Notes under the pieces: model-generated
Databases searched by the model: none
What the model was told of the DNA's origin: nothing
What the model saw: the letters and a program-made list of their open reading frames with translations, nothing else
From: an uncultured Oscillospiraceae bacterium
GTDB taxonomy: Bacteria; Bacillota; Clostridia; Oscillospirales; Oscillospiraceae
NCBI GenBank assembly: GCA_947629975.1
Contig: CANRFU010000006.1
Span: 1 to 38,773 of the forward strand
Reading direction: 5' to 3'
Length of the DNA stretch: 38,773 bases
In this document: positions 1 through 38,773 of the stretch, in pieces
Position numbering within the stretch: position 1 is the stretch's first letter
Layout: each line of letters begins with the position of its first letter
Position numbers and translations under genes: made by a program

Positions 1-308
1 ACTCCGCCCTGGACGCCATCGGCATGGGGGTGGGCTACATGCTGGCCATGCTGGTGATGGCCTCCATCCGGGAGATCCTCGGGGCGGGCACCTGGTTCGG
101 CATGAAGATCCCCGTCCTGGCCGACAACAACATCTCCATCATGACCATGGCCCCCGGCGGCTTCGCCGTGTTCGGCCTGCTCATCGCCATCATCAACAAG
201 GTCAGCCACGGCAAGGCCATCAAGAAGAAGGAGTTCGGCTGCGAGGGCTGCCCCTCCGCCGGGGCCTGCGGCCAGAAGGGCTGTGACAAAAAGGAGGCCG
301 CCGCGTAA
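1..308 (+). CDS. rnfE: Rnf complex subunit RnfE, C-terminal part (cut by window edge)
   Basis: This is the last ~101 codons of a membrane subunit of the Rnf ferredoxin:NAD+ oxidoreductase, which couples electron transfer to Na+ or H+ pumping. The reading frame is open from base 3 to the TAA at 306-308; the start lies outside the window. The visible part carries the last membrane helices, including the typical Met/Leu-rich stretch followed by an Ile-Arg-Glu-Ile-Leu-Gly motif. It ends in a charged tail with four cysteines spaced CX2CX5CX4C. Identity rests on this pattern and on rnfA and rnfB directly downstream, the usual rnfCDGEAB order. The stop overlaps the rnfA start by one base (TAATG), implying translational coupling. 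Confidence 0.9.
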   Translation, partial: SALDAIGMGVGYMLAMLVMASIREILGAGTWFGMKIPVLADNNISIMTMAPGGFAVFGLLIAIINKVSHGKAIKKKEFGCEGCPSAGACGQKGCDKKEAAA

Positions 309-928
309 TGGATATCAAAGGTCTGATCGCCATCGTCATGGCCGCCGTGCTGGTGAACAACTACGTGCTCCAGCAGTTCCTCGGCATCTGCCCCTTCCTG
401 GGCGTGTCCAAAAAGCTGGACCAGGCCGCCGGGATGTCGGTGGCCGTCATCTTCGTCATGGTGCTGGCCACCGCCGTCACCTATCCCATCCAGTACTTCC
501 TGCTGAACCCCAACGACATGGGCTACCTCCAGACCATCGTGTTCATCCTGGTCATCGCCGCCCTGGTGCAGCTGGTGGAAATCATCCTGAAGAAGTACAT
601 CCCCGCCCTCCACGCCTCCCTGGGCGTGTACCTGCCCCTCATCACCACCAACTGCGCGGTGCTGGGCGTTTGTATCAGCAACGTGGACAGCTACATGCTG
701 GAGAAGGCCGCCTTCGGCCCCTCCTTCGTGCAGGCCCTGTTCAACGCCGCCGGCTCCGGCCTGGGCTTCCTGCTGGCCATGGTGCTGTTCGCCGGCGTGC
801 GCAGCCGGGTGGATAAGTGCGACTGCCCCGAGTGCTTCAAGGGCATGCCCATCACCCTGATCTCCGCCGCCATCCTGTCGGTGTCCTTCATGGGCTTCGC
901 CGGCCTGGTGGAGAACCTGCTGAGTTAA
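308..928 (+). CDS. rnfA: Rnf complex subunit RnfA
   Basis: This 206-residue integral membrane protein is homologous to NqrE/RsxA, with about six hydrophobic helices and the length usual for the family. RnfA and RnfE form the antiparallel membrane core of the complex, through which electrons pass between ferredoxin and NAD+ modules. Conserved features include the N-terminal VNNYVLQQFLGICPFLGVSK stretch, a near-signature for this family, and a central ITTNCAVLGV segment containing a cysteine. The ATG overlaps the rnfE stop by one base. rnfB follows after 13 bases with a TAAGGAGG ribosome binding site. The call is secure. Confidence 0.96.
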   Translation: MDIKGLIAIVMAAVLVNNYVLQQFLGICPFLGVSKKLDQAAGMSVAVIFVMVLATAVTYPIQYFLLNPNDMGYLQTIVFILVIAALVQLVEIILKKYIPALHASLGVYLPLITTNCAVLGVCISNVDSYMLEKAAFGPSFVQALFNAAGSGLGFLLAMVLFAGVRSRVDKCDCPECFKGMPITLISAAILSVSFMGFAGLVENLLS

Positions 929-941
929 GGAGGGCTGCGGT

Positions 942-1766
942 ATGACTGGAATCATCATCGCGGTGGCGGCCGTCACCGTCATCGGCCTGATCTGCGGCGC
1001 GGGGCTGTCCGTGGCCTCCAAGTTCATGGCGGTAGAGGTGGACGAGCGGATCCCCAAGGTCCGCGAGTGCCTCCCCGGCGCCAACTGCGGCGCCTGCGGC
1101 TTCGCAGGGTGCGACGGGTACGCCAAAGCCCTGGTGGAGGATCCCGACCTGTCCGTGTCCCTGTGCGTGCCCGGCGGGGCCGCCGCCGCCGCCAACATCG
1201 GCGAGGTGCTGGGCCGCGCCGCCGGCGATGTGGAGAAGATGGTGGCCGAGGTCCGCTGCTCCGGCACCTGCGACGCCACCTCCGTCAAGATGGACTACAA
1301 CGGCCTGGACAGCTGCGCCGCCGCCAAGCTGCTCTTCGGCGGCACCGGCGCCTGCGTCTACGGCTGTATCGGCCTGGGGGACTGCGCCAGGGTCTGCCCG
1401 GTGAACGCCATCCACATCGGCGGCAACCTGGCAAGGGTGGACACCGACGTGTGTATCGGCTGCGGCAAGTGCGCCAAGACCTGCCCCAACGGGGTCATCG
1501 CCATCCGGCCGGCCAGCGCCCATATGGTGGTGGACTGCAACAGCCGCCAGAAGGGCGCCGGCACCCGCAAGGCCTGTAAGGCCGGGTGTATTGGCTGCAA
1601 GCTGTGCGAGCGCAACTGCCACACCGGGGCCATCACCGTCACCGACAACCTGGCCTCTATCGACTACTCCAAGTGCGACGGCTGCGGCAAGTGTATCGAG
1701 GTCTGCAAGGCCGGTTGCCTGGTCGCCCTGAATATCTCCGCCGCCCAGGTGGTCAACGCGGAGTAA
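942..1766 (+). CDS. rnfB: Rnf complex iron-sulfur subunit RnfB
   Basis: This 274-residue protein has one N-terminal membrane helix (about residues 2-25). A cysteine-rich domain follows (CLPGANCGACGFAGC, about 44-58) that binds an Fe-S cluster. Downstream is a run of ferredoxin-type motifs: CX3CX5CX3CP, CIGCGKCAKTCP, CIGCKLCERNC and CDGCGKCIEVC. These four motifs fit four clusters, so RnfB probably carries more than the minimal ferredoxin pair, as in other clostridial RnfB proteins. RnfB is the entry point for electrons from reduced ferredoxin. It is the last gene of the rnf operon; a strong terminator begins 14 bases after the stop. Confidence 0.96.
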   Translation: MTGIIIAVAAVTVIGLICGAGLSVASKFMAVEVDERIPKVRECLPGANCGACGFAGCDGYAKALVEDPDLSVSLCVPGGAAAAANIGEVLGRAAGDVEKMVAEVRCSGTCDATSVKMDYNGLDSCAAAKLLFGGTGACVYGCIGLGDCARVCPVNAIHIGGNLARVDTDVCIGCGKCAKTCPNGVIAIRPASAHMVVDCNSRQKGAGTRKACKAGCIGCKLCERNCHTGAITVTDNLASIDYSKCDGCGKCIEVCKAGCLVALNISAAQVVNAE

Positions 1767-1780
1767 ACCGAATAGAGTTT

Positions 1781-1815
1781 GGGGAGGGCCGTTCGGCCCT
1801 CCCCCTTTCTTTTTA
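1781..1815 (+). terminator. Rho-independent terminator of the rnf operon
   Basis: A 10-bp perfect GC stem (1781-1790 with 1795-1804) closes a GTTC loop and is followed by a run of mostly T residues to 1815. It sits just after rnfB and separates the rnf operon from the next transcription unit. Confidence 0.92.
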
Positions 1816-1818
1816 TGG

Positions 1819-1847
1819 TTGATTCTCCCTCTTTGGTGTGATATGAT
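1819..1847 (+). promoter_or_regulatory. Sigma-A promoter for the NusG_II-Gx-LbH-glmM unit
   Basis: TTGATT at 1819-1824 and TATGAT at 1842-1847 are separated by exactly 17 bp. A TG one base upstream of the -10 makes it an extended -10. It starts immediately after the rnf terminator, so the following four genes have their own promoter. Confidence 0.8.
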
Positions 1848-1872
1848 AGCGTGACGGAAAGGGGGCGGCGCG

Positions 1873-2250
1873 ATGGACTGGCTCAAAACACATCGGAACG
1901 ACCTCCTCCTCATCGCCGCCCTGCTGGTTTTGGCCGGGGCGCTGGCCCTGTTCCTGCACCTCTCCCGGCACGACGGCGGGTACGTATCCGTCTCCGTGGG
2001 CGGCGAGGTCGTGGCCCGGCTGCCCCTGGATGAGGACGCCTCCCTGCCCATCGGGACGGAGGGCGGGAACAACCTGCTGGTCATTGAGGACGGCACGGCC
2101 CGGATGGAGTCCGCCGACTGCCCCGACCTGCTGTGTGTGAAGATGGGGGCCGTCCGCTATGCCGGCGAGTCCATCGTGTGCCTGCCCCATCAGGTGGTAA
2201 TCACGGTGGAGGAGGGCCCCGACGGCGGCTTCGACGCCGCCGCCCGCTGA
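1873..2250 (+). CDS. NusG domain II-containing protein
   Basis: This 125-residue protein has one N-terminal membrane helix (about residues 11-30), then a small extracytoplasmic beta domain. The domain carries the family pattern CPDLLCVKMG ... CLPHQVVITV. This matches the NusG_II (NusG domain 2-like) family of small anchored proteins found in Firmicutes, commonly beside Rnf or ApbE and Gx transporter genes. The three cysteines in these two motifs are a family feature. Its biochemical role is not established; the neighbourhood suggests a link with redox membrane complexes or flavin and quinone functions. Gx transporter follows after 12 bases, so the two are co-transcribed. Confidence 0.88.
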   Translation: MDWLKTHRNDLLLIAALLVLAGALALFLHLSRHDGGYVSVSVGGEVVARLPLDEDASLPIGTEGGNNLLVIEDGTARMESADCPDLLCVKMGAVRYAGESIVCLPHQVVITVEEGPDGGFDAAAR

Positions 2251-2262
2251 GGGGAGGCCGCC

Positions 2263-2754
2263 ATGAGTGCCAAACGGATCGCCCGGTACGGGCTGCTGAC
2301 GGCGCTGGCGCTGGCGCTGTCCTACGCCGAGTCCCTGCTCCCCTCCCCCGGCGTGCCCGGCGTGAAGCTGGGCCTGCCCAACCTGGTGGTGGTGTTCGCC
2401 CTGTACCGGCTGGGCACTGTGGACGCCTGGGCCCTGTCCCTGGCGCGGGTGCTGCTGGCGTCCGTCCTGTTCGGGAACGGGGTCGGCCTGGCCTACAGCA
2501 TGGCGGGGGCCGTTCTGTCCCTGTCGGTGATGTGCCTGCTGAAAAAGAGCGGCAGGTTCTCCGAGACCGGCGTCAGCGTGGCCGGAGGGGTGGCCCACAA
2601 CGCGGGGCAGGTCCTGGTGGCCGTCCTCCTGCTGGAGACCACCCGCCTCGCCTGGTATCTGCCGGTGCTGTGTCTGTCGGGCACTGTGGCCGGCGTGCTG
2701 ATCGGCGTCGTCTCCGCCCTGCTGGTGAAACGGGTACCGGAATTCAAATCATAA
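2263..2754 (+). CDS. Gx transporter family membrane protein
   Basis: This 163-residue protein has about five hydrophobic helices. The glycine-rich, small-residue motifs are typical of the Gx transporter family, often annotated as heptaprenyl diphosphate synthase component I: PGVKLGLPN at about 27-35, and the GVAHNAGQ stretch at about 107-114. The fold resembles S components of ECF vitamin transporters, and the substrate is unknown. The pairing with the NusG_II gene just upstream is recurrent in Firmicutes. The enzyme name used in some databases should not be taken as functional evidence, because no prenyltransferase motif is visible. Confidence 0.88.
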   Translation: MSAKRIARYGLLTALALALSYAESLLPSPGVPGVKLGLPNLVVVFALYRLGTVDAWALSLARVLLASVLFGNGVGLAYSMAGAVLSLSVMCLLKKSGRFSETGVSVAGGVAHNAGQVLVAVLLLETTRLAWYLPVLCLSGTVAGVLIGVVSALLVKRVPEFKS

Positions 2755-2770
2755 AAAGGAGTTCTGATCT

Positions 2771-3436
2771 ATGGACCTGACTGTCAACGGTCTGCTGGAC
2801 CTGAGCCACACCCTGGCGAAGGACTATCTGTCCGGCTTTACATACCCTTGGGAGGCCCTGGACGGGATCAGGGACCTGATCCTCTCCCTGGGCCCGGCGC
2901 TGGGCCCCGACTACGAGGAGCGCGCCCCCCAGGTGTGGGTGCATAAGACGGCGAAGGTGTTCCCCTCGGCGTACCTGGGGGCCCCCTGCATCATCGGGCC
3001 GGAGACCGAGGTGCGCCACTGCGCTTTCATCCGGGGCTCGGCTCTCGTCGGGGCGAACTGCGTCGTCGGGAACAGTGTGGAGCTGAAAAACGTCATCCTG
3101 TTTGACAACGTGCAGACTCCCCACTACAACTATGTGGGGGACTCCATCCTGGGCTATAAGAGCCACATGGGGGCGGGGTCCATCACCTCCAACGTGAAGT
3201 CCGACAAGACCCTTGTGTCGGTCAGGGACGGGGATACCCGGATCGGGACCGGCCGGAAGAAGTTCGGGGCCATCCTGGGCGACCGGGTGGAGGTGGGGTG
3301 CAACAGCGTGCTCAACCCCGGCACGGTGGTGGGGCGGCGCAGCCGGATCTACCCCGTGTCCTGCGTCCGGGGGGCCGTCCCGGCGGACAGCATTTATAAG
3401 ACGGGGGGCGTCATCGCGCCCCAAAAAGGAGAATGA
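2771..3436 (+). CDS. GlmU-like left-handed beta-helix protein (no pyrophosphorylase domain)
   Basis: This 221-residue protein is dominated by hexapeptide-repeat turns of a left-handed beta helix from about residue 55 to 205. The segment NSVELKN ... YVGDSILG ... MGAGSITSN closely echoes the acetyltransferase domain of GlmU, where the equivalent region binds acetyl-CoA and glucosamine-1-phosphate. The N-terminal ~50 residues are too short for a uridylyltransferase domain. It lies three bases upstream of glmM, whose product makes glucosamine-1-phosphate, which supports an amino-sugar role. Either acetyltransferase activity or a regulatory or binding role is possible. Ribosome binding site AAAAGGAG precedes the ATG. 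Confidence 0.8.
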   Translation: MDLTVNGLLDLSHTLAKDYLSGFTYPWEALDGIRDLILSLGPALGPDYEERAPQVWVHKTAKVFPSAYLGAPCIIGPETEVRHCAFIRGSALVGANCVVGNSVELKNVILFDNVQTPHYNYVGDSILGYKSHMGAGSITSNVKSDKTLVSVRDGDTRIGTGRKKFGAILGDRVEVGCNSVLNPGTVVGRRSRIYPVSCVRGAVPADSIYKTGGVIAPQKGE

Positions 3437-3439
3437 CAG

Positions 3440-4807
3440 ATGGGCAAGTATTTCGGCACAGACGGCTTCCGGGGCAAGGCCAACGAGGGCCTCACCGGCG
3501 ACCACGCCTACCGGATCGGCCGGTTTTTGGGCTGGTACTACGGCAGGAACACCAAGGCCAGCATTGTGGTGGGCAAGGACACCCGCCGCTCCAGCTATAT
3601 GCTGGAGTACGCCATCAGCGCGGGCATGGCCGCCTCCGGGGCGGACGTGTATCTGCTCCACGTGACCACCACCCCCTCCGTGTCCTATGTGACGCGGGTG
3701 GACGGCTTCGACTGCGGCGTGATGATCTCCGCCTCCCACAACCCCTTCTGGGACAACGGGATCAAGCTGTTCAACCGGGAGGGCGAGAAGATGGACGAGG
3801 CCACCATCCGCCTGCTGGAGGACTACCTGGACGGCAGGCTGGAACTGGACGGCCAGCCCTGGAACGAACTGCCCTTCGCCACCGGGGAGCACATCGGCTC
3901 CATCGTGGACCACACCGCCGGCCGGAACCGGTACATGGGCTATCTGATCTCCCTGGCGGTGTACTCCTTCCGGGGCAAAAAGGTGGCCCTGGACTGCGCC
4001 AACGGCTCCGCCTGGGCCATCGCCCCCAACGTGTTCCGGGCCCTGGGGGCCGACGTGATGGCCATCAACGTCCAGCCTGACGGGCTGAACATCAACCTGG
4101 ACGCCGGCTCCACCCACATCGACGGGCTGAAAAAGTTCGTGAAGGAGAACGGGTGCGACGTGGGCTTCGCCTTCGACGGGGACGCCGACCGCTGCCTGGC
4201 GGTGGACGAGCGGGGTGAGCTGGTGGACGGCGACAGGATCATGTACCTGTACAGCCGGTACATGAAGGAGCGGGGCAAGCTGACCACCAACACGGTGGTG
4301 ACCACCGTCATGTCCAACTTCGGCCTGTACAAGGCCCTGGACGAGGCGGGGATCGGCTACGCCAAGACCAAGGTGGGGGACAAGTACGTATATGAGGAGA
4401 TGGTGAAGGGCGGCCACCGGATCGGCGGCGAGCAGTCGGGCCACATCATCCTGTCCAAGTACGCCCGCACCGGGGACGGTATCCTCACCGCCCTGAAGGT
4501 GATGGAGGTCATGATCGCCCGGAAGCTGTCCCTGAGCCGCCTGGCCGAGCCGGTGACCATCTATCCCCAGGTACTCATCAACATCCGGGTAAAGGACAAG
4601 AAGGCCGCCCAGGAGGACCCCGCCGTGAAGGCGGCGGTCCAGGCCGCGGCGGACGCGCTGGGAGACACGGGCCGGATCCTGGTCCGGGAGTCGGGCACCG
4701 AGCCCCTTGTCCGGGTGATGGTGGAGGCCCCGGAAAAGGGCCAGTGTCAGGCCCTGGCCCAGGGCGTCGTGGACGTGATCCGGGCCCAGGGGCACGAGGC
4801 CGTATAA
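3440..4807 (+). CDS. glmM: Phosphoglucosamine mutase GlmM
   Basis: This 455-residue member of the alpha-D-phosphohexomutase family converts glucosamine-6-phosphate to glucosamine-1-phosphate for UDP-GlcNAc and peptidoglycan synthesis. The start MGKYFGTDGFRG is typical of GlmM. The phosphoserine loop is ISASHNP with Ser99. The Mg2+ loop is FDGDADR with Asp246, Asp248 and Asp250. The sugar loop is GEQSGHI and the phosphate-binding loop is RESGTEPLVRVM near the C-terminus. Length and motifs are complete. It is the last gene of the four-gene unit and is followed by a terminator. A phosphomannomutase activity cannot be excluded from sequence alone, but the start motif and context favour GlmM. Confidence 0.93.
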   Translation: MGKYFGTDGFRGKANEGLTGDHAYRIGRFLGWYYGRNTKASIVVGKDTRRSSYMLEYAISAGMAASGADVYLLHVTTTPSVSYVTRVDGFDCGVMISASHNPFWDNGIKLFNREGEKMDEATIRLLEDYLDGRLELDGQPWNELPFATGEHIGSIVDHTAGRNRYMGYLISLAVYSFRGKKVALDCANGSAWAIAPNVFRALGADVMAINVQPDGLNINLDAGSTHIDGLKKFVKENGCDVGFAFDGDADRCLAVDERGELVDGDRIMYLYSRYMKERGKLTTNTVVTTVMSNFGLYKALDEAGIGYAKTKVGDKYVYEEMVKGGHRIGGEQSGHIILSKYARTGDGILTALKVMEVMIARKLSLSRLAEPVTIYPQVLINIRVKDKKAAQEDPAVKAAVQAAADALGDTGRILVRESGTEPLVRVMVEAPEKGQCQALAQGVVDVIRAQGHEAV

Positions 4808-4827
4808 CCAAATCTGAGCGTGAAAAT

Positions 4828-4857
4828 GGGGCGGGTCCGGGACCCGCCCCTGTTTTT
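4828..4857. terminator. Shared terminator between glmM and the VTT gene
   Basis: A 10-bp perfect stem (4828-4837 with 4841-4850) with a CGG loop is followed on the plus strand by TGTTTTTT. The minus-strand side has a weaker ATTTTC tract. It lies between convergent genes and probably serves both; the T tract runs into the VTT stop codon. Confidence 0.88.
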
Positions 4858-5546
4858 TATTTTTCCGTCTTGTTCAGCCTCCGCAGGATGGCCTCCTCCG
4901 CCCGGTCCCCGTATTTCAGGGCCAGCGCGGCCAGGACCGCCCCCAGCGCCCCAAGGGCGATCATGGCGGGCAGGGGCAGCTTCACGGCGTTCCCGCCCAC
5001 GGCGCAGGCCGCCAGCAGCCCCCAGGGCCGGGCGATGACCACCAGCAGGATGAACCGCTTGAAGGGGATCTCGGTGAGGCCCGCCAGGATGCACAGCACG
5101 TCGTCCGGGAAAAAGGGGAACAGGAGGGCGACGAGCAGGAACACGTCCCGCTTGCGGCGGAGCAGCTCCAGATACCTGCCGGAGGCCCGCTCCCCCGCCA
5201 GCCGCTGGACGAACCCCTGCCCCAGCCCTCGGGCCAGGGCGAACACCAGAGCGGACCCCAGCGCCACCGCCCCCCAGGTGAGCAGGAAGGCGGGCCACAC
5301 CCCGAACAGCCAGCCCCCCGCCGCCGCGGTGATGTTGCTGGGGATGGGGGCCAGGATCACCGAGGCCAGTTGGATGGCGAAGTAGGCCAGATGGGACCAG
5401 GGGGCGCACCGCCGGATGTACTCCTCCATGCCCTCGGGGCTGGAGGCGGCCTCGAAGAAGCCGGTGGCCCACAGGCACAGCAGGGTGCCTCCCGCCAGCA
5501 GGACGGTGACCGCCCACAGCAGGGCCCTGACCTGTTTTTCTCTCAT
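4857..5546 (-). CDS. TVP38/TMEM64 (VTT domain) family membrane protein
   Basis: This 229-residue polytopic membrane protein has an N-terminal helix at about 8-28 and then a VTT/SNARE-associated domain. Family marks include LAPIPSNITAAAGGWLFG at about 66-83, and FFPDDVLCILAGLTEIPFKRF at about 156-176. Relatives such as DedA proteins have been linked to undecaprenyl-phosphate or phospholipid recycling, but this subfamily is not functionally assigned. The start at 5546 is chosen from a GGGAGGAGGG ribosome binding site; the frame stays open far upstream on this strand only because of high GC. It is a monocistronic gene convergent with glmM and divergent from glgX. Confidence 0.85.
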   Translation of the reverse strand: MREKQVRALLWAVTVLLAGGTLLCLWATGFFEAASSPEGMEEYIRRCAPWSHLAYFAIQLASVILAPIPSNITAAAGGWLFGVWPAFLLTWGAVALGSALVFALARGLGQGFVQRLAGERASGRYLELLRRKRDVFLLVALLFPFFPDDVLCILAGLTEIPFKRFILLVVIARPWGLLAACAVGGNAVKLPLPAMIALGALGAVLAALALKYGDRAEEAILRRLNKTEK

Positions 5547-5604
5547 GGGCGCCCTCCTCCCGCTCGAACGGACGGGCGATCTGTCGCTCTCCCGGTCCAG
5601 GGAT

Positions 5605-5632
5605 AGTATAACAGGATTTGCGGCAAACACAA
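5605..5632 (-). promoter_or_regulatory. Promoter of the VTT gene
   Basis: On the minus strand TTGTGT (5627-5632) and TATACT (5605-5610) are 16 bp apart, about 60 bases upstream of the ATG. The region between the divergent VTT and glgX genes is AT-richer than its surroundings, as expected for promoters. Confidence 0.6.
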
Positions 5633-5713
5633 GATGGTTTTTGAAAAATTGGAAAAACTTTCTGTAAACAGCGTGAAGAATGACCGGTTCGGCCGAACTT
5701 GACCAACTTTTCC

Positions 5714-5742
5714 TTGACGCGGAGCCCTTCGGACCATATACT
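5714..5742 (+). promoter_or_regulatory. Promoter of glgX
   Basis: TTGACG at 5714-5719 and TATACT at 5737-5742 are separated by 17 bp, about 63 bases upstream of the chosen glgX start. This is a near-consensus sigma-A promoter. Confidence 0.82.
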
Positions 5743-5804
5743 GTACCTGTTATGATTCTGTGACGGATCGCCCGCGCCTCCGGCGGCGCGGGCAAGGAGG
5801 CCCC

Positions 5805-7919
<2,115 letters not shown>

Positions 7920-7947
7920 CGGCGGCCCCCGAAAAAGCGCGCGAAAA

Positions 7948-7980
7948 GGGCGGAGAGCCATGCTCTCCGCCCTGGTCTTT
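7948..7980. terminator. Shared terminator between glgX and yfhO-like gene
   Basis: A 10-bp perfect stem (7948-7957 with 7963-7972) with a CCATG loop is followed by TGGTCTTTT on the plus strand. A CTTTTC tract follows on the minus strand. The flanking genes converge here. Confidence 0.85.
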
Positions 7981-8037
7981 TGTCCCGGCCCTCATCTGTT
8001 TCCCTATGGAAAGGCGTCGTCTCCCACAAAACCTGAC

Positions 8038-10371
8038 TCAGCGTTGGCGGGCCCCCCGGGCGGGCCGCCGGCCGCGCAAAAAGGCGCACGCCAGCCCCAG
8101 GGCCGCCAGGGCGCCCAGGGCGGCGCCTGGGACCAGCCCCGGCGCGGTATACCGCAGCTCCACGGTGTGCTCCCCGGCGGAGAGGGGCACGGCCAGGAAG
8201 GTATCCAGCCACACGCCGTGCTCCGTCCTCTTTCCGTCCACATACGCCGTCCAGCCGTCCTCGGCGGGGACGGTGGTGAGCAGCTGCCGGGGTGAGTCCG
8301 CCGTCACGGTCAGGGACACCCGGCCGCCGTCCTCCACCGACAGCGCCTCCGCCGGATCCACCGCCGCCACCGCCCCGGACAGGACCTCCCGGTCCAGGGT
8401 CCAGAGGAAGTCCTCCGGCGGGGTCCAGGCCCCCTCGTACCACACGGTGACCAGGCACTCCTCTCCCTCGGCCGGGGTACCAAGATAGTGGACGCTGGCC
8501 GCCTCGGTGGTCCCCAGACACACCGTCTCGCCCCCCTCCATCCACACCTGGGTGGGGCCGGACGCGCTCAGGTCGGCGTAGACGGGCCGTCCCGTCCCGA
8601 TAAAGGCGAAGCGCGCCACGCCCCCCTCGTCCCAGTACGCCGCGCCGGCGGGGGCAAAGGCCTCCGCCCGCCGCCCGGCCAGATCGGACAGCAGGTCGTT
8701 CTGCCGCTCAAAGGGGGTGGCGGCGGCGCTGAGGGCGGGGGCGCTCTCCCCGGCGCTCAGAAAGGCCAGGGGCAGCGTGTCCGGGTTCCTGTAGAGGGCG
8801 TATCCGCCGCTCCGGGCCACGGCCTCGTAGGGCTGGCCCCCCCGGGAGATGACGCAGCGGAAGTCCATCAGGGCGTCGGTGACGGGGGTGGAGCCGTAAT
8901 AGGCGCACCACATCCACGTCTGGGCGAAGCCCAGCTTCCTGGTCAGCTCGTTCACCCCGTAGTTATAGAGGCTGCTGTAATGGGTGATGCCGGGGTAGCC
9001 GAAGGCCAGGGGGCCGTTGTGGCCCCGGTCCTCTGTGGCCCCCATGCGGAAGAAGGACCCCGCGCCGTCCTCAAAGGCCGCGGCGGTGAGTTCTTCGTTG
9101 GCCAGGCAGTCCTCCCGGTAGGCGGCGAGGGACTGGTAATGGAACTGGCCGTCGATCCCGGCGAGGATGTCCTTCGTGTTCAGCCCCAGGTCCAGCGCGG
9201 TAAGGATCAGCAGCGCGGCGGCCAACACGCGCTCCGGGGCGGGGCCCCGTCTCCGGGCGGCGGCCAGGATGGGGGGCAGGGCCATGTTGGCCAGGGCGAT
9301 CACCACAAAGGAGAGGACGAACCCATACCGCCAGGGGAACCAGTTGGGCTTTTGCAGCAGGTGCCACAGCTTGTCCAGGGGGGACAGCAGCATGGAGGCC
9401 AGCACCGCCCCCAGCAGGCCCAGCCAGGCCAGTTTCTCCCGGAGGGGGTGCCTCTGGTAGAAGTAGAGGACCGCCAGCAGGGCGGCGGCGGTGCCGCAGA
9501 ACACATAGGGCAGGGCGGCGTAGGTGATGGAGGTATACGACCCGGAGAACAGCCGCCCCAGGATGTCCAGCGGCTCCCCGGTGAGCGGGCCTGCGTACTC
9601 CGCGTTGCCGCCGCTGAACTTGCCGTTGAACATGGCGAGGAAGGTGGGCAGCCACAGCCAGGCGGTCAGCCCCAGGGCGCAGGCCGCCCCGCCCAGGAAG
9701 CGGCCCGACGCCGCCGCCAGTTCCCCGTCGGAGAGCCGCAGCATGGCGCACCGGGCGATGAAGTACAGCAGGCAGAAGGCCCCGATCATATAGGAGATAT
9801 ACCAGGTGGAGAAGAAGCAGACCGCCAGCGCCGCCACAAAGGGGCCGAAGCCCCGCCCCGCCAGGATGCGCTCCAGCGCCAGCAGGATCAGCGGCAGCCA
9901 GACGACCCCGTCCAGCCACATGATACAGAGGGAGTAGGCGGCGTTGTAGCTCATGAGGGCATAGCTCACGGCGCAGATCAGGGAGGCCGCCCCGCCGTCC
10001 GGGAACATCCTCCGGGAGTACAGGGCGAAGGAGGCACCCGCCAGGCCGATCTTCAGCGCCGTCAGGAACATCAGGGCCACCGGCATGTACCCGTTGGGGA
10101 CCGGCAGGGTCAGCAGGGACAGGGGGCTGGACACGTAGTAGGAGAACACCCCGATGTAGGAGGTGCCCAGGGCCTTGGACCAGGAGAAGAACAGGTCCCC
10201 GCTCTTCAGGGCGCAGAAGAACTCCACGTACTGGTCCGCCATGTCGGAGGCGAGGATGGTCTTGTCCCCCCAGGGGGCCATGCCCATGGAGGCGTAGACG
10301 GCCAGCATCACCGCCGCCGGGATGAGGAAGGCCGGCAGATACACCGCCAGCCCCTTCCGATCACTCCTCAT
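8038..10371 (-). CDS. YfhO family membrane glycosyltransferase-like protein
   Basis: This 777-residue protein has a polytopic N-terminal half of about 12-13 helices and a large mostly extracytoplasmic C-terminal part with a final helix near residues 747-765. The first loop, with Asp-Met-Ala-Asp-Gln-Tyr at about residues 43-48, fits the GT-C fold of the YfhO family. In Bacillus, YfhO is proposed to transfer GlcNAc from a lipid carrier to lipoteichoic acid after CsbB loads the carrier. The CsbB-like gene lies directly upstream and overlaps by 11 bases, so the two are translationally coupled. The acceptor polymer in this organism is unknown. The ATG is preceded by GGGGGAGG. Confidence 0.85.
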   Translation of the reverse strand: MRSDRKGLAVYLPAFLIPAAVMLAVYASMGMAPWGDKTILASDMADQYVEFFCALKSGDLFFSWSKALGTSYIGVFSYYVSSPLSLLTLPVPNGYMPVALMFLTALKIGLAGASFALYSRRMFPDGGAASLICAVSYALMSYNAAYSLCIMWLDGVVWLPLILLALERILAGRGFGPFVAALAVCFFSTWYISYMIGAFCLLYFIARCAMLRLSDGELAAASGRFLGGAACALGLTAWLWLPTFLAMFNGKFSGGNAEYAGPLTGEPLDILGRLFSGSYTSITYAALPYVFCGTAAALLAVLYFYQRHPLREKLAWLGLLGAVLASMLLSPLDKLWHLLQKPNWFPWRYGFVLSFVVIALANMALPPILAAARRRGPAPERVLAAALLILTALDLGLNTKDILAGIDGQFHYQSLAAYREDCLANEELTAAAFEDGAGSFFRMGATEDRGHNGPLAFGYPGITHYSSLYNYGVNELTRKLGFAQTWMWCAYYGSTPVTDALMDFRCVISRGGQPYEAVARSGGYALYRNPDTLPLAFLSAGESAPALSAAATPFERQNDLLSDLAGRRAEAFAPAGAAYWDEGGVARFAFIGTGRPVYADLSASGPTQVWMEGGETVCLGTTEAASVHYLGTPAEGEECLVTVWYEGAWTPPEDFLWTLDREVLSGAVAAVDPAEALSVEDGGRVSLTVTADSPRQLLTTVPAEDGWTAYVDGKRTEHGVWLDTFLAVPLSAGEHTVELRYTAPGLVPGAALGALAALGLACAFLRGRRPARGARQR

Positions 10372-11302
10372 GGGCGCCTCCCCCCTGCTCCCGCAGGATG
10401 TAGATGGGCCGCCGCTTGGTCTCCAGGTAGGTCTTGGACAGATACTGGCCCAGGATGCCCATGCAGAACAGCTGGATCCCGGCGATGAGCAGGATGATAC
10501 ACACCAGGGAGGCCCAGCCGTAGGCGCTCCCCCGCCAGATCAGCTCCCGCACGATGATGAACACGATGGCGAGGCCCGACACCCCGCACAGGATCAGCCC
10601 CAGCACCGAGGCGATGGCCAGCGGGGCGGTGGAGAAGGCCACGATCCCGTCCAGGGCGTAGAGCACCAGCTGGAGGAAGGACCATTTGGTCTCCCCCGCC
10701 GCCCGGGGGAGGTTCTCGGTCTCCACCCATTTGGTCCTGAACCCCACCCAGGAGAAGATCCCCTTGGAGAAGCGGTTGTACTCCCCCACCGACAGCACCG
10801 CCTCCACCATCCGGCGGGTCATGAGGCGGAAGTCCCTGGCCCCGTCCACGATCTCGGTGTCGCTCATTTTGTTGATGAGTTTATAGAACTGCCTGGCGCA
10901 GAAGGAGCGGATGGGCGGCTCCCCCTTCCGGTCCACCCGGCGGACCGCCGCGCAGTCGTACCCCTCCCGGATGGCCGCGAGCAGCTCGGGCAGCAGGGCG
11001 GGCGGGTCCTGGAGGTCGGCGTCCATCACGGCGATCAGGTCCCCTTTTGCGTGCTCCAGCCCGGCGTACAGGGCGGCCTCCTTGCCGAAGTTCCGGCTGA
11101 AGGACAGCCAGCGCACCGCCCGGTCCTCCGCCGCCAGCTTTTTCACGGCGGCCAGGGTCCCGTCTGCGGAGCCGTCGTCCACAAAGAGGTACTCCGTCTC
11201 CACGCCGGGCAGAGAGGCCGCCGCGGCCCGGACCGCCCGGTAAAAGGCCGGGATGTTCTCCTCCTCGTTGTAGCAGGGGACCACGATGGACAGCAGTTCC
11301 AT
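10361..11302 (-). CDS. CsbB-like GT2 glycosyltransferase (polyprenyl-phosphate sugar synthase)
   Basis: This 313-residue enzyme has an N-terminal GT-A domain (about 1-225) followed by two membrane helices (about 232-256 and 268-290). Motifs are IVVPCYNEEENI at the nucleotide-binding start, DADLQDPP as the metal-binding DxD, and a downstream RDFRLM segment. This is the layout of DPM1/CsbB/GtrB proteins, which load a sugar from a nucleotide donor onto undecaprenyl phosphate at the inner face of the membrane. The partner YfhO gene follows with an 11-base overlap. A GtcA-like flippase, the third member of the known system, is not in the window. The start has an AAGGAGGGG ribosome binding site. 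Confidence 0.9.
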   Translation of the reverse strand: MELLSIVVPCYNEEENIPAFYRAVRAAAASLPGVETEYLFVDDGSADGTLAAVKKLAAEDRAVRWLSFSRNFGKEAALYAGLEHAKGDLIAVMDADLQDPPALLPELLAAIREGYDCAAVRRVDRKGEPPIRSFCARQFYKLINKMSDTEIVDGARDFRLMTRRMVEAVLSVGEYNRFSKGIFSWVGFRTKWVETENLPRAAGETKWSFLQLVLYALDGIVAFSTAPLAIASVLGLILCGVSGLAIVFIIVRELIWRGSAYGWASLVCIILLIAGIQLFCMGILGQYLSKTYLETKRRPIYILREQGGGAHEE

Positions 11303-11338
11303 CCAATTCCCCTCCTTCTTCGCAAAATCGGTGCTGTT

Positions 11339-11367
11339 ATCTTACCCCAAATCGGGCGGACTGTCAA
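11339..11367 (-). promoter_or_regulatory. Promoter of the csbB-yfhO unit
   Basis: On the minus strand TTGACA (11362-11367) and TAAGAT (11339-11344) are exactly 17 bp apart, about 37 bases upstream of the csbB-like ATG. It is back to back with the promoter of the cysteine desulfurase operon. Confidence 0.82.
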
Positions 11368-11382
11368 TCGCTCCCGCCCGTC

Positions 11383-11411
11383 TTGACTTTTGGCCCCCGT
11401 GAGCATACAAT
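11383..11411 (+). promoter_or_regulatory. Promoter of the cysteine desulfurase-moxR-trmO unit
   Basis: TTGACT at 11383-11388 and TACAAT at 11406-11411 are separated by 17 bp, 32 bases upstream of the ATG at 11444. No terminator is visible before 18156, so this promoter may drive six genes. Confidence 0.82.
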
Positions 11412-11443
11412 TGCTATGTTTATTTGAGGAAAGGAGCCGTCTC

Positions 11444-12583
11444 ATGGACGAGCTGTTCTATTTCGACTACGCCGCCACCTCCCCCGTCCGGCCGGAGGCC
11501 GCGGCGGCCATGATGGAGGCGTTGGGCCGCTTCGGCAACCCCTCCTCCCGGTACGGGTACGGCCGGGAGGCCGCGCGGAGGGTGAAGGAGGACCGGGAGG
11601 TCGTGGCCCGCGCCCTGGGCTGCACGCCGGACGAGGTGTATTTCACCTCCTGCGGCACCGAGGGGGACAACTGGGCCCTCCGCCGGGGGGTGGAGCTGAA
11701 CCGCCGCAAGGGGAGGCACATCGTCACCACCGCCATCGAGCACGCCGCCGTGCTGGAGACCTGCCGGGACCTGGAGCGGAGCGGGTACGAGGTCACATAC
11801 CTCAAACCGGACCGGGCGGGGCGGATCACCGTGGAGCAGGTGACGGCCGCCCTCCGGCCCGACACCGCCCTGGTGTCTATGATGTTGGTGAACAACGAGA
11901 CGGGAGTGCTCCTCCCCGTGGCGGAGGCGGTGCGGGCGGTCAAGGCCAGAGATCAGGCCGTGCTGTTCCATACCGACGCCGTCCAGGGCTTTTTGAAGGT
12001 CCCCTTCCCCCTCTGCTCCACCGGGGCGGACCTCATCACGGTCAGCGGCCACAAGATCGGCGCCCCCAAGGGGATCGGCGCGCTGTACGTGAAAAAGGGC
12101 GTCAAATTGGCCCCCCTGCTCACCGGCGGCGGCCAGGAGGATGGCCTCCGCTCCGGCACCGAGGCCACCGGCCAGATCGCCGCCTTCGCCGCCGCTGTCT
12201 CCGCCGCCGCGGCGGACCCCGGAAGGCTGGACAGGACCGCAGCTATGAAGGATTATACCCTTACACAGCTGAAAGCCGCCCTGCCCAACCTGGAGGTCCT
12301 CTCCGCCGGGGACGTGGGCCACATCTGCGCCGTGACCCTCCCCGGCTACAAGAGCGAGGTGGTGGTGCGGGTGCTGGGGGACCGGGGGGTCTGCGTCTCC
12401 TCCGGCTCCGCCTGCCACAAGGGGAGGCCCAGCCACGTGTTCGCCGCCATGGGTCTGCCCAAACGCTGGCTGGACGGCGCCCTGCGGCTGTCCTTTTCCC
12501 CGGAAACCACCAGAGAACAGGCCGACGTCCTGGTATCCGCCCTGAAAGAGGCGGCCGGGTCCCTGTTCACCACCCTATCCTGA
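11444..12583 (+). CDS. Cysteine desulfurase (NifS/IscS-type class V aminotransferase)
   Basis: This 379-residue PLP enzyme releases sulfur from cysteine as an enzyme-bound persulfide. Visible marks are the N-terminal FDYAATSPV, the TEGDN and IEHAAV segments, the PLP lysine in SGHKIGAPKG (Lys204), the GGGQEDGLRSGT loop and the catalytic cysteine in SSGSACHKG (Cys324). The short cysteine loop resembles NifS/NifZ-type enzymes. No scaffold gene (iscU or nifU) is adjacent. MnmA at 27228 needs a persulfide donor, so supply to tRNA thiolation is plausible. The start is set by GAAAGGAG before ATG 11444; an upstream in-frame GTG lies inside the promoter. moxR follows after 15 bases. Confidence 0.92.
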   Translation: MDELFYFDYAATSPVRPEAAAAMMEALGRFGNPSSRYGYGREAARRVKEDREVVARALGCTPDEVYFTSCGTEGDNWALRRGVELNRRKGRHIVTTAIEHAAVLETCRDLERSGYEVTYLKPDRAGRITVEQVTAALRPDTALVSMMLVNNETGVLLPVAEAVRAVKARDQAVLFHTDAVQGFLKVPFPLCSTGADLITVSGHKIGAPKGIGALYVKKGVKLAPLLTGGGQEDGLRSGTEATGQIAAFAAAVSAAAADPGRLDRTAAMKDYTLTQLKAALPNLEVLSAGDVGHICAVTLPGYKSEVVVRVLGDRGVCVSSGSACHKGRPSHVFAAMGLPKRWLDGALRLSFSPETTREQADVLVSALKEAAGSLFTTLS

Positions 12584-12598
12584 TCCGGAGGTGATCCC

Positions 12599-13540
12599 AT
12601 GAGCGAGACCGATCTGGCTGTCGCCGTGGTAAATGAAGTGAAAAAGGCCGTCGTCGGCAAGGACGACGTGATCCTGAAGGCCCTGCTGGTCATCCTGGCC
12701 CGGGGCCATCTGCTGCTGGAGGATATCCCCGGTGTGGGCAAGACCACCCTGGCCCTGGCCTTCTCCAAGGCCCTGGGCCTCAGCTACAACCGCGTGCAGT
12801 TCACCCCCGACGTCATGCCCTCCGACCTGACGGGCTTTTCCCTTTACAACAAGGACACCGGGCGGATGGAGTACCAGTCCGGCGCCCTGCTGTGCAACCT
12901 GTTCCTGGCCGACGAGCTGAACCGGGCCACCAGCCGCACCCAGTCCGCCCTGCTGGAGGCCATGGAGGAGGGCAAGGTCACCGTGGACGGGGTCACCCAC
13001 CCCATCCCGGAGCCCTTCCTGGTCATCGCCACCCAGAACCCGGCGGGGGCCTCGGGCACCCAGCTGCTGCCCGACTCCCAGCTGGACCGGTTCGCCATGC
13101 GGCTGTCCATGGGCTACCCCTCCTCCCAGGACGAGCTGGAGCTGCTCCGCCGGAAGGCCGGGGGCAACCCCCTGGACGCCGTCGTCCAGACCGCCAGCCA
13201 TGAGGACCTGGCCCGGCTCCGCCGCCAGGTGGACCGGGTCTATGTCAGCGACATCGTGCTGAACTATATCATCCGCCTGGTGCGGGCCACCCGGGAGAGC
13301 CCCCAGCTGGCCCAGGGGGCCAGCCCCCGGGCCTCCATCGCCGTGGCCTCCCTGAGCCGCGCCGTGGCCTGGACCCGGGGAAGGGACTTCGTCGTCCCGG
13401 AGGACGTGCAGTTCGTGTGGACCGACGCGGTGGCCCACCGGCTGATCCTGCCCACCGGCGCGGTGGGCAGCACGGAGCGGGCCGTCCGGATCGCGGAGGG
13501 AGTGCTGGCCTCCGTCCCCGCCCCCCGTCTGCCCCGGTAA
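12599..13540 (+). CDS. MoxR family AAA+ ATPase
   Basis: This 313-residue AAA+ protein has Walker A at residues 43-50 (IPGVGKTT), Walker B at 101-106 (LFLADE) and a sensor region with ATQNP. MoxR proteins are thought to act as chaperones that remodel or mature partner proteins, usually with a DUF58 protein encoded next door. Here DUF58 and a transglutaminase-core membrane protein follow with a 4-base gap and an 8-base overlap, the common MoxR-DUF58-TGase set. The ribosome binding site GGAGGTGATC is close to a perfect match to the 16S 3' end. The call is secure, but the client is unknown. Confidence 0.94.
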   Translation: MSETDLAVAVVNEVKKAVVGKDDVILKALLVILARGHLLLEDIPGVGKTTLALAFSKALGLSYNRVQFTPDVMPSDLTGFSLYNKDTGRMEYQSGALLCNLFLADELNRATSRTQSALLEAMEEGKVTVDGVTHPIPEPFLVIATQNPAGASGTQLLPDSQLDRFAMRLSMGYPSSQDELELLRRKAGGNPLDAVVQTASHEDLARLRRQVDRVYVSDIVLNYIIRLVRATRESPQLAQGASPRASIAVASLSRAVAWTRGRDFVVPEDVQFVWTDAVAHRLILPTGAVGSTERAVRIAEGVLASVPAPRLPR

Positions 13541-13544
13541 GGCC

Positions 13545-14543
13545 ATGATCCACCGCCGCCTGTTCTATCTGGCGGTCCTCCTGGCCGCCTTTATCCTCCA
13601 GATCACCAGCGAGAGCTACCTGGGCCGGTTCCTGTTCACGCTGGCCCTGGCCCTGCCCGTGCTGTCCCTGCTGCTGTCCCTGCCGGGGATGCTGGCCTGC
13701 CGCCTGACCCTTTCCGCCCGGCCCCGGCGCCTCCTCCGGGGAGAGAAGGGGGACTGGCTCCTGGTCCTGGAGACCCCGGCGGGCCTCCCCCTGGCCCGGC
13801 TGAACCTGCGCCTCACCGAGCGGAACCTGTTCACCGGCCGGGTCCAGCGGCGGACCGTCGCCCTCTCCGGCCCGCCGGGCGGCCCCGTGTCCCTCTCCGC
13901 CGGGACGGACCACTGCGGCCTGCTGGAGCTGTCCGCCGACCGGGTGCGGGTGCTGGACTATCTGGGCCTGTTCTCCCTGCGCCGCCCCGCGCCGGAGCGG
14001 GCCGTCCTGCTGACCGCCCCCATCGCCGCCGAGCCGCGCCCCGTCCCCATGCCGGAGGGGGGCGGCGTCCGCCTCACCCCCTCCGGGACCTCCAAAAGCG
14101 GCCCCGGCGAGGACTATGACCTGCGGGAGTACCGCCCCGGCGACCCCATGCGGGCGGTCCACTGGAAGCTGTCCTCCAAGTGGGACGAACTCATCGTCCG
14201 GGAGCGGACGGAGAGCGTCACCCCCATGCCCCTCATCACCTTTGACCGGGGGGACGGGGCGGAGGACCAGGACAGGGTGATGGACAAGCTGGAGGCCCGG
14301 TGCCGGACCCTGCTGTCCGCCCGGCGGCCCTTCGCCGTGCTGTGGCCGGACGGCGAGGGCCGGCCCGCCCTCCGCCGGGTGAGCGACGAAAAGGAGCTGG
14401 AGGACTGCCTGACGGCCGTCCTGTCCTCCCCGCCGCCGCCCGCCGGGATAGAGTCTGACGCTCTGCCCAAACTCATCGAGCTGGCCGGGGAGCCCATCTT
14501 CCGCCTCCACCTCGCCGCCGGAGAGGAGGACAGCTATGGATAG
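13545..14543 (+). CDS. DUF58 domain-containing protein
   Basis: This 332-residue protein starts with two hydrophobic helices (about 5-45). It then has a cytoplasmic or beta-rich part ending in the DUF58 signature DYDLREYRPGDPMRAVHWKL at about 188-207, followed by a vWA-like fold. DUF58 proteins are recurrent partners of MoxR ATPases, and the function is not biochemically settled. The gene begins four bases after the moxR stop and overlaps the transglutaminase gene by eight bases, so the three are translationally coupled. Confidence 0.9.
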   Translation: MIHRRLFYLAVLLAAFILQITSESYLGRFLFTLALALPVLSLLLSLPGMLACRLTLSARPRRLLRGEKGDWLLVLETPAGLPLARLNLRLTERNLFTGRVQRRTVALSGPPGGPVSLSAGTDHCGLLELSADRVRVLDYLGLFSLRRPAPERAVLLTAPIAAEPRPVPMPEGGGVRLTPSGTSKSGPGEDYDLREYRPGDPMRAVHWKLSSKWDELIVRERTESVTPMPLITFDRGDGAEDQDRVMDKLEARCRTLLSARRPFAVLWPDGEGRPALRRVSDEKELEDCLTAVLSSPPPPAGIESDALPKLIELAGEPIFRLHLAAGEEDSYG

Positions 14544-16908
14544 ATCCTCCCGCCTCGGCGCGGCCGCCTCTGTCGCGGGGAGCGGCGCGCTGCTGCTGTG
14601 CGCCCTGACCGGGCTGGCGGTATCCTTCACCTCCCTGTATCCCCTGCCGGTGGACGCCCCCGCCCTGCTGCCCCAGGCGGTCCTGTTCGCCCTGGCCTCC
14701 CTCTGCGCCTGGTCCCTGCCCAGGTGGTCCGGCCGGGTGTGCCTGGGGCTGGCCGCCCTGTGGGCCTCCAACGTGTTCCTCAACTGGCAGAGGGCCCTCC
14801 AGGGCGCCCTGCTGGTGTTCTCCCTCTGCCTTCAGTCCGTGGCGGAGCGGCTGGGGTACGTCCCCCTGTTCCATTACGATCCGCCCCCCGGCGTCCCGGG
14901 GCGGGAGATCGCCCTCACCTTCCTGACCCTGGCGCTGGCCCTCATCGCCCTGCTGCTGGGCGGGGCGGTGGTCCGGGCGGGCAGCTGGGTCATGGCGCTG
15001 GCCCTCACCCTGCCCCCGGTGCTCCCCGCCCTGGCGGCGGGGGCCTGTCCCCACTGGGGAGGCTTTCTGGCCCTGTCGGCCTGCTGGTGCGCCCTGCTGC
15101 TGCTCTCCCTGTGCCGCGGAACGGCGGAGCGGGGCTGGCTGACCCTGGCCGCCCTGGCCGCCTGCGCCGCTCTGGCGGCGGGCATCCTGGCCCTGTTCCC
15201 CCCGGAGGGCTACACCCGGCCCCAATGGGCGCTGGATGCGGAGCGGGCCATCGTGGACTTCGGCGACCGGTGGCTGGAGTTCCTCCGGGACTGGGAGGGC
15301 CCCTTCCACGATCCCGATTCCCCGCCCCCCAGCCCCGCCGCCCCGGTGGACCTGAGCGGCGCGGAGCACCAAAGCTATACCGGCCTGCCGGTGCTCCAGG
15401 TCCGCGCCGGGGTGAGCGGGCATTACTACCTCCGGGGCCTGTCCCTGGACGTGTACACCGGCTCCGCCTGGGAGTCCTTCCCCGACGGGGTGTGGGAGGA
15501 GTATACCTCCGCCCTGCCGGAGGACGCCTGGACCGGCTCCCCCCTGCTGTTTCTGGGCTGCGCCAGCCCCTTCCGGGTCTATCCCGCCTCGGTGGACAAC
15601 ATGGACCACGGCAGCACCATGGCCTTCCTGCCCTATCAGATGACAGACCAGCCCTGGGCGGACACGGGCGTGCTGCCCTTCCGGGACCAGGGCTTCCTGC
15701 CGGCGGAGGACGCCTGGGGGTTCGACGTATCCATCACCGCCTACGACCGGGACCTGTCCGCCCTTGTGAACTGGCCGGACGCCCACGACGGCGCCCTCAG
15801 CCCCCTGACCGGCCCGGTGGCCCGCTCGGAGGAGGTCTACCGGGACTACGTGTACCGGCACTATCTGGACGTGCCCGATCCCGCCCGGGAGACGGTGGAG
15901 GGCCTTCTCACGGAGGGGCCGGTGGACGGTATGCTCGTCAGCACGGACGAGGGCGGGCATCCCTGGCTGTTGCAGCCGGATACCGGGTTCCTCATACCGG
16001 CGGCGCGCCGCCCGGATCTGGCGGCCGAGCTGATCCGGTCCCTGCTGGCGGACCGGTGCGCCTACGACCTGGACACCCCCGCCGCCCCCGAGGGGGAAGA
16101 CTATGTGACCTGGTTCCTCAACGAGAGCCGGCAGGGCTATTGTATGCACTTCGCCACCGCCGGCGTCCTGCTGTTCCGGTCCCTGGGCATCCCCGCCCGG
16201 TACGTGTCCGGCTACACCGTCGATCTGGCGGCGAACGCCGTCGTCAGCGTGCCCGACTCCGCCGCCCACGCCTGGGTGGAGATCTATCTGGACGGCTGGG
16301 GCTGGTACCCGGTGGAGGTCACCCCCGGCTTCTCCGACGAGTTCTCCATGGAGTCGGTGACGCAGGACGATCCCTCCCAGGGTGAGGCCACCGCCCCGCC
16401 GCCGGAGGAGACCCCATCCCCCCGGCCCACCGCCAGCCCCGCCCCCAGTTCCGCCCCCAGCCGCGTCCCCGCCGCCACCCTCCCCCCGGAGGAGCCGGAG
16501 GATGCCCAAAGCTGGCCGGTCTGGGCCGTCCTCGCCGGGGCGGCCCGGGCGGCGGCGGTCCTGGCCGCCGCGGCAGCGGCCCTCTGGCTGATCCAGTTCT
16601 GCCTGAAATCCCACCGCCGCCGCCGGCTCCGGGACCGGGACGCCAACCGGGCGGTCCTGTTCGGCTATCGCTGTCTCAGCCGCATGGGGTACTGGGGCGG
16701 CAAGATCCCACCCGAAGCCAGGGCCCTGGCGGAGAAGGCCATGTACGGCGGCTCCCCCCTGACCGGGGAGGAGCGGCAGGCCATGGCCGGGCTGTTCAAC
16801 GGCCAGCGCCAGGCGCTTTGGATGCGGCTCTACGGCTGGCGGAGGCTCGCCTTCCTCTATCTGTGGGGCGGGCCGGATAAAATGAAACCATCACAAAAAG
16901 AGACATAA
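14536..16908 (+). CDS. Transglutaminase-core membrane protein (TgpA-like)
   Basis: This 790-residue protein has about six N-terminal helices (to ~residue 225), an extracytoplasmic region with a transglutaminase-like core, a Pro/Ser/Thr-rich linker (~617-655), a further helix (~660-690) and a basic cytoplasmic tail. The papain-like catalytic positions are Cys536 in GYCMHFA and His578 in AHAWVE. The usual third residue is Glu594 in YPVEVTPG. Related TgpA proteins are membrane proteases or transglutaminases associated with cell-surface or stress functions. It is the third member of the MoxR-DUF58-TGase set. An HD hydrolase gene follows 13 bases later with an AAGGAGG site. Confidence 0.9.
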   Translation: MDRSSRLGAAASVAGSGALLLCALTGLAVSFTSLYPLPVDAPALLPQAVLFALASLCAWSLPRWSGRVCLGLAALWASNVFLNWQRALQGALLVFSLCLQSVAERLGYVPLFHYDPPPGVPGREIALTFLTLALALIALLLGGAVVRAGSWVMALALTLPPVLPALAAGACPHWGGFLALSACWCALLLLSLCRGTAERGWLTLAALAACAALAAGILALFPPEGYTRPQWALDAERAIVDFGDRWLEFLRDWEGPFHDPDSPPPSPAAPVDLSGAEHQSYTGLPVLQVRAGVSGHYYLRGLSLDVYTGSAWESFPDGVWEEYTSALPEDAWTGSPLLFLGCASPFRVYPASVDNMDHGSTMAFLPYQMTDQPWADTGVLPFRDQGFLPAEDAWGFDVSITAYDRDLSALVNWPDAHDGALSPLTGPVARSEEVYRDYVYRHYLDVPDPARETVEGLLTEGPVDGMLVSTDEGGHPWLLQPDTGFLIPAARRPDLAAELIRSLLADRCAYDLDTPAAPEGEDYVTWFLNESRQGYCMHFATAGVLLFRSLGIPARYVSGYTVDLAANAVVSVPDSAAHAWVEIYLDGWGWYPVEVTPGFSDEFSMESVTQDDPSQGEATAPPPEETPSPRPTASPAPSSAPSRVPAATLPPEEPEDAQSWPVWAVLAGAARAAAVLAAAAAALWLIQFCLKSHRRRRLRDRDANRAVLFGYRCLSRMGYWGGKIPPEARALAEKAMYGGSPLTGEERQAMAGLFNGQRQALWMRLYGWRRLAFLYLWGGPDKMKPSQKET

Positions 16909-16921
16909 GGAGGTAATCGCT

Positions 16922-17482
16922 GTGATCCCGACACCGGAACAGGCATGGGAACTGCTGTGCCGCTACAACGAGGGGGACTTCCACCGCAAACACGCCCGCA
17001 CCGTGGGGGACGTCATGCGCTGGTTCGCCGTGGACCAGGGCTTCGGAGACGAGGCCGATTTCTGGGAGGCGGTGGGCGTTCTCCACGACCTGGACTTTGA
17101 GCGCTGGCCCGACGAGCACTGCGTCAAGTGCCAGGAGCTCATGCGCGCCGAGGGGATCGACGAGTCCCTCATCCGCGCCGTGGTCAGCCACGGCTGGGGC
17201 ATGACCGGGGCGGACGTCGAACCCACCCGCCAGATGGAGAAGGTGCTGTTCGCCGTGGACGAGCTCACCGGCCTCATCGGGGCGGCCGCCCTCATGCGGC
17301 CCTCCAGGAGCGTAAACGACCTGGAGGTCAAGTCGGTGAAGAAGAAGTTCAAAGACAAAAAGTTCGCCGCCGGCTGCTCCCGGGACACCATCCAGCTGGG
17401 GGCCGACCGGCTGGGCTGGACCCTGGACGAGCTCATCGAAAAGACTATCCTGGCCATGCGGGCCAGCGGCGCGGTGGACTGA
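16922..17482 (+). CDS. HD domain-containing hydrolase
   Basis: This 186-residue protein has the HD-superfamily metal ligands: an early His (HARTVGDVM, about residue 24), the HD pair in GVLHDLDFERWP (about 58-69), and VSHG at about 95-98 followed by an Asp in AVDELTGL. It resembles small predicted HDIG-type phosphohydrolases rather than cyclic-di-GMP or (p)ppGpp enzymes. The substrate is unknown. It starts with GTG placed seven bases after TAAGGAGGT. trmO starts one base after its stop, so the two are tightly coupled. Confidence 0.85.
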   Translation: MIPTPEQAWELLCRYNEGDFHRKHARTVGDVMRWFAVDQGFGDEADFWEAVGVLHDLDFERWPDEHCVKCQELMRAEGIDESLIRAVVSHGWGMTGADVEPTRQMEKVLFAVDELTGLIGAAALMRPSRSVNDLEVKSVKKKFKDKKFAAGCSRDTIQLGADRLGWTLDELIEKTILAMRASGAVD

Positions 17483-17483
17483 G

Positions 17484-18149
17484 ATGGTCCCTATCGCCCA
17501 TATCCGCGCCGAGTTCTCCTCCAAATTCGGCGTGCCCCGGCAGGCGGGGCTGGTGGAGGAGCTGCGGGCGCAGGTGGTATTCGAGCCGGAGTACCGGGTC
17601 CCGGAGGCCTTCCGCGGGCTGGACGGCTTCTCCCACCTGTGGCTCATCTGGGAGTTCTCCCAGGCCCGGCGGGATGGCTGGTCCCCCACGGTGCGCCCGC
17701 CCCGGCTGGGCGGGAATACCCGGCTGGGGGTGTTCGCCACCCGGTCCCCCTTCCGGCCCAACCCCATCGGCCTGTCCTGCGTGAGGCTGCTGGGCGTGGA
17801 GCTGGACGGCCCCGACGGCCCCGTCCTCCATGTGGCGGGGGCCGACCTGGCGGACCGCACCCCCATCTACGACGTGAAGCCCTATCTGCCCTACGCCGAC
17901 TGCCGGCCCGAGGCCACCGGCGGCTTCGCGGCCGAGGCCCCGGCGGAGACGCTGGCAGTGTCCGTCCCGGACGAGCTGATCCTGAAACTGCCGGAGGACA
18001 GGCGGGCCGCCCTGCTCCATGTGCTGGCCCTGGACCCCCGCCCCTCCTACCAGGACGACCCGGACCGGGTCTACGGCTTCGGCTTCGCGGGATCGGAGGT
18101 CAGGTTCTCCGTCCGGGACGGGACGCTGACCGTCCTCGACATCGAATGA
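17484..18149 (+). CDS. trmO: tRNA (N6-threonylcarbamoyladenosine-37-N6)-methyltransferase TrmO
   Basis: This 221-residue protein of the TrmO/TsaA/VirR family methylates t6A37 to m6t6A in tRNA-Thr using S-adenosylmethionine. Family signatures are the opening PIAHI, a central GLDGFSHLWLI and the strongly conserved RSPFRPNPIGLSCVRL stretch at about 89-104, followed by DRTPIYDVKPYLPYAD. The C-terminal ~70 residues match the small second domain, ending with DPRPSYQDDP and YGFGFAG. The length is normal. The gene closes the six-gene unit that starts with the cysteine desulfurase and is followed by a hairpin terminator. Its start codon lies one base after the HD gene stop. Confidence 0.94.
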   Translation: MVPIAHIRAEFSSKFGVPRQAGLVEELRAQVVFEPEYRVPEAFRGLDGFSHLWLIWEFSQARRDGWSPTVRPPRLGGNTRLGVFATRSPFRPNPIGLSCVRLLGVELDGPDGPVLHVAGADLADRTPIYDVKPYLPYADCRPEATGGFAAEAPAETLAVSVPDELILKLPEDRRAALLHVLALDPRPSYQDDPDRVYGFGFAGSEVRFSVRDGTLTVLDIE

Positions 18150-18155
18150 CAGCCC

Positions 18156-18188
18156 GGAGGGCCGCCGCGGGGCGGCCCTCCGCCCTTT
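18156..18188 (+). terminator. Terminator after trmO
   Basis: An 11-bp perfect stem (18156-18166 with 18171-18181) with a GCGG loop is followed by GCCCTTTCT. The T tract is short but the stem is strong. The promoter of the next gene begins 25 bases further on. Confidence 0.78.
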
Positions 18189-18212
18189 CTCCGGGACGGG
18201 GCCGCGTCCGCC

Positions 18213-18241
18213 TTGACAGACGGACCGAAGGGGTGTACACT
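18213..18241 (+). promoter_or_regulatory. Promoter of the DUF5684-type membrane gene
   Basis: TTGACA at 18213-18218 and TACACT at 18236-18241 are separated by 17 bp. The start codon follows about 50 bases later, leaving a short AT-rich leader containing GTCAAAAATTGTTTTGAC, an imperfect inverted repeat. Confidence 0.8.
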
Positions 18242-18292
18242 GTATTTGTCAAAAATTGTTTTGACAATCCAAATGAGAGAGAGGTAACCGCC

Positions 18293-18802
18293 ATGTTCCA
18301 CCTTCTGTTGACCACCAGCATGCCCACGGTCAGCGACCCCGACGCGCTGGAGGGGCTGGTCAGGATCCTGCTGGCCGCCGGACTTGCCGCCTTCGTCGTC
18401 TGCATCGTCTGGTACGTCCTCCAGGTCATCGCCAACTGGCGCATCTTCACCAAGGCCGGCGAAAAGGGCTGGAAGAGCATCATCCCCGTGTACAATACCT
18501 ACATCACCTTCAAGATCGCCTGGAAGCCCGTCTTTTTCTGGGTCTCCCTGGCGGTTACGGTGGCGGCCGGCGTGTGCTCCGCCCTCATGCCCGCCGACGC
18601 GGGCGGCGCGGCCCCTGTGCTCACCGTCATCACCTATGCGGCCATGGTGGCGGGCGTCGTGATGTATGTGGTCTGCAGCCACAAGCTGTCCAAGGCCTTT
18701 GACCACGGCGTGGGCTTCACTCTGGGCCTGATCTTCCTCAACCCCGTCTTCCTGCTGATCCTGGGCCTGGGCAGCTCCCAGTACCAGGGCGCCGACCGCT
18801 GA
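18293..18802 (+). CDS. DUF5684-type small membrane protein
   Basis: This 169-residue protein has about four hydrophobic segments (19-45, 75-98, 104-125 and 135-153). The segment GEKGWKSIIPVYNTYITFKI between helices 1 and 2 is typical of small membrane proteins of the DUF5684/DUF805-like group, often annotated as signal peptidase I-associated. No catalytic motif is visible. The start at 18293 follows GAGAGAGGT; the frame stays open upstream through trmO only by chance of composition. It has its own promoter and a downstream hairpin. Confidence 0.8.
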   Translation: MFHLLLTTSMPTVSDPDALEGLVRILLAAGLAAFVVCIVWYVLQVIANWRIFTKAGEKGWKSIIPVYNTYITFKIAWKPVFFWVSLAVTVAAGVCSALMPADAGGAAPVLTVITYAAMVAGVVMYVVCSHKLSKAFDHGVGFTLGLIFLNPVFLLILGLGSSQYQGADR

Positions 18803-18827
18803 GCCGAACCTCCGTTATCCCTCAATG

Positions 18828-18875
18828 GCAGCATGGCGCCCCAGCGCCGTGCTGCTGTTGTATCTCTGTCTTTTG
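18828..18875 (+). terminator. Hairpin between the DUF5684 gene and the hydrolase gene
   Basis: A 12-bp stem with one G-T pair (18828-18839 with 18844-18855) and a CCCA loop is followed by a T-rich tract ending in TCTTTT at 18870-18874. It is probably a terminator, possibly partial, because no strong separate promoter is seen for the hydrolase gene 17 bases later. Confidence 0.65.
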
Positions 18876-18891
18876 AAAGGAGGCTGATCCC

Positions 18892-19875
18892 ATGCCCACC
18901 GTGAGCGGCCTGCTGATCCGGGAGGAGGGCTACGCCCGGGCCATGGAAACCACCGTGGAACCCTATCTGGCGGCCCGCCGCGCCGAGCTGTGGCCGGAGC
19001 GGCTGCCGGGAAAAAAGATCCACCTTATGCGCTACCGGGCGGATGCGCCCAAAGCGGCGGTGGTCTTCTCCCACGGCTTCACCGAGGCGGAGGAGAAGTA
19101 CGCCGAGCTGATCTACTACTTCCTCAATATGGGGTACACCGTGTACTTCCCGGAGCACTGCGGGCACGGGTACAGCTACCGCATGACGGAGGACGGCTCC
19201 CTGGTCCACATCGACAGCTTCGACACCTACATCGAGGACCTGCTCTTCGTCTCCCATCTGGCCAAGGAGGGGGAACCCGGCCTGCCCCTCTGTCTGTTCG
19301 CCCACTCCATGGGGGGCGGCGTGGGGGCCGCCGCCGCGGCCCAGGAGCCCAAGCTCTATGACAAAGTACTCCTCCACTCCCCCATGATCCGGCCCCTCAC
19401 CGCCGGCGTCCCCTGGTGGGCCGCCAAGGCCCTCGCCGCCGTCACCACGGCGGTGGGGATGGGAGGGCGCTACATCTTCGGCAGCAAGCCCTACGGCGGC
19501 GTGGAGAACTTTGACACCAGCTGCGCCGCCTCCCGCCCCCGGTTCGACTGGTACCAGCAGAAACGGGCCAAAAACCCGCGTCTCCAGACCAGCGCCGGCT
19601 CCCTGGGGTGGCTCCGGGGGACGGCGCGGCTGAACCGGCGGCTGATGACGGAGGACTGGAAAAAGATCGAGGCCCCCGTCCTCCTGCTCCAGGCGGAGAA
19701 GGAGAACATGGTGTCCACCGAGGAGCAGGTCCGCTTCGTGGAGAAGCTGCGGCAGGCGGGCAAAGCCCCCGTGGAGTTCGCCGTCATCCCAAACGCCAAG
19801 CACGAAATCTTCAACAGCCCCGACGAGGTGCTGGTCCCCTATCTGGAAAAGGTCTTTGCCTTCTTCGGGGGGTAA
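18892..19875 (+). CDS. Alpha/beta hydrolase (lysophospholipase/monoacylglycerol lipase-like)
   Basis: This 327-residue serine hydrolase has the oxyanion motif VVFSHGFTE at about 57-65, the nucleophile elbow AHSMGG (Ser139) and a C-terminal His in NAKHEIF. The acid strand reads LLLQAEKENMV, where the usual Asp appears as Glu or Asn. It has the Hydrolase_4/PldB look of soluble lysophospholipases. No signal peptide is visible, so it is cytosolic. The start has AAAGGAGG. It may depend on read-through from the gene upstream. The substrate is not predictable. Confidence 0.85.
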   Translation: MPTVSGLLIREEGYARAMETTVEPYLAARRAELWPERLPGKKIHLMRYRADAPKAAVVFSHGFTEAEEKYAELIYYFLNMGYTVYFPEHCGHGYSYRMTEDGSLVHIDSFDTYIEDLLFVSHLAKEGEPGLPLCLFAHSMGGGVGAAAAAQEPKLYDKVLLHSPMIRPLTAGVPWWAAKALAAVTTAVGMGGRYIFGSKPYGGVENFDTSCAASRPRFDWYQQKRAKNPRLQTSAGSLGWLRGTARLNRRLMTEDWKKIEAPVLLLQAEKENMVSTEEQVRFVEKLRQAGKAPVEFAVIPNAKHEIFNSPDEVLVPYLEKVFAFFGG

Positions 19876-19917
19876 GAGAGGCCGTCCCCCTCCCCCGCCG
19901 TCCTCTCCCGATACAGC

Positions 19918-19961
19918 ACAAGCCCCGCCGCTGCCCTCAGGCAGCGGCGGGGCTTGTTTGA
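19918..19961. terminator. Shared terminator between the hydrolase and anti-sigma genes
   Basis: An 18-bp perfect stem (19918-19935 with 19940-19957) with a CTCA loop is the longest simple hairpin in the window. It is followed by TTGAT on the plus strand. It lies between convergent genes and probably stops both. Confidence 0.87.
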
Positions 19962-19976
19962 TCTCTATGGCCGGGA

Positions 19977-20798
19977 TCAGGGCGCAAAGACGACCTCCAG
20001 GGCGCTGTCCCCCTCAAACTCCGGGCCCACCTCGGCCAAAATGAGCCAGGCGGCCATGTCGTCTGTGGCCGCCTCCGGGACCTCCCGCAGCACGGTGACG
20101 CGCTCCAGGGTCAGCCCCTCCGGGTCCAGTTCATGGCGGATGGAGCCGCTGGGCTCCTCCAGCACCACCGCCAGCAGGCGTTCCTCCTCAAAAAAGCTGT
20201 CCCCGTAGGCCCCGGCGAGGGCGGACAGGTCGTCCTCCGGGAAGCGCTCCAAAAAGTCCGCCAGGGCGTCCGCGCCGCCGATGATCCGGGCGGAGGGGGC
20301 CTCCGGGGTCGCGCCGTATGTGACCCGCAGATACAGGCTGTGGGTAAAGGCCAGGGCCTGGTCCGGCGTCTCCAGGGAGAGGCCGCCCGGCGTCTCCGCA
20401 ATGGTCATGGGCTCGCCGGAGGGGGCGGCGTACGCCCCTCTGGGGTCGGGGCCGTCGGAAGTCCCCAGTCCGTGGAGGGCCGCCGCGCCGCCGATGGCGA
20501 TGACCAGCGCCGCGCAGGCGGCGATCCCCGCCCAGCGCCTCCGGTCCGGCCGGCGGAGGGGCGCCGCGCCCTCCCGCCCGGGCAGCTCCGCCATGATCCT
20601 GTCCCGCAGGCCCTCCGGCGCTTCGCACTCCAGGGACCGCAGGGCGGCCGACTGCTCCGCCAGTTCCCGGAACAGGGCGGCGCACCGGGGGCACTCCGCC
20701 AGATGGGCGTCCAGCTCCCTCCGCTCGGCGGCGGACAGCTCCCCGTCCAGGGCGGCGCTCATCCGCTCGATGTACTTGTCGTGCTCCACGGTCCTCAC
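19977..20798 (-). CDS. Zinc-finger (zf-HC2) anti-sigma factor
   Basis: This 273-residue membrane protein has an N-terminal ZAS zinc-binding motif HXXXCXXC (His32, Cys36, Cys39) that holds the partner sigma factor. A single membrane helix lies at about 90-110, followed by a ~160-residue extracytoplasmic sensor domain with no recognised family. It starts with GTG overlapping the sigma factor stop by four bases (GTGA), a classic coupled sigma/anti-sigma pair. Release of the sigma factor would follow degradation or a conformational change after an envelope signal. The extracytoplasmic domain is the part that would define the signal. Confidence 0.9.
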   Translation of the reverse strand: MRTVEHDKYIERMSAALDGELSAAERRELDAHLAECPRCAALFRELAEQSAALRSLECEAPEGLRDRIMAELPGREGAAPLRRPDRRRWAGIAACAALVIAIGGAAALHGLGTSDGPDPRGAYAAPSGEPMTIAETPGGLSLETPDQALAFTHSLYLRVTYGATPEAPSARIIGGADALADFLERFPEDDLSALAGAYGDSFFEEERLLAVVLEEPSGSIRHELDPEGLTLERVTVLREVPEAATDDMAAWLILAEVGPEFEGDSALEVVFAP

Positions 20799-21382
20799 CT
20801 CCCGTCTGCCCCTTTGGACGGCGGAAGATCGGAAAAGTTCCCGTCCTCCCGCAAAATTTTCGCCAGCGCCATCCTGGCCCGGGCGATGCGAGACTTCACC
20901 GTCCCCAGGTCCGCTTCCAGCGCCTCGGCGATCTCGGCGTAGGACAGCCCGTCGATCTCCCGTAGCACCAGCGCCCGCCGGTGGTCCGCGCTGAGTTTGG
21001 CGAGCCCCTCGGCCACCGCCCGGCTCCGCTCCCTCTCCTCCAGCGCCCGCTGGGGGGAGGGTCCCGCCGCCGTCTGTTCACCGGCGGGCAGGTCGTCCAG
21101 GGCCACGTCCCCCCGGCGCTTTTTCTCCCGGCGGAGCAGGTCCAGGGCGGCGTTGTCGGCGAGCTTGTAGAGCCAGGTGGAAAAGGCGCTGTTCCCCCGG
21201 AACCGGGGCAGCCCGCGCCACGCCTTGAAGAAGGCCTCCTGGGCCGCGTCGGCGGCGTCCTCCTCGTTCCCCACCATGCGCAGGGCGTGGTGGTACACCT
21301 GCCTCTGATGGGCCTCCACCAGTTCTCCGAAGGCGTCCCGGTCGCCGGCCCGGGCGCGGCGGAGCAGTTCGCTTTCCTCCAT
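20795..21382 (-). CDS. ECF RNA polymerase sigma factor (RpoE-like)
   Basis: This 195-residue sigma factor has region 2 (about 22-90, with DAADAAQEAFFKAWRGLPRFRG and FSTWLYKLADN) and region 4 (about 130-180, with LREIDGLSYAEIAEALEADLGTVKSRIARAR). Regions 1 and 3 are missing, as expected of ECF types. The start at 21382 is set by AAAGGAGG. Upstream in-frame codons run into the hairpin repeat and are unlikely to be translated. It is co-transcribed with its anti-sigma factor. I could not find a clear promoter between the repeat and the start; autoregulation by its own sigma factor is possible but not shown. Confidence 0.93.
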   Translation of the reverse strand: MEESELLRRARAGDRDAFGELVEAHQRQVYHHALRMVGNEEDAADAAQEAFFKAWRGLPRFRGNSAFSTWLYKLADNAALDLLRREKKRRGDVALDDLPAGEQTAAGPSPQRALEERERSRAVAEGLAKLSADHRRALVLREIDGLSYAEIAEALEADLGTVKSRIARARMALAKILREDGNFSDLPPSKGADGR

Positions 21383-21444
21383 CGGGACGCCTCCTTTCGT
21401 CGTTTCGGTGCTGATGCCTCGCTTTGATATGAGAAAATCCCCCG

Positions 21445-21570
21445 TCATTTGCTTCGCAAATGCCACCCCCTTTTGCGAAAGGGGGCTTGGTGCGTAATTG
21501 CAACCGTTACAATAGAAGTACCAAGGCTCCTTCTTCAGAAGGAGCTGGCAGCCCGAAGGGCTGACTGAGG
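21445..21570 (-). repeat. Modular hairpin repeat, copy 1
   Basis: This non-coding element between dusB and the sigma gene reads on the minus strand as CCTCAGTCA, a CAGCCC-GAA-GGGCTG hairpin and a GCTCCTTCT-AGAAGGAGC hairpin. CTTGGT, a ~28-base AT-richer spacer and ACCAAG follow. It then has a CCCCCTTT-AAAGGGGG hairpin and a CATTTGC-GCAAATG hairpin. The part 21469-21570 is clearly homologous to 38606-38711. The CTTGGT/ACCAAG pair are inverted copies. It may also act as terminator for dusB. No open reading frame of interest is inside. Confidence 0.8.
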
Positions 21571-21578
21571 ATGTTCCC

Positions 21579-22553
21579 TTATTCTCTCAAATCCCTCTTG
21601 ATCCCGGCGGTGACCTTGTAGAAGTCCTCCGCCGTCTCCATCTTACAGATCTGCTCCTTCCAGTAAGATGCGTAGGGCACTCCCTTCAGGTACCAGGCGT
21701 AGTGCTTCCGCATCTCCAGGCAGGCGATCTTCTCCCCCTTGTGCTCCCGCGCCAGCTCGAACTGGCGGACGGCCGCGTCGCACCGCTCCGCCAGAGGGGG
21801 CAGGGGCGGGATCTCCCGGCCCTCCAGGGCGGCGGCGCACTGGGCCAGGAGCCAGGGGTTGCCGAAGGCCCCCCGGCCCACCATGGCCATGTCCGCCCCG
21901 GTGATATTCAGAATCCGCACCGCGTCCCTGGGGGAGAACACGTCCCCGTTGGCGATGACCGGGACGGACACCGCCTCCTTCACCGCCCGGATCCAGTCCC
22001 AGTTGGCGGTCCCGGAGTACATCTGGGTCCTGGTCCTGCCGTGGACGGCCACCGCCGCCGCGCCGGCGTCCTCCATGCGCTTTGCGAACTCCACGCAGTT
22101 GATGGACCCTTTATCCCAGCCCAGGCGGAATTTCACCGTCACGGGGACACCCGCCGCCCCCCGGACGGCGGCCCGGAGGACCCGCTGGGCCTTCTCCGGA
22201 TCTCTCATCAGGGCGCACCCGTCCCCGGAGCCCGCCACCTTGGGCACCGGGCAGCCCATGTTGATGTCCAGGACCGCCGCCCCCGACTTCTCCAGGGCGA
22301 TGGCCGCCCCCCGCTCCACGGCGTCCTCGTCGGAGCCGAAGATCTGCACGGCGGCGGGCCGCTCGCCCTCCCCCAGCCGCAGCAGACCGGAGGTCTTTTT
22401 GTCCCCGTAGCACAGGGCCTTGGCGCTCACCATCTCGGTGACGGTGTAACAGCCCGACAGCTCCCGGCACACCGTGCGGAAGGCCAGGTCGGTGACCCCC
22501 GCCATGGGTGCCAGGGCCAGGCGGGTATCCACTTCCACAGTCCCGATCCTCAT
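21579..22553 (-). CDS. dusB: tRNA-dihydrouridine synthase DusB
   Basis: This 324-residue flavoenzyme reduces uridines to dihydrouridine in the tRNA D-loop. It has the TIM-barrel start LAPMAGVTDLAFR and VQIFGS. The catalytic cysteine loop is DINMGCPVPKV (cysteine at about residue 92), and the FMN-phosphate region is GRGAFGNPWLL. A short helical C-terminal domain with MRKHYAWYLKG is typical of DusB. The start at 22553 follows AGGGGAGG; codons upstream are in frame but lack a ribosome binding site and lie in the promoter region. It is divergent from spoIIE. Confidence 0.93.
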   Translation of the reverse strand: MRIGTVEVDTRLALAPMAGVTDLAFRTVCRELSGCYTVTEMVSAKALCYGDKKTSGLLRLGEGERPAAVQIFGSDEDAVERGAAIALEKSGAAVLDINMGCPVPKVAGSGDGCALMRDPEKAQRVLRAAVRGAAGVPVTVKFRLGWDKGSINCVEFAKRMEDAGAAAVAVHGRTRTQMYSGTANWDWIRAVKEAVSVPVIANGDVFSPRDAVRILNITGADMAMVGRGAFGNPWLLAQCAAALEGREIPPLPPLAERCDAAVRQFELAREHKGEKIACLEMRKHYAWYLKGVPYASYWKEQICKMETAEDFYKVTAGIKRDLRE

Positions 22554-22580
22554 AGGCGGCCTCCCCTCGCAGTTTTCCAT

Positions 22581-22609
22581 AGTGTACCACAAATCCGTCC
22601 CGAGGGCAA
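22581..22609 (-). promoter_or_regulatory. Promoter of dusB
   Basis: On the minus strand TTGCCC (22604-22609) and TACACT (22581-22586) are 17 bp apart, about 28 bases upstream of the dusB ATG. Confidence 0.7.
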
Positions 22610-22644
22610 GACAGGTTCCGACGCCCTTTTTGACCGGCTTGTCC

Positions 22645-22650
22645 TATAAT
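22645..22650 (+). promoter_or_regulatory. Candidate -10 element of spoIIE
   Basis: A perfect TATAAT lies 33 bases before the spoIIE ATG, but there is no -35 match at 16-18 bp. The nearest TTGACC is only 9 bp upstream at 22630-22635. In Bacillus, spoIIE is driven by sigma-A with Spo0A and unusual spacing, so an activator-dependent promoter is possible. I see no convincing Spo0A box. Confidence 0.45.
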
Positions 22651-22682
22651 ATGGAAAATACTGGCTCACTGGAGGGATCACA

Positions 22683-24989
22683 ATGATCACAAAAGAAAAC
22701 GCCATGGGGGACAGGCCCGTCCGCAGGCTGCCCGTGTCCCTGGCGATGCGCCTCAGCGACTGCGGGGTGCGCTTTCTGCTGGCCGCGGTGCTGGCAGGGG
22801 CGGAGCTGCTGGGCGGGCACTCCCTGTTCGCCCTGGCGCTGGTGGGGGTGAGCGGCCCCGGCATAGAGGGGGTCGCCGCCCTGCTGGGGGCGGCCCTGGG
22901 CTATCTGTCCTTCCGGGGGGTGGTGGAGGGACTGCGGTACATCGCGGCCTCCATGATGGTGTACGCCATCGCCCTGGCCCTGGGGGAGTTCCGCATCTAT
23001 CACAAAAGCTGGTTCATGCCGGCGGTGGCGGCGGCGCTGAACGGCCTGGTGGGCTTCGTCTACCAGTCCGCCGCGGGGTGGGGGCCCGGGGACCGGGTGG
23101 GCTTCGTCACCGAGGTGGCCCTCACCGCCGGGGCGGTGTACCTCTACCGCCTGGCCTTCGACGTGTGGGAGAAGCGCCGGGGGCAGGAGGGCCTCTCCGT
23201 CCCCCAGACGGCGGGGGTGCTGGCCCTGGCCGCCACTCTGGCCATGACCCTGGCCCGGGTGGAGGTGGCCGGCCACTCCCTGGGGCGGGTGCTGTGCGCC
23301 GCCGCCACCCTGCTGGCCGCCTGGAAAGGAGGGGTGGGGGTGGGGGCCGCCGCCGGGGTGGCCGCCGGCCTCGCCATGGACTTTGCCGCCGGCGCTCCCC
23401 CCTGCTACACCCTGCTTTACGCCTTCCCCGGCCTGTTCACCGGCCTGTTCACCCGGCAGAACCGCCTGCTGTGCGCCCTGGCCTATCTCACCGGCGGGGC
23501 GGCGGCCGTCTTCTGGACGTGGCAGAGCGGCCCCGGTCCGGCCGGCCTGCGGGAACTGGCCGCCGGGGTGGCGGTCTTCCTGCTCCTGCCCGACCGGCTG
23601 CTCCGCCGCTTCTCCTCCCTGGCCCAGCAGGAACCCCCCGCCGACGACGACGTCCGCGCCCGCCGGCTGGCCGCCTCCCGGCTGGGGGAGACGGCCTCCG
23701 CCTTCCGGGCGGTGTCCGGCTCCCTCCGCGCCTCCTTCCGCCGGGAGTCCCCTCTCAACGACGGGGACGCCGCCCGCCTCTTTGACCGGGCCGCCGACCG
23801 GGTGTGCGCCAACTGCCGGCAGCGGGAGCGGTGTTGGCAGCAGGAGTACCAGACCACCCGCACCGCCCTGTCCGACGCGTTGTCCCCCATGCTGGACCGG
23901 GGGGAGGGGGTCCCGGAGGACTTCCCCGCCCACTTCGTCCAGCGGTGTCTCCGGTTCGACTCCTTCCTGTCGGCGGCCAACCGGGAACTGGCCGCCCTGC
24001 TCCAGCGCCGGCGGTACGACAGTCGGGTCCGGGAGAGCCGGGCCGCCGTCTGCGCCCAGTACGGGGAGCTGGCGGCCGTGCTGGACCGGGCGGCGGTGGA
24101 TCTGGCCAGGGAGCCCGCTGTGGACGTGCGCCGGCAGCGGCTGGTGAAGCAGCGCATGGCCGCCCTGGGGCTGGAGGGCCGGTGCGCGGTATACGCCGAC
24201 CAATACGGCCACCTGCGCATCGAGGTGGACGGCCCCGGCGCGGACAGGCTGGCCGATCCCGGGGAACTGACCCGGCTGGGCGCCGTGGTGGACTGCCCCC
24301 TCCGCCCGCTGGAGGAAAAAAAGGACGCCGCCCGTCTGGCCCAGCGGGAGCCGCTGATGGTGGTGGCCGGGGCCGCCTCCGCCGGGCGGGAGGGGTCCCC
24401 CGTGAGCGGAGACGCGGGGCTGTGGTTCAAGGACGACGCCGGCGTGCTCAGCTTCCTGCTGTGCGACGGCATGGGCAGCGGCGCCGCCGCCCGGGAGGAC
24501 AGCGACACCGCCCTCTCCCTGCTGGAGAAATTCCTCCGGGCTGGCCTGCCCCCCGAGGACGCCCTCAGGACCGTGGGGGAGGCCCTGGCCCTCCGGGGGG
24601 AGGAGGAGGGGGGCTTCACCACCGTGGACCTGCTGCGGCTGGACCTGTTCACCGGGAAAGGGGCGGTATACAAGTTAGGGGCGGCCCCCACCTATCTCCG
24701 CCGGGGCCCGCAGGTGGAACGTCTGGCCGGGGAGGCGCTGCCCGCCGGCCTCACCGCCGGCCCGCCGGACGTGTTCCCCCTGGAGCTGGCCGCCGGCGAC
24801 TGTCTGCTGCTGCTGACCGACGGGGTCACCACCGGCAGGGACGATCTGTGGCTCCGCTCCCTGCTGGCAGAGTTCGACGGGCTGTCCCCTCAGGAGCTGG
24901 CCGCCCGGGCGCTGGCGGAGAGCGGGAAGCGCGCCGGCGCGGGGGACGACCGCACCGTGGTCGCGCTGAAACTGGACGTGCGGCAATAA
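22683..24989 (+). CDS. spoIIE: Stage II sporulation protein E (SpoIIE)
   Basis: This 768-residue membrane phosphatase, when activated, dephosphorylates the anti-anti-sigma factor SpoIIAA to switch on sigma-F in the forespore. About ten N-terminal helices (to ~residue 320) precede a central oligomerisation region. A C-terminal PP2C domain follows (from ~570) with VSGDAGLWF, LLCDGMGSG, LTDGVTTG and GDDRTVV, which supply the metal-binding aspartates. The central part has a CANCRQRERCW cysteine cluster, as in clostridial SpoIIE. The length is slightly below the Bacillus protein (~827). It shows that the host can sporulate or descends from a spore former. Ribosome binding site GGAGGG. Confidence 0.95.
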   Translation: MITKENAMGDRPVRRLPVSLAMRLSDCGVRFLLAAVLAGAELLGGHSLFALALVGVSGPGIEGVAALLGAALGYLSFRGVVEGLRYIAASMMVYAIALALGEFRIYHKSWFMPAVAAALNGLVGFVYQSAAGWGPGDRVGFVTEVALTAGAVYLYRLAFDVWEKRRGQEGLSVPQTAGVLALAATLAMTLARVEVAGHSLGRVLCAAATLLAAWKGGVGVGAAAGVAAGLAMDFAAGAPPCYTLLYAFPGLFTGLFTRQNRLLCALAYLTGGAAAVFWTWQSGPGPAGLRELAAGVAVFLLLPDRLLRRFSSLAQQEPPADDDVRARRLAASRLGETASAFRAVSGSLRASFRRESPLNDGDAARLFDRAADRVCANCRQRERCWQQEYQTTRTALSDALSPMLDRGEGVPEDFPAHFVQRCLRFDSFLSAANRELAALLQRRRYDSRVRESRAAVCAQYGELAAVLDRAAVDLAREPAVDVRRQRLVKQRMAALGLEGRCAVYADQYGHLRIEVDGPGADRLADPGELTRLGAVVDCPLRPLEEKKDAARLAQREPLMVVAGAASAGREGSPVSGDAGLWFKDDAGVLSFLLCDGMGSGAAAREDSDTALSLLEKFLRAGLPPEDALRTVGEALALRGEEEGGFTTVDLLRLDLFTGKGAVYKLGAAPTYLRRGPQVERLAGEALPAGLTAGPPDVFPLELAAGDCLLLLTDGVTTGRDDLWLRSLLAEFDGLSPQELAARALAESGKRAGAGDDRTVVALKLDVRQ

Positions 24990-25008
24990 CGGTTTTCGCC
25001 CGCGGCGC

Positions 25009-25037
25009 TTGACTTTTACCCAGCAGTTGGCTATTAT
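25009..25037 (+). promoter_or_regulatory. Promoter of the permease-DUF362 unit
   Basis: TTGACT at 25009-25014 and TATTAT at 25032-25037 are separated by 17 bp. The -35 hexamer is itself an in-frame TTG of the permease frame, which shows that translation must start further downstream. Confidence 0.85.
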
Positions 25038-25071
25038 GATGGTAGTTCCCATCTCAGCGGGGGTGATCTCC

Positions 25072-26286
25072 TTGAAGGATCCCGACAACAAAAAATATAT
25101 CAAGCTGGGCGTCACCGGCGTGGCGGTCATCGTGGTGAGCCTTCTGTTCTTCTTCCTGATGTTCCGCCTGCCGGAGCTGTCCCGATTCCTGGCGGTGGTG
25201 GCCGGCATCCTGACCCCTTTCCTCTACGGGGCGGTCATCGCCTACGTGCTGGCCCCGGTCTGCAACCGGTTTGAGGGCCTGTTGGCCGGGATCCCCCCGC
25301 TGAAAGAGAAACAGGGCCTCCGCTCGGCCCTCTCCATCATGCTGTCCCTGGCCCTGGCGGTGCTCATCATCTGGGCGCTGGTGATGCTGGTCATCCCCCA
25401 GGTGTGGGAGAGCATCGTGGCCATCGCCAACGCAATCCCCGGCCAGCTGGCCAACGCCAACCGCTGGCTCCACCGGGTGCTGGAGGATCAGCCCCAGCTC
25501 CAGACCCTTTGGGACTCGGTGTACTCCACCGCCGTGGAGAAATTCAACGAGTGGATGCAGACCGGCCTGATGCCCACCGTGAACACCCTCATCACCCAGA
25601 TCACCACCCAGCTGGCGGCCTTCTTCTCGGTGCTGAAAAATCTGTTTCTGGGCGTCCTGATCTCGATCTACTTCCTGGCCAGCCGTAAGGTCTTCGCCGT
25701 CCAGGCCAGAATGGCGCTCTACGGGGTCTTCCCCCGCCGGGCCGCCTCCCTCATCGAGGACGAGTTCCACTACGCCGACAAAATGTTCAACGGCTTCCTC
25801 ATGGGCAAGCTGGTGGACTCGGCCATCATCGGGCTCATCTGCTTCGCCGCCACCTCCCTGATGGGCTTTGAGTCGGCCGCCCTCATCAGCGTGGTGGTAG
25901 GGGTCACCAACATCATCCCCTTCTTCGGCCCCTTCATCGGCGCCATCCCCTCGGCGCTGCTGCTCCTGCTGGAAAACCCCATGCACTGTGTGTACTTTCT
26001 CGTCTTCATCGTGATCCTCCAGCAGGTGGACGGCAACCTCATCGGCCCGAAGATCCTGGGCAACACCACGGGCCTCTCCAGCTTCTGGGTGCTGTTCTCC
26101 ATCCTGCTGTTCGGCGGGCTGTGGGGAATCGTGGGCATGATCGTGGGCGTGCCGCTGTTCGCCGTCATCTACGACATCGCCCGCCGCCTCATCCGCTTCG
26201 GGCTGAAAAAGCACGGCAGCGCCGATCTGCTGGCGGAACCAAACAAGGACATCGCCCCCTCCGGGGGACCGGAAAAGAAAGAATAA
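25072..26286 (+). CDS. AI-2E/YtvI family permease
   Basis: This ~404-residue membrane protein has about eight helices and the AI-2E transporter (PerM/YtvI) layout. An N-terminal pair of helices precedes a long amphipathic central region, and four C-terminal helices contain IIPFFGPFIGAIPSALL and the DGNLIGPKILG motif. Family members are exporters or Na+/H+-type antiporters of unclear substrate; the AI-2 name rests on one E. coli protein. The start is taken as TTG 25072, seven bases after GGGGGTGATC. The in-frame TTG at 25009 and the ATGs near 25036 fall inside the promoter. GTG 25063 is an alternative. DUF362 follows after 19 bases. Confidence 0.85.
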   Translation: MKDPDNKKYIKLGVTGVAVIVVSLLFFFLMFRLPELSRFLAVVAGILTPFLYGAVIAYVLAPVCNRFEGLLAGIPPLKEKQGLRSALSIMLSLALAVLIIWALVMLVIPQVWESIVAIANAIPGQLANANRWLHRVLEDQPQLQTLWDSVYSTAVEKFNEWMQTGLMPTVNTLITQITTQLAAFFSVLKNLFLGVLISIYFLASRKVFAVQARMALYGVFPRRAASLIEDEFHYADKMFNGFLMGKLVDSAIIGLICFAATSLMGFESAALISVVVGVTNIIPFFGPFIGAIPSALLLLLENPMHCVYFLVFIVILQQVDGNLIGPKILGNTTGLSSFWVLFSILLFGGLWGIVGMIVGVPLFAVIYDIARRLIRFGLKKHGSADLLAEPNKDIAPSGGPEKKE

Positions 26287-26305
26287 TCGAACAGGAGGCC
26301 GCGAT

Positions 26306-27181
26306 ATGAAATCCAAAGTCTATTTCACCAAAACCATCACCCCCGAATCCCTCATCAGGCTGTATGACGCCATGGGCGTCCAGCTCCCGGGCAGGGTGGG
26401 CGTCAAGATCCACTCCGGCGAGACGGGCAACCAGAACTTCCTCCGCCCCGCCCTGCTGGGCCCCGTCATCAACCACGCGGGCTGCGCCATCGTGGAGTGC
26501 AACACCGCCTACGCAGGCACCCGGGACACCACAAAGGCCCACTGGGACACCATGAAGGCCCACGGCTGGACCGGCGCCGCCCCCGTGGACATCCTGGACG
26601 AGGACGGCGACATGGAGCTGCCGGTGAACGGCGGCAAACACCTGAAGGTGAACTACGTGGGCGCCCACCTGAAGAACTACGACTCCCTGTTCATCCTCTC
26701 CCACTTCAAGGGCCACCCCATGGGCGGCTTCGGCGGCGCGCTGAAAAACATGTCCATCGGCCTGGCCTCCTCCCGGGGCAAGCAGCACATCCATGTGGGC
26801 GGCAGCGGGTCCGAGGGCTTCAACGCCCTGATGACCGCCGACCACGACGCCTTCCTGGAGTCCATGGCCGACGCGGACAAGGCCGTCATGGACTACTACG
26901 GCGACAAGCTGGCCTTTATGAACGTGATGGCCAACCTGTCTGTGGACTGCGACTGCTGCAACGTGGCCGCCGACCCGGAGATGGGCGACGTGGGCGCTCT
27001 GGCCTCCCTGGACCCGGTGGCCCTGGATCAGGCCTGCCTGGACCTGGTGTACAACTCCCCCGACCCCGGCAAGAAGGCCCTCATCGAGCGCATCGAGTCC
27101 CGCAACGGCCTGCTCACCGTCAAGGCGGCGGTGGCCCTGGGCCTGGGCTCCACCGAGTACGAGCTGGTGGACATCGGCTGA
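26306..27181 (+). CDS. DUF362 domain-containing protein
   Basis: This 291-residue protein of the DUF362 family has the conserved VGVKIHSGE, YAGTRDTTKAH and GALKNMSIGLASSRGK segments and a DCDCCN cysteine cluster at about 213-217. Many relatives carry a C-terminal 4Fe-4S ferredoxin domain; this short form lacks it and ends soon after the VALDQACLDLV stretch. No enzymatic function is established for this type. It shares a transcript with the AI-2E-type permease and is followed by a strong terminator. Ribosome binding site CAGGAGG. Confidence 0.87.
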   Translation: MKSKVYFTKTITPESLIRLYDAMGVQLPGRVGVKIHSGETGNQNFLRPALLGPVINHAGCAIVECNTAYAGTRDTTKAHWDTMKAHGWTGAAPVDILDEDGDMELPVNGGKHLKVNYVGAHLKNYDSLFILSHFKGHPMGGFGGALKNMSIGLASSRGKQHIHVGGSGSEGFNALMTADHDAFLESMADADKAVMDYYGDKLAFMNVMANLSVDCDCCNVAADPEMGDVGALASLDPVALDQACLDLVYNSPDPGKKALIERIESRNGLLTVKAAVALGLGSTEYELVDIG

Positions 27182-27195
27182 ATCTGGATATGACA

Positions 27196-27224
27196 AGAGG
27201 GCGGCTTTCAGCCGCCCTCTTTTT
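27196..27224. terminator. Shared terminator between DUF362 gene and mnmA
   Basis: An 11-bp perfect stem (27196-27206 with 27210-27220) with a TTC loop is followed by TTTT on the plus strand. The mnmA stop codon lies four bases beyond on the opposite strand. Confidence 0.9.
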
Positions 27225-27227
27225 GCA

Positions 27228-28298
27228 TCATAACACCTCTTTGATGGTCCCGCCCCCCAGGACCGTCCCGTCCCGGTAGAGGACGGCCGCCTGGCCGGGG
27301 GTCACCGCCCGCTGGGGCTCGCGGAAGCGGAGGATCACCCGCTCCCCCTCCGCCGTGACGGTCACCGGCTGCTCCCTCATGCGGTAGCGGGTCTTGACCT
27401 CCGCCTCAAAGGGCCCCTCGGGGGTCAGGGCCATCCAGTTCCAGTCCTCCGCCGCGCAGCTTTCGCTGTACAGGGCGCTCTCCGGCCCCAGGGTCACCGT
27501 GTTGGCCGCCATATCCTTGGCACAGACGTACACCCGCTCCCCGGCGGGCACGCCTAAGCCCCGCCGCTGGCCGATGGTGTATCCGGCGGCCCCCCGGTGG
27601 GTCCCCAGCACGTTCCCCGCCCGGTCGATCAGGTCGCCGGGGACGCTTTTCTCCCCCGTGTGCCGCTCGATGAAGGCCAGGTAGTCCCCGTCGGGGACGA
27701 AGCAGATGTCCTGGCTATCGTGCTTGCGGGCGTTGACAAAGCCCTCGGACTCCGCCAGGGCCCGGACCTCCCCCTTGGTCATCCCCCCCAGGGGGAACAG
27801 GGTGTGGGCCAGCTGGTCCTGGGTCATGGCGTACAGCACATAGCTCTGGTCCCGGCTGAGGTCGGCGGCCTTTTGCAGCAGATACCGCCCGTCCTGTTGG
27901 ATGATCCGGGCGTAGTGCCCTGTGGCGATATAGGCACACCCCAGCTCCTGTGCCCTCCGGTACAGCCGCTCAAATTTCAGATACCGGTTGCAGTCGATGC
28001 AGGGGTTGGGGGTCTCCCCCGCCCGGTAGCTGTCGATGAACTTCCGGATGACCTTTTCCTCGAAGTCGTCCATGAAGTTGAAGGTGTAGTGGGGGATGCC
28101 CAGCCGGTAGCACACCGCTTTGGCGTCCTCCACGTCGTCCAGGGTGCAGCAGGGGTGGCCCTTGTCCAGGCCGATGTCCTCGTTGCCGAACAGCCGCATG
28201 GTGGCGCCGATGCACTCGTACCCCCGCCGCATCAGCAGCAGGGCCGCCGCGCTGGAGTCCACCCCGCCGCTCATGGCCACCAGGACCTTCTCCGCCAT
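27228..28298 (-). CDS. mnmA: tRNA-specific 2-thiouridylase MnmA
   Basis: This ~356-residue enzyme adds sulfur at U34 of tRNA-Lys, -Glu and -Gln. It has the ATP-binding PP-loop AMSGGVDSS, the first catalytic cysteine in NPCIDCNRYLKF (about residue 101), the second in SQDICFVPDGDY (about residue 198) and the C-terminal beta-barrel region with YTIGQRRGLG. The sulfur donor is a persulfide from a cysteine desulfurase; one is encoded at 11444. Start 28298 is seven bases from the AAAGGGGG site; ATG 28301 is equally possible and adds one Met. It is transcribed from a perfect consensus promoter (28330-28358). Confidence 0.95.
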   Translation of the reverse strand: MAEKVLVAMSGGVDSSAAALLLMRRGYECIGATMRLFGNEDIGLDKGHPCCTLDDVEDAKAVCYRLGIPHYTFNFMDDFEEKVIRKFIDSYRAGETPNPCIDCNRYLKFERLYRRAQELGCAYIATGHYARIIQQDGRYLLQKAADLSRDQSYVLYAMTQDQLAHTLFPLGGMTKGEVRALAESEGFVNARKHDSQDICFVPDGDYLAFIERHTGEKSVPGDLIDRAGNVLGTHRGAAGYTIGQRRGLGVPAGERVYVCAKDMAANTVTLGPESALYSESCAAEDWNWMALTPEGPFEAEVKTRYRMREQPVTVTAEGERVILRFREPQRAVTPGQAAVLYRDGTVLGGGTIKEVL

Positions 28299-28329
28299 CA
28301 TGCCGCCCCCTTTCATCGGTTTCGCTCAG

Positions 28330-28358
28330 ATTATAAGGCCCCGGCCCTCCCCTGTCAA
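28330..28358 (-). promoter_or_regulatory. Perfect consensus promoter of mnmA
   Basis: On the minus strand TTGACA (28353-28358) and TATAAT (28330-28335) are separated by exactly 17 bp. Both hexamers are perfect sigma-A consensus. The spacer is GC-rich because it is also the 3' arm of the upstream terminator stem. Confidence 0.88.
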
Positions 28359-28373
28359 GGGAAGAGCCGGGGC
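28338..28373 (-). terminator. Terminator-like hairpin of the YhfC-MerR cassette, overlapping the mnmA promoter
   Basis: On the minus strand a 15-bp stem with two G-T pairs (28373-28359 with 28352-28338) closes a six-base TTGACA loop. The mnmA -10 region (CTTATAAT) follows where a U tract would be. It lies 17 bases after the stop of the gene at 28391. Confidence 0.7.
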
Positions 28374-28390
28374 GCTGTCTGTTATGGAAC

Positions 28391-28783
28391 TCAGCCGGAG
28401 ATCTTGAATCCGCCTTTGTGGCTGTCCGCGTCAAGGGTGATCTCGGTCCTGCCTGTGGTCTCCACGTCAAAGGACGCGGTCCCGATGTCCCGCCGGGAGA
28501 AAATCACGTTCCCCGCTCCGTCCCTCATCTCGATGGAGAGGGCGCCGGACTGGGTCTCCACCTCCACGTGGAGGACGTCCCCCTCCGGGTGAAGGGTGTG
28601 TCGCTCCTGGCCGTCCAGCATCACATAGCTGGCCGACCACTCCCGCCAGCCCCCATGCCCCATATAGCCCATCCGGACGGAGGACCGTTCGGTGCCGAAG
28701 ACCACCGCCACGATGATCAGCGCGGCTAACAGGACCCCCGCCAGCACGAAGGCCAGAGGGCCCTTTGCCCGATACCGTTTCAT
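28391..28783 (-). CDS. Single-pass membrane protein of unknown function
   Basis: This 130-residue protein has a short basic N-terminus, one membrane helix (about 10-29) and an extracytoplasmic domain of ~100 residues. The domain is predicted to be beta-rich, with a GALSIEMRDGAGNVIFSRRD region and an ETTGRTEITLDAD stretch. I do not recognise a family. The ATG at 28783 has only a weak ribosome binding site (ATCGGGT), so translation may depend on coupling from ybjQ, whose stop is 22 bases upstream. It is the last gene of the YhfC-MerR cassette. An anchored envelope domain fits a membrane-stress context, but that is inference. Confidence 0.72.
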   Translation of the reverse strand: MKRYRAKGPLAFVLAGVLLAALIIVAVVFGTERSSVRMGYMGHGGWREWSASYVMLDGQERHTLHPEGDVLHVEVETQSGALSIEMRDGAGNVIFSRRDIGTASFDVETTGRTEITLDADSHKGGFKISG

Positions 28784-28805
28784 ACCCGATCGATCCGCGC
28801 CGGGG

Positions 28806-29123
28806 TCACTTGTACTTGACGGCGGTGCCGTAGGCCACCACCTCGGCGGCCCCCTGCATGACCGAGGACGAGCCGTACCGGATGTTCAGGATGGCGTCGG
28901 CCCCCAGGGCCTCGGCCTCGTCCACCATCCGCTTGGTGGCGATCTGGCGGGCCTCGGTGAGCATCTCGGTGTAGCCCACGATCTCTCCGCCGACGAGGGT
29001 CTTCATGCCCGCCATGAAGTCCTTGCCGAAGTGCTTGCACTGGACGATGGTGCCCTTCACCACGCCCAGGGCCTCGAACTTCTTATCAGAGCCGGGGATA
29101 TAGTCAATATTGAGCAGCAGCAT
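28806..29123 (-). CDS. YbjQ/UPF0145 family protein
   Basis: This 105-residue protein of the YbjQ (DUF74) family opens with LNIDYIPG instead of the more usual TTTT..I. It keeps the family core EALGVVKGTIV, TEARQIATKRMVDEAEALGADAILNIRYGSS and the C-terminal AYGTAVKY. Members form symmetric oligomers and were suggested to bind metals, but no activity is proven. It overlaps the upstream membrane gene by 20 bases, so it is likely translated with it. Placement in a MerR-controlled cassette is notable, as MerR proteins often sense metals or stress. Ribosome binding site AAGGAGG. Confidence 0.88.
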   Translation of the reverse strand: MLLLNIDYIPGSDKKFEALGVVKGTIVQCKHFGKDFMAGMKTLVGGEIVGYTEMLTEARQIATKRMVDEAEALGADAILNIRYGSSSVMQGAAEVVAYGTAVKYK

Positions 29124-29370
29124 CTGATTCTCCTCCTTCGATTTCTTTGAAGCGCGCCCTCAGCACCCACAGGGCGGGCAGGAACAGCAGAACGAAAACA
29201 GCAGCGCAAATCCCCAGGACGATCTGGGCCGCCAGAGGGATCTCCGGGATGAAGCACAGGCCCGCCATCACCGCCGCCGAGCCCAGCATGATCAGCCCAT
29301 AAATGGCAACCCCCAGGGCAGCAGCCCGTTTTTTCCGGCGGTGGGCCGCCTCAATACTTTCTGGCCTCAT
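29104..29370 (-). CDS. Small two-helix membrane protein
   Basis: This 88-residue protein has two membrane helices (about 17-39 and 44-69) and a charged C-terminus. I recognise no family. It overlaps merR by 20 bases upstream and ybjQ by 20 bases downstream, an unusually tight arrangement that implies translational coupling. The ribosome binding site GGGGGAGG lies inside merR. It could be a membrane partner of the regulator or the protease in this cassette, which is inference from position only. Confidence 0.78.
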   Translation of the reverse strand: MRPESIEAAHRRKKRAAALGVAIYGLIMLGSAAVMAGLCFIPEIPLAAQIVLGICAAVFVLLFLPALWVLRARFKEIEGGESDAAAQY

Positions 29371-30001
29371 CTTCCTCCCCCTTTCCGATCTCCCGGATGC
29401 GCTGGATCAGGGCGTACAGCACCCCGAAGATCACCACCACCGGGACGGCGATCAGAATGACCAGCGTCCACAGGGGCGGGGCGTACTCCGGGTCGATGGT
29501 GTACGCCCACACGATGAGCCCGATGGGCGCCGCCATCAGCAGCGTCATGAGGAGCGCCACCACCGTGGGCGCCACATAACGCCTGATCTTGTCGGTCTTT
29601 TTCACATTCACAAATCTGGTCCCCTCCTGTTCTTTCTGGGCCATCCGCGCCAGCACCCCGTCGGCGTCCAGGGTGTCCAGCCTCGCGTGGTCCTCTTTCA
29701 GGGAGGCGCACAGCGCCGCCATCTCCGCCAGACTGGCCTTCCGCCGCTCCAGCTGGATCACATGCCGGTCCATGGCGTCCTTCAGGGTCAGTTCCCCGGA
29801 TTTGAGCCGCTTGATCTCCTCGATGGGCACGTCCAGCATCCGCAGCAGCCGGATCTTTTTCAGCCACTCCACGTCGGCCTCGCCGTAGTCCCGGTAGCCG
29901 TTCTCGCTGTTGCGGCCGGGGGTGAGCAGCCCCTCCTTTTCATAAAAGCGGATGTTGCCCTTGGTGATCCCCGCCAGCCGTTCCACCTCGTTGATCTTCA
30001 C
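29351..30001 (-). CDS. Membrane-anchored MerR family transcriptional regulator
   Basis: This 216-residue protein has an N-terminal MerR winged helix-turn-helix (1-70: KINEVERLAGITKGNIRFYEKEGLL, NGYRDYGEADVEWLKKI), a coiled-coil dimerisation helix (about 78-125) and a C-terminal hairpin of two membrane helices (about 143-167 and 177-198). The membrane anchor replaces the usual ligand-binding domain. The GTG at 30001 is preceded by AAGGGAGG; codons upstream run into the operator. Its own promoter (30026-30056) and that of the neighbouring protease (30854-30884) are near-identical MerR-type promoters, so it probably controls both. The signal is presumably membrane-related. Confidence 0.9.
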   Translation of the reverse strand: MKINEVERLAGITKGNIRFYEKEGLLTPGRNSENGYRDYGEADVEWLKKIRLLRMLDVPIEEIKRLKSGELTLKDAMDRHVIQLERRKASLAEMAALCASLKEDHARLDTLDADGVLARMAQKEQEGTRFVNVKKTDKIRRYVAPTVVALLMTLLMAAPIGLIVWAYTIDPEYAPPLWTLVILIAVPVVVIFGVLYALIQRIREIGKGEEDEARKY

Positions 30002-30025
30002 GGCCCTCGCCTCCCTTCTGAGCCC

Positions 30026-30056
30026 ACCGTACACCTTCCACCAAGTGGAAAGTCAA
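30026..30056 (-). promoter_or_regulatory. MerR-type promoter and operator of the merR gene
   Basis: On the minus strand TTGACT (30051-30056) and TACGGT (30026-30031) are 19 bp apart, the long spacer typical of MerR-activated promoters. The spacer holds a perfect dyad, TTCCAC-N3-GTGGAA (30036-30050). The -35 overlaps the stop codon of the upstream protease gene. Confidence 0.85.
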
Positions 30057-30811
30057 GAGGTTTTTTGCGTTTTTTTCAAATTTTGATAGACGATCCCCGC
30101 GAGGCAGGCCGCCAGCACCGCAACGGCCGCCGTGGCCGCCTCCGCCGCCGCGATGCCCGCTTTGGCGTTCAGCGTCACCGCCAGGAAGTCGGCCCCCGCG
30201 TGGAGCAGGACGGCGGCGAAGTACAGCCAGCCCTTCCCCGGCTGCCGCGCGGCGGCGAACACCAGCACGGAGTTGCTGACATGAAGGGCCACCGCCAGCA
30301 CCCGCTCCAAAGCCGTCCAGAGGAACATCCACGCCGGGACAGCCGCCACGGTCTCCGCTGCGGACAGCACCGCCGGGTCGGTGACGGCGCCGCTCCCCGC
30401 CAGCAGCAGCACAAGCAGATTGTTCAGCATGGCGACGCCCACGACCAGCACCGCCTCGGCGCCGCCGTGGCCCGCGCCATAGGCCAGGGCCGTGGCGGGT
30501 GCCGTGTGCTTTTTCAGCAGGAACCGGAAAGCAATGAACCGCCCCGTCTCCTCAAAGAACCCCGCCGCCAGGCCGCCGTAAAGGCCGTAGAGCCAGATAT
30601 TCCCCTGGATCGCCCCACCCAGGGGGCCGCCCAGCACCAGGGCGTGGAGTATCTGCTCCAGCACTAAGGCGGAGACAATAAAGGTCCCCGCGCCCACCCA
30701 GAAGGCGGACCACCTTCCCCCTTTCCTGCGGTACCACAGCATCAGGCCCAGGGGCAGGGCCAGCGTCAGAAGCCCGGTAAACACGATCGCCGCGATCTGC
30801 AACGCGCTCAC
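30053..30811 (-). CDS. YhfC-like glutamic-type intramembrane protease
   Basis: This 252-residue polytopic protein has about seven helices. It carries the motif pattern of the YhfC family in the CPBP-like intramembrane protease group: FFEETGRFIAFR (EExxR, about 92-103), YGAGHGGAEA (about 116-125), ALHVSNSVLVF and LLHAGADFLA. The Glu and His residues lie in or near membrane segments and fit an active site. The start at GTG 30811 follows GGAGAGGAA; the open frame upstream contains the -10 of its promoter and cannot be coding from that transcript. It precedes merR by 51 bases and has a promoter nearly identical to merR's. The substrate is unknown. Confidence 0.85.
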   Translation of the reverse strand: MSALQIAAIVFTGLLTLALPLGLMLWYRRKGGRWSAFWVGAGTFIVSALVLEQILHALVLGGPLGGAIQGNIWLYGLYGGLAAGFFEETGRFIAFRFLLKKHTAPATALAYGAGHGGAEAVLVVGVAMLNNLLVLLLAGSGAVTDPAVLSAAETVAAVPAWMFLWTALERVLAVALHVSNSVLVFAAARQPGKGWLYFAAVLLHAGADFLAVTLNAKAGIAAAEAATAAVAVLAACLAGIVYQNLKKTQKTS

Positions 30812-30853
30812 TTCCTCTCCAGTTTCGGGGCGCCGCGGCCCCCTTTCAAGGTC

Positions 30854-30884
30854 AGCGTACACCTTCCACCAAGTAGAAGGTCAA
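30854..30884 (-). promoter_or_regulatory. MerR-type promoter and operator of the yhfC-like gene
   Basis: On the minus strand TTGACC (30879-30884) and TACGCT (30854-30859) are 19 bp apart. The spacer has the same dyad as the merR promoter with one change (TTCTAC-N3-GTGGAA on the minus strand). The segment 30856-30892 matches 30028-30064 at 34 of 37 positions. Confidence 0.84.
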
Positions 30885-30916
30885 GGGGTTTTCGCAAATT
30901 TCTCAAAATATTTTTT

Positions 30917-30942
30917 CGGGGCCGGGAGATCTCCCGGCCCCG
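30917..30942. terminator. Perfect 26-base palindrome after the GerMN gene
   Basis: A 13-bp perfect GC-rich inverted repeat centred on AGATCT lies six bases beyond the GerMN stop. On the minus strand it is followed by an A run and then TATTTT, so it is not a textbook U-tract terminator. It still probably ends the regulator-kinase-GerMN transcript. Confidence 0.5.
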
Positions 30943-30948
30943 CCGATC

Positions 30949-31830
30949 TCAATCCCGTGCCCCGGGCAGCAGCGGCCCGGACAGGTCGATCTCCCCGTAG
31001 CGGCTGACGCTCTCGCCCTCCACCAGGATCTGCACCTGTTCCACTGCGTCCAGGCTGCACAGGGTATCCACCAGGGACTCGATGACCAGCTCCCGCTCCT
31101 CCGCCGTCTCCGGCATCTCATCCAGGAGCGCCGAGGACACGTTGACTGAGCACACCCCGCCGTCCATCCAGGCGGCGTACACCGCCAGATCCGCGGGCAG
31201 CAGGGGCGCCAGGGCCTCCTCGTTCTCCGGCCCGGCGACGAGGGCCTCCAGCACCGCCTGGGCGGGGGCCTCGTCCTCGGTGAGGCGGAAGGTGCGCAGC
31301 TCATAGCCCAGCCCGCCGCCGCTGGCCATGCGGAAATAGAGGGTGGCGGGCACCTCCACCGGCTCCTCCTCCGCGCCGGAGAACACCACGTCCCCCGCCC
31401 GGAGCAGCCTTCCCTGCCCCTGTCCGTCCACAAAAATGCGCACCCCGTCGATCCCGCTGAGCTGGGTGAGGGTCAGGGTGACGCAGTAGTCGGCCAGGGT
31501 CCTGTCCACCCCCTCCAGGGCGGCATAGGGGGCGGACAGCTCCACCCGGACCACCCGGTTCTCCACCGACCAGCCCAGCAGGGCGGTGCCCGCGGGGGCA
31601 AAGGCGGCCAGCCCGCCCGCCCGGTCGCCGGGGCCGCTGAGCAGGGCGTCCATCAGGCCGGGGACGGTCCCGTCGCCCTCATAGGGCGTACCGGACAGGG
31701 CCGAGGCCAGATCGTCCCGGGCGGTGGGGAACCACAGGGACAGTCCCTCCGCCGCCTCGGCCCTGGGCCGGGCGCAGCCGGAGAGCAGACAGCACAGCGC
31801 CAGGGCCAGCGCGAACAGCCTCTTTCTCAT
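30949..31830 (-). CDS. GerMN domain lipoprotein (GerM-like)
   Basis: This 293-residue protein has a signal peptide ending in the lipobox LLSGC (Cys19), so it is a predicted membrane-anchored lipoprotein. Two GerMN domains follow: residues about 55-150 with WSVENRVVRVELSAPYAALEG, and about 180-280 with AAWMDGGVCSVNVSSALLDEM. GerM in Bacillus is required for spore and peptidoglycan assembly. The gene overlaps the histidine kinase stop by four bases. An operon of response regulator, kinase and GerMN lipoprotein parallels MtrA-MtrB-LpqB of Actinobacteria, where LpqB modulates the kinase; a similar role here is inference. Confidence 0.87.
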   Translation of the reverse strand: MRKRLFALALALCCLLSGCARPRAEAAEGLSLWFPTARDDLASALSGTPYEGDGTVPGLMDALLSGPGDRAGGLAAFAPAGTALLGWSVENRVVRVELSAPYAALEGVDRTLADYCVTLTLTQLSGIDGVRIFVDGQGQGRLLRAGDVVFSGAEEEPVEVPATLYFRMASGGGLGYELRTFRLTEDEAPAQAVLEALVAGPENEEALAPLLPADLAVYAAWMDGGVCSVNVSSALLDEMPETAEERELVIESLVDTLCSLDAVEQVQILVEGESVSRYGEIDLSGPLLPGARD

Positions 31831-33311
31831 CCCTGTCCCTCCCCCTTCCCGGTGAGGGCGGGGAACTCCGCGTAGAAGACGGTGCCCCTCCCCGCCGGAT
31901 TTGGCTCCGCGGTGATGTCCCCGTTGTGGAGGCGGGCAATGTCCCGGGCGATGGACAGCCCCAGCCCGGTGCCCCCCCGCTCCCTAGACCGGGCCTTGTC
32001 CACCCGGTAGAAGCGGTCAAAGATCCTGGGCATGTCCTCCGCCGGGATGCCCACCCCGGTGTCGGCCACGGACAGGACCACCTTGTCCTCCTGCCGGAAC
32101 ACGGACACGTCCACCCGTCCCCCCGGCACGTTGTATTTGATGGCGTTCTCGATGAGGTTGAAGGCCACCTGATAGAGGTCGTCCTCGTTGGCCAGCAGGG
32201 CGCAGGCCGGCTCCAGCTTCCGCTCCAAGGCGATGCCGTTCGCCTTCGCCAGGGGCAGGAGCATATCGGCCACCCGCGCTGTCACCGCCCCCAGCTCCAC
32301 CGGCTCCCGCTCCCGCTCGGCGCCGGCGTCCAGCCGGGTGAGGGTGAGCAGCCGCTCGCTGATCCGGGTGAGCCGGTCGGCCTCGTCCCCGATGTCGGAC
32401 ACGAACTCCCGCACGGTGCCCATGTCCACGCTGTCGTTCTGCAAAATGGAGTCGGTGAGCAGGCGGATGGAGGCCAGGGGGGTCTTCAACTCGTGGGAGG
32501 CGTCGGACACGAACCGGCGGCGGGCCTCCTCGGTGGTCTGGAGCCGCTCCGCCATCTGGTTGAACTCGCCCGCCAGCTGGGCCATCTCGTCCCCGCCCCG
32601 GATCACCGCCCGGTGCCCGTACTCGCCGCCCCGCAGGCGGCGGATGGCGGCCAGCAGCCGGCCGGCGGAGCGGGTGAGGGCCTCGGAAAACAGCAGGGCC
32701 AGCACCGTCGCCGCCGCGCAGATGACGATGGAGATGTTCCTCAGGTTGTTCTGGATGGACAGCAGGATCTCCGCCTGCTCGCCGTCGTACTCATAGAGGT
32801 AGACGCAGCCCAAGATCTCCCCCCGGTACACCACCGGCACGGCGGCGCGGCCGCGAAAGGCCCCGTCCCGGTACTCCAGCCGCCACACGTCCCTGCCGCC
32901 CAGGGCGGCCACCACCTCCCCCATCAGGGCGTAGCCGTCCCTCCGGTTGTCCAGGGTGGAGTTGTCGTAGAGGATACGGCCCTCCCCGTCGGTGACCAGC
33001 ACCCGGGTGGCCTGCACGTCCTCCAGCAGGGCCATGGTCTGCCCGGCGCTCTCGGCGGTGAGGGCCTCGGACACGGACAGGGCGGAGCCGATGACCAGGG
33101 CCTGCCGCCGGAGGGCGGCCGCCTTGGAGGAGAACACCATGTCCTCCGCCATGATGAGGGGGTAGGTGTTCATCACCGCGATGATGGCCGCCACCGCCAG
33201 CAGATAGGTGAGGGCGTATTTGACCCGGATGGAGCGCCAGAAGGGGACCCTGGTCCGCTCCCGCTCCGCCCGGTTTTCCCGCTCCGGCCGCCTTGCCGCC
33301 GCCTCCGCCAT
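31827..33311 (-). CDS. HAMP-containing sensor histidine kinase
   Basis: This 494-residue kinase has a membrane helix at about 31-53, an extracytoplasmic sensor of ~140 residues, and a second helix at about 192-209. It continues with a HAMP linker (about 210-262), HisKA with SHELKTPL (phosphorylated His273), and a HATPase domain with NLIENAIKYN, VADTGVGIP and GGTGLGLSI. The sensor region resembles a small PAS/CACHE-type domain but is not assigned. It is encoded just downstream of its likely response regulator and coupled to the GerMN lipoprotein. A WalK/PhoR/MtrB-like role in cell-envelope control is plausible. Confidence 0.93.
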   Translation of the reverse strand: MAEAAARRPERENRAERERTRVPFWRSIRVKYALTYLLAVAAIIAVMNTYPLIMAEDMVFSSKAAALRRQALVIGSALSVSEALTAESAGQTMALLEDVQATRVLVTDGEGRILYDNSTLDNRRDGYALMGEVVAALGGRDVWRLEYRDGAFRGRAAVPVVYRGEILGCVYLYEYDGEQAEILLSIQNNLRNISIVICAAATVLALLFSEALTRSAGRLLAAIRRLRGGEYGHRAVIRGGDEMAQLAGEFNQMAERLQTTEEARRRFVSDASHELKTPLASIRLLTDSILQNDSVDMGTVREFVSDIGDEADRLTRISERLLTLTRLDAGAEREREPVELGAVTARVADMLLPLAKANGIALERKLEPACALLANEDDLYQVAFNLIENAIKYNVPGGRVDVSVFRQEDKVVLSVADTGVGIPAEDMPRIFDRFYRVDKARSRERGGTGLGLSIARDIARLHNGDITAEPNPAGRGTVFYAEFPALTGKGEGQG

Positions 33312-33345
33312 GGTCCCCCTCCTCTCATCCGCTTAATCGAACAAT

Positions 33346-33361
33346 TGTTTCACGCGAAACA
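33346..33361. other. parS-like 16-bp palindrome
   Basis: TGTTTCACGCGAAACA differs from the widely conserved chromosomal ParB-binding parS consensus TGTTTCACGTGAAACA at one central base. It lies in the 60-base gap between the kinase and response regulator genes. It could also be a chance inverted repeat. No other copy was noticed in the window. Confidence 0.5.
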
Positions 33362-33371
33362 GCGGGCCCGC

Positions 33372-34064
33372 CTATTGGCCGCTGGCAAAGTAGTAGCCCA
33401 CGCCCCACTTGGTCATGATGTGCTCGGGGTTGGCGGGGTCCGGCTCCAGCTTCTCCCGCAGCCGCCGGACGTGGACGTCCACCGTGCGGAACTCGCCGAT
33501 GTACTCGTAACCCCACACCAGATTCAGCAGGTTCTCCCGGCTGTACACCCGGCCGGGGTTGCGCATGAGCAGGGCGATCAGATCGAACTCCTTGGCGGTG
33601 AGCTCCACCCGCGCCCCGTCCCGGAAGGCCGACCGCTCCGCCAGGTCCAGGGTGATGGCCCCCTTGGTGAGCCGGTCGGCGTCCTTCTTCTGCTGGGCGG
33701 CGGTGCCCGCCCGGCGCAGCAGCGCCCGGATCCTGGCCTTCAGCTCCAGGATGTTGAAGGGCTTGGTGATATAGTCGTCCGCCCCGCACTCGAAGCCGAT
33801 GATCTTGTCCGCGTCCTCGCTCTTGGCGGTGAGCATGATGACGGGCACGTTGGAGAACTCCCGGATCTTCATGCAGGCCTGGAGCCCGTCGATCCTCGGC
33901 ATCATCAGGTCCAGGATGATGAGGTCGTACCCCCCCGCCCGGGCCTTGTCCACGGCCTCCTCGCCGTCATAGCCCACGTCCACCTCGTAGCCCTCGTTCT
34001 CCAGATTGAATTTGATCCCCTTGACCAGGACGCGCTCGTCGTCCACCACTAAGATCTTTGGCAT
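33372..34064 (-). CDS. OmpR/WalR-family response regulator
   Basis: This 230-residue regulator has a receiver domain (about 1-118) with acidic pair Asp8-Asp9, phosphorylated Asp52 in LDLMMP, Thr79 and Lys101 in the KPF turn. A winged-helix DNA-binding domain follows (about 130-228, with FDLIALLMRNPGRVYSRENLL and VDVHVRRLREKLE). Partner of the histidine kinase encoded downstream. It starts five bases after the comEA-like stop, with its GGAGG site inside the end of that gene, so the two are co-translated. Confidence 0.94.
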   Translation of the reverse strand: MPKILVVDDERVLVKGIKFNLENEGYEVDVGYDGEEAVDKARAGGYDLIILDLMMPRIDGLQACMKIREFSNVPVIMLTAKSEDADKIIGFECGADDYITKPFNILELKARIRALLRRAGTAAQQKKDADRLTKGAITLDLAERSAFRDGARVELTAKEFDLIALLMRNPGRVYSRENLLNLVWGYEYIGEFRTVDVHVRRLREKLEPDPANPEHIMTKWGVGYYFASGQ

Positions 34065-34068
34065 ATCC

Positions 34069-34425
34069 CTATCCTCCAGTCGTCACATGATCCAGCAGCC
34101 CCTCCAGGACCCCGGCGCCGATCCCCGGCACGTTCAGCAGCTCCGCGGGGGAGCGGAAGGGGCCGTGCTCCTCCCGGTAGGCGATGATGGCCGCCGCCCG
34201 GGCCTCCCCGATGCCGGGAAGGCCCATCAGGGTCTCCTCGTCCGCGGTGTTGACGTCCACCAGGCCGCCCTCCACGGTCTCCCCCGCCGCCGTCTCCACG
34301 GCCGCCGGGCCGACAGCCTCCAGCGGTCCCGCCGGCAGCGCGCGGAGCCCGAAGACCGCCAGCATAGCCGCCAGCGCCGCCAGGACGGCGGCCAGCGCGG
34401 CTCTATCCCCTCCGGTGAGACCCAT
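34069..34425 (-). CDS. ComEA-like helix-hairpin-helix protein
   Basis: This 118-residue protein has one N-terminal membrane helix (about 8-30) and a C-terminal pair of helix-hairpin-helix motifs (VDVNTADEETLMGLPGIGEARAAAII and FRSPAELLNVPGIGAG). ComEA is the membrane-anchored DNA receptor of competence. Here comEB and comEC are not adjacent, so DNA uptake is not proven. The gene heads an operon with the response regulator, kinase and GerMN lipoprotein. This combination is unusual and may reflect shared transcription rather than shared function. The start is ATG 34425, with an upstream GGGGGG stretch as a weak ribosome binding site. Confidence 0.86.
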   Translation of the reverse strand: MGLTGGDRAALAAVLAALAAMLAVFGLRALPAGPLEAVGPAAVETAAGETVEGGLVDVNTADEETLMGLPGIGEARAAAIIAYREEHGPFRSPAELLNVPGIGAGVLEGLLDHVTTGG

Positions 34426-34437
34426 AGGCCCGCCCCC

Positions 34438-34466
34438 CTGTTAAGAATTCGCAAATATTCTGTAAA
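34438..34466 (-). promoter_or_regulatory. Candidate promoter of the comEA-regulator-kinase unit
   Basis: On the minus strand TTTACA (34461-34466) and TAACAG (34438-34443) are 17 bp apart. The match is moderate. The -10 lies only 12 bases before the ATG, so the leader would be very short. Confidence 0.42.
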
Positions 34467-34470
34467 CCTG

Positions 34471-34499
34471 TTGCGCGGTCGAAAAAACTCTGATATAAT
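34471..34499 (+). promoter_or_regulatory. Promoter of the carboxypeptidase gene
   Basis: TTGCGC at 34471-34476 and a perfect TATAAT at 34494-34499 are 17 bp apart. A TGA upstream makes an extended -10. The ATG follows 57 bases later. Confidence 0.78.
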
Positions 34500-34556
34500 C
34501 TCCACGGGTCCCGCCCGCAGCCACACCCAGTATAACACACTTTTTGGGAGATTGAT

Positions 34557-35948
34557 ATGAAAAAATATCGTTTTGCCGCTTTTTTCCTGGCCCTGCTCCT
34601 GGTGATATCCACCGCCGCCCCGGTCTCCGCCCTGGAGCCGGAGGGGGAGCCCCACGCCTCCGCCGCCCTAGTGGTGGACGGGGACAACGACGTCGTCCTC
34701 TATGAGTACCACGCCCGGGAGAAGCGCTACCCCGCCTCGGTCACCAAGATCATGACCTCCCTGGTGGTGCTGGACGCCGTGGCAAAGGGGGAGCTGTCCC
34801 TTGACACCCAGGTGACCGCCTCCGCCTCGGCGGTGGACGTCCCCTTCGGCAGCTCCACCGCCGATCCCCCCATCCAGGCGGGCGAGGTGATGACCATCGA
34901 AAACCTGCTGTGGTGCGACCTGCTGCCCTCCGCCTGCGAGGCGTGCAACGTCCTGGCCGAGGCGGTCACCGGCCTCACCGGGGATCAGGCCACCGCGGCG
35001 TTCGCCCAGCGGATGAACGAAAAAGCGGCGGAGCTTGGCATGAAGGACTCCCACTTCACCAACCCCCACGGCCTCCACGACGACAACCACTACACCACCG
35101 CCTATGACATCTACCTCATGGCGCGGGAGGCCATGCGGAACGAGACGTTCCGCGCCATCGTGGGGTCTCCCTCCCACACCATCCCCGCCACCAATATGAA
35201 CGGGGAGCGCACCCTGTACACCACCAACGGCCTCATCGGCGGCTACTACGTGGGCGGCTACCACTACTCCAAGGCCATTGGAATCAAGACCGGCAACACC
35301 GACGAGGCGGGCCGCTGCCTGGCCTCCGCCGCCACCGATGAGGAGGGCCGCACCTTCTACTGCGTCATCCTGGGTTCCGAGTACGTCCGGGAGGAGGACG
35401 GCACCCTGAACGCCTACTCCTTCTCCGAGACCATCCGCCTGCTGGAGTGGGCCTTCGCCAACTTCCGCATGACCACCCTGCTGGACGCGGACACCGCCGA
35501 CACCATGCGCTCGGTAAAGGTCACCCTGTCGGAGGAGGTGGACCAGGTACTGGTCCGGGCCACCGGCTCCATCCAGGCGGTGATGCCCTCCGACTACGAC
35601 CCCTCCAGGGCGAAGCTGGACTATGACCTGCCCGATTCGGTGGAGGCCCCCGTCAACGCCGGGGACAAGCTGGGCACCGTCACCCTTACATACGACGGCA
35701 CCGTGTACGGCACCCTGGACCTGGTGGCCGCCGACAGCGTGGAGCGGTCCCAGTTCCTCTATAACCTCCAGCGGCTGGAAAACCTGTGGGACCACTGGTG
35801 GGTCAAGCTCCTGGTCATCGGCGGGGCCGTGCTGATCCTGCTGCTGGTCCTCTATCTGATCTTCCTCCGGCCCAGGAGCCGGCGGCGCTATTCCTACTCC
35901 GGCGGAGGGGGAGGCCGGCGGCGCTCCTCCTACCGGGGCAGGCGATGA
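34557..35948 (+). CDS. D-alanyl-D-alanine carboxypeptidase (DacA/DacF family)
   Basis: This 463-residue penicillin-binding protein trims D-Ala from peptidoglycan stem peptides. It has a signal peptide (1-25, cleavage after VSA), the nucleophile SVTK (Ser61, Lys64), the KTG motif (Lys244) and a C-terminal beta domain. A final membrane helix (about 418-438) follows, with an Arg/Gly-rich tail. The middle SxN motif reads Ser125-Ala-Cys127, with Cys in place of Asn. The length fits DacF-type proteins. The signal peptide and C-terminal anchor put the catalytic domain outside the membrane. The ribosome binding site TTGGGAG is modest. Confidence 0.92.
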   Translation: MKKYRFAAFFLALLLVISTAAPVSALEPEGEPHASAALVVDGDNDVVLYEYHAREKRYPASVTKIMTSLVVLDAVAKGELSLDTQVTASASAVDVPFGSSTADPPIQAGEVMTIENLLWCDLLPSACEACNVLAEAVTGLTGDQATAAFAQRMNEKAAELGMKDSHFTNPHGLHDDNHYTTAYDIYLMAREAMRNETFRAIVGSPSHTIPATNMNGERTLYTTNGLIGGYYVGGYHYSKAIGIKTGNTDEAGRCLASAATDEEGRTFYCVILGSEYVREEDGTLNAYSFSETIRLLEWAFANFRMTTLLDADTADTMRSVKVTLSEEVDQVLVRATGSIQAVMPSDYDPSRAKLDYDLPDSVEAPVNAGDKLGTVTLTYDGTVYGTLDLVAADSVERSQFLYNLQRLENLWDHWWVKLLVIGGAVLILLLVLYLIFLRPRSRRRYSYSGGGGGRRRSSYRGRR

Positions 35949-35952
35949 GATC

Positions 35953-35990
35953 AAAAGACCGTCCGGCTCTGAACAGCCGGGCGGTCTTTT
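35953..35990. terminator. Shared terminator between the carboxypeptidase gene and murC
   Basis: A 16-bp stem with one G-T pair (35953-35968 with 35975-35990) and a six-base loop is flanked by A and T runs on its two sides. That makes it a bidirectional terminator between convergent genes. Confidence 0.9.
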
Positions 35991-35993
35991 CCG

Positions 35994-37370
35994 TCATTCC
36001 TTCTCCTTGACCAGCGCCTCGCCGGCCAGGTAGATGTCGCCGGCGCCCACGGTCAGGATCAGATCGCCGGGCCGGGCGATCTCCCGCAGCCGGGCGGTGA
36101 CGTCCTCCAGGGTGGGGCAGTAAATGGCGCCGGGGATCTCCTTTGCCAGGTCCCCCGAGGAGATGCCGATGTCGTTGTCCTCCCGGGCGGCGTAGATCTC
36201 CGCCAGAACGGTCACGTCCGGCTTCTTCAGGGCCTTTACGAAGTCCCCGAACAGGGCGTGGGTCCGGGAATAGGTGTGGGGCTGGAAGGCGCACACGATC
36301 CGCCCGTAGTCCAATGTGGCGGCCATGTCCAGCAGGGCGTTCAGCTCGTCGGGATGGTGGGCGTAATCGTCCACCACCTCGGCGCCGTGATAGGCCCCCT
36401 TGTACTCGAACCGCCGGCTGGGGAGGCGGAAGGTCCGCATCCCCTCCTCCACCGCCCTGCCGGGCACCTTCAGGGCGATGGAGGCCGCCGCGGCGGCGAT
36501 GGCGTTCTTCACATTGTGGATCCCCGGGACGGACAGCTCCAGATGGGCGTATACCTCCCCGTCGTACACCACGTCGAAGAAGCCGAAGCCCTTGTGCATG
36601 GTCAGCCGCTCCGCGTGGACGTCTCCCCGCTCCACGCCGAAGGTGAGCACCTGCCGGGTCTCCCCCGCCAAGGCCTCCATGGTGTTGGGGTCCTCGCAGT
36701 TGGCCACGATGACGCCGTCCGGCGGGACCTTGTCGGCAAACGCCCGGAAGGACCTCTGGATGGCGTGCAGATCCTTGAAGTAGTCCAGGTGGTCGGCCTC
36801 CACATTGAGGATCACCGCCACGGTGGGGTAGAAGGACAGGAAGGAGTCGCAGTACTCGCAGGACTCCAGGATGATGGTGTCCCCGCGGCCCACCCGGTGG
36901 CCCGCCTCCAGCAGGGGCAGGGTCCCGCCGATCATCACGGTGGGGTCCTTCTCCGCCGCCATGAAGATGTGGGTGCACATGGAGGTGGTGGTGGTCTTGC
37001 CGTGGGTGCCCGAGATGCACAGGGCGTTTTTGTAGTCTCGCATGATAGCCCCCCAGGCCTGGGCCCGCTCGAACACGGGGATCCCGGCGGCCCGGGCGGC
37101 GGCGATCTCGGGGTTGTCGTCGTGGACGGCGGCGGTGCGCACCACGCAGTCCGCCCCCGCCGCGCCCTCCGGCAGATGGCCGATGACCACCGGGATCCCC
37201 ACGCTCCGGAGATGCTTCACCGTGGCGCTCTCCCGCTGGTCCGATCCGGTGACGGTCACCCCGGCGCCGTGGAGCACCTCGGCCAGGGAGGCCATGGACA
37301 CCCCGCCGATCCCCACCAGGTGCGCCCGCCTGCCGGGGCGGAGGTATTCGCGGATATTGCTTGCTGACAT
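35994..37370 (-). CDS. murC: UDP-N-acetylmuramate-L-alanine ligase MurC
   Basis: This ~458-residue cytosolic ligase adds L-alanine to UDP-MurNAc in peptidoglycan precursor synthesis. It has the N-terminal Rossmann region (HLVGIGGVSMASLAEVL, GSDQRES), the P-loop GTHGKTTTTSM, the metal region NVEADHLDYF, and the C-terminal VDDYAHHPDELNALL and PHTYSRTHAL motifs. The start at 37370 is seven bases from AGAGGG; upstream in-frame ATGs at 37376 and 37388 are too close to or ahead of this site. Transcription comes from the promoter at 37492-37520. The full motif set makes the call secure. Confidence 0.95.
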   Translation of the reverse strand: MSASNIREYLRPGRRAHLVGIGGVSMASLAEVLHGAGVTVTGSDQRESATVKHLRSVGIPVVIGHLPEGAAGADCVVRTAAVHDDNPEIAAARAAGIPVFERAQAWGAIMRDYKNALCISGTHGKTTTTSMCTHIFMAAEKDPTVMIGGTLPLLEAGHRVGRGDTIILESCEYCDSFLSFYPTVAVILNVEADHLDYFKDLHAIQRSFRAFADKVPPDGVIVANCEDPNTMEALAGETRQVLTFGVERGDVHAERLTMHKGFGFFDVVYDGEVYAHLELSVPGIHNVKNAIAAAAASIALKVPGRAVEEGMRTFRLPSRRFEYKGAYHGAEVVDDYAHHPDELNALLDMAATLDYGRIVCAFQPHTYSRTHALFGDFVKALKKPDVTVLAEIYAAREDNDIGISSGDLAKEIPGAIYCPTLEDVTARLREIARPGDLILTVGAGDIYLAGEALVKEKE

Positions 37371-37491
37371 ATACATACCCTCTATCATGGAAAGCGCGGA
37401 AAAAGCTTGCGTCCGCGCCCAGGATGGTATATTCTAAGCGGGTAGATGTGTTTTTGCCACATTGTCCGCCCCATCTCCCGCAAACGGTGGT

Positions 37492-37520
37492 ATTATACTA
37501 CATCGAAACGCAAATGGCAA
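37492..37520 (-). promoter_or_regulatory. Promoter of murC
   Basis: On the minus strand TTGCCA (37515-37520) and TATAAT (37492-37497) are 17 bp apart, giving a leader of about 115 bases. The same bases contain a plus-strand TATACT (37494-37499) without a matching -35 that could serve cca. Confidence 0.75.
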
Positions 37521-37596
37521 CAGGAAAATCTGTTTCCCCTCCCGTCCGGGCGGAACCGCCGTCCCGGCCTCATTTTACACGAAAGAAGGCCCCACT

Positions 37597-38592
37597 ATGC
37601 GCCGATCCCTTCTGCCCCCCCACGCCGCCTACTGCTGCAAGGTCCTCCGCCGGGCCGGATTTCTGGCCTACCCGGTGGGGGGCTGCGTCCGGGACCTGCT
37701 GCTGGGCCGGGATCCCGAGGACTGGGACGTGTGTACCTCCGCCCTGCCGGAGCAGACCGCCGAGCTGTTCCCACGGGTGGTCCTGTCCGGGGTGAAGCAC
37801 GGGACCGTCACCGTCCTCGCCAAGGGCAGCGCGGTGGAGGTGACCACCTTCCGCACCGACGGGGAGTACTCCGACGGCCGCCACCCGGACGAGGTCACCT
37901 TCGTCAGCGACCTGGAGCGGGACCTGTTCCGGCGGGACTACACCGTCAACGCCATGGCCATGGATCTGGACTACTCCATCATCGACCCCACCGGCGGCCA
38001 GGCCGATCTGAAGGCAAAGCTGCTGCGGGTGGTGGGGGACCCGGAGACCCGCTTCACCGAGGATGCGCTGCGCATCCTCCGGGGGCTGCGGCAGTCCGCC
38101 CAGCTGGGGTTCGCCATCGAGCCGTCGGCTCTGGCCGCCATGGAGAAGTGCGCCCCCCTGGTGGAGCAGATCTCGGACGAGCGGCTGGTGATGGAACTGA
38201 AAAAGGCCCTCCTCTCCCGCCGCCCGGAGGGGGTGGGGGAGTTCGCCCGGCTGGGCCTGCTGGACCGGTTCGCCCCCGTGCCCCGGGACGCGGACTGGAA
38301 GTCCCTCCGGGGGACCCCCCCGGAGCCGGTCCCCCGCTGGCGGGCCCTTGTAAAGCTCACCGGCCTGCCCATCCAGACCATGCCCGTGGGGCGGCAGGTG
38401 AAGAACGCCATCCTCTACCCGGAGCGGGAGGCCCTGCGGACCCTGGCCCTGTCCGGGAACGAGCTGTTCGAGCTGGGCTTCACCCGGCGGTCCATCGGCC
38501 CCACCCGGCGGAAGCTGGCCCAGCACATCATTCAGCACCCGGAGGACAATACGAAAGAGAAATTGCTGGCGTTTTTGGGGAAGGCAAATTAA
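37597..38592 (+). CDS. cca: CCA-adding tRNA nucleotidyltransferase
   Basis: This 331-residue class II CCA-adding enzyme has the signature GGCVRDLLLGRDPEDWDV, whose DxD aspartates bind Mg2+, then RRDYTVNAMAMD, the RNA and nucleotide-selection region EDALRILRGLRQSAQLGF, and EISDERLVMELKKAL-type helices. It lacks the C-terminal HD domain seen in longer bacterial CCA enzymes. The ATG at 37597 is preceded by GAAAGAAGG; an upstream in-frame start near 37462 has no ribosome binding site. It adds or repairs the 3' CCA of tRNA. A hairpin repeat follows. Confidence 0.92.
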   Translation: MRRSLLPPHAAYCCKVLRRAGFLAYPVGGCVRDLLLGRDPEDWDVCTSALPEQTAELFPRVVLSGVKHGTVTVLAKGSAVEVTTFRTDGEYSDGRHPDEVTFVSDLERDLFRRDYTVNAMAMDLDYSIIDPTGGQADLKAKLLRVVGDPETRFTEDALRILRGLRQSAQLGFAIEPSALAAMEKCAPLVEQISDERLVMELKKALLSRRPEGVGEFARLGLLDRFAPVPRDADWKSLRGTPPEPVPRWRALVKLTGLPIQTMPVGRQVKNAILYPEREALRTLALSGNELFELGFTRRSIGPTRRKLAQHIIQHPEDNTKEKLLAFLGKAN

Positions 38593-38605
38593 GGGCAGAG
38601 AAAAC

Positions 38606-38757
38606 CCTCAGTCACTGCCTTGCGGCGGCGACAGCTCCCTTTGCGAAGGGAGCCTTGGTACTTCTATCGCAACAGTTGCGCACAACGCACCAAGCCCCCT
38701 TTCGCAAAAGGCCGACTCCCCCTGTCAGGGGGAGATGTCCCGAAGGGACAGAGGGGG
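38606..38757 (+). repeat. Modular hairpin repeat, copy 2
   Basis: The non-coding element after cca starts with CCTCAGTCA, a CAGCTCCC-GGGAGC hairpin, CTTGGT, a ~28-base spacer and ACCAAG, then CCCCCTTTCGCAAAAGG (to 38711). An extra module follows, with hairpins CTCCCCC-TGTCA-GGGGGAG (38716-38734) and TGTCCC-GAA-GGGACA (38736-38750). The first part matches copy 1 at 21469-21570 in reverse orientation. It continues to the window edge, so its full extent is not seen. Confidence 0.8.
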
Positions 38758-38773
38758 TAGGGAGGTGCCGAGC

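Follow-up and report, generated by a model that had tools for sequence, protein, structure and literature searches.

The window analyzed here is the whole 38,773-nt stretch of contig CANRFU010000006.1 from an uncultured Oscillospiraceae bacterium; the named relatives are Oscillospiraceae, class Clostridia. On its minus strand lies a gene row that reads, in order of transcription, yhfC, merR, a gene for an 88-amino acid two-helix protein, and ybjQ. The features are as follows.

30858–30884, minus strand: MerR-type operator/promoter core 5' of yhfC, with a TTGAC -35 element, a dyad, and a 19-bp spacer (matrix score 45.7)

30053–30811, minus strand: yhfC, GTG start, putative intramembrane metalloprotease of the YhfC family (PF10086, E = 2.4e-45; motif alignment)

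30030–30056, minus strand: MerR-type operator/promoter core 5' of merR, its -35 element overlapping the yhfC stop codon (matrix score 51.4)

29351–30001, minus strand: merR, MerR helix-turn-helix (HTH) and dimerization region with a predicted C-terminal two-helix membrane hairpin (Pfam, hydropathy)

29104–29370, minus strand: small protein with two transmembrane helices, a second copy of the hairpin, with 20-nt overlaps with both merR and ybjQ

28806–29123, minus strand: ybjQ, soluble YbjQ/UPF0145 protein, conserved partner of the hairpin (PF01906, E = 3.7e-34)

28391–28783, minus strand: 130-amino acid one-helix protein of unassigned family, an optional member of the row that is missing from some sisters

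The original prediction had placed and described MerR, the small gene, and YhfC correctly; it had overlooked the resemblance between the tails of the small protein and MerR, the overlapping ybjQ, and the pair of operators. A search of positions 27000–32000 for an RNA element in the gene row gave no Rfam match that reached the gathering score.

The 216-residue MerR begins with a winged HTH, matching PF13411 (MerR_1, E = 7.4e-21) and PF00376 (E = 4.1e-11). A typical C-terminal effector-binding domain was not found; two hydrophobic segments (residues 146–164 and 181–199, Kyte-Doolittle peaks 2.44 and 3.04) occupy residues 146–199, and no other Pfam domain scores over its cut-off. This makes the protein a less typical MerR but leaves its predicted HTH membership untouched. 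By hydropathy, a DNA-binding domain and transmembrane segments lie in a single chain, so that the two membrane helices proposed for the end of MerR are borne out and the regulator is predicted to be membrane-anchored. The lysine/arginine-rich linker and tail and the short acidic loop would fit a hairpin with both termini in the cytosol. Because the loop between the helices has only ~16 residues, an outer sensor domain is absent. Among close sisters, the helices are 47–70% identical versus 96–99% for the DNA-binding part, a fast divergence more in keeping with the readout of a membrane property than with cleavage at a precise position; within the window clade, nothing in these helices hints at a conserved site of cleavage.

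The small gene overlaps merR as had been described, and its 88-amino acid product carries hydrophobic segments at residues 23–41 and 46–64. The C-terminal part of this protein is 39% identical to the MerR tail over 38 residues (BLASTP E = 6e-5, a single comparison), and the two proteins share the ending R-x-(R/K)-E-I...G-E...Y, which marks the small gene as a second copy of the MerR hairpin. In two relatives (L091 and L092), extra tandem hairpins are inserted between merR and ybjQ, and ybjQ still adjoins a hairpin. A profile of the hairpin found matches in 22 of 341 genomes of the class, and at all 21 non-own loci the hairpin was a stand-alone gene whose end lies within the start of ybjQ. With a wider profile, 46 of 391 genomes gave a match, the four weakest matches, in long frames, being probably due to chance. 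ybjQ was the next gene in all 29 non-own loci retrieved (27 stand-alone and 2 fused), and both fused loci (L204 and L206) are full MerR-hairpin fusions from a single family, f45. Hairpins were then counted in 200 f45 genomes and found in 32, 11 of these within frames of 213–246 amino acids. Leaving out the eleventh frame, which had no locus, all 10 fused loci read match MerR over its full length and precede ybjQ. Stand-alone hairpins of f45 are followed by ybjQ in 17 of 19 cases; no ybjQ lies downstream of one of the other two (L230), and the contig of the second (L240) ends too soon to tell. Hairpin and ybjQ overlap by exactly 20 nt in 11 of 13 loci of the fused group; a gap separates them in the other two. 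Among 25 stand-alone loci, 21 show the same 20-nt overlap and four were unreadable by the expression used. Among the class-sample loci examined, the hairpin-ybjQ pairing is present in 15 families.

The window YbjQ matches PF01906 over its full length (117.9 bits against a cut-off of 23). In the genus, ybjQ follows merR in all 24 readable loci in addition to the window, two truncated loci (L093 and L096) having been left out of this count. When 25 genomes of the genus were compared, a merR-linked ybjQ was present in all 14 genomes with this MerR (in one of which merR is split over two contigs), versus an ortholog in none of the 11 without it. One genome of the latter group (G004) has only a different type of YbjQ, without a hairpin, the same type as the second copies in G022 and G011. 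The MerR-hairpin-ybjQ arrangement was found in two families. When 63 YbjQs were placed in a tree, a branch with support of 100/97 set apart all 21 proteins of fused systems; this tree has few columns and hand-picked rows, and the ambiguous L253, on a short contig, groups with the fused set. The grouping would fit a single origin of the fused system. The constant partner of MerR is YbjQ, not YhfC, and the locus is, as far as sequence comparison can tell, real, conserved, and more than an isolated pair of neighbors.

The two operators of the window, just 5' of merR and yhfC, read TTGAC(Y)TTC(Y)ACTTGGTGGAAGGTGTA. The pattern derived from them has 0 expected matches in shuffles, and no third operator within three mismatches was found in the 1.86-Mb genome. 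Read by eye, the window has TACGGT and TACGCT as -10 boxes beyond the 19-bp spacer, and relatives have TACCAT or TAGTAT. An overlong promoter spacer is a hallmark of MerR activators, and a dyad within such a spacer (19–20 bp) is seen in the sequence of both window sites and conserved before merR in relatives. A weight matrix was built from 14 merR-proximal sites of the genus and used to scan both strands of 26 named loci (556,822 positions). Every score of at least 28 comes from a site preceding either merR, as in all 25 loci whose upstream DNA is available, or yhfC (L071, L072, and L073); the merR scores within the genus are not independent because several of the training genomes recur among the scored loci, and the f45, yhfC, and nfeD sites are independent of the training set. 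Scores of 12–23 belong to the reverse strands of such sites, to second dyads a short way upstream of merR (L081 and L083), and to one weak site of 14.8 (L095); across all positions scanned, scores over 20 elsewhere come only from the reverse strands of the merR and yhfC sites.

In f45, the best operator-like site lies 52–180 nt before merR in all 10 fused genes, with scores of 14.6–44.8. The stand-alone hairpin loci, searched on both strands, score at most -1.8 in f45 (19 loci) and at most 0.7 in the class (21 loci), upstream DNA being absent at L245 and short at L253. In f45, the three-mismatch search gave the site before merR as the sole match in G386 and no match in G404. Among eight genus genomes, yhfC is preceded by an operator in seven, comprising the window, L071, L072, L073 (G006), and the genomes G016, G017, and G021, in which yhfC is unlinked to merR and its operators score 28.5, 28.3, and 36.2, respectively; the sites in G016 and G021 are weaker and were missed by the three-mismatch pattern. 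The yhfC without an operator is a broken copy (G013). No operator was found on either strand at yhfC loci in other genera of the order (two in G038 and one each in G030 and G028).

Sites within three mismatches were also collected from the 13 other MerR-bearing genomes of the genus, giving 27 sites and none for the reversed pattern. Of these, 13 precede merR and 7 precede nfeD-stomatin genes (a single gene of each kind was tested for identity, matching PF01957 and PF01145); a further 2 lie before yhfC, 1 before a DUF1648-like gene (under the cut-off) with an ABC transporter, 1 before another ABC transporter, 1 before an uncharacterized gene of 188 amino acids, and 2 at contig ends. Most of the regulon candidates so identified are membrane proteins. 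An operator precedes nfeD in 7 of the 12 assessable genomes with this MerR versus 1 of the 11 without it (G004, 64% complete, with two copies). No operator was found at nfeD in the window, G006, or G023, and the window nfeD was rejected as a target. The genus genomes without this MerR yielded 11 sites: 7 precede a MerR of a 301–313-amino acid type, 2 precede nfeD (G004), and the other 2 are apparently due to chance. All six MerRs of the 301–313-amino acid type that were read end in two hydrophobic segments. The operator consensus is not specific to one MerR because the 301–313-amino acid type carries it in genomes without this MerR, and Blautia MerRs carry it as well. An operator alone was accordingly rejected as proof of this MerR, and since the consensus is common to other MerR subfamilies, the assignment of yhfC and nfeD to this MerR rests on their co-occurrence with it.

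The YhfC neighbor, 252 amino acids long, belongs to its family by Pfam score (155.2 bits against a cut-off of 24.2). Its EExGR, GHGGxE, ER, and His positions are intact and are nearly invariant in an alignment of 14 members, the departures being L225, which lacks EE and His, and L222, which has one Glu fewer. The neighbor had been described as YhfC-like with EExxR and His motifs, and both score and motifs uphold its classification as a putative protease. Of the 25 genus loci that could be assessed, 3 have yhfC before merR, which makes 4 of 26 once the window is counted; in f45, yhfC lies next to merR in 1 of 10 loci, the one case (G506) being a row of operator, merR, ybjQ, and yhfC with almost no gaps. 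YhfC was found in 6 of the 14 MerR-bearing genomes of the genus, with one of the six copies broken, versus 0 of the 11 without this MerR, a suggestive contrast that is phylogenetically dependent; several of the 8 MerR-bearing genomes in which YhfC was not detected are incomplete. A sample of 148 genomes of the class contained YhfC in 20, and none of the 21 non-own yhfC loci has this MerR or its operator nearby. The conserved merR-yhfC neighborhood for which the original prediction had proposed a search was rejected on these counts (4 of 26, 1 of 10, and 0 of 21), and YhfC is not a dedicated protease that always accompanies the regulator. The link between the two proteins stands as more than chance, given the shared operators and the G506 row, but not as a constant pairing. 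From the class sample and G506, it would follow that YhfC was recruited to the module more than once, yet is dispensable. Rather than a protease on which activation always depends, YhfC is probably a co-regulated output or modulator that the module can do without, and a protease other than YhfC may accompany MerR.

On balance, we favor a membrane-anchored one-component switch, in which the DNA-binding and dimerization module of MerR has been fused to the hairpin of a hairpin-ybjQ pair that is widespread in Clostridia. The fusion, the single group of linked YbjQs, the overlap with ybjQ, and the operators before merR and yhfC can be read directly from the genomes. From these we infer contact between hairpin and YbjQ, the signal, activation rather than repression, and a role for YhfC that is one of output or feedback, not of triggering the switch. 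A MerR dimer held at the membrane would be bound to the promoters with 19-bp spacers of its own operon and of yhfC and, in relatives, to that of the NfeD-stomatin operon. The hairpin, with YbjQ on its cytosolic side, would report the state of the membrane and set the twist of the MerR dimer; most likely, a membrane change or the binding of YbjQ to the hairpin would alter the dimer, which would twist the DNA and activate the promoters. The products (more hairpin, YbjQ, and YhfC) would in turn affect either the membrane or the switch itself, and YhfC, as a target, would act on membrane proteins or feed back on MerR.

The hairpin could instead merely anchor MerR, with the signal read elsewhere and the tie to ybjQ reflecting translational coupling with no interaction, but we consider this unlikely. 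The ribosome-binding site and start of ybjQ sit within the hairpin tail, so that much of the conservation of the tail can be an RNA or reading-frame constraint, and the helices are weakly conserved. The overlap with the ybjQ start accounts for part of the constraint on the final residues of the hairpin, so a conserved tail is by itself no proof that the proteins touch. A reading of the tail motif as a recognition signal for a protease or adaptor was set aside, as the start and ribosome-binding site of ybjQ fix the sequence of those residues. The RxKEI stretch is, however, conserved upstream of the overlap, the pairing of hairpin and ybjQ spans 15 families and survives fusion to MerR, and ybjQ keeps adjoining a hairpin where extra hairpins have been inserted.

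Less likely is the original proposal of a proteolytic switch, in which stress would lead YhfC to cleave the hairpin of MerR within the membrane, either freeing or destroying the regulator. YhfC has protease motifs, is related to PrsW, is apparently co-regulated with merR, and is sometimes adjacent to it, and other yhfC genes lie beside DNA-binding proteins with hydrophobic segments: in L210, yhfC overlaps the gene of another type of MerR, which has Cys motifs and a hydrophobic segment, and in L215 it adjoins an XRE-like protein with two hydrophobic segments. Yet YhfC is found in so few MerR-bearing genomes (6 of 14, several of the other 8 being incomplete), adjacency is so low, and the helices diverge so fast, even among YhfC-bearing sisters, that YhfC-dependent release is not supported as a general mechanism; the short loop of MerR also leaves no obvious room for a site-1 cleavage step. 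We regard this reading as improbable.

A metal-responsive MerR with YbjQ as metal-binding helper, suggested by the PF01906 label (putative heavy-metal-binding) and by the best NCBIfam resemblances of MerR, was rejected as very improbable, as the scores for CadR, CueR, and ZntR (52.8, 50.2, and 45.6 bits) fall far below the cut-offs (151.45, 147.4, and 167.95), MerR has a single cysteine and ends in a membrane hairpin, and the regulon candidates are mostly membrane proteins.

Extending the membrane-anchored switch further, we tentatively suggest that hairpin-YbjQ may be a widespread Clostridial sensor of membrane state, from which one fusion to MerR would have made a transcription switch running a sigmaW-like membrane-defense set (YbjQ, YhfC, NfeD-stomatin, and the DUF1648-like/ABC transporter), with the regulon-encoded YhfC resetting or sharpening the switch. 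In Bacillus, the sigmaW-RsiW-PrsW membrane stress system combines a membrane-anchored control point with the protease PrsW and NfeD/flotillin-type targets. The present system resembles it in its anchored control point, its PrsW-like protease, and, in relatives, its NfeD/flotillin-type targets, but MerR replaces the sigma/anti-sigma pair and the protease is optional and itself apparently co-regulated. Nothing in the sequence comparisons shows cleavage of MerR. With other MerR family members (CueR, CadR, ZntR, and SoxR), the regulator shares the HTH and dimerization region, the dyad in a 19-bp spacer, and a site at its own gene; it differs in that the ligand domain is replaced by a membrane hairpin that is encoded elsewhere by its own gene, alongside ybjQ. 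ToxR, CadC, and TcpP likewise join a DNA-binding domain and membrane segments in one chain, whereas here the MerR part is N-terminal, two helices flank a loop of ~16 residues without an extracytoplasmic sensor, and a putative cytosolic partner, YbjQ, is present. YhfC resembles the YhfC/PrsW/CAAX (CPBP-like) membrane proteases in its Pfam family match and its EExGR, GHGGxE, ER, and His positions, and YbjQ shares the full-length PF01906 match of the YbjQ/UPF0145 family, its gene here standing in a row with the MerR-hairpin.

To our knowledge, YbjQ/UPF0145 has no assigned function. We take DUF2324 to be the YhfC family. In the parts of the literature available to us, DUF2324 is called PrsW-like (PMC3482391), the pneumococcal YhfC is listed without a substrate (PMC7939560), and relatives of the YhfC/CAAX fold can be non-proteolytic (LnsB, PMC7387801); no substrate of any YhfC protein appears in the available portions of the literature matches listed. 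UPF0145 occurs in the accessible stress-proteome and interactome tables of C. difficile, without a function (PMC6262375 and PMC6459899). Membrane-anchored regulators are a known kind, with more than 100 types of DNA-binding domain (PMC10269533), and the proteolysis of anchored one-component regulators has been reviewed (PMC7593790); in the main text available for each, "MerR" matches only an author's name in the former and does not occur in the latter. No paper on a MerR-hairpin-YbjQ system was among the literature matches listed, some of the queries being poorly targeted. The locus points to a candidate, little-known route by which bacteria may sense membrane trouble. If the proposed switch is true, it would show how a MerR activator can sense membrane state with no ligand domain, and it would place the YhfC protease family in a regulon. 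With the membrane partner of YbjQ naturally fused to a DNA-binding domain, and its promoter readable, the function of YbjQ becomes accessible to a reporter assay. Of 14 well-known control genomes, 10 contain YbjQ, and relatives of it have been solved with five chains per entry (PDB 1y2i, 1vr4, and 2gtc). At one class-sample locus (L222), ybjQ adjoins yhfC.

Hydrophobic segments were also found in MerR proteins other than the 216-amino acid type. At loci L017, L018, L020, L021, L029, and L031, all from genomes of the genus lacking the 216-amino acid MerR, proteins of 301–313 amino acids have a soluble part followed by two hydrophobic segments at the C-terminal end. Their genes share the operator type of the 216-amino acid MerR and are present as tandem copies in genomes G001 and G020. 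The genus contains several designs of MerR that are membrane-anchored as judged from sequence. In MerR proteins of approximately 480–525 amino acids (L032, L019, L023, L025–L028, L030, L097, and L098), several hydrophobic segments lie C-terminal to the HTH.

L032, 1495–3000 (contig C5, window's own genome): MerR of the ~480–525-amino acid type, hydrophobic segments after the HTH

The window's own genome appears to encode this second membrane-bound type.

The putative protease gene yhfC also adjoins other DNA-binding proteins, and in another family (f31) it adjoins a ybjQ-like gene.

L210, 1447–2965: yhfC overlapping a different MerR
L215, 1390–2889: yhfC adjoining a DNA-binding protein, XRE-like by eye
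L222, 1025–2232 (f31): ybjQ-like gene immediately 5' of yhfC

The overlapped 242-amino acid MerR of L210 has Cys motifs in pairs as well as one hydrophobic segment; a 117-amino acid gene upstream resembles its tail by eye and lacks the HTH. The XRE-like protein of L215 carries two hydrophobic segments and may represent a second type of anchored regulator adjoining YhfC. A search of L222 for a MerR gave no match, and no hairpin ORF of at least 70 amino acids was among the ORFs listed.

Two further features concern the surroundings of ybjQ.

Window, 28391–28783: 130-amino acid one-helix protein gene, flanked by ybjQ and mnmA
L091, 6001–7939, and L092, 4199–6263: merR separated from ybjQ by hairpin genes in tandem

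The 130-amino acid protein matched no Pfam family, and its gene is patchy in sister genomes, present in some and absent from others. In L091 and L092, the later tandem hairpin genes each overlap the next gene; the hairpin has been duplicated repeatedly, coupling junction included.
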